From Flavobacteriales bacterium (lineage in GTDB: Bacteria > Bacteroidota > Bacteroidia > Flavobacteriales_C > GCA-002722245): a stretch of 41,255 bases of DNA. Made by a program: the position numbers and the translations under genes. The DNA lies in NCBI GenBank assembly GCA_947444925.1, contig CANFBW010000027.1, positions 1-41,255 of the forward strand, given 5' to 3'. Positions 1 to 41,255 of this stretch are shown here, one piece after another (the first letter of the stretch is position 1; each line of letters opens with the position of its first letter). The notes beneath the pieces are model-generated. The model did no database searches. It was not told where the DNA came from and saw only the letters and a list, made by a program, of their open reading frames with translations.

Positions 1-902
1 ATTTCACTGCGTAATTCGTTGGCTTGCACTTTGTTTTTCGCAAAGCTGTACAATGACCAAGTCAGTGCCGAAGCAGTGGTATCAAAGCCAGCAAAAATAA
101 AATTCATGATCTCATCGCGCACTTGTTTATCGCTTATCAACCCTTGATTTTTTGCATTTTCTAGTGTTTGCAAAGCGAGGCCCATTGACTCAGGTGCTGT
201 TGCCGCAGTGGCGCGAATGTCTTGCACAATGCCTTCTAATGTTTGCAAAGCCTCCACCGACTTGGCATTGGAGGGTGCAGCCATAAAAAACAATTTGCGA
301 AAGATCGCCTTCGTTCTTTTGACATTTTGATTTTTGTAGCTGTTTTGACTCAAGATCAAACGCAAACAGCGAATTATGTTAACGCAGTCGGGATCAATCG
401 CCGAGGTCAATTGTGTTTTCAACAAGATGCGCAACATCAATAAATTCACATCATATTCCACATCGGTCGGCGTTTTTTTCAGCGCCTTTACCTTCCAGTC
501 GTTAAGTAATATCTGCGTTTCGGCATGAATCACGTGAAAATAATTACGTACAAATTTATCGTGAAAAGTAGGCTTGAGCAATTGGTGCTGTTGCTCCCAT
601 AGTTTGCCCTGAGAGGCAAAGAGGCCCTCTCCCAAAAAATCTTCAAGTCCAATCAACACTCTTTTTCGAGAATAGTTGTCTTGGTTGGTTTTTAAAATGC
701 GCTGCACATAGTCGGGGTGATTGACCAGCACCACACCAGTTCCTTTGCTCAGCCGAATATCAAGCAAATCGCCGTGTTTGGCGGTGAGTTTTACAATGGC
801 CCGCAGGGGGTTAGCATACATCATAGGCAGCCATCGCAGCAATGACCACTTGCTTAAAAGAGGTATTTTTTGGAGAGTTTTTTGCGGCTCAACTTCTTGC
901 AT
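1..902 (-). CDS. Cytochrome P450, N-terminal ~300 residues (C-terminus cut by window edge)
   Basis: Reading down from an ATG at 902 there is an open frame to the window edge (300 full codons, no stop). The conceptual protein shows the P450 layout: an N-terminal proline-containing lead-in, a C-helix region with a WEQQHQLLKPTFH motif (the usual WxxxR has His in the Arg place), and near residues 265-275 the I-helix oxygen-activation motif FAGFDTTASALTW. The ExxR motif and haem-ligating Cys would lie outside the window, so an intact enzyme cannot be confirmed. It is a heme monooxygenase by family; the substrate is unknown. No strong membrane anchor is seen, so it is probably soluble. The start follows the stop of the acyltransferase gene by 7 nt, so the two are very probably cotranscribed. 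Fatty-acid or terpenoid hydroxylation is possible but not shown. Confidence 0.9.
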   Translation of the reverse strand, partial: MQEVEPQKTLQKIPLLSKWSLLRWLPMMYANPLRAIVKLTAKHGDLLDIRLSKGTGVVLVNHPDYVQRILKTNQDNYSRKRVLIGLEDFLGEGLFASQGKLWEQQHQLLKPTFHDKFVRNYFHVIHAETQILLNDWKVKALKKTPTDVEYDVNLLMLRILLKTQLTSAIDPDCVNIIRCLRLILSQNSYKNQNVKRTKAIFRKLFFMAAPSNAKSVEALQTLEGIVQDIRATAATAPESMGLALQTLENAKNQGLISDKQVRDEIMNFIFAGFDTTASALTWSLYSFAKNKVQANELRSE

Positions 903-909
903 ACAAGAC

Positions 910-1677
910 TTATAAAGTGTGGACTAGCTTTAATATATTTTCACGCAAACGCACCATGAATCGTGCTTGAACACCACCATCAACAACACTGTGGTCAACG
1001 GTAATGGTGATGGATAAAAATTCGCGTTGCAGCAATTGCTCGTTTTGCATCACTACTTTGTTTTCAATAGTACCTACAAACATACCTATGGAGTGCATAG
1101 GCACAGGAATACCCCAACCCAAACCCAAAGGAAAAATACCGATACAACTAAAATAGGCTGTACCAAAAAACTGCTTCCGAGCCAAGGGGCGTTTCATCCA
1201 ATAGTTGTAGCAAAAATCCCTCACAAAGCGCGGCAAACGCAAGAAAAAACGCTGCTTCGCATCAAATGCAATTTTAGGTTTTGCTTTGGCAGCAGCAATC
1301 TCTTGTTCCAAGGCAAAAGGATTTTTTTGATTTGCCGAGCGCAGCAAATGCGGCTTTAAATTTCGATCAGCAAGTTCAATAGGAAAAAAAACATCCACGT
1401 CGTCGAACACATAAATCTTGTTGTTCCAACTTTTGCAGCCGTGCACTGCTTTGCATTCATCGATCGTAACAGTGAAACAATGCAACAAGTACGCGGTCAA
1501 TGAAAGTGCTGCTTTGTTTTTGCGGCGCAGCACCTTTAGCTCCTTGCGCACATCCGTAACATCAGCCTCAAGAAGGCCGTGTATGAAGGGAAACTTTTGT
1601 CCGATGCGGTTGGCATCTTCTACAAGTTTCCGCTCAAGGGTAAAAGGCTGAAGAGTATACGAATTCTTGCTTTTCAT
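910..1677 (-). CDS. Stand-alone 2-oxoacid dehydrogenase E2-type acyltransferase catalytic domain
   Basis: This 255-residue protein matches the catalytic domain of dihydrolipoamide acyltransferases (chloramphenicol-acetyltransferase-like fold). The C-terminal active-site motif DHSVVDGG carries the catalytic His at residue 229 and Asp at 233. It lacks the lipoyl and peripheral-subunit-binding domains of a true E2 (usually over 400 residues), and no E1 or E3 gene is nearby. It is therefore unlikely to work in a pyruvate or branched-chain dehydrogenase complex; a CoA-dependent acyl transfer to a small molecule is an inference. It is followed after 7 nt by the P450 gene, suggesting the two act on the same product. 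A perfect TAnnTTTG -7 element lies 17 nt upstream of the ATG. Confidence 0.8.
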   Translation of the reverse strand: MKSKNSYTLQPFTLERKLVEDANRIGQKFPFIHGLLEADVTDVRKELKVLRRKNKAALSLTAYLLHCFTVTIDECKAVHGCKSWNNKIYVFDDVDVFFPIELADRNLKPHLLRSANQKNPFALEQEIAAAKAKPKIAFDAKQRFFLRLPRFVRDFCYNYWMKRPLARKQFFGTAYFSCIGIFPLGLGWGIPVPMHSIGMFVGTIENKVVMQNEQLLQREFLSITITVDHSVVDGGVQARFMVRLRENILKLVHTL

Positions 1678-1694
1678 GCGCAGGTATTAAGCAG

Positions 1695-1702
1695 CAAAGA
1701 TA
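1695..1702 (-). promoter_or_regulatory. Bacteroidota -7 promoter element (TATCTTTG) for the acyltransferase-P450 pair
   Basis: The minus strand reads TATCTTTG, a perfect match to TAnnTTTG, ending 17 nt before the acyltransferase ATG. No TTTG or TTG is seen at the expected -33 distance, so the call rests on the -7 box and position only. Confidence 0.45.
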
Positions 1703-1728
1703 AAAATATTCTAAGCACTCTTGCTCTT

Positions 1729-3111
1729 TTACTTTGCACGTGGCAAGGCACAGTAACGCACTTGCAACATCTTAAACAAAGGCAATACGCCCAAATACAG
1801 CAAAAAACCCACCAGCATCGCTCCTTTCATTGCGCCATCCGCAATTTGATAATACTCTGAATCATCATTGTGAATCAATCCGGGAATGGCAACGTGAATG
1901 ACGCTAAAATAGCCCAATAAATAGGAAGGCAAAAATGGCACACACAATTGCGCCATCATTAGGCATATCGCAGAAAACCACGAATAAGTAGGTTTGAACG
2001 CACCCTTGCTTCCCCAAATAACGCATAAGAAAAAGCAAAGCAAATAATAGCTCATTAACGATTCTTCCTCATGATGATTGTTAAATAAAACCAGTAGCAC
2101 GGTAGATAAAATGGCAAAAGGTGTAAAAAAAACAGGCAACAAAATGAAGCTCTGCCAACGCAAATTCTTCAACAGAAGTACCACCGTTGACAATAAGAGC
2201 ATCACAATAAAATAAACCCAAAAAATGTCACTGTCGAAAAAACTAAAATCATACGTAATGATATCGACCAAGTCCATTAAATCTCGAGCAATACCGTATG
2301 TCATGACACTGGTTAATTTAGGTCCAACATATTGGTTCAATTGATCTTCACTGGACTTGAAATACAAACATTTTCTAAGGTGAATCTGGTAAACACTGTC
2401 GACCGCATAAGGAAGTTCGTTGCCGTATTTTTCATTGAATTTAATGTAATCAGCAATTTTTCTTTTAATCGTTGCTTCGCTCACATCTTGGTAAGATGCT
2501 TGTAAATCTTCGTCACTTTTGATTCCCAAGAGCAATTGTTTTTTTATAGAAAAAGACTGATAATCGAAAAAATCTTCCTTGTACAATTCCTCTTTGATAC
2601 AGCGGAAATTTGAACCGTCACGGTATTCAGTATTGTCGTACAAATCATGGTCTACAAAATAAGGACTCCCTTCATTCAGCGCATCAATTTCAGTGCGCAA
2701 CTGCTGCCAATCGGTTTGTTGTGATTTGTTAAAAGCCAAGGCACAAGGCAAGGTATACGACAAGCTAAAAAACAGTCCCAAAGAAATAAAAAGAGCAATA
2801 AACTTAGGAATCTCCATTCGTTTTTTCACTTTTCCGTTTTCATTGGCGATGTTAAAACGCACCACAAAAGTAAGCCAAGCGCCAATGGCAATGATGATAG
2901 GAATAAATGAAATGCCATACACCACATCAATTGTACTACTGTTATCGGGTGCAATTTGAAACAAGAGCACAAAAGCGAGCAAAAACAAATGCGTGAGCAA
3001 GGTCAAATAAAACACCCAATGCACCTTGGTTTCCCACAAGATGGGGAATTTTTCAAGTATTTTTTTATCGATGCCCTGCATCGGTTTTTTGATGGTGGAA
3101 ATAAAACCCAT
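1729..3111 (-). CDS. Multi-spanning membrane protein, probable permease partner of the adjacent ABC ATPase
   Basis: This 460-residue protein has about eight hydrophobic segments: three near residues 30-52, 63-85 and 105-127, then a charged loop of about 150 residues (130-285), then five more in the C-terminal third. No family motif was recognised. The start ATG lies one nucleotide beyond the stop of the ATPase gene, so the two are translated from one message and probably form an ABC exporter (ABC-2-like). The large central extracytoplasmic or cytoplasmic domain is unusual compared with typical ABC-2 permeases, where the large loop lies between TM1 and TM2. Substrate unknown. It is separated from the acyltransferase gene by 51 nt that carries a separate -7 element. 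Confidence 0.6.
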   Translation of the reverse strand: MGFISTIKKPMQGIDKKILEKFPILWETKVHWVFYLTLLTHLFLLAFVLLFQIAPDNSSTIDVVYGISFIPIIIAIGAWLTFVVRFNIANENGKVKKRMEIPKFIALFISLGLFFSLSYTLPCALAFNKSQQTDWQQLRTEIDALNEGSPYFVDHDLYDNTEYRDGSNFRCIKEELYKEDFFDYQSFSIKKQLLLGIKSDEDLQASYQDVSEATIKRKIADYIKFNEKYGNELPYAVDSVYQIHLRKCLYFKSSEDQLNQYVGPKLTSVMTYGIARDLMDLVDIITYDFSFFDSDIFWVYFIVMLLLSTVVLLLKNLRWQSFILLPVFFTPFAILSTVLLVLFNNHHEEESLMSYYLLCFFLCVIWGSKGAFKPTYSWFSAICLMMAQLCVPFLPSYLLGYFSVIHVAIPGLIHNDDSEYYQIADGAMKGAMLVGFLLYLGVLPLFKMLQVRYCALPRAK

Positions 3112-3112
3112 T

Positions 3113-4258
3113 CTAAAAATATTTTTTGGTAGAATTACTAATGTCTCTTAAATAATCGATGCTGAAATCCATGTGCGCCAATTCCTTCAGCAAGTGTTTA
3201 GAAGTGAAATCAAGCGGACATTGCAGCACGAAGGTCATTCCCTTTTTTTCAATTTGAATACCCGCGTTCGTGTTTTTTAAAACCTGTAATTCAGCAAGAT
3301 CAAAATTTCCCGACAACTCAAAAGTGTTGTATTCCCTATCTTTTCCAATGTCCTTTACTTTTCCGATGTACTCAGGCTTTCCTTTTTTCAGATAAATTAT
3401 TTGATCCGACACCATTTCTAAATCGTGCAATTGTTGCGAGCTTAAAATGATGGCAATAGGGTTCGCCTCAGAGCGCGCTAAGTCCTGAATATCTTCTAAA
3501 AAATACTGTTTGGCGTTCACATCTAAATTTGCGAGCGGCTCGTCGAGTACCAGCAAACGTGGATGTTTGAGCATAATTTTAGCGAGTTGAAAACGCAAAC
3601 GATAACCCGTAGATATTTCAGACCAACTGTAATCCTTGTATTTAGATAGGCCAAGCCGGTGGACGTAAAAATCAACGCGTTCTTGATTTTCTTTGCCGTG
3701 CAAGCCATGCACAGCAGCGTAGTATTTCATGTTTTCTTGCAAAGTTCCATACCATTTCGGAATGCGTTGCGGAATATAAGCGATGTTGTTCTTAATGTCT
3801 TCCCAACCCTTAAAACGGCCATAACTCAAACTTCCATCGCTAAGCGACAGTTCGCCGGCAACCATGCGCAACAAAGTGGTTTTTCCATTTCCATTTTCAC
3901 CAACCACTCCGGTAATGGTGCCTTTTTTTAAAGTGAAGTCGCAAGACTCCAAACAAAAAGCATCGCTTTTTGCACCATAGTTTTTGCGCATTTTATTGGC
4001 TTCAAAAACAACGTCGTCAAAATCACCGGCAATATAGCGCGCTGATGCATTAGCCGCAGAAGCAAGGAATTCAGATATGTACAGCACTGCCGCATCGTTT
4101 TGCTGGGCGTATACCATTTTTGTTAGCGCAGTGGTGTCAATATGAAAATCGTTGCTGAGATCTAAAAAACGTTTGATCAAACGCTCGTGGGCAAAGGTTG
4201 CAAGCAAAAGCTTTAGCTCAGTGCAGCGCTGCAAAAAATTGTGTTGCGACATTTCCAT
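3113..4258 (-). CDS. ABC transporter ATP-binding protein with helical N-terminal extension
   Basis: From the ATG at 4258 the protein has 381 residues. The nucleotide-binding domain begins near residue 85: Walker A GENGNGKT at 120-127, Q-loop YIPQR, a degenerate signature SEISTGYRLR at 213-222, and Walker B LLVLDEP from 235. The switch histidine is replaced by Gln (SSQQ near 275). Before the domain are about 85 mostly helical residues not found in ordinary ABC ATPases; after it a ~75-residue tail. The first in-frame initiator, a TTG at 4306, coincides with the -33 element of a good promoter, so ATG 4258 (MEMSQ) is preferred. ATG 4252 is also possible. The gene directly precedes the membrane protein gene (1-nt gap), which fits an exporter. 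Confidence 0.8.
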   Translation of the reverse strand: MEMSQHNFLQRCTELKLLLATFAHERLIKRFLDLSNDFHIDTTALTKMVYAQQNDAAVLYISEFLASAANASARYIAGDFDDVVFEANKMRKNYGAKSDAFCLESCDFTLKKGTITGVVGENGNGKTTLLRMVAGELSLSDGSLSYGRFKGWEDIKNNIAYIPQRIPKWYGTLQENMKYYAAVHGLHGKENQERVDFYVHRLGLSKYKDYSWSEISTGYRLRFQLAKIMLKHPRLLVLDEPLANLDVNAKQYFLEDIQDLARSEANPIAIILSSQQLHDLEMVSDQIIYLKKGKPEYIGKVKDIGKDREYNTFELSGNFDLAELQVLKNTNAGIQIEKKGMTFVLQCPLDFTSKHLLKELAHMDFSIDYLRDISNSTKKYF

Positions 4259-4274
4259 TCCAAAATAATTTGAC

Positions 4275-4307
4275 GAAAGGTAGCAAGAAAATTCTCTTAT
4301 GATCAAA
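4275..4307 (-). promoter_or_regulatory. Promoter for the ABC transporter operon (TTTG-N21-TACCTTTC)
   Basis: On the minus strand TTTG (4307-4304) is followed after 21 nt by TACCTTTC (4282-4275), one mismatch from TAnnTTTG. The ATG at 4258 lies 16 nt downstream, which supports that start over the upstream TTG. Confidence 0.5.
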
Positions 4308-4424
4308 CGAAATACAAGGATTTAGCTTCCTATATTGGGGCGTAAAACAAAAGTTACATCAGTATTTTGTTTGAACGACCGGATGCACAGAGAACTATCC
4401 TGAACGTGAAAAACAGTTGCATAA

Positions 4425-5918
4425 TTAGCGCGCAGTAACGATAAACTCTATCCTTCTATTTTTGGCGCGCCCCTCGTCTGTTTCGTTGGTGGCTACCGGC
4501 GCTATTTCGCCATAACCTTTATAAGTCAGCCTGGCCGCGGAAATCCCATGCTGCGTGAGATAAGCGCAAACCGATTTCGCTCTATTGAAAGACAGTGTCA
4601 TGTTCGCTTCATTGCTGCCCACAAAATCAGTGTGACCATCTACCTCCAACTCCACTCTGCCATAAAAACCCAAGTACTTCACCACATTGTCGAGTATGGG
4701 TTTAGACTCGTCTTTAATTACGTAAGAATTAAATTCGAAATGAATATTTTCAATCACGTAGCGCTCCCCAATTTTCAAGGCGCCGAGCGCCGAATCTTCT
4801 TTAGTTTTAGGATGCATTTGATCTTTGATCATTTGTAAAATCTCCAGTGAATCCAAGTACTTCACCTGCATCGCTTCGAGCGCCTTCACTCTGGCATCGA
4901 GCAAGGCGTTGAGAGAATCCAAAGCTTCGGTTTTATCCTTCAATTTTTTCAGCGCCGCATCTAAACTGTCCAGTTGTGTTTTTCGTTTCTCCACTTCTTC
5001 AACAGGCACTTGTTTTTTCAAAGTAAAGAGCAACAAAAACTCATGCGTTCCACCTGAATAAGAGGCTATGCCTTGTGTTCCGATTCCATAAGAATAATAA
5101 AAAGTAATCAAGTCAGATGCTTTGTACTTGAATGAAAGCGACATACTTTCCTGAGTGCGGTACAACAAGCCGAAACCAAATTTCGAGTTCCAATCAAGCA
5201 TCGCACCAAGGTCGGCTTGCATAAAAACACCAGGCAAATAGCGCAGTCCCAAACGTGGCTGCAGCGCCAAATTTGATTTCAATGCAAAACGATAAGTGGC
5301 ATAGGCACCATAATGAGGCATCAAACGGTAAGCATTCAATGTTTTGGCAAAGTACGATTGGGCTGAGTTGTTGAAAGCTTGCGAATGAAACAAGCCCAGC
5401 TCCAATTTTTTAAATTGATAATTCAAGCCCAAATCAACTCCCAGCGCAATGGCATTGTTGTTATTGCCCAGCATTAAAATGCCGTCAGAATAATCATCGA
5501 CTTTCACGTTGTTGAAATTCAAGTAAGCATCGTACATCGAGCCTTGAATACCCACTGACAAATAGTGGTCTTTTGCCACCTGCAATTTGTACTTGGCGGC
5601 GAGTGAACTTTTGACATTGCGCAAAAAATTAATTTGGTCGTGGGAAAAATTAAAACCGATACCAAAATTATTTTTCACTGGCATATCCACCGAAACACAG
5701 GAAGTAACAGGCGCGCCTTCAATACCCGTCCATTGCCTTCTGTTGAACAGTGCCAATTGTGTTGACGGCGCATCGCCGGCCTTTGCTGGATTGACGAAAA
5801 AAAGATTATTGAAATACAAATCGGTGGCAGGCACTTGTTGCGCATGCACATCAAGTGCGGTATAAACAAGCAGCACAGTGGCGCAAAGAAAACGATATGT
5901 CAAAAGTGACTTTCTCAT
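4425..5918 (-). CDS. PorP/SprF-family outer-membrane protein fused to a C-terminal OmpA domain
   Basis: The start is the ATG at 5918, in a 4-nt ATGA overlap with the upstream stop; an earlier start would place a long polar stretch before the signal peptide (1-26, ending VHAQ). Residues about 27-303 are a PorP/SprF T9SS membrane domain: the opening YFNNLFFVNPAKAG and RRQWTGI are characteristic, followed by beta-rich barrel segments. Residues 305-375 form a heptad-like coiled coil, and 388-497 an OmpA peptidoglycan-binding domain with GHTDFVGS and NRAKS. The DAP-contacting Asp431 and Arg446 are both kept at the usual 15-residue spacing. PorP/SprF proteins are usually ~300-350 residues without this tail. 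Its position after a type B cargo gene matches the SprB-SprF pairing of Flavobacterium, so it probably receives or anchors that cargo at the outer membrane. Confidence 0.9.
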   Translation of the reverse strand: MRKSLLTYRFLCATVLLVYTALDVHAQQVPATDLYFNNLFFVNPAKAGDAPSTQLALFNRRQWTGIEGAPVTSCVSVDMPVKNNFGIGFNFSHDQINFLRNVKSSLAAKYKLQVAKDHYLSVGIQGSMYDAYLNFNNVKVDDYSDGILMLGNNNNAIALGVDLGLNYQFKKLELGLFHSQAFNNSAQSYFAKTLNAYRLMPHYGAYATYRFALKSNLALQPRLGLRYLPGVFMQADLGAMLDWNSKFGFGLLYRTQESMSLSFKYKASDLITFYYSYGIGTQGIASYSGGTHEFLLLFTLKKQVPVEEVEKRKTQLDSLDAALKKLKDKTEALDSLNALLDARVKALEAMQVKYLDSLEILQMIKDQMHPKTKEDSALGALKIGERYVIENIHFEFNSYVIKDESKPILDNVVKYLGFYGRVELEVDGHTDFVGSNEANMTLSFNRAKSVCAYLTQHGISAARLTYKGYGEIAPVATNETDEGRAKNRRIEFIVTAR

Positions 5919-7957
5919 TCTTTTGTGCGTAAAATAGTGATGGGTCCTGTGAGATCGCGTTTCATGCCATCGCATTTAATGACGTAGAAATAACCACCGT
6001 CTGGCAATTCACTGCCACTGTCGTCTTTGCCATTCCAATCATTGTTGTATCCTTTGGCCGAATGAAAAACAGCTTGTCCCCATCGATTGAAAACGATGAC
6101 TCCACAGTCGCTGTATGCGGTGATATTGGCGATGGTCCAATTGTCATTTTTACCATCGTTATTGGGCGTAATTAAATTATTGGGAATTAAATTATAATCC
6201 TTCACCACTGTCACCTGCAAGGGCAGCGTTGTTGTGCAAGAAAATGCATTGCTCGCCGTTACCGAATAATTTCCTGAATTTTCAGGACGAATGTCCACCG
6301 CGCTGCCAAGCCCCAAATTGTCGCCTTGCGGATTGCTCCATACAAAATCAAAATTACCACTTGCCCAAAGCTGTATGGTAGTGCCCAAACTCACCGTTGC
6401 ATCGGCACTGTGTGCAAATACAGGATTGGCATGCACCACTACCTCAGCACTTGCTTTGGCGGAACAATTGTGCACATCAAAAATTATTAATTCATACTTG
6501 GCACTTTCCTTCACATAGATGAATGATTCCGTGGAGGCTGTGCTCCAAATAAAAGTTTTGCCGATGAGCGCACTGCCGTCCAAGCGCAAGCTATCATCTT
6601 GGCACAATTCCAAAGAAGGAGCCGTAATTTCGGCAACTGGCAAGGCATATACAGGCACTACTTTTTTTACGGTATCCGCACAACCTGTTTCACTTTCCAC
6701 CCTGAGGTATACTTCATAATTTCCGGGTGCAGTATAAAGATGTTGGGGATTTGTACCAACCTCGCCATTGCCATCGTTGAAGTCCCATATGCGAGAACGC
6801 AAAGTATTCGCTGAATGTGACACATCGGCAAAAGTGGTTTTGTTGCCAAAACACACTTCTGAAAAAGTAAAATCAGCGTGTGGTTGTTCGAGCACGCTGT
6901 GCTTTCTTACAACGGAATCCTTGCAACCGAAAGAATTTACTGCAATGAGCTTCACGTTGTAATCGCCTGCATTGCTAAACGCATAGTTGGGCTCAATTGG
7001 CGTAAGCGTATCACCGTTGTCAAAGTTCCAAAAGTAAGTCACGGTACCAACGGCGTTATAAGTCAAATTAGAAAAAATAGCATTTTGATTTTCACAAGAT
7101 GGATTCGACAAAAAAGAAGCATTGGGACGCGGATAAACTGAAATCGTTTTTATGGTATCGTGAACGCAGCCTTTGTCAGAAACACAGCGCAAGCCCACCA
7201 ACTCGTGACCAGTAGAAAAATAGCCATACTTGCTTTGCACCCCCGTTCCATCAGCGTATATTTTATCGCCGTTAAAATCCCAATTGTACTTGGCAACAAA
7301 ACCACTGGCGATGGTGACCCGCTCTGTAAAAACAGAAGAATCGCCAAGGCAATTTGAAGCGGAACTAAAATCGGAGACCGGATTGGGAAACACATTCACA
7401 TCACGTTTCACAACTGCAACGCAGCCGTCGGAGGTAATTAACTTAAGTGATACATTGTAAATACCAGGCAGCGCAAAACGGTGCGACACAGCAGTGGAAA
7501 CAGAATCGGACAAGGCAGTTACACCAAAAGTCCATAAATACTTCACCACACTCGCCGTATTGGCATCGCTTGAATCAACAGCATTAACTAAACTTTGATC
7601 GCACAGATCATGCAAAGTGAAATTGGCATTTGGAATCGGCCACACCTGTACCACTTGGTAAGCCGACGCGCTCTCATTATTGATAGTTCGCAGGCGCAAT
7701 CCCACTGCAAAATCACCATGGCCGACAAAGGTTTTAAAAACAAGGGCGCCCGACGCATCGTCAAACTGCCCGTCATTATCGAGGTCCCAGTCATATGCTA
7801 CAATGCTGTCATTGGTAAAATCAAAAGCAGCATTCAAAGACATTTGTGAACTTTCACACACTGCGTTTGAAAAGAAACTGACTGCAGGCGGCAGTGCTTT
7901 CAGCGCAGTAGATGCGAAGAAAAACAAGAGCAGTATGCAGCCTTTTATTTTTATCAT
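5915..7957 (-). CDS. PKD-repeat surface protein with T9SS type B (gliding-motility-type) sorting domain
   Basis: This 680-residue secreted protein has a signal peptide (about 1-22). Five tandem PKD-like domains follow to about residue 440, each with a W-x-F/L-x-D/N-G core (YDWDLDNDG, YNWDFNGD, YFWNFDNGD, IWDFNDGNG). Next comes a region with a further Ig-like segment, then a C-terminal type B sorting domain beginning LITPNNDGKNDNW and containing VFNRWG and WNGKDDSG. Type B domains direct export by T9SS and, in Flavobacterium, need a cognate SprF/PorP protein; here such a gene starts inside this gene's stop codon. The start ATG overlaps the stop of the adhesin gene by 4 nt (ATGA), so the three proteins are translationally coupled. 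Probable role: surface adhesin or filament. No catalytic domain seen. Confidence 0.9.
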   Translation of the reverse strand: MIKIKGCILLLFFFASTALKALPPAVSFFSNAVCESSQMSLNAAFDFTNDSIVAYDWDLDNDGQFDDASGALVFKTFVGHGDFAVGLRLRTINNESASAYQVVQVWPIPNANFTLHDLCDQSLVNAVDSSDANTASVVKYLWTFGVTALSDSVSTAVSHRFALPGIYNVSLKLITSDGCVAVVKRDVNVFPNPVSDFSSASNCLGDSSVFTERVTIASGFVAKYNWDFNGDKIYADGTGVQSKYGYFSTGHELVGLRCVSDKGCVHDTIKTISVYPRPNASFLSNPSCENQNAIFSNLTYNAVGTVTYFWNFDNGDTLTPIEPNYAFSNAGDYNVKLIAVNSFGCKDSVVRKHSVLEQPHADFTFSEVCFGNKTTFADVSHSANTLRSRIWDFNDGNGEVGTNPQHLYTAPGNYEVYLRVESETGCADTVKKVVPVYALPVAEITAPSLELCQDDSLRLDGSALIGKTFIWSTASTESFIYVKESAKYELIIFDVHNCSAKASAEVVVHANPVFAHSADATVSLGTTIQLWASGNFDFVWSNPQGDNLGLGSAVDIRPENSGNYSVTASNAFSCTTTLPLQVTVVKDYNLIPNNLITPNNDGKNDNWTIANITAYSDCGVIVFNRWGQAVFHSAKGYNNDWNGKDDSGSELPDGGYFYVIKCDGMKRDLTGPITILRTKE

Positions 7958-10900
7958 TGTTGTATACTAAAACTGCGTGCGACATTAATGTTGTCTCCAC
8001 ATATTTTTAAAAAATAACTTCCTTCTGCGAGCTGTTGAACGGGCAAAATACAATTTAGTGTTAGACCATTCATCACTTCATTTTGTTGTAAAAGCATTTT
8101 TCCAACGACGTCAAATATTTGAAGTTGCAGCGTCGCATTATTACACAACGCTGTGCCGTTAATGCGCACCTGAAGCTGGGTGCTGGCAGGCGACGGAAAT
8201 ACAAGACAAGTCAATGGTGACAACTCCTCTACCCCAACACCGCCAATAGTTACCGTCTTGGTAATGGTATCACTATTGCATGAATTTCGCGCAATCAACG
8301 TCAAATCAAAATTGCCCGCATGCGGATAAACATGAATGGGTGATGCCAAAGTGCTGTGCTGAATTTGAGCGCCGAAATTCCAATCAAAGCTGTTTGCGTG
8401 AAGCGATGTGTTGTTCACCGTCATCACCTTTCCGGCAACAAAAGGAGTAAAATCAGCCTTTGCCAATTCATAGGTATAGGGTACCACAACTGTGCTATCG
8501 AAGGCGCAATTGTTTTGGTCTTTCAATTGTATACTATGCGCACCACCGGTGAAACCTGTCATTGGTTGCACAGCAGAGTGCATTGTGCCATCAACAAATA
8601 GTTTGTATGCAGGTATACCACCTGCCAGTATCAACGAAAGCCGAGCGCTATTGTCGTTTTTGCACTGCACCCCAAGTACGCTGCTCACTGAAAAATGCAA
8701 TGGAGCTGGCTCATTCACAAATACCGTCTGTGTTTTCACACAACCCAAGTTGTCTTTTACTTTAATGGTATAGGCACCCTTGCTCAAATACTGAAAAGTG
8801 GAGGTCGACCCATAGGTATTGTACAGCGCATAACTGTATGCCGCACTTCCGCCAGAAGCTTGTATGGAAATAGAGCCATCTTTTTTTCCAAAACACGATA
8901 GATCCTGGGGCAATACTTGATCAATACGCAAAGCTGCAGCAGGCTCCGACAAAAGTACGTTCGTTGAATCAACACAATTGTTATTGTCTTTGGCATAAAA
9001 GCGATAGGTACCTGCAAACAAAGTATCAAATTCAGAAGGATAATCAAAATGCAGCATTGTTCCCTTTGCATATTTAATAACGCCACTTCCTCCTGTTCCT
9101 TGTAATTTAATACTGCCCAATGAATCTCCTTTACACGCAATTTTATCAAATACAGTAGCACTTAAATGCACTTTTGAATTGGGTTCGAGCACTGTCACAC
9201 CTAATGAAGCACTGCAACCACGAGCATCTTTCAACGATGCAAGGTAGTAGGCAGCAGGAAGTCCAGAAAACTGTGCTGTAGGAAAATAAGAAGCTCCTCC
9301 ATTCACTGAAAACACATAGTTTCCATTTCCTCCAGAAGCATTTATTTTCAAAGCACCATCACTTAAACCCAAACAAGAAACATTGCTTTTGTCAACACCT
9401 ATCAATAAAGGAGTTGGCTCCGACATTTTGTATTTCAACACCATTAAACAATTGTGACTGTCTACAATTTTAATTTCATAACTACCTGCTCCCATGTTTC
9501 CAAAATGCCCACTGTCTTGAAGAACGTCATAGTCACCATTGATTTGCGTATTTTGAAAGCGGTATGGACTCGTACCACCAAAGCCTGAAAAATCAACGGT
9601 ACCAGTCTTGGTTCCACTGCAAATTGGCAAAAGCATACTTGCCGATTGCACTCCTAAGGCAGAAGGCTCCCCAATGACTATGTCTTTTTCGGTAACACAA
9701 TTTCTAAAATCTACCACACGCACATGATGCACTCCGCCAGAGAGCGATTCAAACTTTGGCGTCAATTGGTAGTCGCCAAAATCTAAAGAATAAAAATACG
9801 GCACCAATCCTGCTGCGGCTTTCAAACTGATCACACCATTTGATGCACCGCTACAATCCACGTCGTTGCCACCTGTTAGCAAATGCGGATTGGAATGCAC
9901 TATTAAATTTTTACGCACCGAGTCGGCACAATTTTTATCACTCAGCACCTTCAATTGCACATTGTATGTGCGCGCGCCAACATAAAGATGTTTGGGATTT
10001 ACATCTGAATGAACAATTGTACCATCGTTTAAATTCCAAGTATGATCAATGCTCCCCGATGATATTGAACTCACACTTTGAAACAAGGCCTCGGTACTAT
10101 CACAAATATCACTAACAACGAAATTCGCTGTGGGCGATGGATTGACGGTGATCGTTTTATTCATACTTGCCACACAGCCTTTATTTGAAGTAGCGCTAAC
10201 ACCAACCGTATAGGTGTCAGTGGATACATATTTGTGTTTCGGACTTTTAGCAGCACTGCCCGACCCGTCACCGAAATTCCATGCATAAGCAATGGTGCCC
10301 AAGTGTATGCTACTGCTGTTGATCGGCGCCAGTGAATCGGCAAAACAAAGATCTGAGAAAACTACATTGAGCAGCGGTAGTGGATCAACCACAACGGCTT
10401 GCTTCAAGGTGTCCTTACAGCCATAAGGACTCGTTCCAATCATTGAAACCTGAAAAGTTCCATCAACAGAATAAATATAATTTGGTGACTTTAAAGTACT
10501 CACTGCTGCGGCATTTGCAAAATCCCAATGATAGGTACTGATCGTGTCTTGATCAATGGTGGATGTATTCGTAAACAAGGTCATCGTACCCAAGCATATT
10601 TCATTTGAAGAAAAAGAAAGTTTAGGAATGGCATTCACCTTCAATAATACTGTAGAAGAATTCACCGTACCGGCAGGATTCGTCACTACACAACGGTATT
10701 GAAAACTATCCGCTAAGGCAACTGACGCAATGCGCAAAGTGTCATCAGTAGCACCAGCGATATTGACGTTGTTGTGTTGCCATTGATAGCTGATCGGGTT
10801 GGTTCCGTTAGTGCGCACCGCAAAAAGTGCCGAGCGACTTTGACAAACAGTTGCTGCGAGAGGCTGCGTGCTAAAAGTAATGGCTATGGGATTCACTGTA

Positions 10901-12240
10901 AGTGCAATCACTTTAACATCAGACAAAGGACCACCTGGACCAGTGCTGCCGCCATCGTTGGCAGTGATGGTCACGGCATCGACCCCCACATAATCATCAA
11001 TACTTTTGTATACCAAATTATTCAATGCATTGTTTACTACCGTTTTTCTTCCTTTAAAACAAATGGTTGCATCAACTGATCCATCGCCCGTGGTAAAACG
11101 CAACCCGACTATAGTTGACAGCGAAACAAAACCATGAACAGCACTCACACAAACCGCCATTGAATCCAAAGCGATGTCTTGATCGGCAACAGCAATGCCG
11201 GAAACCGTCAAATTACTGTTTTCAAAAACAACCTGCGCCCCCGGCACCGTCAGCACTGGCGAGTCATTCACGTTGGTGAGCGTGATGGTGAGTGTTGCAT
11301 TTTTAAACAGTGCAGGAGTACCATTGTCGGTTGCACGCAACGTCAAAGTAAAAACGGGCGTGCTTTCAAAATCGACCGACGATGAATTGTTGACCGTAAC
11401 TTGTCCGCTCACCGCATTAATAGCAAATGCAGATCCTGTGTTGCCTGACACAATGCTGTATGCAAGCGTTTGTCCTGCATCAATGTCACTTCCTGAGCAG
11501 GTAATCACCGCACTTGCATTGGCTTTATTTTCAGTAATGGTTACCGACGCATTGTTGTAAGCGGGAATTTCATTGACATTGGTCAAATTAATGGTCAACG
11601 TTGCGTCTTTGTACAAAGAAGGAGTTCCGTTATCAGTTGCTCTCACCACCAAGGCAAACGTCGTGATTGTTTCATAATTCAATGCCACGGAGCTATTGAC
11701 AGTCACCTTACCGTTGGCGGCATTCACTGCAAAGGCAGAGGAAGTGTTTCCTGATACAATAGCATAAGTCAATGTTTGTCCAGCGTCCACATCACTTCCT
11801 GCAAAGGTAGTCACCAAAGTGGTAGCAATAGTATTTTCGGCCAACGAGATGGTGTTGTTCGCAAAACTTGGTGTTTCATTTACATTGTTTACAGAAATGG
11901 TAAATACTTTTTCGAAGATGCCGCCATTGCCGTCACTGGTTCTAATTCTTACAGAATAGGATGTTTTTAGCTCATAATTGAAAACGACCGCATTTTTTAA
12001 TGCCGTGCCTAAAATCGAGAACGATGCGTTGTCTGTGCTTCCCATACCAGCAACCAAAGAAAAACTTTGAATATCGGCGATATCAACATCGCTTGCGCTT
12101 AGATTTCCAATAGTACTAGCGATCGCTGTGTTCTCGGCCTGCACAATAGCAGTAAGGGATATATTGCTCGGAGCAGTGTTCGCTGCCCAAACGAAAATAT
12201 TGAACAAAACTGTAAAAATGAATACTAAGCCATTTTTCAT
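7954..12240 (-). CDS. Giant SprB-like adhesin: cadherin, Ig, PKD and SprB repeats with T9SS type A domain
   Basis: 1428 residues with a signal peptide (1-20, ending VWAA). Domains in order: three cadherin-like repeats (about 22-120, 121-223, 224-326; the second and third are close copies, both with DAGQTL and RATDNGTP), a Bap/cadherin-like domain (330-450), an Ig-like domain with YQWQHNN (455-540), three PKD domains (540-790), about six SprB-type repeats (790-1215; pattern CxGxxDGxxxxxxxGG...YxxxxxDxxGC), one more PKD, and a type A T9SS sorting domain (about 1343-1428, FPSPA...GSYFLKI). It is exported by T9SS and presumably displayed on the surface. It is the first gene of a three-gene coupled unit ending in a PorP-OmpA protein; 43 nt separate it from the DUF2279 gene. 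No enzyme domain was seen. Confidence 0.9.
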   Translation of the reverse strand: MKNGLVFIFTVLFNIFVWAANTAPSNISLTAIVQAENTAIASTIGNLSASDVDIADIQSFSLVAGMGSTDNASFSILGTALKNAVVFNYELKTSYSVRIRTSDGNGGIFEKVFTISVNNVNETPSFANNTISLAENTIATTLVTTFAGSDVDAGQTLTYAIVSGNTSSAFAVNAANGKVTVNSSVALNYETITTFALVVRATDNGTPSLYKDATLTINLTNVNEIPAYNNASVTITENKANASAVITCSGSDIDAGQTLAYSIVSGNTGSAFAINAVSGQVTVNNSSSVDFESTPVFTLTLRATDNGTPALFKNATLTITLTNVNDSPVLTVPGAQVVFENSNLTVSGIAVADQDIALDSMAVCVSAVHGFVSLSTIVGLRFTTGDGSVDATICFKGRKTVVNNALNNLVYKSIDDYVGVDAVTITANDGGSTGPGGPLSDVKVIALTVNPIAITFSTQPLAATVCQSRSALFAVRTNGTNPISYQWQHNNVNIAGATDDTLRIASVALADSFQYRCVVTNPAGTVNSSTVLLKVNAIPKLSFSSNEICLGTMTLFTNTSTIDQDTISTYHWDFANAAAVSTLKSPNYIYSVDGTFQVSMIGTSPYGCKDTLKQAVVVDPLPLLNVVFSDLCFADSLAPINSSSIHLGTIAYAWNFGDGSGSAAKSPKHKYVSTDTYTVGVSATSNKGCVASMNKTITVNPSPTANFVVSDICDSTEALFQSVSSISSGSIDHTWNLNDGTIVHSDVNPKHLYVGARTYNVQLKVLSDKNCADSVRKNLIVHSNPHLLTGGNDVDCSGASNGVISLKAAAGLVPYFYSLDFGDYQLTPKFESLSGGVHHVRVVDFRNCVTEKDIVIGEPSALGVQSASMLLPICSGTKTGTVDFSGFGGTSPYRFQNTQINGDYDVLQDSGHFGNMGAGSYEIKIVDSHNCLMVLKYKMSEPTPLLIGVDKSNVSCLGLSDGALKINASGGNGNYVFSVNGGASYFPTAQFSGLPAAYYLASLKDARGCSASLGVTVLEPNSKVHLSATVFDKIACKGDSLGSIKLQGTGGSGVIKYAKGTMLHFDYPSEFDTLFAGTYRFYAKDNNNCVDSTNVLLSEPAAALRIDQVLPQDLSCFGKKDGSISIQASGGSAAYSYALYNTYGSTSTFQYLSKGAYTIKVKDNLGCVKTQTVFVNEPAPLHFSVSSVLGVQCKNDNSARLSLILAGGIPAYKLFVDGTMHSAVQPMTGFTGGAHSIQLKDQNNCAFDSTVVVPYTYELAKADFTPFVAGKVMTVNNTSLHANSFDWNFGAQIQHSTLASPIHVYPHAGNFDLTLIARNSCNSDTITKTVTIGGVGVEELSPLTCLVFPSPASTQLQVRINGTALCNNATLQLQIFDVVGKMLLQQNEVMNGLTLNCILPVQQLAEGSYFLKICGDNINVARSFSIQQ

Positions 12241-12283
12241 CGCTATGCTTTACGCATACAAAATGAACAAGTTACGAAAATCA

Positions 12284-13219
12284 CTAAAAGAAAAAACAGT
12301 AAAAACCCGTAGGCTTTCCAGGCGTGATTTCCAGAGTTGGCATCGGCACTTTTAAAAAGCCCACAGTATTGAAAATTGTTTTCAAAAACTTATGCTTCGT
12401 ATTGATGCGCGTGAGATCTATGTCTAAAGACAAATAATACTGACTGCGGCGCTCAAAAGCCGGAATACTTTTTCCATTTACAACCGTTGGATTGCTGGAT
12501 CCACCCGTCATTCCGTCGGCACCATAGCCCACTGCAAGATTCAACCATTTTGGAAATTTTGCAGTCGAAGGCAGAAAAGACGCAATATTGGCGGAGAGCC
12601 AATAGGTTTGGCCATTGTAATCTTTAAGCCATTGTTGTCCCAAATTCGGTCCTAAAACATTGGGGCGGTATTGGGCGTAAGGTGAAGGTGAAAACGACCA
12701 TTTGTAAACAATGCGCTGTTCCTTCCACAACAATTGCTCGCCAATAAACAAAGCACTCCCCAAAGCATCGGCAGCGAAATCACCGGGTGAAAATCCCCAC
12801 TCCTGTGAAAGTCCATCCATTACCTCTACTACTGTTAAGTACGCAAAACCTAAAGTCCCCCCATATAAAAGGCATTTGTTATCGCTCAGCCCAGTCCATT
12901 TTAACGCACTATATCCACTCGCACCAACACTGTAGCCCGTTTGCGCATGGCCAAATTTATCCATACCCAACCACTCATCGTTGTCATTGAAAAAGTGAAA
13001 AGCCGATTTCTGGTAATTCGCATACCACAGTTGGTCAAGCAAAATTAACGAACCTGTAGCTTCAAGCAATTCAACGCCAGCAACAAAGCCCAAACGCTGT
13101 TTGTTAAACACAGGCGAAGGCTCAAAAAAACTTACTTTTTGAATTGCGTTACTGTCCCCTTGCGCATTCGCAAACATCTGTGCACAAAACACAAATACGA
13201 ATAGCAAAGAAAAGCGCAT
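12284..13219 (-). CDS. DUF2279-family envelope protein
   Basis: A 311-residue protein with a signal peptide (about 1-20, ending ANAQ), so it is exported to the periplasm or envelope. The segment DKFGHAQTGYSVG (from residue 87) and the following GFSPGDFAADALGS are the hallmarks of the DUF2279 family (YfiM-like). The family has no established function; conserved Asp/His residues and hydrophobic segments have led to suggestions of a membrane-associated enzyme, which I cannot support here. The ATG lies one nucleotide after the stop of the phosphohexomutase gene, and the adhesin operon starts 43 nt downstream. The C-terminus ends in an aromatic run (FYCFFF), unusual and beta-barrel-like. Confidence 0.75.
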   Translation of the reverse strand: MRFSLLFVFVFCAQMFANAQGDSNAIQKVSFFEPSPVFNKQRLGFVAGVELLEATGSLILLDQLWYANYQKSAFHFFNDNDEWLGMDKFGHAQTGYSVGASGYSALKWTGLSDNKCLLYGGTLGFAYLTVVEVMDGLSQEWGFSPGDFAADALGSALFIGEQLLWKEQRIVYKWSFSPSPYAQYRPNVLGPNLGQQWLKDYNGQTYWLSANIASFLPSTAKFPKWLNLAVGYGADGMTGGSSNPTVVNGKSIPAFERRSQYYLSLDIDLTRINTKHKFLKTIFNTVGFLKVPMPTLEITPGKPTGFYCFFF

Positions 13220-13220
13220 T

Positions 13221-14630
13221 TTAGCTCAACAATAATTTGTGCGACTTTTCAAGCAAGTCAAAAGCCGATTTGCTTGAAGCAGACTCGCAATAGGTTCTCA
13301 AAACAGGCTCTGTTCCCGATGGGCGAATCATCAGCCATTCATCGTCACCAAAGAAAAATTTATAGCCATCAATGGATTCGGTACGTGTAATTTTTCGACC
13401 CGCAAATTCCGTATAAGAACCATTTTTGCAGTTCTCCATCACCTTTTGTTTGATCGCTTCGCTAATGTGTAAATCAATGCGCTCAAAAGCGAAAGGACCA
13501 ACTATTTCATAAACCTCTTGCACCAAGTCGTCAAGAGTATTGCCCGTTTTCGCCATATATTCCCAAATGGTCAAGCCCATCCAAACGCCATCTCTTTCAG
13601 GAATATGCCCTTTAATAGCAACACCGCCCGACTCTTCACCACCCAACAAAACATCTTCGTTGATCAGATGGTCGCAAACATATTTGAATCCAATTTTGGT
13701 AGTTGTCACTTCCAATCCCAAATGCTTGCACAATTTTTTAATTCTATCGGATACTGAAAAAGCAATGACTACTTTTCCATCCATTTTTTTGAATTTCTTT
13801 AAGTAATTAATGAGCAACAAAATGATGTGGTGCGAATCCACAAATTCACCTTTGCTATTGTAAAAACCAAGTCTATCGGCATCACCATCGGTAGCCAATC
13901 CGCAGTCGATATCGCCCGCAAGCTTGATCATTTCAGAAAACTCCAACAAATTTCTATGGATCGGCTCTGGCGCAGTACCGTCGAAGCCAGGATTGTATTC
14001 ACAATGCAAAAAAGTAATGTCAGGCAACAGTCTGCGCATTACAAACTGACCAGCGCCATACATTGCATCATATGCAAAATTGAGTTTTGATTTTCGGATC
14101 AAATCCAAATCAAAATTAGCCTCCACCTTCTTGATGTACATCTCTTCCAAATCAACTTCTTTCACCAAGCCTTTTTGGGTCATGGCCTCTATTGAAATTG
14201 ACTCTAGATCGTAACTATGTGTATCAGGAATCAAAGCCTCCACTTCGTCCACTTTATCAGAAAGCAAAGGACCTCCAAAAGAACCTTTCAATTTATAACC
14301 GTTGTAATCGGGCGGATTGTGACTTGCTGTAATCACCACACCCAAAGCCGCTCCGAGTTCCAAGGTACCCAAAGAAACCATTGGCGTTGAAACTATTCTG
14401 TCACTTAAGTACACTTTTATATCTTCTTTCGCCAATATTTTCGCCACTGTTTCAGCAAACAATTTCCCTCCAAAACGGCAGTCGTAACCAATCACAACGC
14501 CTTTGCCTTCCTGCTTTTCTTTTTTCAACCACAACACAACCGCCTCAGTCACTCGAGCAACATTGTCTACCGTAAACTCCTTTGCTATGATTGCTCTCCA
14601 ACCGTCTGTACCGAATTTTATTTTTGTCAT
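13221..14630 (-). CDS. Phosphoglucomutase/phosphomannomutase family protein
   Basis: An alpha-D-phosphohexomutase of 469 residues, typical length. All four signature loops are present: catalytic phosphoserine loop TASHNPP (Ser103), metal-binding DGDADR (248-253), sugar-specificity loop GGEESGG (330-336) and phosphate-binding RPSGTEP (436-442). It interconverts hexose 1- and 6-phosphates in the cytoplasm, feeding glycogen, polysaccharide or LPS precursors; glucose versus mannose (or glucosamine) preference cannot be read with certainty, though GGEESGG is common in bacterial glucose/mannose enzymes. The ATG at 14630 is used rather than a TTG three codons upstream. The DUF2279 gene follows after 1 nt. 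Confidence 0.9.
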   Translation of the reverse strand: MTKIKFGTDGWRAIIAKEFTVDNVARVTEAVVLWLKKEKQEGKGVVIGYDCRFGGKLFAETVAKILAKEDIKVYLSDRIVSTPMVSLGTLELGAALGVVITASHNPPDYNGYKLKGSFGGPLLSDKVDEVEALIPDTHSYDLESISIEAMTQKGLVKEVDLEEMYIKKVEANFDLDLIRKSKLNFAYDAMYGAGQFVMRRLLPDITFLHCEYNPGFDGTAPEPIHRNLLEFSEMIKLAGDIDCGLATDGDADRLGFYNSKGEFVDSHHIILLLINYLKKFKKMDGKVVIAFSVSDRIKKLCKHLGLEVTTTKIGFKYVCDHLINEDVLLGGEESGGVAIKGHIPERDGVWMGLTIWEYMAKTGNTLDDLVQEVYEIVGPFAFERIDLHISEAIKQKVMENCKNGSYTEFAGRKITRTESIDGYKFFFGDDEWLMIRPSGTEPVLRTYCESASSKSAFDLLEKSHKLLLS

Positions 14631-14651
14631 GAATTTCAAATTTTATGTGGG

Positions 14652-14659
14652 CAAATTTA
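14652..14659 (-). promoter_or_regulatory. -7 promoter element (TAAATTTG) of the phosphohexomutase operon
   Basis: The minus strand carries TAAATTTG, a perfect TAnnTTTG, 21 nt before the ATG. A convincing -33 TTTG is not visible. Confidence 0.4.
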
Positions 14660-14697
14660 TGCAAAAACAATCGAAAACAGACCTTCTCCATTAATTA

Positions 14698-14729
14698 TTC
14701 GCGAATGAGTAGCAGATGTCTTATTTTTG
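14698..14729 (+). promoter_or_regulatory. Promoter of rarA (TTCG-N20-TATTTTTG)
   Basis: TATTTTTG (14722-14729) matches TAnnTTTG perfectly, with a TTCG 20 nt upstream as a weak -33 box. The ATG follows only 7 nt after the -7 box, so the transcript would have a very short or no leader. Confidence 0.45.
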
Positions 14730-14736
14730 ACTACAA

Positions 14737-16029
14737 ATGAATTCCTCCTTCTCCAATATACCACTAGCAGAAAGAATGCGTCCGCGCAGACTGGCGGACT
14801 ATTTCGGCCAGGAACATTTAGTAGGAGCAAATGGCGCTTTGACGGCCGCCATCCGCTCGGGATTTATACCCTCTATTATTTTGTGGGGACCTCCGGGCGT
14901 TGGGAAAACCACTTTGGCACAAATCATCGCCGAAGAAACAAAACGGCCCATCTTTACTTTGAGCGCCATCAACTCGGGCGTAAAAGATATACGTGATGTG
15001 ATTGACAAAGCGAAAGAACAAAATTTATTCAGCAAAGGGCGCAACCCCATTTTGTTCATTGATGAGATTCACCGTTTTAGCAAATCACAACAAGATTCAT
15101 TGTTAGGCGCTGTAGAAAAAGGAACCATCACGCTGATAGGTGCCACTACCGAGAACCCTTCTTTTGAAGTGATATCGGCCTTGCTTTCACGCTCGCAGGT
15201 ATATGTGTTGAAAGGACACTCTGACGAAGAGTTGCTGTCTTTACTCAACAAAGCCATTCACAGCGACGAAATACTCAAGCACAAAGACATAACGCTCGCC
15301 GAAACAGAATCGCTAATGCAGCTCAGTGGCGGTGATGCACGGCGATTGCTCAATAATTTCGAACTCCTCGTCAACTGTCAAGTGGGCGACAAAATTGTAA
15401 TCACCAATGCTCTGGTAAAAGAACAAATCAAACTCAATCCAACGATATACGACAAAAGCGGAGAACAGCACTACGATATTATTTCAGCATTTATTAAATC
15501 GATACGCGGCAGTGATCCAAATGCAGCAGTGTACTATCTGGCGCGAATGATTGAAGGAGGTGAAAACCCAGAGTTCATCGCCCGACGCTTGCTGATACTG
15601 GCCTCTGAAGACATTGGCAATGCCAACCCCAACGCATTGATGTTGGCACAAAGTTGCTTTCATTCGGTGAGTGTCATTGGTCATCCCGAATGCCGCATCA
15701 TACTTTCACAAACGGCGATCTACCTTGCTTCGTCGCCCAAAAGCAATTCGGCCTATGCCGCCATCAACCGCGCGCAGCAACTGGTGCGCGACACGGGTAA
15801 CCTTGCCGTACCATTGCACATGCGCAATGCACCTACCAAAATGATGAAGGAAATGGGTTACGGAAAAGATTATCAATACGGTCATTCTTACGAAAATAAT
15901 TTCTCGCACCAAGAGTTTTTACCCGAAGAAATCAAAGGCACTAACCTCGTTGAAATGGGCAATAACAAAAGAGAAATAGAGCTAAAAGGCTTACTCGAAA
16001 AACTTTGGAACAACAAGTACCGCTTTTAA
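14737..16029 (+). CDS. rarA: Replication-associated recombination protein RarA (MgsA), AAA+ ATPase
   Basis: A 430-residue AAA+ ATPase of the clamp-loader-related RarA/WRNIP1 family, which acts at stalled replication forks. It has the family N-terminus LAERMRPRRLADYFGQEH, Walker A GPPGVGKT (51-58), Walker B ILFIDEIHRF (from 105), sensor 1 IGATTENP, sensor 2 GGDARR, and the C-terminal tetramerisation part ending with the conserved LPEE. Length and motifs are normal for the family. It is transcribed divergently from the phosphohexomutase gene, with both promoters in the ~100-nt spacer. Confidence 0.95.
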   Translation: MNSSFSNIPLAERMRPRRLADYFGQEHLVGANGALTAAIRSGFIPSIILWGPPGVGKTTLAQIIAEETKRPIFTLSAINSGVKDIRDVIDKAKEQNLFSKGRNPILFIDEIHRFSKSQQDSLLGAVEKGTITLIGATTENPSFEVISALLSRSQVYVLKGHSDEELLSLLNKAIHSDEILKHKDITLAETESLMQLSGGDARRLLNNFELLVNCQVGDKIVITNALVKEQIKLNPTIYDKSGEQHYDIISAFIKSIRGSDPNAAVYYLARMIEGGENPEFIARRLLILASEDIGNANPNALMLAQSCFHSVSVIGHPECRIILSQTAIYLASSPKSNSAYAAINRAQQLVRDTGNLAVPLHMRNAPTKMMKEMGYGKDYQYGHSYENNFSHQEFLPEEIKGTNLVEMGNNKREIELKGLLEKLWNNKYRF

Positions 16030-16158
16030 ATTTATCCCCACTTTTTTAGGAGTTATGCACATCCTTGCCTTAAATAAAAAGCAAGCATGGCTGTTGCGCG
16101 CTTCTTTTAAAATGTGATTTTTGGAGAGACCATTATACCCTAATATAAATTCAAAGGA

Positions 16159-17046
16159 GTGATAGACAACAATCAACTGAAGGCCTTGGTGAAATTACTG
16201 GATGATCCAGACCAAGACATCTATAGCCAAATTGAAAGTCGATTGTTGGAAATGGGCGCTGAAGTTATTCCGTTTTTGGAAAATGCTTGGGAAGACAGTC
16301 AAGATGAAATCATCCAAACGCGCATTGAGAACATCATTCAAAAAATAAACTACGATGATGTGTGCCGAAAATTGGTCAATTGGGCGCGACTGGGCGGACA
16401 AAATTTACTCACTGGCGCCTTGCTTATCGCTAAGTATCAGTTTCCGGAAATGGATGAAGAAAAAGTAAAAAATTACCTCAACCAATTGCGCCAAGACGTG
16501 TGGATCGAACTCAACGACAACCTCACCGCCATGGAAAAAGTGAGAACGATGAACCACATTTTGTTCAACGTACATGGATTCAATGGCAATCGCAAAAACT
16601 ATCACGCACCCAACAATTCCTACATCAATTGTGTACTCGAAAGCAAAAAAGGAAATCCTCTGTCAATAGGAATGATTTACATGATTATTGCGCAAGGCCT
16701 TGACATTCCAGTGTATGGCGTAAACTTACCCGAACACTTTGTACTGGCATATGAAGACGAATTGAAGCAGTTCGCAACTACTTCTTCAGAAAACGAACAA
16801 GAAGGCATTCTTTTTTACATCAATCCTTTTTCAGGCGGAACTATTTTTGGGAAAAAAGAAATCATCAGCTATCTCGAACAAATCGGCATGAAGTCAAAGC
16901 GCTCTTACTTTGTACCTTGCAGCAACATCGACCTCATCTTGCGAAACCTCAACAACCTTATTTTTAGTTATCAAAAAAACGGAAAAGAAGGCAAAGTCGA
17001 CGAAATCAAACACTTATTGGATTTGATTGAATCGTATAAAGAATAA
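16159..17046 (+). CDS. SirB1-family transglutaminase-like protein
   Basis: A 295-residue cytoplasmic protein of the SirB1/transglutaminase-like family. Residues 1-65 are helical HEAT-like (LLDDPDQDIYSQIESRLLEMG); the core 85-225 holds the family segment NSYINCVLESKKGNPLSIG followed by GVNLPEHFVLAY, in which the Cys and His could form a catalytic pair, although many family members lack a working triad. The C-terminus is helical. The start is a GTG inside an AAAGGAGTG sequence, a purine-rich site that overlaps rather than precedes the start; the conserved N-terminus begins right there. Function in the phylum is unknown. It ends just before a strong terminator shared with the convergent sucC. 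Confidence 0.75.
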   Translation: MIDNNQLKALVKLLDDPDQDIYSQIESRLLEMGAEVIPFLENAWEDSQDEIIQTRIENIIQKINYDDVCRKLVNWARLGGQNLLTGALLIAKYQFPEMDEEKVKNYLNQLRQDVWIELNDNLTAMEKVRTMNHILFNVHGFNGNRKNYHAPNNSYINCVLESKKGNPLSIGMIYMIIAQGLDIPVYGVNLPEHFVLAYEDELKQFATTSSENEQEGILFYINPFSGGTIFGKKEIISYLEQIGMKSKRSYFVPCSNIDLILRNLNNLIFSYQKNGKEGKVDEIKHLLDLIESYKE

Positions 17047-17069
17047 AAAATACCAAACCTTTGTATATG

Positions 17070-17105
17070 AAAACAGCCAAAAGAGTTCCCTCTTTTGGCT
17101 GTTTT
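17070..17105. terminator. Bidirectional intrinsic terminator between the SirB1-family gene and sucC
   Basis: A perfect 15-bp inverted repeat (17070-17084 and 17091-17105) with a 6-nt loop. The stem has AAAA/TTTT ends on both sides, so it can terminate transcription in either direction. It lies between two convergent genes. Confidence 0.9.
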
Positions 17106-17122
17106 GCTTTTACAGCTTTGTA

Positions 17123-18337
17123 CTATTTTCCCAGAACTTCTTTCACTTTGTCAGCAGCTTCTTGTAAAAGCACTACAGAGTGAACGCTCAATCCTGAATC
17201 TTCAATTAATTTTTTAGCTTCAACCGCATTCGTTCCCTGCAAACGCACGATGATAGGCACTTTTACCTCACCAATGTTTTTGTAGGCGTCAACAATACCT
17301 TGCGCAACTCTGTCGCAACGAACGATACCACCAAAAATGTTAACCAAAATGGCTTTCACGTTCGGATCTTTTAAGATGATACGGAAAGCTTTTTCAACTC
17401 TTTCTGCATTGGCGGTTCCGCCTACGTCTAAAAAGTTAGCAGGCTCACCTCCACTTAATTTAATAATGTCCATGGTCGCCATTGCCAATCCAGCACCGTT
17501 TACCATACAACCTACGTTACCATCCAATTTCACATAGTTCAAACCATGTTCTTTGGCTTCTACCTCAGTTGGGTCTTCTTCGGTTACATCGCGCAATGCA
17601 GCGTAATCAGGATATTTAAACAATGCATTGTCGTCTAAACTAACTTTAGCATCAACAGCAATGATCTTATCATCAGAAGTTTTCAATACCGGATTAATTT
17701 CAAACATTGATGCTTCGCATCCAATGTAAGCACTGTACAAAGAAGAAACGAATTTTGTCATTTCCTTGTTTGCTTTCCCTTCTAAACCAAGATTAAAAGC
17801 AATTTTTCGCGCTTGAAAACCTTGTAAACCCAAGGTAGGATCTATTTCTTCTTTGAAAATCAACTCAGGTGTGTTGTGGGCAACGTCTTCAATGGACATA
17901 CCACCTTCAGTAGAGTAGATAATGATGTTTTTACCTTTCTCTCTGTCTAGCAAAACACTCATGTACAATTCCTTTGGCTTACTATCGCCAGGATAGTATA
18001 CATCTTGAGCAATCAATACTTTATTTACTTTTTTACCAGTAGCGCTTGTTTGCAAAGTAACCAAATGTCCGCCCAAAATTGCTTTTGCTTTTTCAGGAAC
18101 TTCTTCTAAACTTTTTGCCAACACAACACCAGCCGATCCAGTTTCAGTTACTTTACCTTTACCACGACCACCTGCGTGAATTTGCGCTTTTACCACAAAC
18201 CATCCTGTGCCAGTTTGTTCTTTCAATTTTTTCGCAGCCTCAGTTGCGCCTTGCGCTGAATCAGCAACAATACCCTCTTGTACTGCCACTCCAAAGCTTT
18301 TCAGGATCGATTTCCCTTGGTATTCGTGTATATTCAT
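17123..18337 (-). CDS. sucC: Succinyl-CoA synthetase (ADP-forming) beta subunit
   Basis: A 404-residue ATP-grasp protein beginning [17 protein letters not shown], the family start. It shows the glycine-rich nucleotide loop (AGGRGKGKV), the Mg-binding EINP (FEINPVLKT), FLDVGG, and the C-terminal [17 protein letters not shown] power-helix segment. With the alpha subunit (SucD, not in this window) it converts succinyl-CoA to succinate in the TCA cycle with ATP or GTP formation. The length is close to the usual ~390-400. It is a single-gene unit with its own promoter and terminator. Confidence 0.97.
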
Positions 18338-18362
18338 TTGTATTATTTTTTTCAGTGAGCGG

Positions 18363-18392
18363 CTAATTTACATTTTTTTAGGAATACTCAAA
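18363..18392 (-). promoter_or_regulatory. Promoter of sucC (TTTG-N18-TAAATTAG)
   Basis: On the minus strand TTTG (18392-18389) and TAAATTAG (18370-18363; one mismatch from TAnnTTTG) are separated by 18 nt, 25 nt before the sucC ATG. Confidence 0.5.
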
Positions 18393-18434
18393 GCGGAATA
18401 GTCGACTGTTCATAGATTTATTTAATTTTACTCC

Positions 18435-19085
18435 GTGATAGAAGTAAAAGACATTCGAAAATCTTATGGTCCCTTGGAGGTATTGAAAGGCATCAATCTT
18501 CAAATAAACAAAGGAGAAATCGTTAGCATCGTAGGTGCTTCGGGTGCTGGAAAAACAACACTTCTACAAATACTAGGCACTCTTGACAACCCTGATTCAG
18601 GGCAATTGTTCATCAACAACACAGAAGTAAATACCCTAAAGGGCAAAAAAATAGCCAAGTTTAGAAATCAAAACATAGGTTTCGTTTTTCAATTTCACCA
18701 TCTTTTGCCTGAGTTTACTGCTTTGGAAAACGTTTGCATACCCTACTACATCGGAAATGGAAACAAAAAAGAAGCTGAAGCGAAAGCCATGCATTTGTTG
18801 GAAATTTTAGGTGTAGCAGCTCGTGCACAGCACAAACCCAATGAGCTGTCGGGCGGCGAGCAGCAAAGAGTTGCAGTCGCTAGAGCTTTAATCAACAGTC
18901 CAGCCATCATACTGGCCGACGAACCTTCTGGCAATTTAGATTCCGCTACAGCCAATAACTTGCATCAACTATTTTTTAAGTTGAGGGAAGAATTCAATCA
19001 AACATTTGTTATTGTTACCCACAACGATGAACTCGCTGCTATGGCAGATCGAAAAATTGTGATGCGCGACGGAAATATTGTTTAG
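18435..19085 (+). CDS. lolD: LolD-like ABC transporter ATP-binding protein
   Basis: A 216-residue ATPase with Walker A GASGAGKT (34-41), Q-loop [18 protein letters not shown], signature [15 protein letters not shown] (from 138), Walker B AIILADEP (157-164) and switch His at 196. The [13 protein letters not shown] segment is typical of LolD, the ATPase of the LolCDE complex that releases lipoproteins from the inner membrane; MacB-type ATPases are the alternative. The start is GTG ([12 protein letters not shown]). No LolC/E permease is adjacent, as is common in Bacteroidota. Divergent from sucC. Confidence 0.85.
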
Positions 19086-19167
19086 TCAAACAATTAGTGC
19101 TTTTCAACTCCACCTTCAAAAAAAATCCCAGCACAACCACACTATTGGCAATAGTGAATTTGAAGCT

Positions 19168-19335
19168 TTAGTTCTCCTGCCCTTCTTTCACCTTTAAAAA
19201 CTGCAATCCGTCGAAATTGTCCACCGCATCGAGCAGTTTTACCAATTCTTCACGCTCTTGATTGCTTTTGTCAGGCTTCATCAATATTCTGATGCGCGCT
19301 ATCACTTTGTTGTATTCATCAATTGATTTCATCAT
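19168..19335 (-). CDS. Small orphan protein, 55 residues, resembling the N-terminus of HigA-type antitoxins
   Basis: A complete small reading frame with two adjacent ATGs (19335, 19332), starting MMKSIDEYNKVIARI and ending KEGQEN. The pattern (YxxxIxRIxxLM ... ExEELVKLLDxVDNFD) recalls the short helical N-terminus of HigA-type antitoxins, but no helix-turn-helix follows and no toxin gene adjoins. It could be a remnant, a small regulator or an independent small protein. It sits between lolD (convergent) and the radical SAM gene (64 nt away). The wide gap between the flanking genes and the acidic/hydrophobic composition support a real gene; function is not known. Confidence 0.55.
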   Translation of the reverse strand: MMKSIDEYNKVIARIRILMKPDKSNQEREELVKLLDAVDNFDGLQFLKVKEGQEN

Positions 19336-19399
19336 ACTCAATCACCCTTAACATTCGTGCCTATTAAACTCTCTAAATGCAACATTAGTTACAATAATA

Positions 19400-21328
19400 T
19401 TAATATTTTCGTTTCTTTTTAAACTTAGCTTCTTTTTCCCGTCGTTCTTTCAACCATTTTGGGGTATTGTCAGCGGTTGCTGGCGAAGACTTGGCACCGC
19501 CTTCCACTAAAACCTCTAACAAGTCGTTGCGCTTCATGACCTTCAAGCGCTCCGCAATCTTTTTCTTGTTTTCATCTTTGTACCAGAAAAAGAAGATATT
19601 CTGATCATTTTTATCGTCACGTGAAATGGCCGTTTCCACCTTTTGCATCGTATAGGGATGATAGCCTGAATAATAAATTTCAGTGGCCACTGTCATCGGC
19701 GTTGGTGTAAAATCTTGCACTTGTTCAAGTTTGAAACCGAGCTCTTTGGTTTCAGCTGCAAGTTCCGCCATGTCTTCTTCGGTAGTTCCGGGATGACTTG
19801 AAATAAAATAAGGAATCAGGGGCTGATCGAGTCCATGCTTCTTGTTCACAGCATCATAATTCTTTTTAAATTCCTTAAAATGCTTGAAAGATGGCTTGCG
19901 CATTATTTTCAACGTATTTTCGGCGGTATGCTCGGGCGCCACTTTTAAGCGACCACTGATGTGGCGTGTCACCAGCTGATCCATGTATTCATCAATACTG
20001 TCATCGCCATTTTTATTGTACCCTTTTGTCAACAAATCATAACGAATACCACTACCCACAAAAGCTTTTTTAATAAGTGGATGCGCATCTACTTTTTTGT
20101 ACAAATCCGTCATCGGTTTGTGGCTCGTATCTAAGTTAGAACAAATCACGGGGTGTATGCACGACGGACTCACACAGCGTTCACAAATAGCATCATCAAT
20201 GCCCTTCATCTTATACATGTTTGCTGAAGGACCTCCTAAATCGCTGATATAACCTTTGAATTCAGGCATTTTGGTCACCTCATCAACTTCTTTCAAAATG
20301 GATTTCTCTGAGCGACTGGCGATAAATTTACCCTGATGGGCAGAAATAGTGCAAAAACTGCAACCACCAAAACAGCCGCGGTGCATGTTTACCGAAAACT
20401 TAATCATGTCGTAGGCCGGTATCGGTCCGCGACTCTTATACTTCGGATGTGGCAAGCGCGTGTATGGCAAATCAAAAGTCGTATCCATTTCCTTTTCGGT
20501 CATGGTCTTGTATGGCGGATTGATCAGTAAAGTCTTTGCTCCAATTTTTTGCAAAATTCGACGGGCATTGAGTTTATTAGACTCTTGTTCCACCACTTTG
20601 AAGTTAGAGGAATATGTTTTTTTATCGGCCAAACAAGCTTCGTGCGAATTCAGCTCAATATCGGTCCACCTTTTGTTTTTGGGCAATTCCTCTCCCTCCC
20701 GAATAATCACCGAAGTTTGAGGCACTGTTTTAAGCGATTCAAAAGGAACGCCTTTTTTTAGCAAGTCGATCACATTGCGCAAGGGCTGTTCGCCCATTCC
20801 ATACACCAACATATCGGCACCACTGCTTTCTAAAATAGATGGCATCAGCTCGTCTTTCCAATAATCGTAATGGGTAACGCGACGCAACGATGCTTCAATA
20901 CCGCCAATGAGCACCGGCACATCCGGAAAAAGTCGTTTCAATATTTGTGTGTAAACCGTTACCGCGTAATCCGGACGATAGCCTGACTCTCCTCCCGGAG
21001 TGTAAGAATCCGATGATCTTTTGCGCTTCCCCGCGGTATAGTGATTCACCATAGAATCCATACAGCCGGCAGTAACGCCGAAGAACATTTTGGGTTTTCC
21101 TAATTTTTGAAAATCCTGCAAATTGTCTCTCCAATTGGGTTGTGCAACGATACCTACACGCAAACCTTCGCTTTCAATGATACGACCAATAACGGCAGTA
21201 CCAAAGGCGGGGTGGTCAACATAGGCGTCTCCCGAAATGATGATCACGTCCAGTTCTTCCCAATCTCTCTTGCGCATTTCCTTTTTTGAAATGGGCAACC
21301 AATCTGTTATCGGACGCAAATCTTCCAT
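19400..21328 (-). CDS. ygiQ: YgiQ-family radical SAM protein
   Basis: 642 residues, normal for the YgiQ (UPF0313) family. It has an N-terminal B12-binding-like region (residues about 25-200), with DVIIISGDAYVDHPAFG at its start, then the radical SAM core whose cluster ligands are Cys319, Cys323 and Cys326 (CFGGCSFC). A second Cys-rich patch CERCVSPSCIHPVIC follows. The C-terminus is basic (EKEAKFKKKRKY), typical of this family. It probably performs radical-based chemistry in the cytoplasm, but the substrate is unknown. Single gene. Confidence 0.93.
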   Translation of the reverse strand: MEDLRPITDWLPISKKEMRKRDWEELDVIIISGDAYVDHPAFGTAVIGRIIESEGLRVGIVAQPNWRDNLQDFQKLGKPKMFFGVTAGCMDSMVNHYTAGKRKRSSDSYTPGGESGYRPDYAVTVYTQILKRLFPDVPVLIGGIEASLRRVTHYDYWKDELMPSILESSGADMLVYGMGEQPLRNVIDLLKKGVPFESLKTVPQTSVIIREGEELPKNKRWTDIELNSHEACLADKKTYSSNFKVVEQESNKLNARRILQKIGAKTLLINPPYKTMTEKEMDTTFDLPYTRLPHPKYKSRGPIPAYDMIKFSVNMHRGCFGGCSFCTISAHQGKFIASRSEKSILKEVDEVTKMPEFKGYISDLGGPSANMYKMKGIDDAICERCVSPSCIHPVICSNLDTSHKPMTDLYKKVDAHPLIKKAFVGSGIRYDLLTKGYNKNGDDSIDEYMDQLVTRHISGRLKVAPEHTAENTLKIMRKPSFKHFKEFKKNYDAVNKKHGLDQPLIPYFISSHPGTTEEDMAELAAETKELGFKLEQVQDFTPTPMTVATEIYYSGYHPYTMQKVETAISRDDKNDQNIFFFWYKDENKKKIAERLKVMKRNDLLEVLVEGGAKSSPATADNTPKWLKERREKEAKFKKKRKY

Positions 21329-21332
21329 GGAG

Positions 21333-21340
21333 CAAAGCTA
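21333..21340 (-). promoter_or_regulatory. -7 promoter element (TAGCTTTG) of ygiQ, 4 nt before the ATG
   Basis: The minus strand reads TAGCTTTG, a perfect TAnnTTTG, ending 4 nt before the start codon. No clear -33 box. If used, the message would be leaderless. Confidence 0.35.
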
Positions 21341-21417
21341 AGGCTAAACGTCAAATTTTCCTATCTCTAATTGATCTTCCTTAGATAGATCGAGTTATTG
21401 AACAAATAAAATAGCAC

Positions 21418-21448
21418 TTTGTATTCATAAAAAATCTCGCTACTTTTA
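21418..21448 (+). promoter_or_regulatory. Promoter of the lipoprotein/ECF sigma/anti-sigma operon (TTTG-N19-TACTTTTA)
   Basis: TTTG (21418-21421) and TACTTTTA (21441-21448, one mismatch from TAnnTTTG) are exactly 19 nt apart, the preferred Bacteroidota spacing. The TTG start follows 23 nt downstream of the -7 box. Confidence 0.6.
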
Positions 21449-21471
21449 GCGCATATATACAATTACTAATT

Positions 21472-22179
21472 TTGAACAGTCACCTTCAGTTCCGCATTAT
21501 TTCATTTTTTCTGTTGTCATTCTTCCTTATCGGTTGCAGTGGTAATTACGAAGCGACGGGGCCTACCGAAGGCATCATCACTTACGATGTTTCCTATCCT
21601 AAACCGGCAGCCGATCCCTTTGATCAAAAAATGATGCCCAGTGAAATGACGGTGAAGTTTAAAGACAACAAATCACTCACTACACTTCTTTTTGGAATGG
21701 GCTTTGTTCAAATGGCCTATTTGTCTGACAACGAAAAAAAAACCATCACAGAGCTCAACAAGTTCATGGGCAAAAAAAGATCCTTTGTTACCGATCAAAA
21801 GAACTTGCCTAATTTATTAAAGGAAGTACCACCCTATACCATTGAGTACATTGAAAATCAAAATAAAATTATAGCAGGCTACAATTGCAAAAAAGCGTTG
21901 ATCCACGTTCAGGTAGAGCCTCCTTATGACTTCTCGGTGTTTTATACCGATGAAATACAAATTAAAGATCCGAACTGGTGCACACCTTTTAAGAATATCA
22001 AAGGTGTTTTAATGGAATACCAAGTTGAGCAATACAACATCATCATGCGCTTTAAGGCAAAAACCGTAGAACTCATCGATCAAGAGGAAGGCGACTTTAA
22101 AATGCCTGCTGATTTCAAACTGGTGTCGCAACAAGACATGGATGAAATTCATAAAATGCTAAAGGAAATGAATGAGTAA
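21472..22179 (+). CDS. Putative lipoprotein preceding an ECF sigma gene
   Basis: 235 residues with an N-terminal hydrophobic segment and lipobox LIGC (Cys22), so probably an outer- or inner-membrane lipoprotein. The mature part starts EGIITYDVSYP and is beta-strand-rich with many Lys, reminiscent of DUF4412/GLPGLI-type periplasmic domains; I cannot assign a function. There is no in-frame ATG before the lipobox; the start is TTG (ATT just upstream is an alternative). Its 3' end overlaps the sigma factor gene by 8 nt, so the two are cotranscribed and probably coupled. It could be a target or sensor of the sigma factor. Confidence 0.65.
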   Translation: MNSHLQFRIISFFLLSFFLIGCSGNYEATGPTEGIITYDVSYPKPAADPFDQKMMPSEMTVKFKDNKSLTTLLFGMGFVQMAYLSDNEKKTITELNKFMGKKRSFVTDQKNLPNLLKEVPPYTIEYIENQNKIIAGYNCKKALIHVQVEPPYDFSVFYTDEIQIKDPNWCTPFKNIKGVLMEYQVEQYNIIMRFKAKTVELIDQEEGDFKMPADFKLVSQQDMDEIHKMLKEMNE

Positions 22180-22765
22180 TCTTCATTCGATGAGCCACGC
22201 CAATGCACAAATCACTTCTTGGGTAAACGAATACAGCGACGAACTTTTGCGCTACACCATCTTTAAAGTTTCAGACAGAGTAGTCGCTGAAGACTTGGTT
22301 CAAAACACTTTTTTAGCAGCCTTTACAGCCTTCTCGCAATTCAAAAAAGAGAGCAGTCCCAAAACTTGGCTCTACGCTATTTTGAAAAATAAAATAGCAG
22401 ATTTCCACCGCGCCAATTTTAAAAAAGTAGAAATTAAAATAAACGACAACGAAGCTGGACTCGATTATTTTTTCGACAAAAGTGACCATTGGAAAAACGA
22501 AACGTCGCCCATTGCATGGAGATCTGAAGAACATTTGCTCGACAATACCGATTTCAACAACGCATTGAAATTTTGCATGAATAAATTGCCAGCGCAATGG
22601 CATTCGGCCCTGCAACTTAAATATATGGAAGAGCGCGACGGAAAAATAATTTGTCAGGAATTAAACATCACTGCGACTAACTTTTGGCAAATACTTCACC
22701 GTGCCAAATTACAGTTGAGGGCTTGCTTAGAAATCAATTGGTTTAAAAAGCAACTATGTGGTTGA
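22172..22765 (+). CDS. ECF-type RNA polymerase sigma factor
   Basis: 197 residues of the sigma-70 ECF type. Region 2 is clear (LLRYTIFKVSDRVVAEDLVQ, then TWLYAILKNKIADFHR), and region 4 (about residues 130-190) has LPAQWHSALQLKYMEERDGKIICQEL with the helix-turn-helix NITATNFWQILHRAKLQLRACL. It directs transcription of an envelope or stress regulon in the cytoplasm; the target promoters are unknown. ATG 22172 lies inside the lipoprotein gene; ATG 22190 is an alternative. The anti-sigma gene overlaps its end by 10 nt. Confidence 0.9.
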   Translation: MSNLHSMSHANAQITSWVNEYSDELLRYTIFKVSDRVVAEDLVQNTFLAAFTAFSQFKKESSPKTWLYAILKNKIADFHRANFKKVEIKINDNEAGLDYFFDKSDHWKNETSPIAWRSEEHLLDNTDFNNALKFCMNKLPAQWHSALQLKYMEERDGKIICQELNITATNFWQILHRAKLQLRACLEINWFKKQLCG

Positions 22766-23022
22766 CTAAAATAATTGGATTTAGCTGTAAAAAAGTATCG
22801 GCGCTCAGCGACAAAAAAGTGCATGTGGGCATCAATCTATTTGAACAAAGCAAACTCTCTTTGCATTTGCTCATTTGCGATGGATGCAAAAACTACGTCA
22901 GGCAATCGGCAATACTTGATCAAATATTAAAACAACAACTGCACAAGGCTACTTCCGAAAACAGCAACGACAATGAGCATTTCAAAATGCGCATCATCTC
23001 AGCCATCAATAAAATGCAATAA
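22756..23022 (+). CDS. Probable zinc-finger anti-sigma factor
   Basis: An 88-residue protein with the HxxxCxxC motif (HLLICDGC) of zinc-binding anti-sigma domains, lacking a transmembrane segment, so it is likely a soluble anti-sigma factor. It overlaps the sigma gene by 10 nt, the usual sigma/anti-sigma arrangement. No extracytoplasmic sensing domain is present. Confidence 0.75.
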   Translation: MWLTKIIGFSCKKVSALSDKKVHVGINLFEQSKLSLHLLICDGCKNYVRQSAILDQILKQQLHKATSENSNDNEHFKMRIISAINKMQ

Positions 23023-23082
23023 ATACTCAAAGCTGACGCAATCTTTTGTGTACTTTAGTCGGGCCTAAGCAAGTCCATTACC

Positions 23083-25356
23083 ATGAACAACAACCTTTCC
23101 ATTGATCCTGCAGCACTCGCTTCTAAGTTCATCAACCATTCTCACAAAAACATATTTTTAACAGGAAAAGCAGGAACTGGAAAAACTACTTTTTTAAAAC
23201 ACATCATTCAGTACACGCATAAAAAAGCAGTCATCGTTGCACCCACAGGCATTGCAGCAATAAATGCAGGTGGCGTAACGATACACTCATTATTTCAACT
23301 GCCCTTTGGTAGTTTTGTACCTCAAAAACAAATTGGAGGAAGTGCAAATGCATCAAAAATAATTGACCCGCAATCCCTGTATAAAAACCTACACATCGCT
23401 GGCAGCAAAAGAAAATTGTTGCAAGAACTCGAATTGCTGATCATTGACGAAGTGAGTATGCTGCGTGCCGACTTGCTCGACGCCATTGATTTAGTGCTGC
23501 GCTTTGTGCGCCGCCGACAAAACCTTCCCTTTGGTGGTGTACAAGTACTATTTATTGGCGATTTACTGCAATTGCCTCCTGTTGTAAAAGACGATGAATG
23601 GAATGTATTGAAGGCCTATTACAAAAGTGTATATTTTTTTGACGCCCGTGCACTCCAGGCGGAAAAACCACTGTACATTGAACTCGAAAAAATTTATCGT
23701 CAAGACGATTCTGTTTTCATTTCATTGCTCAACAATTTGCGCAACAACCTCATCACGCCTGGTGATGTTGAACTGCTAAACAAATACTACCAGCCCAATT
23801 ATCAAAAAAAGCACAATGACAACTACATTACGCTGACCACACACAATTACAAAGCCGATAAACTCAACAAAGATTACCTGCAGGAGTTGAAAACAAAATC
23901 ACATTTTTTCGCTGCCAGCATCAAAGGTGAATTCAATGAGTATGCCCAGCCAGTTGAAAAAACACTCGAACTAAAACTGGGCGCTCAAATTATGTTTGTG
24001 AAAAATGACGCCAGCGGAGCACAGCGTTTTTTCAATGGAAAAATAGGCATCGTCTCGGCACTCAGCGACAAGGAAATCAAAGTGCAATTCAGTGCCACTG
24101 AAAAAGAAATTACTGTTGAACCCTACGTTTGGGAAAACATAAAATATACCGTCAACACCAGCTCCAACGAAATTGAAGAAAAAATAACGGGCACCTTCAC
24201 CCAGTACCCCATTAAATTAGCCTGGGCCATCACTGTGCACAAAAGTCAAGGCCTTACTTTTGACAAGGCCATCATTGATATTGGCGCTGCATTTGCGCCC
24301 GGACAAGCGTATGTGGCGCTATCGCGCTTGCGCAGTTTGGGCGGACTCATACTCAGCTCGCGCATCAACTACGACAACATTGAACAAGACGAGAAAGTAA
24401 CGGCCTATTCCAAAACCAAAACGGAACAACCCGAACTTTCTAAACTTGTTGAAAAAGAAGAAATCGTTTTTTTTAAGAATTACCTGCAGTCTTGCTTCGA
24501 TTTTTCAGCGCTGTCGCAAACGCTGATGGAACATGCCCAATCTTATGACAAGGCCGAAAACAAATCGAGTAAACAGTTGCACAAAGACTGGGCTTTTCAA
24601 CTCAAAACCACTTTCGACAAAGAAAAACCACACGCTGATAAGTTTTTAAATTTCGTGAACACGCTACTCAGCGCAAAAGAAAAAGGCCACTTACAAACCT
24701 TGAATCAGCGTGTAAACGCAGCCGCCAACTACTTTTCTCCTGTTTTTAAAAGCCTTTCTAAAACCATTGTACAGCAAATTGAAAAAGTAAAATCTGAGAA
24801 AAAAATAAAAATATACATCGGTGAATTGCTTGATCTTGAAACATCTGTTTACGAACAAATGAAGCGCATACAAAAAGCACTGGCACTTACCGAATCCATA
24901 CTGAACAATAAAGAATTTTCAAAAGAATCCATACAACACATCATCAACGACAAGGCGCGCCTTGAAACCATGAATAGCCTTTACCAGCAAAGCACGGCTG
25001 CGGGTGTGAGTCGCATTGGAAAAGCAAAAGAACCCAAAGAAAAAAAAGAGAAAAGCGATACCAAAAGTATCACGTGGACGATGTATAAAAACGGGAAAAG
25101 CATTGACGACATTGCCAAAGAAAGAGCGCTATCACCCACCACCATTGAAAATCATTTGGCACACTACGTCGCTTTAGGAAAACTCGACGTTTCAATTTTC
25201 ATCAACGACGAAAAAATAAAGCACATCATTACAGCCGCCAAGGCTGTAAACTCTTTTCAACTTTTGGCCATAAAGGAAGTGCTTGGCGATGAATACAGCT
25301 ATAGCGATATTCGGTTCGCGGTGGCAAAACATTTGGGTGCAGAAAAAAAAGATTAA
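23083..25356 (+). CDS. PIF1/RecD-like helicase with C-terminal helix-turn-helix
   Basis: 757 residues, superfamily 1B. Walker A GKAGTGKTT (28-36), Walker B LIIDEVSML, the motif GDLLQLPPVV, IYRQDD, and the C-terminal helicase part with LAWAITVHKSQGLTF and YVALSRLRSL. A long helical middle (residues 460-660) follows, then a C-terminal helix-turn-helix (SIDDIAKERALSPTTIENHL), as in the helicase-HTH domain found in Bacteroidota PIF1/RecQ-like proteins. It is a 5'-3' DNA helicase by family; the genome-maintenance role is inferred. It starts 60 nt after the anti-sigma gene with only a weak TACTTTAG-type -7. Its stop codon overlaps the convergent T9SS protein gene by 4 nt. Confidence 0.9.
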   Translation: MNNNLSIDPAALASKFINHSHKNIFLTGKAGTGKTTFLKHIIQYTHKKAVIVAPTGIAAINAGGVTIHSLFQLPFGSFVPQKQIGGSANASKIIDPQSLYKNLHIAGSKRKLLQELELLIIDEVSMLRADLLDAIDLVLRFVRRRQNLPFGGVQVLFIGDLLQLPPVVKDDEWNVLKAYYKSVYFFDARALQAEKPLYIELEKIYRQDDSVFISLLNNLRNNLITPGDVELLNKYYQPNYQKKHNDNYITLTTHNYKADKLNKDYLQELKTKSHFFAASIKGEFNEYAQPVEKTLELKLGAQIMFVKNDASGAQRFFNGKIGIVSALSDKEIKVQFSATEKEITVEPYVWENIKYTVNTSSNEIEEKITGTFTQYPIKLAWAITVHKSQGLTFDKAIIDIGAAFAPGQAYVALSRLRSLGGLILSSRINYDNIEQDEKVTAYSKTKTEQPELSKLVEKEEIVFFKNYLQSCFDFSALSQTLMEHAQSYDKAENKSSKQLHKDWAFQLKTTFDKEKPHADKFLNFVNTLLSAKEKGHLQTLNQRVNAAANYFSPVFKSLSKTIVQQIEKVKSEKKIKIYIGELLDLETSVYEQMKRIQKALALTESILNNKEFSKESIQHIINDKARLETMNSLYQQSTAAGVSRIGKAKEPKEKKEKSDTKSITWTMYKNGKSIDDIAKERALSPTTIENHLAHYVALGKLDVSIFINDEKIKHIITAAKAVNSFQLLAIKEVLGDEYSYSDIRFAVAKHLGAEKKD

Positions 25357-26858
25357 TGCTTACAAAACAGCGTTGCCGCGGCAACTGAAGTATTACCCAC
25401 CAAACGCAAAGTATAACAAGCATCTGCCAAATCAGCTACATCTAAAAGCAAAGTATTGTCGCCTTTGCTAAGTATAAACTGTTGTTGCTTCAACAACTGT
25501 CCAATACCATCATACACTTCAACCAGCGCATCACAAGCCACGGCCGATTGCACCAACAAATGCAATTGCCCTTGCACAGGGTTAGGATAAAGCGTCAAGG
25601 CATTGCGCACCACATCGTTCGCAAGGACTATGCTTTTTGAGTACACAAACGCACCATCGTCGTCTACTTGCATTAAGCGATAATAGTTGTTCGCCGCAAG
25701 TGGCGCTTCATCATTGAAGGCATAATTCAACAAAGCCGTGCTTGTGCCGGCAGCTTCTACGCGGCCAATTGTTGAATAACGCTCACCATCAGAAGAGCGC
25801 TCCACTATAAAATATGCCGACTTAATTTCACTTGCTGTTTGCCAGTACAAATGATTTTGAACAAGTCCCTTTTTTCCTGCAAAAGAAAGCAATTCAACAG
25901 GAAGAATATCATCTGCGTCAAGCGCAAACCACTGCGACGCGCTACCCGACGCGTTGGCATCAGTTGACGTGCCCAAATCAAAACCATCGTTGCCAATCGC
26001 CGTGATTTGCAAGGTAGAATTGGCACCATTGAATCTATATGAATTATTGGTAGGCATAGATGTTGTTTTGTACCAACTTGTCGCGCCAGGCGCAATTCCC
26101 TGATCTTTGGCAAAAACAAAAGCAGGATGACTGCCAACACCTGTTACAATACTGCGCGTGGTGGCATTGCCCGTATAAGTGCCCGTTTTTCCGTATTTAA
26201 AAGCAACATAATGATAAGTAACTCCCGAATTGGCGCGCGAACGAGCAGTAAAAGTTGTTGCTCCATAAGCCCCTAGCACCTCTTTTTCCCAGTCGGCACC
26301 ACCCCCTTCCATTTTAAAACTGTTGGCTTCATAGTCCACTAAATTCATTTGCGATTGTGTTGGCCATGTAGCATCGGCAGGCATTGCCCACACCATTTTT
26401 GGTTTAAATCCTACCGTTATGTTTTGGTCAGATGCCCCACCAACAAAGGTACCCACAGTAACTGCATTTGATGAAAACGCCGTGTAATAATAAGTTGTAG
26501 AAGATGCATTGGCATCACTGCTGCTGCCCACCGTAAAATAACCTGAGCCAAAAGAAGTAATGTAATTTGCTGCCAAAGCATTGGCAGCATTCACCTTTGT
26601 GAGTGCCCCCATGGTGTTGCTCGCGATAAAGCTCACCGATGCATTGGCCTTCTGCACCAAAACACAAACTGGCGTAAAACCCAAACCTGTTACATTGAAA
26701 GGTGTACCTCCATTGCCGGTATAAGTACCAACGACAATGCTTTGCGCCCGCACAATGGTGCTATGGGCTATGAGTATAAAGAATAAGGAATAAGTGAGCG
26801 TTTTGGCAATAAAAGTAGAAGCACTTTTAAACCGTAGTTTAAAGAAAATAGTTTGCAT
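25353..26858 (-). CDS. T9SS type A cargo protein with three ~100-residue repeat modules (paralogue 1)
   Basis: 501 residues with a signal peptide ending VRAQ (about 1-39). Three degenerate modules follow (about 40-320); each begins with a GTYTGNG-like strand, then TGxGxxPxxV, and ends with a strand such as YYYTAFSS or YHYVAF. A linker resembling an FnIII domain (VELLSFAGKKG ... YYRLMQVDDDG) precedes a type A sorting domain (about 415-501, LYPNPVQGQLHLLV ... ACYTLRLVG). It is probably exported and surface-bound; no catalytic residues are seen. It resembles the 512-residue protein encoded next door. The stop overlaps the helicase stop on the other strand. Start is ATG 26858; a start at a later codon would still keep the signal. 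Confidence 0.85.
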   Translation of the reverse strand: MQTIFFKLRFKSASTFIAKTLTYSLFFILIAHSTIVRAQSIVVGTYTGNGGTPFNVTGLGFTPVCVLVQKANASVSFIASNTMGALTKVNAANALAANYITSFGSGYFTVGSSSDANASSTTYYYTAFSSNAVTVGTFVGGASDQNITVGFKPKMVWAMPADATWPTQSQMNLVDYEANSFKMEGGGADWEKEVLGAYGATTFTARSRANSGVTYHYVAFKYGKTGTYTGNATTRSIVTGVGSHPAFVFAKDQGIAPGATSWYKTTSMPTNNSYRFNGANSTLQITAIGNDGFDLGTSTDANASGSASQWFALDADDILPVELLSFAGKKGLVQNHLYWQTASEIKSAYFIVERSSDGERYSTIGRVEAAGTSTALLNYAFNDEAPLAANNYYRLMQVDDDGAFVYSKSIVLANDVVRNALTLYPNPVQGQLHLLVQSAVACDALVEVYDGIGQLLKQQQFILSKGDNTLLLDVADLADACYTLRLVGNTSVAAATLFCKH

Positions 26859-26893
26859 GTAGCTGCAGCGTGTAGTAGTAAAAGCCGTAATTC

Positions 26894-26927
26894 CCCCGAA
26901 TTACTTAATCATAGCGTAAATTCGGGG
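26894..26927 (-). promoter_or_regulatory. Hairpin at the predicted 5' end of the paralogue 1 transcript
   Basis: A perfect 9-bp inverted repeat, CCCCGAATT (26894-26902) and AATTCGGGG (26919-26927), with a 16-nt loop. It directly abuts the -7 box, so it would form at the very start of the message, as a 5' stabiliser or regulatory structure. Confidence 0.5.
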
Positions 26928-26958
26928 CAAAGATAAGGCACACAACTGCTCTTGTCAA
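26928..26958 (-). promoter_or_regulatory. Promoter of paralogue 1 (TTG-N20-TATCTTTG)
   Basis: On the minus strand a TTG (26958-26956) is followed after 20 nt by TATCTTTG (26935-26928), a perfect TAnnTTTG. The leader before the ATG at 26858 would be about 65 nt. Confidence 0.65.
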
Positions 26959-26996
26959 GTTTACTTTTACACTATGCGATTTTTAAACAAAAAAGC

Positions 26997-28535
26997 TTAG
27001 TTGTTTTTGATGACTTTCACCGACGACACCGTACCGTTTGGATCGGTTAAGTTGATAAAGTAAGTACCTGCGTCGTAAGGCTCCACCGTCATTCGAAACT
27101 TATTTTCACCCGCCATCGAAGGAATGTGCGCAAAGTACAAGGCATCTCCATTGATATTGGTGATGTTCACTTTGTAGGTACCACCAGCCACCGAGTTGTA
27201 GTATAAAGTAACATTGTTAGACGACGGATTTGGAAACAACTGCGTGATGATATTCACCGCGTTGTTGATGTTCACTGCCAAAATTTTAAACTTCTCGTTT
27301 TTACCATCGTTGTCGAATTGCGACAATTGGTAGTAATGCACGCCGTTACCCGCATTTTCGTGCACGAAATCATAATTCGTCCAAGTGTTTTTATTTCCCA
27401 TGGCATCCACCCTTCCCAACGATTCAAAGTGCACCGCATCGGTAGAATGCAAAACATCAAAATGAGAACTATTGATTTCACTTGCCGTTTGCCAACTCAA
27501 GTTCACGTTATCGCCTTGCTTCACCGCTTCAAAAGACGTCATTTGAACCGGCAAAGAAGTACCACCCGACATGGCGAAATAAGAATGCGTTTGCCAAGCA
27601 TTATTTATTTGCGTATTTCCATTGGTAACTGTAAATCCAGCACCCGCATCAAAAGACTTAATTCCGCCTGTTGCAGCGGCATTTGCTGTAAAACGAGAGG
27701 AATGATCTGTGGCATTAGCAGCCTGCGAAGCAAGTCTAAACCAGCCCTCCCGACCACTTGCCGGATATTGCGCCAAAGCAAAATCAGGCGTTGCACCAAA
27801 TCCTGTCACTGCCCAGTCACCCGACCCTTGATTCACATAATATGTGCTTTCTTTAATGGCTGTACCACTGCTGTTGAAGGCGATATAATAATAATTGGTG
27901 CCATTTTGGTTTGCAGAGGTTCCGGCACTTCCACAAGTAAATCCGTTATTGGTGTAGCCATTGATTGGAGAAGCACTAGATGCACTACTTCCGTCTTTCG
28001 TAAAAAAACCTATATTCCCCGCATGCGAAGCACCTGAGAAAAATGCATCACCATGTGGAGCGGCAGCATCACCTACCATCAACACCGCCTCTGGATTACT
28101 CCCAAAACCGCATTTCGCCATTGTTCGTCCGCTCCCCGAACCATTTCCGTTTGTTGAATCCACATGAATATTACCACTGCTGTTAAAGGCAATCCAATTG
28201 TATTGGGTACCATTGTTGTTTGTTCTATTACCAGTACCTATGGTGAAACCATCACTGTCTAATGACGTTACTTCACCAGTAATTAATGCAACAGAACCAG
28301 TTCCCAATTGCTTGGTTTTTCCAGCCGGCATATATGACGTCGTGAAAACGGCTTCGTGAGCACCATTCGATTTTATAATAATGGCTTCAGGCGAAAAACC
28401 CAAACCCGTGATAGACTTCGCTGTTCCTTTTCCTGTATAATTTCCAAAGGCATAGGTTTGTGCCTGAATGTTAAGGTTTACCAATGTCATAACAAACATT
28501 AGCGAAACAAAGTGCTTAATAACTTTACAAGTCAT
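26997..28535 (-). CDS. T9SS type A cargo protein with three repeat modules (paralogue 2)
   Basis: 512 residues, signal peptide about 1-25 (ending IQAQ). Three modules: about 27-125 (FGNYTGKGTAKSITGLGFSP ... YNWIAFNSS), 126-235 (... YYYIAFNSS) and 236-335 (... HSYFAMSGG). A linker (SLPVQMTSFEAVKQGDNVNLSWQTAS) and a type A T9SS sorting domain (LFPNPSSNNVTLYY ... AGTYFINLTDPNG) complete it. The module is rich in Gly, Asn, Ser and Thr and resembles phage tail/surface beta-modules; function unknown. It lies upstream of paralogue 1 with a separate promoter, so the pair arose by duplication and each copy is independently expressed. Confidence 0.85.
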   Translation of the reverse strand: MTCKVIKHFVSLMFVMTLVNLNIQAQTYAFGNYTGKGTAKSITGLGFSPEAIIIKSNGAHEAVFTTSYMPAGKTKQLGTGSVALITGEVTSLDSDGFTIGTGNRTNNNGTQYNWIAFNSSGNIHVDSTNGNGSGSGRTMAKCGFGSNPEAVLMVGDAAAPHGDAFFSGASHAGNIGFFTKDGSSASSASPINGYTNNGFTCGSAGTSANQNGTNYYYIAFNSSGTAIKESTYYVNQGSGDWAVTGFGATPDFALAQYPASGREGWFRLASQAANATDHSSRFTANAAATGGIKSFDAGAGFTVTNGNTQINNAWQTHSYFAMSGGTSLPVQMTSFEAVKQGDNVNLSWQTASEINSSHFDVLHSTDAVHFESLGRVDAMGNKNTWTNYDFVHENAGNGVHYYQLSQFDNDGKNEKFKILAVNINNAVNIITQLFPNPSSNNVTLYYNSVAGGTYKVNITNINGDALYFAHIPSMAGENKFRMTVEPYDAGTYFINLTDPNGTVSSVKVIKNN

Positions 28536-28564
28536 AATTGCTTTTTTAAATTATCCCCCCGGCG

Positions 28565-28595
28565 CGAAGTAAATACATATTTCGACAGAAGTCAA
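28565..28595 (-). promoter_or_regulatory. Possible promoter of paralogue 2 (TTG-N20-TTACTTCG)
   Basis: Minus strand TTG (28595-28593), 20-nt spacer, then TTACTTCG (28572-28565), two mismatches from TAnnTTTG. Same geometry as the paralogue 1 promoter, followed by a G/C-rich run. Confidence 0.3.
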
Positions 28596-28658
28596 TATTT
28601 AATGTTTGTACGCACATTTATTTTTTTGGTTTCGTTTTTACGCTACCTATAGGAATTG

Positions 28659-30902
28659 CTAGCGCACAACATTGTAGCGAATTTCAATCAATTGAAATGT
28701 AACGCCATCGGATTTTTTAAGAAGAATGGTGTTTTTGTTTTCACCGCTTTTTCCTGTTAAATCAATAGAAAACTGAATATGCAAATAATGGTTTGCATCA
28801 ATATCGCCATCGTTGTATTTCAATTGCACACAGTCACAGTCGGCGCCCACACGCTCGGCCGACCAAGCGTGCACACCCGTGTTTTTCAAAAACAAATGCT
28901 GATCCTCAACGGCGCTTAACTCACCTAAATTCACAACAATTTTTTTGAAATCGTCGCGGTAAGGAAGTACTTTTTTGTCTTTGGCCTTCAACTGCACCGA
29001 CACCACCTCAATTCTTCTTTCCATGGCAGCAAAGGGGTGGTAAATAGAGTTGCGCACATCGTAGTAATCGTCGCTTACACCTTCCTGCGACTTGTATTCA
29101 CCATTGGGCTGCTTCACAATCGTGAGGGGCGCTGCTCCGCTGTCAGAGCTGAAATAAGGCAGATACAAACCATTCTCGTATGCCTTTAAATAATTGATGA
29201 AGGAAGAAATACGGCGCAAAGACAAATTGACGTTGTAATCGGATTTGGTAAGCGGACTCGCAAAGCCTCTAACCACTACTTCAGCCGAATAGCCCTGCTG
29301 CAAGTAGTACAGTAAATCTTTGGCGAATTTCTCTAAATTGACCATTCCCGCATCCACATAGTCTTCAAAAAAACGATCAATGTCTTGCAATGCCATCGCT
29401 TGATCTTCGCCTTGGAGATCGGCCGGATATTTCTTTTCATAGTCGGACAACAACCTTTTGTAAGCCTGATAAGTGGCGGCATAATTCAAGCGCGTGAGTG
29501 TATCGCGACAACGCGGATTGGGCTCATCGTTGTGAAAATAGAGCACCAGCGGAAGGTCTACATAATCTTCTTCCATCACAAAAGGCAAGGTATCAAGAGC
29601 TTGTTCTTTTGCTTCTGCCATTTTTTCAAAGCGGTAAACATCGGTGCAACAAATGGCATCAGCATCATCAGACAAAGTCCCCACTCGCGTTGAACTCAAA
29701 AAACCACTCTGCGTTTTATCCATCACAAAACTAAGGTCGGCACGACTTGAATTCAACGGAATACCAACGTTTACAGGCTCTTGTAAGGCAGTGAGCGCGC
29801 CTTTACTCCTAAAAATATCAAAGTCACCCAAACCAGCATACCAATTTGAACTAAAGTACAGCGCCGTATCGGCAGTATTGTAGAAAGGCGTAATTTCATC
29901 GCCAGGACTATTTACTTTAGCGCCCAAATTTTTAGGCGCGAGGTATTTTCCTTCGTTGTATTCAGTATACCATAAATCCATACCTCCACTACCACCGCTG
30001 CGGTTTGATGAAAACAACAAAAACTCTTTTCCGGCAATGTTCAACCAAAAAGGATGTGTTGTACTGCAATCAGAAATAGCTATTTCAAGCGGCAGCGCAA
30101 GAGGCGTCGTCCAGCCACTGTCGCTCCACTGCGATTCCATCAGTCGACAAGACTTCATTGTCGCACAGCGGCTAAAAATAAATTTACGGCGATCACTGCT
30201 AAAAGTACCATTGCCCGTATTTTCTTTGGCAACATTAATTTTTGTCAGCGCTGTATCTTCACTCCACCAGCCCGCTTTTCCCTGCGCAGTGTACAACTGC
30301 ACGATGTATTCTTTATCCTTGTTTTCGCGCAAAGCCGAATAATACATCAACGAATCGTTGTAAGGCAAAGCCGAAAATTCAGCGTTGGTCGAATTGATGC
30401 CCGCGAGATTGTACACATTAAATTTCAGTGTGTCGCGCAGCAAAAGCGGAATGGTTTTTTCATTTTTAATTTCCTGCTGCGCCCTGCGGTACATCAGCGA
30501 TGATCTGTCTTTTGCTTCTTTCACAAAGCGAGCCATGAGCGCAGCACTTTGATCATAATGCTCCAAGCATTTGTCAATCATTGCCATGTGGTAAAGCGCA
30601 GCCGAATAGTCTTTCTTTTGAGGATTTTCTATCAGTTTTTGAAAAAGAGGATAGGCTTTTTTATAGGCATTGTAGTTCAAATAACTTTCTGCCAACTTAA
30701 ACAATAGCTCATCGCCAGTGCTGTCGATCGCGTATGCCTTTTCGTAATACACTGCCGCGCCAAAATAGTCGCCATCGGCATAGGCCTCATCTCCGTATTT
30801 GGTGAACTGTTTTTTTTGAGCAAGAGCCGAAATGCACAAAACAAAAAGCAGCACAAAACTGACTTTGCATTTGGCATTTACAACTGTGATCATTTTCATC
30901 AT
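28659..30902 (-). CDS. PorE-like protein: TPR, PD40 beta-propeller and divergent OmpA-like domain
   Basis: 747 residues from the ATG at 30902, which overlaps the PorP stop in ATGA. Signal peptide about 1-28; TPR region with paired helices (about 30-155); PD40/WD40-like propeller (about 160-430, e.g. FLLFSSNRSGGSGGMDLWY); OmpA-like region (about 440-620) with GFASPLTKSDYN and LSLRRISS. The canonical Asp of the TDxxG peptidoglycan site is Ser549; the Arg (564) is kept. The C-terminus (about 650-747) resembles a DUF1573-like Ig fold (VNLGELSAVEDQHLFLKNTG). TPR-PD40-OmpA proteins such as PorE attach T9SS parts to the cell wall; here it follows a cargo and a PorP gene, so a cargo-specific role is likely. 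Confidence 0.85.
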   Translation of the reverse strand: MMKMITVVNAKCKVSFVLLFVLCISALAQKKQFTKYGDEAYADGDYFGAAVYYEKAYAIDSTGDELLFKLAESYLNYNAYKKAYPLFQKLIENPQKKDYSAALYHMAMIDKCLEHYDQSAALMARFVKEAKDRSSLMYRRAQQEIKNEKTIPLLLRDTLKFNVYNLAGINSTNAEFSALPYNDSLMYYSALRENKDKEYIVQLYTAQGKAGWWSEDTALTKINVAKENTGNGTFSSDRRKFIFSRCATMKSCRLMESQWSDSGWTTPLALPLEIAISDCSTTHPFWLNIAGKEFLLFSSNRSGGSGGMDLWYTEYNEGKYLAPKNLGAKVNSPGDEITPFYNTADTALYFSSNWYAGLGDFDIFRSKGALTALQEPVNVGIPLNSSRADLSFVMDKTQSGFLSSTRVGTLSDDADAICCTDVYRFEKMAEAKEQALDTLPFVMEEDYVDLPLVLYFHNDEPNPRCRDTLTRLNYAATYQAYKRLLSDYEKKYPADLQGEDQAMALQDIDRFFEDYVDAGMVNLEKFAKDLLYYLQQGYSAEVVVRGFASPLTKSDYNVNLSLRRISSFINYLKAYENGLYLPYFSSDSGAAPLTIVKQPNGEYKSQEGVSDDYYDVRNSIYHPFAAMERRIEVVSVQLKAKDKKVLPYRDDFKKIVVNLGELSAVEDQHLFLKNTGVHAWSAERVGADCDCVQLKYNDGDIDANHYLHIQFSIDLTGKSGENKNTILLKKSDGVTFQLIEIRYNVVR

Positions 30903-31975
30903 AAAAATTTGGGACAAACTTTATAGTGTGTTCTTTCAACGGCCTTTCTCCAAATATAAATCACTGCGAGTTCCAATCCGCCCCTATACTGAGAAGCGGG
31001 AACAAGATTTGAAAAATTGATATCGTAGCTGGCCCCGAAAGTCCAGTTGTTATACATCAATCCTGCAAACAAGTTTCCAGCGTCACTGCTTCGGCCCCAG
31101 GCACCCCCTAAAATTTTCCATTCGTTGAAAGGCTCTGTTATGAAATCATACTGTACCATACTTCCAATTAAATACTCAGCATACTTTCCTTGAAAACTCA
31201 TCAATACTTTTGGCAACAGCGACCATTTTGGCGCCAAACGGTATTCAATGCCCATTTCAATATTGTAACGCCTGTCTAGACGAACGTTCATGTTTTGCAA
31301 AAACGATTCGCGGGGCTGTGTGATATTATAGACACTAGCGCCCAACATCAACTTTCCTTTGTCGTTCATCTGCCAATTCCATTTCGCGCCGGCATTCAAA
31401 TTAAAATAAGTGGTACTGAGCTTGTCGAAATTTTCTATTGACCCTATACTGGGATCGTAGTAAAATCCATTGTACTGGTTGTCGTATTTCAAATCTTTAG
31501 TAGCGAATTGTTTATTGCTGAAACCAGCCTGAGCGCCAAATACAAAATTTGACCGAGCACTCGTTGTAACGCGATACGACGATCCAACATTACAAAGAGT
31601 ACTTATGAAATGTGAGTCACCCGTGTTGTCATTCTGAAAAGAAAAAAACACGCCCAAACCTTTCACTTTTAAAAAATCGTGGGCATCTATCGCGCCTGCA
31701 AAAGTTTGATATGGAAGAGTGACTGAAGCCCATTGCCGGCGCTCATTGCCCACAAAACGGTAGTCGCCATTAAAGTCACCAATGTGTGCCGGATTGTAAT
31801 TGGCCGGTGCAAAGAAAAACTGTGAATAGTGAATGTCTTGCCCAAATACGCTTGCTGCAAAAAACAACAGCAGTATTTGCAATTTAAGGTTCAATAGTAA
31901 AGGTTCAAAGGCTGCAAATTTCTCATTGCAACGCGACACAAAACTTTGAACTTTAAACTTTGAACTTTGAACCAT
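30899..31975 (-). CDS. PorP/SprF-family T9SS outer-membrane protein
   Basis: 358 residues, with the PorP/SprF signature after the signal peptide: YSQFFFAPANYNPAHIG and RRQWASV, then beta-barrel segments. No OmpA domain. The N-terminus is odd: MVQSSKFKVQSF and LNLKLQ are translated from a heptamer repeat (see the repeat entry), so the first ~25 residues before the hydrophobic core look like inserted DNA. A TTG just before NLKLQILLLFFAASVFGQ is an alternative start giving an ordinary signal peptide. The gene follows the type B cargo gene by 2 nt and overlaps the PorE-like gene by 4 nt. By analogy with SprF it should be the cognate membrane partner of the adjacent cargo. Confidence 0.88.
   Translation of the reverse strand: MVQSSKFKVQSFVSRCNEKFAAFEPLLLNLKLQILLLFFAASVFGQDIHYSQFFFAPANYNPAHIGDFNGDYRFVGNERRQWASVTLPYQTFAGAIDAHDFLKVKGLGVFFSFQNDNTGDSHFISTLCNVGSSYRVTTSARSNFVFGAQAGFSNKQFATKDLKYDNQYNGFYYDPSIGSIENFDKLSTTYFNLNAGAKWNWQMNDKGKLMLGASVYNITQPRESFLQNMNVRLDRRYNIEMGIEYRLAPKWSLLPKVLMSFQGKYAEYLIGSMVQYDFITEPFNEWKILGGAWGRSSDAGNLFAGLMYNNWTFGASYDINFSNLVPASQYRGGLELAVIYIWRKAVERTHYKVCPKFL
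31942..31972 (-). repeat. Heptamer tandem repeat in the start of the PorP gene
   Basis: Four AACTTTR units (31942-31948, 31949-31955, 31956-31962, 31963-31969) plus a partial unit, read as CAAAGTT on the minus strand. They encode the first 11 residues (SSKFKVQSF). A degraded relative of the unit occurs at 31880-31905. Such heptamers are known in Bacteroidota genomes as scattered low-complexity repeats. Confidence 0.75.
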
Positions 31976-31977
31976 CG

Positions 31978-34900
31978 TTATCTCATTACTGTTATATTCC
32001 CTTTTTCAAAATACGAATTGTTCGCGCCACACTTCACCGTGAGATAATACACAAAAACAGCGGGGTCGGCACTTTGATTTTTATAGTCTCCACTCCAGCC
32101 TAAATGTTGATCGCGCGTTTCAAATACCATTTCACCCCAGCGGTCGTAAATCGTAAAATACAGTTCCGTAATATTGTTGCCGCGCACAAAAAGAACATCG
32201 TTTTTTGCATCGGCATTTGGCGTAAAAATATTGGGTACATACACATCGTTTTTGCCACATTTACCATCGTATACAAACACCGTAATGGAATCAGTGCTGA
32301 CACAAGAATTTACAGCATTTGTTTTCAAACTCACCGTATAGGTCGTGCTCACAAGGGGACTTGCAACAGGGTCGTGCAAGGTATCGCCACTCAAGCTTGC
32401 TGCAGGTTTCCACAGCACCGCCAAATCAATAGGCGCAACGTGCAATTGTGTGCTGTGTCCTTTTAAAATGGTATCAGCATCAGCACTGGTGGTCAAAAAT
32501 CCTGTAACGGGAATAACTGTCAATGCAAACAAAAATGAATCTTGACAAACTGCTTTGTTCGCGAGCAATACGTAGTTTGTGCTTTTAGCGGGTGAAGCTA
32601 TTGGATTGGCAATGGCAGAATCTGACAATCCGTTTGCAGGGCGCCATAAATAGGACGAATAATTTGGATTTTCAGCGAAACCAATCTGCACCGACTCGCC
32701 TGCACAAATGGTATCTGAAGCCAGCACCTGTGTTTTGTAACTTTGCACGTGAATGGTTTTTGAAATGCTGTCCACCACATTGCAAGCCGTAGGGTCACTG
32801 ATGCGCAATTTCACCACAAAATCTCCCGCTGTTGCATATTTGTGCGTGGGTTCAAATTGCGTGGCCGATGTACCATCGCCAAAGTCCCAATAAAAAGAAG
32901 TATTCTGTTGAAGCAAACTGGTGTTTTTGAAAGTATAGTTTTGTGTGGCACAGGCATCACTGGCTTTAAAATCGGCAACTACATTGGGTATTAAAAAGTC
33001 CATTTTAAAAACACCAATATTGCAATTGTTTGATTTGTTTTCCGGAGACACGGCATTCGCTGGCGCGATCACCATGTCGCTGTGCCCTCCGCAACCAGCG
33101 CACATTGCTTGATATATTTTTCCTTTTTTATCGAAACGACTGGTACCGCCGTCAACATGTTCCGAACTCAAATCGCCTCCAAAAAAACTGGCGTAAGACA
33201 ATTGTGACGCATCATCTTCGAGCACCATAATGTAAAAATCACTCCCCAAGGTATTCGGCTGCATGGCGTCAGGCGTTACTTCCATGCCATCGCTTCCTTG
33301 TGCGCCATTGTATTTCGCGCCCCCTTTTAAATAATTAGGCAAACCGTCAAAGCCTGCTTTATTGGAACCCCAACCCGTTAAATAGACTTTATTACACAGA
33401 TCGACCATGAAAGCAGTTGGACTAATATTCACTCGTCCATCGCCCGATCCAAAGGTGGTTGACCAAATAAAATCCGACAAATCGTTTTTCAATTTACTCA
33501 CAAATTGTCCGCTGTGCACCGAATGGTATTTTGCGTTTTTAACCAAGGTGCTGTCCATACTTTCACTTTGACCATACACGTAAATATTTTGCAACTTGTC
33601 GATTTTCACAAAATATACTTGATCGTAAGCGGCTGTTCCAAAGTAAGTCAGCGCATTCAGCAAAGAACCATCGTTACTAATTTTAGCAATAAAGCCGTCA
33701 GACGGATTGCCCTGATACATGGGATACAAGGCATTGAGCGTTGTGGCTAAATCAGGCGATGTTGTTCCGCCGGCAAGCACTAAGTTTTCTTGTGCATCAA
33801 GCACAATGGAATACGCCGCATCATTTTCATTTCCACCCAAGTACGTAGCCCAAATTTGCGTACTCAAATCAGCGCTAAAATGCGCCACCAAAGCATCACT
33901 CAAAAGATTTTTAGTGTTTTGGAATCCGCTTACATTTGCAATATCACTGCTACTGGTGGATGAAGCAATGAACACATTGTCGTCCTTATCAACAATCACC
34001 TCACCGCGCATTTGATCGGCATAATTGTAATTCAAGCGCTCATTCAATCCGTCGTTTTTTGTTCCTCCGTAATAGGTAGAAGCCAAAAGTTTACTGCCAT
34101 CAGCACTCAACTTTGACAAAATGATATCGGAACCAAAAAAATAATTCACAAAAATACCATTGGCAAGATTGGATATATTTCCACCTCCAAAAGAAGTATC
34201 AAGTGCATTTTTTGTAACCGGAAAATCATCAGAACCTGTAGTGCCATAAATCAACAATTCCCCTTTGCTGTTCACCACCAAACTGTGTGGTACCTCACAA
34301 AACCAACCGCCTAAATAAGTAGAATAAATGCGCTTGGTGCCGCTGGTATCGTACTTCGTGATGGCGATGTCGGGAGATCCAAAGATTTCTCCATTGACAT
34401 TGTAAAATTGATTTGTGCCATTCCAAGTACTATCGAAAGCCCCCAAACTAGTGGGATAACCCATCCAAAAAACAGTGCTTCCTGCGTACAAAAACCCATC
34501 TTCATCATAGGTTGCGGTATAGCCAAAATTATCGGCCGTTGAACCTGAGTACGTAGAAAAAATAAGCAAGGGATCAATCACCAAATCAAAGGCTTTGTTG
34601 TACGACTCGCCCACCGTAAAGGAAACAACACCGTTGTGCAAAACAAAATGACAGGGCACACTTACTTTTTTACCAGCAATCACTTGATAAGCAATGGGCA
34701 ACTGTTCAACAACATCGGAAAAAGAAAGTTGTATTTTCAATTCATTGTGCTCTAAACACATTTTACGAACACCATTGTACTTCAATTTAATATCACTTAC
34801 CGCAGCCCCAGCATGCACAATAAAATCGTATTTCGAACGCTCGTTTTCTTCGTAAAATAAAAAGTCGATGCCTGGATACAATCCGTTGTAACGCACCTTT

Positions 34901-35274
34901 TCAAAAGTCGACACGTTGCTCGTCCATTTCGAAGTATCATTGCCAATAAAAAAATTCAATTTTTCTGCGCTGGCCTGAACACCTTTTTTGACAGCGTTGC
35001 GATCGCTGTTTACAAATTGCATTTCATAGGCGTGCAAACGAATTCTATTGTTTGCTGTATCACTTTCACCGCGCTTGGGCGCATGTCCGTGCTCAGCAAA
35101 ATTTTTAGCATGCGCCAAGTGATAGGTCAGCTTGCCTTCCTCAAAAAACACAGTGCCTCCCGGAATGTTTTTTCTAAACAAAATATTTTCTTTCCACTGT
35201 CCCTTATTCGGAATGAACTGAGCAGAAGAAAAATGATACAACAAGCAAATGATGACTATAAAGGCATTGCGCAT
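31978..35274 (-). CDS. Large SBBP-propeller/PKD surface protein with T9SS type B sorting domain
   Basis: 1098 residues. Signal peptide 1-18 (ending SSAQ); an N-terminal domain of the DUF7948 kind starting FIPNKGQWKENILF (about 19-235); SBBP-type beta-propeller repeats (about 240-740: segments such as FSTYSGSTADNFGYT, IYSTYLGG, ATYLGGNENDAAYS); a PKD domain near 770-840 (FYWDFGDGTSATQFEPTHKY); a further Ig-like region; and a type B sorting domain (about 1010-1098: NDVYVPNIFTPNADAKND, IYDRWGEMVFE). It is a T9SS cargo presumably attached to the surface. The PorP/SprF gene follows after 2 nt and the PorE-like gene after that, so this is one operon of cargo plus its secretion partners. A promoter abuts the ATG. 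Confidence 0.88.
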   Translation of the reverse strand: MRNAFIVIICLLYHFSSAQFIPNKGQWKENILFRKNIPGGTVFFEEGKLTYHLAHAKNFAEHGHAPKRGESDTANNRIRLHAYEMQFVNSDRNAVKKGVQASAEKLNFFIGNDTSKWTSNVSTFEKVRYNGLYPGIDFLFYEENERSKYDFIVHAGAAVSDIKLKYNGVRKMCLEHNELKIQLSFSDVVEQLPIAYQVIAGKKVSVPCHFVLHNGVVSFTVGESYNKAFDLVIDPLLIFSTYSGSTADNFGYTATYDEDGFLYAGSTVFWMGYPTSLGAFDSTWNGTNQFYNVNGEIFGSPDIAITKYDTSGTKRIYSTYLGGWFCEVPHSLVVNSKGELLIYGTTGSDDFPVTKNALDTSFGGGNISNLANGIFVNYFFGSDIILSKLSADGSKLLASTYYGGTKNDGLNERLNYNYADQMRGEVIVDKDDNVFIASSTSSSDIANVSGFQNTKNLLSDALVAHFSADLSTQIWATYLGGNENDAAYSIVLDAQENLVLAGGTTSPDLATTLNALYPMYQGNPSDGFIAKISNDGSLLNALTYFGTAAYDQVYFVKIDKLQNIYVYGQSESMDSTLVKNAKYHSVHSGQFVSKLKNDLSDFIWSTTFGSGDGRVNISPTAFMVDLCNKVYLTGWGSNKAGFDGLPNYLKGGAKYNGAQGSDGMEVTPDAMQPNTLGSDFYIMVLEDDASQLSYASFFGGDLSSEHVDGGTSRFDKKGKIYQAMCAGCGGHSDMVIAPANAVSPENKSNNCNIGVFKMDFLIPNVVADFKASDACATQNYTFKNTSLLQQNTSFYWDFGDGTSATQFEPTHKYATAGDFVVKLRISDPTACNVVDSISKTIHVQSYKTQVLASDTICAGESVQIGFAENPNYSSYLWRPANGLSDSAIANPIASPAKSTNYVLLANKAVCQDSFLFALTVIPVTGFLTTSADADTILKGHSTQLHVAPIDLAVLWKPAASLSGDTLHDPVASPLVSTTYTVSLKTNAVNSCVSTDSITVFVYDGKCGKNDVYVPNIFTPNADAKNDVLFVRGNNITELYFTIYDRWGEMVFETRDQHLGWSGDYKNQSADPAVFVYYLTVKCGANNSYFEKGNITVMR

Positions 35275-35277
35275 GGC

Positions 35278-35307
35278 TAAATTTAACTAAAAATGTTATT
35301 CATCAAA
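35278..35307 (-). promoter_or_regulatory. Promoter of the second T9SS module (TTTG-N18-TAAATTTA)
   Basis: Minus strand TTTG (35307-35304) and TAAATTTA (35285-35278; one mismatch) are 18 nt apart. The ATG (35274) is 3 nt after the -7 box, so the message would be leaderless. Confidence 0.5.
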
Positions 35308-35387
35308 ACATTAATTGGCGTAGCATAATTAAATGTAACCATCTATTGGTTAATATTGTTCTATCCTAATAGGAGACAAAGTTACCG

Positions 35388-37955
35388 ATGTCCAAAAACA
35401 TAAAATACATACTGTTGTTACTGTGCGGCTTTGCGGCTTTTCAACTGCCTGCACAAAACATTGTGATGGGCAGCAGCAACAATGAAAATTTGTGCACAGG
35501 CAAGTTCTTCGACAGCGGAGGACTAAGCGGCGCGGGCTATTCTGAAAATGAAAACTTATCCCACACTTTGTGCAGCATGGGCGGCGGACAGAGCATCAAA
35601 ATCAATTTCACTGCGTTCAACGTCGACCCAAAAGACACGCTGTACATTTTCGACGGCGCCACGAACACCGCTCCACTGCTTGGGAAATTTACCAACGACG
35701 ATTTACTTGGATTAACCATTGGCGGCAGCAATGCCAATGCCACTGGCTGCCTCACCTTTCATTTCACCAGCGACAACAGCAACAATGGATTTTGGGAAGG
35801 CCTTATTTCTTGCGGCAACAAGTGCATTTTCCCAACAGCCATTATCACGGGGGGCACTGACATTGTGCGACTTTGCCCTGGCGAAAGCATCGCTCTCAAT
35901 GCCAGCAGCTCCACGGCCGGCGCGGGCAGCATTGCGAAATACGAATGGTTCAGTAAAAAAGACACGGTGGTTGGAACAAACTACAACAGTAATTTCCCAA
36001 ATCCAAATGGACTGCAAGTTGAACTCCGCGTGACCAACAGCGCAGGCTGCAGCAATATCAAAAAAGAAGAGGTACTTGTACTTGTCAGCACACCTCCTGT
36101 GTTCACCGGCACCAGCGGAGACACCAAGGCTTGCACCGGAAAAAGTGCCTGTTTGACTGGAAAAGTGAGCGGCATTGCCTATAAAGAAGAAATACCAAAA
36201 TACAGCGGCGGTACCCTTGCGCTGCCCGACCGCCCCGACAATGGCGTTGCCTGCTTCAATTCCACCCTTAATTTCACTATTTTTACCCCAGGTCAAAAGC
36301 TGAAAAGCGCAAGTGATCTACAAAGTATTTGCGTAGATATCGAACATTCCTATTTAGACGACCTAACGATCAAAATTACTTGTCCAAATGGCCAATCAAC
36401 AAAACTGTTCAACCGCGGAGGCGCAGGCAAACACCTCGGTATACCTGTGCTTGATGACAACCCACCCGTAACAGGCACTTGCGGTCATTATTGTTGGACC
36501 GACAATTCCTTACTTGGGCAATTGCAAAATGCCGGAAGCATCAATCAAACCGTGCCTTATGGCAACTACAAAAGCACCGAACCGTTCACCAATTTGATTG
36601 GCTGTCCGCTCAATGGCGCATGGGTTTTTGAAGTGTGCGACATGCAAAAAAACGACAATGGTTCAGTATGCACCTGGGACTTGACTTTCAACCCCAACAG
36701 CATTCCCAAAGGCATTTCTTTTACACCCACTTTCAATTTACCCGCCAACGACTCAACTGCCTGGGTGAGCGATGCATCTATATTTAGCACTTCTGCGAAT
36801 GGCGACACCATTTGCGCTGCCGCGCCCGCTGCGGGCATCAAAAACTTCACGTACAAAGCCACCAATAATTTCGGCTGCACTTATGACACTGTACTTTCTG
36901 TAAAAAGCTATCCTTTTCCCAAAACAAATTTAAACGACAGCATACAGGTTTGTACCTCGCTTTTGCAATCGCCCATTGACGTCAGCATGAGCGCTTCAGC
37001 AGAAGGAAGTTATCATTTTTCATGGCAGCCGACAAAAGGATTGAGCGTCGCTACAAGTGCGCATACCAAATTGCTGCTCGACAGTGCGCAAACCCAATAC
37101 ATATTGAAAGTTTACGATGACGCCGCACCAAATTGCATCACATTTGATACCACCCAAATAAAAAAAATACCCGTACCCACCGCTGCGCTGCTGTTGGACA
37201 CCAATGCGGGCTGTGTGCCGCTGACCATAAAAATGAAAGACAACACCAATCCAAAACCCATTCATTTTCAATGGTTTTTTGGCGATGGAACTGATTCTGC
37301 ATCCGCCGTCGATTCTACCACACACCGCTATACCAACTTTGGAACAGATACTTTAAAATACATCATTTCCACCTTCGACGGATGCACCGATACCGCCACG
37401 CACATCATCAATGCTGCACCGGCTCCATTGGTAATTTTTCTTGTTTCTCCCCCCGATGCCTACCGCGACTTTCCTTATTTTTGTTTTCAAAATGCCTCCG
37501 TCATGGGCGGATCCCAATACACTTGGCGCTTTGGCAACGAGGGCGCATCTTCTCAGGAGAGTGATTGCTTTATGTTTTCCGACTCCGTTAAATGTCATCC
37601 TGTGCAATTGCGCGCCACCAATAATTTTGGTTGCAGCGACAGCTTAACAAAAGCTGTTTGCGTGAAAAATTCACGTCAAAAAATATTCGCTCCAAATGCC
37701 TTCACACCCAACGACGACCACCACAACGAAACTTTCATTGTAGTGAGTGAGGGCGTTTTTAATGATGGCTATCAACTCAGCATCTTTGACAAATGGGGAA
37801 ACAACATTTGGGAAAGCAACACACCCAACAGCGCGTGGAATGGCAACGGAAATAATTTCCCAGCGCCAAGCGATGTTTATGTGTATAAATTAAAATACAA
37901 AGACGAATGGGGAACTGACCAGCAAATCATTGGAAGCGTAACCTTGATAAGATAG
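35388..37955 (+). CDS. CUB and P-domain surface protein with PKD and T9SS type B sorting domain
   Basis: 855 residues. Signal peptide 1-23; CUB-like domain (about 24-140, DTLYIFDGATNTAPLLG ... NGFWEGLISC); a PKD-like segment (about 145-230); a proprotein-convertase P-domain (about 290-450; ICVDIEHSYLDDLTIKITCPN ... GAWVFEVCDM ... WDLTF); a PKD domain near 610-690 (FQWFFGDGTDS); and a type B sorting domain (about 770-855; FAPNAFTPNDDHHNE, FDKWGNNIWE). CUB and P-domains are usually attached to proteases, but no protease domain was found; they may bind protein or carbohydrate. Divergent from the second T9SS module, sharing a 113-nt spacer, so it may use the same PorP/SprF partner. An AGGAG sequence lies 11 nt before the ATG. 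Confidence 0.85.
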   Translation: MSKNIKYILLLLCGFAAFQLPAQNIVMGSSNNENLCTGKFFDSGGLSGAGYSENENLSHTLCSMGGGQSIKINFTAFNVDPKDTLYIFDGATNTAPLLGKFTNDDLLGLTIGGSNANATGCLTFHFTSDNSNNGFWEGLISCGNKCIFPTAIITGGTDIVRLCPGESIALNASSSTAGAGSIAKYEWFSKKDTVVGTNYNSNFPNPNGLQVELRVTNSAGCSNIKKEEVLVLVSTPPVFTGTSGDTKACTGKSACLTGKVSGIAYKEEIPKYSGGTLALPDRPDNGVACFNSTLNFTIFTPGQKLKSASDLQSICVDIEHSYLDDLTIKITCPNGQSTKLFNRGGAGKHLGIPVLDDNPPVTGTCGHYCWTDNSLLGQLQNAGSINQTVPYGNYKSTEPFTNLIGCPLNGAWVFEVCDMQKNDNGSVCTWDLTFNPNSIPKGISFTPTFNLPANDSTAWVSDASIFSTSANGDTICAAAPAAGIKNFTYKATNNFGCTYDTVLSVKSYPFPKTNLNDSIQVCTSLLQSPIDVSMSASAEGSYHFSWQPTKGLSVATSAHTKLLLDSAQTQYILKVYDDAAPNCITFDTTQIKKIPVPTAALLLDTNAGCVPLTIKMKDNTNPKPIHFQWFFGDGTDSASAVDSTTHRYTNFGTDTLKYIISTFDGCTDTATHIINAAPAPLVIFLVSPPDAYRDFPYFCFQNASVMGGSQYTWRFGNEGASSQESDCFMFSDSVKCHPVQLRATNNFGCSDSLTKAVCVKNSRQKIFAPNAFTPNDDHHNETFIVVSEGVFNDGYQLSIFDKWGNNIWESNTPNSAWNGNGNNFPAPSDVYVYKLKYKDEWGTDQQIIGSVTLIR

Positions 37956-37976
37956 ACAACAAGATTATTATCTTTG
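37943..37976 (+). promoter_or_regulatory. Promoter of fmt (CTTG-N22-TATCTTTG)
   Basis: A perfect TATCTTTG (37969-37976) with CTTG 22 nt upstream (37943-37946), 22 nt before the fmt ATG. It overlaps the 3' end of the preceding gene. Confidence 0.45.
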
Positions 37977-37998
37977 TGCGCAACATTCAATTTTAGTC

Positions 37999-38952
37999 AT
38001 GGACAATTCTTCTTTGCGCATCGTATTTATGGGAACACCTGATTTCGCTGTTCCCGCTCTTCAAATATTGGTTGAAAACAATTACAATATCGTAGGCGTA
38101 ATTACGGCTCCCGACAAACCTGCCGGACGCGGTCATAAAATACAACAATCACCCGTGAAACAATATGCCCTTGAAAAAGGATTGAACGTTTTGCAACCCC
38201 TCAATTTAAAGGCCGATGAATTCATTGCCGAACTCAAAGCACTTGATGCACAACTGCAAGTAGTGGTCGCCTTTAGAATGCTGCCTGAGGTCATTTGGCG
38301 CATGCCAAGCAAAGGCACTTTTAATTTGCACGGCTCTTTATTGCCACAATACCGAGGCGCAGCCCCCATCAACTGGGCGGTGATCAATGGCGATAGTGAA
38401 AGCGGAGTGACGACCTTCTTCATCAATGAAAACATTGACACCGGAAGAATTATTTTGCAAGAGAAAGTAAAACTTACACCCAACACCACAGCAGGCGAAC
38501 TGCACGACCAACTCATGGAGATTGGAAAAAAACTGGTGCTCGATACCGTTTACCGCATACAAACCGACAATCTATCGCTGCTCAATCAAAAGGATTTATT
38601 GATCAAAGATTTGAAAGCAGCACCTAAAATATTTAAAGCCGATTGTAAAATCGACTGGACTAAAAACGCTTCTCAAATTCACAATCTCATTAGAGGACTA
38701 TCGCCCTACCCTGCTGCGTGGACGACTTTAAAGAATGGTGACGAAGAAATTTTATTGAAAATTTTTGCTGCCGAAATCAGCGATAAAATTGTAGCGACAA
38801 ACACCATCGAAAGCGACAACAAAACACATTTATATATAGGCTGTCAAAATGGAAGTTTAAAAATAAAGCAGCTTCAGCTAGCAGGCAAAAACAGGATGAA
38901 TACCGAGGACTTACTCAAGGGCTTCAACATCCACGGCTATCACACTATATAA
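37999..38952 (+). CDS. fmt: Methionyl-tRNA formyltransferase
   Basis: 317 residues, normal length. The formyltransferase N-terminal domain contains MGTPDFAVPAL, the catalytic Asn109/His111 in FNLHGSLLPQYRGAAPINWAV, and Asp147 in NIDTGR. The C-terminal domain (about 205-317) begins near CKIDWTKNASQIHNLIRGLSPYPAAW, as expected for tRNA binding. It formylates initiator Met-tRNA in the cytoplasm. No def gene is adjacent. Confidence 0.97.
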   Translation: MDNSSLRIVFMGTPDFAVPALQILVENNYNIVGVITAPDKPAGRGHKIQQSPVKQYALEKGLNVLQPLNLKADEFIAELKALDAQLQVVVAFRMLPEVIWRMPSKGTFNLHGSLLPQYRGAAPINWAVINGDSESGVTTFFINENIDTGRIILQEKVKLTPNTTAGELHDQLMEIGKKLVLDTVYRIQTDNLSLLNQKDLLIKDLKAAPKIFKADCKIDWTKNASQIHNLIRGLSPYPAAWTTLKNGDEEILLKIFAAEISDKIVATNTIESDNKTHLYIGCQNGSLKIKQLQLAGKNRMNTEDLLKGFNIHGYHTI

Positions 38953-39087
38953 GTATCACGCATCACCCCCCCTTTGCACTTCTCCCGTGATCACCTTAGA
39001 AAAAGGCAGTCAGAGTGCCCTTTACAGCCCTAGTTATTAACAATAGGCCTGATTTTTCAACATTTCCGTGATTTTAGCACTTGCGCA

Positions 39088-39118
39088 TTTGTACAACATA
39101 TATAATCACATATATTTG
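39088..39118 (+). promoter_or_regulatory. Consensus Bacteroidota promoter of the HU gene (TTTG-N19-TATATTTG)
   Basis: TTTG (39088-39091), exactly 19 nt, then TATATTTG (39111-39118): a perfect match to the housekeeping sigma consensus of the phylum. The leader to the ATG at 39163 would be about 37 nt, A/T-rich and without a Shine-Dalgarno sequence, as is usual in Bacteroidota. Confidence 0.85.
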
Positions 39119-39162
39119 AAACCGGATAGTCACATTAATGTTTAACCCTTAATTTTTGTACC

Positions 39163-39438
39163 ATGAACAAAGCAGAATTAATCGAAGCAATCGCAGCTGA
39201 AGCGAAAATCACTAAAGCAGATGCAAAAAGAGCACTTGATGCTTTTGTAACTGTAACTTCTAAATCTTTGAAAAAAGGTGACAGAGTTGCTCTAGTAGGA
39301 TTCGGATCTTTCGCAGTATCTAAAAGAGCTGCTAGAAAAGGAAGAAATCCACAAACTGGAAAAGAGATCAAAATCGCAGCTAAAAAAGTTGTGAAATTCA
39401 AAGCTGGTGCTGAACTTTCAGCTGTAGTTAACAAGTAA
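39163..39438 (+). CDS. hup: HU-family DNA-binding protein
   Basis: A 91-residue histone-like protein: [25 protein letters not shown], the central [19 protein letters not shown], with the DNA-intercalating RNP arm, and the C-terminal helix ending AELSAVVNK. It bends and compacts DNA as a dimer. Codon use (GCT/GCA, AAA, GGA-rich) differs from neighbours in the way typical of highly expressed genes. It has its own strong promoter and terminator, so it is monocistronic. Confidence 0.97.
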
Positions 39439-39460
39439 TTGTTTACCAAACAGAAATTGG

Positions 39461-39484
39461 AAAAGCTGCCCTCGGGCAGCTTTT
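39461..39484 (+). terminator. Intrinsic terminator of the HU gene
   Basis: An 11-bp perfect stem (AAAAGCTGCCC / GGGCAGCTTTT) with a 2-nt loop (effectively a CTCG tetraloop), followed by TCTTGTTTT. 22 nt downstream of the HU stop. Confidence 0.9.
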
Positions 39485-39522
39485 CTTGTTTTATACAGTT
39501 CCTGTTTGAGGTATGTGAAACA

Positions 39523-39564
39523 CAACAACAACAACAACAACAACTACAACAACTACAACTACAA
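39523..39564 (+). repeat. CAA/CTA trinucleotide microsatellite
   Basis: Fourteen tandem triplets: seven CAA, then a CTA/CAA mixture. It is intergenic, just beyond the HU terminator; it lies in no convincing reading frame. Confidence 0.9.
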
Positions 39565-39733
39565 ATGTGCATGAAGATGTTCGTTAGTTTAAAACAATAG
39601 CAACTTGCTTTTGCCAACGACGAGATGTACTAAAATCACAAGCACTGCCCGCAAAAGGGCAACTGCAACAAAAAGCGCTAGACGATCATTTGCTTTTTAC
39701 GCTTACCCGAAATTGCACCAGTAATTTGCCAAA

Positions 39734-39785
39734 GGGGCGATAGGTCCTTCAAAGACCTAAACTTAGTTTCTCCTCTTAATCTCAA
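39734..39785 (-). repeat. Truncated copy of the inverted-repeat element (inverted half-element)
   Basis: It begins with the arm GGGCGATAGGTCCTTC and continues as the reverse complement of the right half of the 39873 element (TTAGTTTCTCCTCTTAATCTCAA). Only one arm and about 35 nt of interior are kept, in opposite orientation to the complete copies. Confidence 0.7.
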
Positions 39786-39872
39786 GCAAACAAATACCTT
39801 CGAAAATCTAAGCGGAGGATTGCTTTCATTAATTTTCTATGATTGCCCGAAATTGCTCTTTAATCTGCCGAA

Positions 39873-40013
39873 AGGGCGATAGGTCCTTCGGAGTACCTCA
39901 GGATGACAGAGGCGTCCAATCTTCAAAAAAGTTTTCTTGAGTAAGGATGTCATCCTGAGATTTGAGATTAAGAGGAGAAACTAAGTTTCGGATTTTGAAG
40001 GACCTACCGCCCT
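39873..40013. repeat. Inverted-repeat element, complete copy 1 (141 bp)
   Basis: Ends are AGGGCGATAGGTCCTTC (39873-39889) and GAAGGACCTACCGCCCT (39997-40013), inverted with one mismatch. Interior carries a second inverted pair, CTCAGGATGACA and TGTCATCCTGAG. No ORF inside. It looks like a non-autonomous element of the GTCATCCTGAG repeat type common in Bacteroidota. Confidence 0.75.
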
Positions 40014-40160
40014 GTTTGTAAATACATACGCGCGTTGGCACACCCTCATTTGGACTAAGTATTGTGTGGACCAATGATCGAAAATCTCGTGAAATTCTGA
40101 AAAGGCATAAACACCAAATGCGATCGATATTTCATAATAACACCAATTGATGCAAGTATA

Positions 40161-40298
40161 GGGCGATAGGTTCTTCGGAGTACCTCAGAAAGACAAATGT
40201 GCCCCGTTTCACAATATTTTTTTTTAGCGTGGCTGTCCTCCTGAGATTTGAGACGAAGAGAAGAAAGGAATTTTCGGTCTTTGAAGGACCTATCGCCC
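40161..40298. repeat. Inverted-repeat element, complete copy 2 (138 bp)
   Basis: Arms GGGCGATAGGTTCTTC (40161-40176) and GAAGGACCTATCGCCC (40283-40298), one mismatch. The interior aligns with copy 1 end to end (GGAGTACCTCAG at the left; CCTGAGATTTGAGA at the right) but has diverged in the middle. No flanking target-site duplication is evident. Confidence 0.75.
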
Positions 40299-40334
40299 CC
40301 AACTTAAATCAACTGATACAGACGTGAACCAGTA

Positions 40335-41255
40335 CTATTTTTTGGTAGGAATCGTCCAGCTTTTGCCGTCCAAGGTATAGGTATATTCCTCTGAACGCTG
40401 TATCTGCTCAGTGATATCGTAACGCACACCCATGTATCCCGATGGTTTTCCATCAGCACCCTTAATTGGCGTGATCACGGCATCAACCCAATAAGGAGTG
40501 CCATCTTTGGCTTTGTTCTTCACAATGCCTCTAAAGGTATTTCCCGAGCCAATTGTAGCCCACATTAATTTGAAAATTTCAGCAGGCATATCGGGATGAC
40601 GCACTATATTGTGCGGCTTACCTTGCAACTCACCCATGGTGTACTTCGCTATTTTAGCGAACTTTTCATTCACCGATACAATATTTCCCTTTTGATCTGT
40701 TTCTGAAACCAAACACATTTCATTGAGAATACCAAGGCGCACCGACAGCTCCGCTTCCGTTTTATTGATCTTGGCTTCACGCAAAGAAATCTCACTCTGC
40801 ATTTGCTCGCTTTGCGCTTTTATTTCTTCGGTGTTTTGACGCAACTCCTCCTCCTGTTCGCCCATCATTAATTGCATTTGTCGCGATTCAGCCAACAAAC
40901 GTGCCGTTTCTAAATTTACTTTCAAGGCTTTAAAAGTAGCCGCGATACTTTCGGAAACTTTTTCAAAAAAATCAATTTCAACAGGCTTCAATACTTGAAA
41001 AGACGCAATTTCAATAACGCCAAAAATCTCTGCATTTACTTTTAAAGGCATAATCAACACGCAAGTGGGCGACGCATCGCCCAAACCCGAACGAATTTGA
41101 ATATAGCCTTCAGGAACTGCGGTGAGCAATATTTTCTCACCCTCTAAAAAGCATTGACCAACCAAACCTTGGCCTACCTTTATTTTTTTTTCAACATATT
41201 TGCGTTTTTCGTAGGCATAAAAACCAACCAAATCAAGGTGCACATCGGCTTTATC
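40335..41255 (-). CDS. GAF-PAS sensor protein, C-terminal part (5' end beyond the window)
   Basis: The frame is open to the right edge; 306 residues to the stop are visible. Residues from the edge to about 120 are the end of a GAF domain (KIKVGQGLVGQCFLEG ... GVIEIAS), followed by a helical coiled-coil linker (about 120-175, rich in Glu/Gln) and an Aer-type PAS domain (about 185-285: SVNEKFAKIAKYTMGELQGKPHNIVRHPDMP ... GIVKNKAKDGTPYWVDAVITPI). The protein ends 20-odd residues after the PAS domain, with no kinase, GGDEF or methyl-accepting domain visible. The upstream part may hold further GAF/HAMP or membrane segments. Signal input and output are unknown. Confidence 0.8.
   Translation of the reverse strand, partial: DKADVHLDLVGFYAYEKRKYVEKKIKVGQGLVGQCFLEGEKILLTAVPEGYIQIRSGLGDASPTCVLIMPLKVNAEIFGVIEIASFQVLKPVEIDFFEKVSESIAATFKALKVNLETARLLAESRQMQLMMGEQEEELRQNTEEIKAQSEQMQSEISLREAKINKTEAELSVRLGILNEMCLVSETDQKGNIVSVNEKFAKIAKYTMGELQGKPHNIVRHPDMPAEIFKLMWATIGSGNTFRGIVKNKAKDGTPYWVDAVITPIKGADGKPSGYMGVRYDITEQIQRSEEYTYTLDGKSWTIPTKK

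Follow-up and report, generated by a model that had tools for sequence, protein, structure and literature searches.

A PorP/SprF carrier barrel and an OmpA peptidoglycan-binding domain in one chain, a probable wall anchor for a type B cargo in a Flavobacteriales bacterium

In the window (the whole stretch of 41,255 nucleotides analysed, from the Flavobacteriales contig CANFBW010000027.1), we found a minus-strand gene (4425..5918) which encodes, in a single chain of 497 aa, a PorP/SprF carrier barrel, a coiled coil, and an OmpA peptidoglycan-binding domain, as determined from the ORF, Pfam, TIGRFAM, and AlphaFold2. Carrier and wall anchor, which are normally two proteins, are merged here in one chain. 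The fusion is probably a one-chain wall anchor of the PorP-PorE type, by which a cargo exported through SprA would be captured by the barrel and fixed by the helix and the OmpA domain. This bears on how Bacteroidota hold type B surface proteins and on what separates the static ones from those that glide. Pull-downs, imaging, and gene neighbourhood are the basis of the PorP-PorE wall-anchor model. That carrier and anchor occur naturally in one chain, and that the wall-binding domain has been replaced repeatedly, lends the model independent evolutionary support, and the fusion reduces it to a test on one protein.

The fusion gene and its predicted fold

The fusion gene is a single uninterrupted frame. 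Its start was placed at the ATG at 5918, which both the signal peptide and the four bases shared with the cargo gene favour over an alternative ATG at 5975 (516 aa). The signal peptide (residues 1-26; 5841..5918, minus strand) was read from the sequence and ends VHA/QQ; residue 25 is the first of the PorP/SprF match, and AQQ does not vary. PorP_SprF (PF11751) matches residues 25-297 (E 7e-46, 157 bits against a cut-off of 22.3), TIGR03519 matches the protein with 186 bits (cut-off 90.6), and OmpA (PF00691) matches residues 394-488 (E 3e-20, 72.8 bits, cut-off 27.2). By every feature tested (profiles, barrel, and type B neighbour), the protein belongs to the PorP/SprF family.

The AlphaFold2 model, computed from an alignment of 53 sequences (the window protein and its relatives), has a mean pLDDT of 88.5 and places 14 strands between residues 54 and 299. 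PF11751, the model, and fold matches agree on a 14-stranded FadL-family barrel as the PorP/SprF domain (residues 27-299; 5022..5840, minus strand). Against T9SS translocon structures, the barrel reaches a VIA Z of 25.8 to 8gl6_F and 25.1 to 6h3i_F, chain F in both being what we take to be PorV, and 26.1 to FadL. The charged, helical linker that follows was originally predicted as a heptad-like coiled coil of about 70 residues; the model gives a single helix of 63 residues with a heptad repeat (residues 306-368; 4815..5003, minus strand; pLDDT about 80-94), and the heptad pattern of its core exceeds that of shuffled sequences in all four orthologues (p 0.002-0.03). The joint at residues 369-385 is of low confidence, such that the relative placement of the domains is not fixed by the model. 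Beyond it, residues 386-496 (4431..4763, minus strand) form the OmpA-type peptidoglycan-binding domain, assigned by PF00691 and a confident predicted fold, which aligns to 3td5, 5u1h, and PorE 6top, including OmpA domains solved with peptidoglycan pieces. The full-chain prediction therefore bears out the order first proposed, with a barrel standing before the coil and all three parts in one polypeptide.

In Porphyromonas gingivalis PorE, Asp576, Asn584, and Arg591 contact peptidoglycan and hold diaminopimelate (PMC7192894). As the equivalents of these PorE residues, Asp431, Asn439, and Arg446 of the fusion (4581..4628, minus strand) form the predicted diaminopimelate site, with residues of the same kinds at a common +8/+15 spacing. 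Asp431 and Arg446 had been placed at this site from the outset; Asn439 completes it, and none of the three varies within the genus.

Three further genomes from the genus (the MAGs nzgw150 and nzgw151 and a MAG labelled Chryseobacterium gleum) carry full-length orthologues, with 70, 53, and 52% identity end to end. Silent sites are saturated among them, non-synonymous divergence is 0.17-0.37 in the barrel and OmpA domain, and the linker is less constrained (0.38-0.89). The barrel and the OmpA domain are both under purifying selection. As PorP and PorE genes frequently lie side by side, a false join through an assembly error or frameshift is conceivable, but we regard it as extremely improbable: three independent orthologues align over the entire length, protein changes are low in both domains despite saturated synonymous changes, and the overlapping start is kept in the relatives. 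Such an origin of the fusion, which the original prediction had named as its possible undoing, can be discarded.

The operon and the recurrence of tailed carriers

Directly upstream of the fusion gene lies a gene with a type B C-terminal domain (5915..7957, minus strand), encoding the putative cognate cargo, a protein of 680 aa with PKD repeats (CHU_C, E 1e-23, and PKD in Pfam; TIGR04131 over its cut-off). The stop of the cargo gene and the start of the fusion gene share the four bases ATGA (5915..5918, minus strand), and the identical overlap is found in the three related genomes. Within ten genomes of the family, a full-length cargo orthologue is found in exactly the four fusion-bearing genomes, with no full-length match in the other six. 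A further operon member upstream (7954..12240, minus strand; 1428 aa) carries cadherin, PKD, and SprB repeats and a type A-like C-terminal sorting domain by Pfam, and the order is kept in the same three relatives. The window genome encodes SprA, GldK, GldL, GldM, and a GldJ-like protein, and therefore holds parts of both the secretion machinery and the track. It has 51 CHU_C matches against 15 PorP matches, which indicates that most type B-like cargos either have a carrier in common with others or take a different route.

Barrel-only carriers are the rule, as had been assumed: of about 150 PorP frames listed across 22 genomes from the class, only 14 reach 460 aa or more. Our first phylum-wide search, run with a strict cut-off and three candidates scored per genome, returned the window only, which is not evidence of absence, and a scan of genome contigs found the full fusion in close relatives only. 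Ten PorP-OmpA fusions in at least five genera were nonetheless found, six of them beyond the genus in other families (G562, G465, G486, G520, G028, and G010). The notion of a rare one-off is thereby rejected, and with it the uniqueness implied by the original prediction. Whether this domain order always follows a type B cargo gene had also been asked; nine of the ten fusions do so directly, and for the exception (G028) a small type B gene lies three genes upstream. The G028 fusion (L161:7980-9593, plus strand) has thrombospondin type 3 repeats as a linker in place of a coiled coil and is placed by the tree apart from the tailed clade.

More frequent than the OmpA tail is a SPOR tail after a helical linker, carried by many PorPs of the same barrel clade. 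These PorP-coil-SPOR proteins likewise stand directly after a type B cargo gene and have no adjacent porE, and differ from the fusion in that SPOR replaces OmpA. When ten tails were examined on their own, SPOR scored over the Pfam cut-off in eight, L164 and L170 being the exceptions; the assignment rests on Pfam, since a fold search with a SPOR-tailed model listed only barrels and no SPOR fold. TPR repeats, which recall the TPR part of PorE, lie between the barrel and the tail end in L037, L164, and L168 (with SPOR in L037 and L168). At L102:6888-8356 (plus strand), a SPOR-tailed PorP is split over two overlapping frames, probably by a frameshift. Our search of openly available journal papers yielded no description of a PorP/SprF protein with SPOR or a fused OmpA domain, although sequences of both kinds will exist in databases.

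Barrel-OmpA and coil-barrel tethers are common elsewhere, and the fusion could be a structural tether between outer membrane and wall, comparable to E. coli OmpA or Veillonella OmpM, with no role in secretion and a neighbouring cargo that is incidental. The tail gives strong OmpA-C fold matches, and the Veillonella OmpM1 barrel is among the Foldseek matches of a SPOR-tailed relative. We nevertheless consider a purely structural role unlikely: the barrel is that of a PorP/SprF carrier and not the 8-strand barrel of OmpA, the 4-bp overlap is accompanied by strict co-occurrence with a type B cargo, and the great majority of the fusions follow a type B gene. OmpA/OprF porins and OmpM do resemble the fusion in joining an outer-membrane barrel and a peptidoglycan-binding domain in one chain, but they have other barrels and are without a secreted cargo partner. 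In Veillonella OmpM, the wall-binding part is an N-terminal SLH domain.

Exclusion of porE and exchange of tail domains

A tail that takes over the function of PorE ought to make a porE gene dispensable for its carrier. Among carriers with a type B gene upstream, a PorE-like gene follows none of 19 with a tail and 18 of 34 without one (p 4e-5); in a sample chosen without regard to similarity to the fusion, it follows 0/12 and 9/18, respectively (p 0.004). These counts are not fully independent and the p values are optimistic, because the tailed carriers mostly belong to one barrel clade. The window itself holds both designs, the fused one at 4.4-8.0 kb and a split one at 28.7-35.3 kb. The split locus comprises, all on the minus strand, a second type B cargo of 1098 aa with DUF7948 (31978..35274), a barrel-only PorP/SprF ending ...VCPKFL (30899..31975), and a separate PorE-like protein of 752 aa (28659..30917), whose N-terminal scaffold matches the PorE and CHU_0125 families. 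The OmpA region of this PorE-like protein is too degenerate for Pfam, and a DUF1573-like stretch stands at its end. The fusion cannot itself be classed as a PorE: the TPR and propeller scaffold is absent, and NF052230 matches its C-terminal part only, with 77.9 bits, far below the cut-off of 600.

In a tree built from the barrels only, the tailed carriers group together (99/99), mostly in one clade, with SPOR and OmpA tails interleaved. A single OmpA-tailed clade is rejected (AU p 0.0001, and 0.0004 with a second sample), and with it one common origin of the OmpA tails. A tree of the OmpA domains scatters the tails among PorE-like proteins, where one origin gives p 0.058; the domain is short and this tree is not decisive. 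Interleaving and the rejected clade thus indicate that wall-binding domains of two unrelated folds were exchanged on one lineage, a change between SPOR and OmpA that is as expected if only wall binding was selected.

The ligand Asp is replaced in two of the ten fusions, by Cys in G465 and by Ser in G010. Wall binding is therefore not required in every relative, and these two tails may bind weakly or have another role. The loss would also suit a tail that mainly docks to a periplasmic protein, such as the GldK/N ring, or aids assembly, as would the PorP-PorK interaction cited in PMC9143113. The invariance of Asp, Asn, and Arg in the genus speaks against such docking, and the swap with SPOR, another kind of domain that also binds peptidoglycan, suggests that the wall is the shared target; docking as the main function therefore appears improbable. 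A carrier tied directly to peptidoglycan, as the original prediction held, is the mechanism best supported by the fold, the conserved ligand site, the type B operon, and the exclusion of porE.

Proposed wall anchoring and the ends of carrier tails

We propose that the fusion is a T9SS carrier with an integral wall anchor, serving the 680-aa type B cargo encoded just upstream. In the outer membrane, the barrel would take the cargo from the SprA translocon via the C-terminal domain of the cargo and retain it on the cell surface. The periplasmic C-terminus would continue as a helix of roughly 95 Angstrom (taking 1.5 Angstrom for each residue), which probably forms a coil with further copies of the fusion, and the OmpA domain would grip the diaminopimelate of peptidoglycan. 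With the carrier fixed to the wall, the carrier-cargo pair would be static and not towed on the gliding track. Type B cargos remain bound to PorP/SprF-like carriers (PMC9143113), PorE binds both PorP and peptidoglycan and so links PorP to the wall (PMC9143113, PMC7192894), and, in contrast to the moving SprB, a cargo whose gene accompanies that of a PorE homologue is static (PMC12618676). By analogy, the cargo of the fusion is best read as a static, adhesin-like protein. Of the surface filament whose locking to the wall had been suggested as a possibility, the tether is the best-supported part; the cargo itself is a PKD-repeat protein.

That a static type B protein is wall-anchored via PorP and a separate PorE has been proposed previously (PMC9143113, PMC12618676). 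The fusion resembles the P. gingivalis PorP-PorE-PG1035 system and the PorE-linked type B operons of Flavobacterium johnsoniae in having a cargo, a PorP-like carrier, and an OmpA-type domain in one unit (PMC9143113, PMC12618676), and static wall anchoring is proposed for all. PorE in those systems is a lipoprotein in its own right, in which TPR, propeller, and other domains are present, whereas the fusion keeps only the wall-binding domain and joins it to the carrier through a helix. It is also comparable to the SprF-SprB gliding pair, in which a PorP/SprF barrel is likewise paired with a type B cargo and the periplasmic C-tail decides the coupling (PMC12635249). SprF moves because its short Cys-x-Cys tail is bonded to GldK (PMC12635249); the fusion, in contrast, has a tail of 200 residues with a wall-binding domain. 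A sequence check of this tail found no Cys-x-Cys motif, which sets the fusion apart from SprF carriers of the gliding type; the sole cysteine of the tail belongs to the OmpA domain and is not kept across the genus.

The ends of barrel-only carriers also differ. All nine sampled barrel-only PorPs with a terminal PRYF or similar sequence (PR[YFL]; L175, L179, L180, L181, L185, L187, L197, L207, and L209) are followed by a PorE-like gene, a pattern noticed after viewing the data, and this end is a possible PorE-docking motif. Other barrel-only PorPs end in Cys-Pro-x-Phe or a near form and lie apart from type B genes (L188-L192, L196, L206, and L208); L196, of the window genome, sits between porU and a gldJ-like gene. 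By analogy with SprF, the cysteine of these ends might pair with GldK. The tail end, this suggests, tells which partner a carrier couples to. We tentatively extend this to a reading that, taken as a whole, we hold at somewhat less than even confidence: the periplasmic PorP/SprF tail would be a swappable address label, sufficient by itself to determine if a type B protein stays in place or moves. A PRYF-type end would recruit a separate PorE, a cysteine end would couple to the moving track, a fused SPOR or OmpA domain would grip the wall directly, and wall-binding tails would have been swapped several times.

Two further PorP-domain proteins of the window genome (L203:7421-9046 and L204:7151-9178, both minus strand) carry a long N-terminal part before the barrel, with one hydrophobic segment and Asn-rich runs, which resembles an anti-sigma factor that spans the membrane once.
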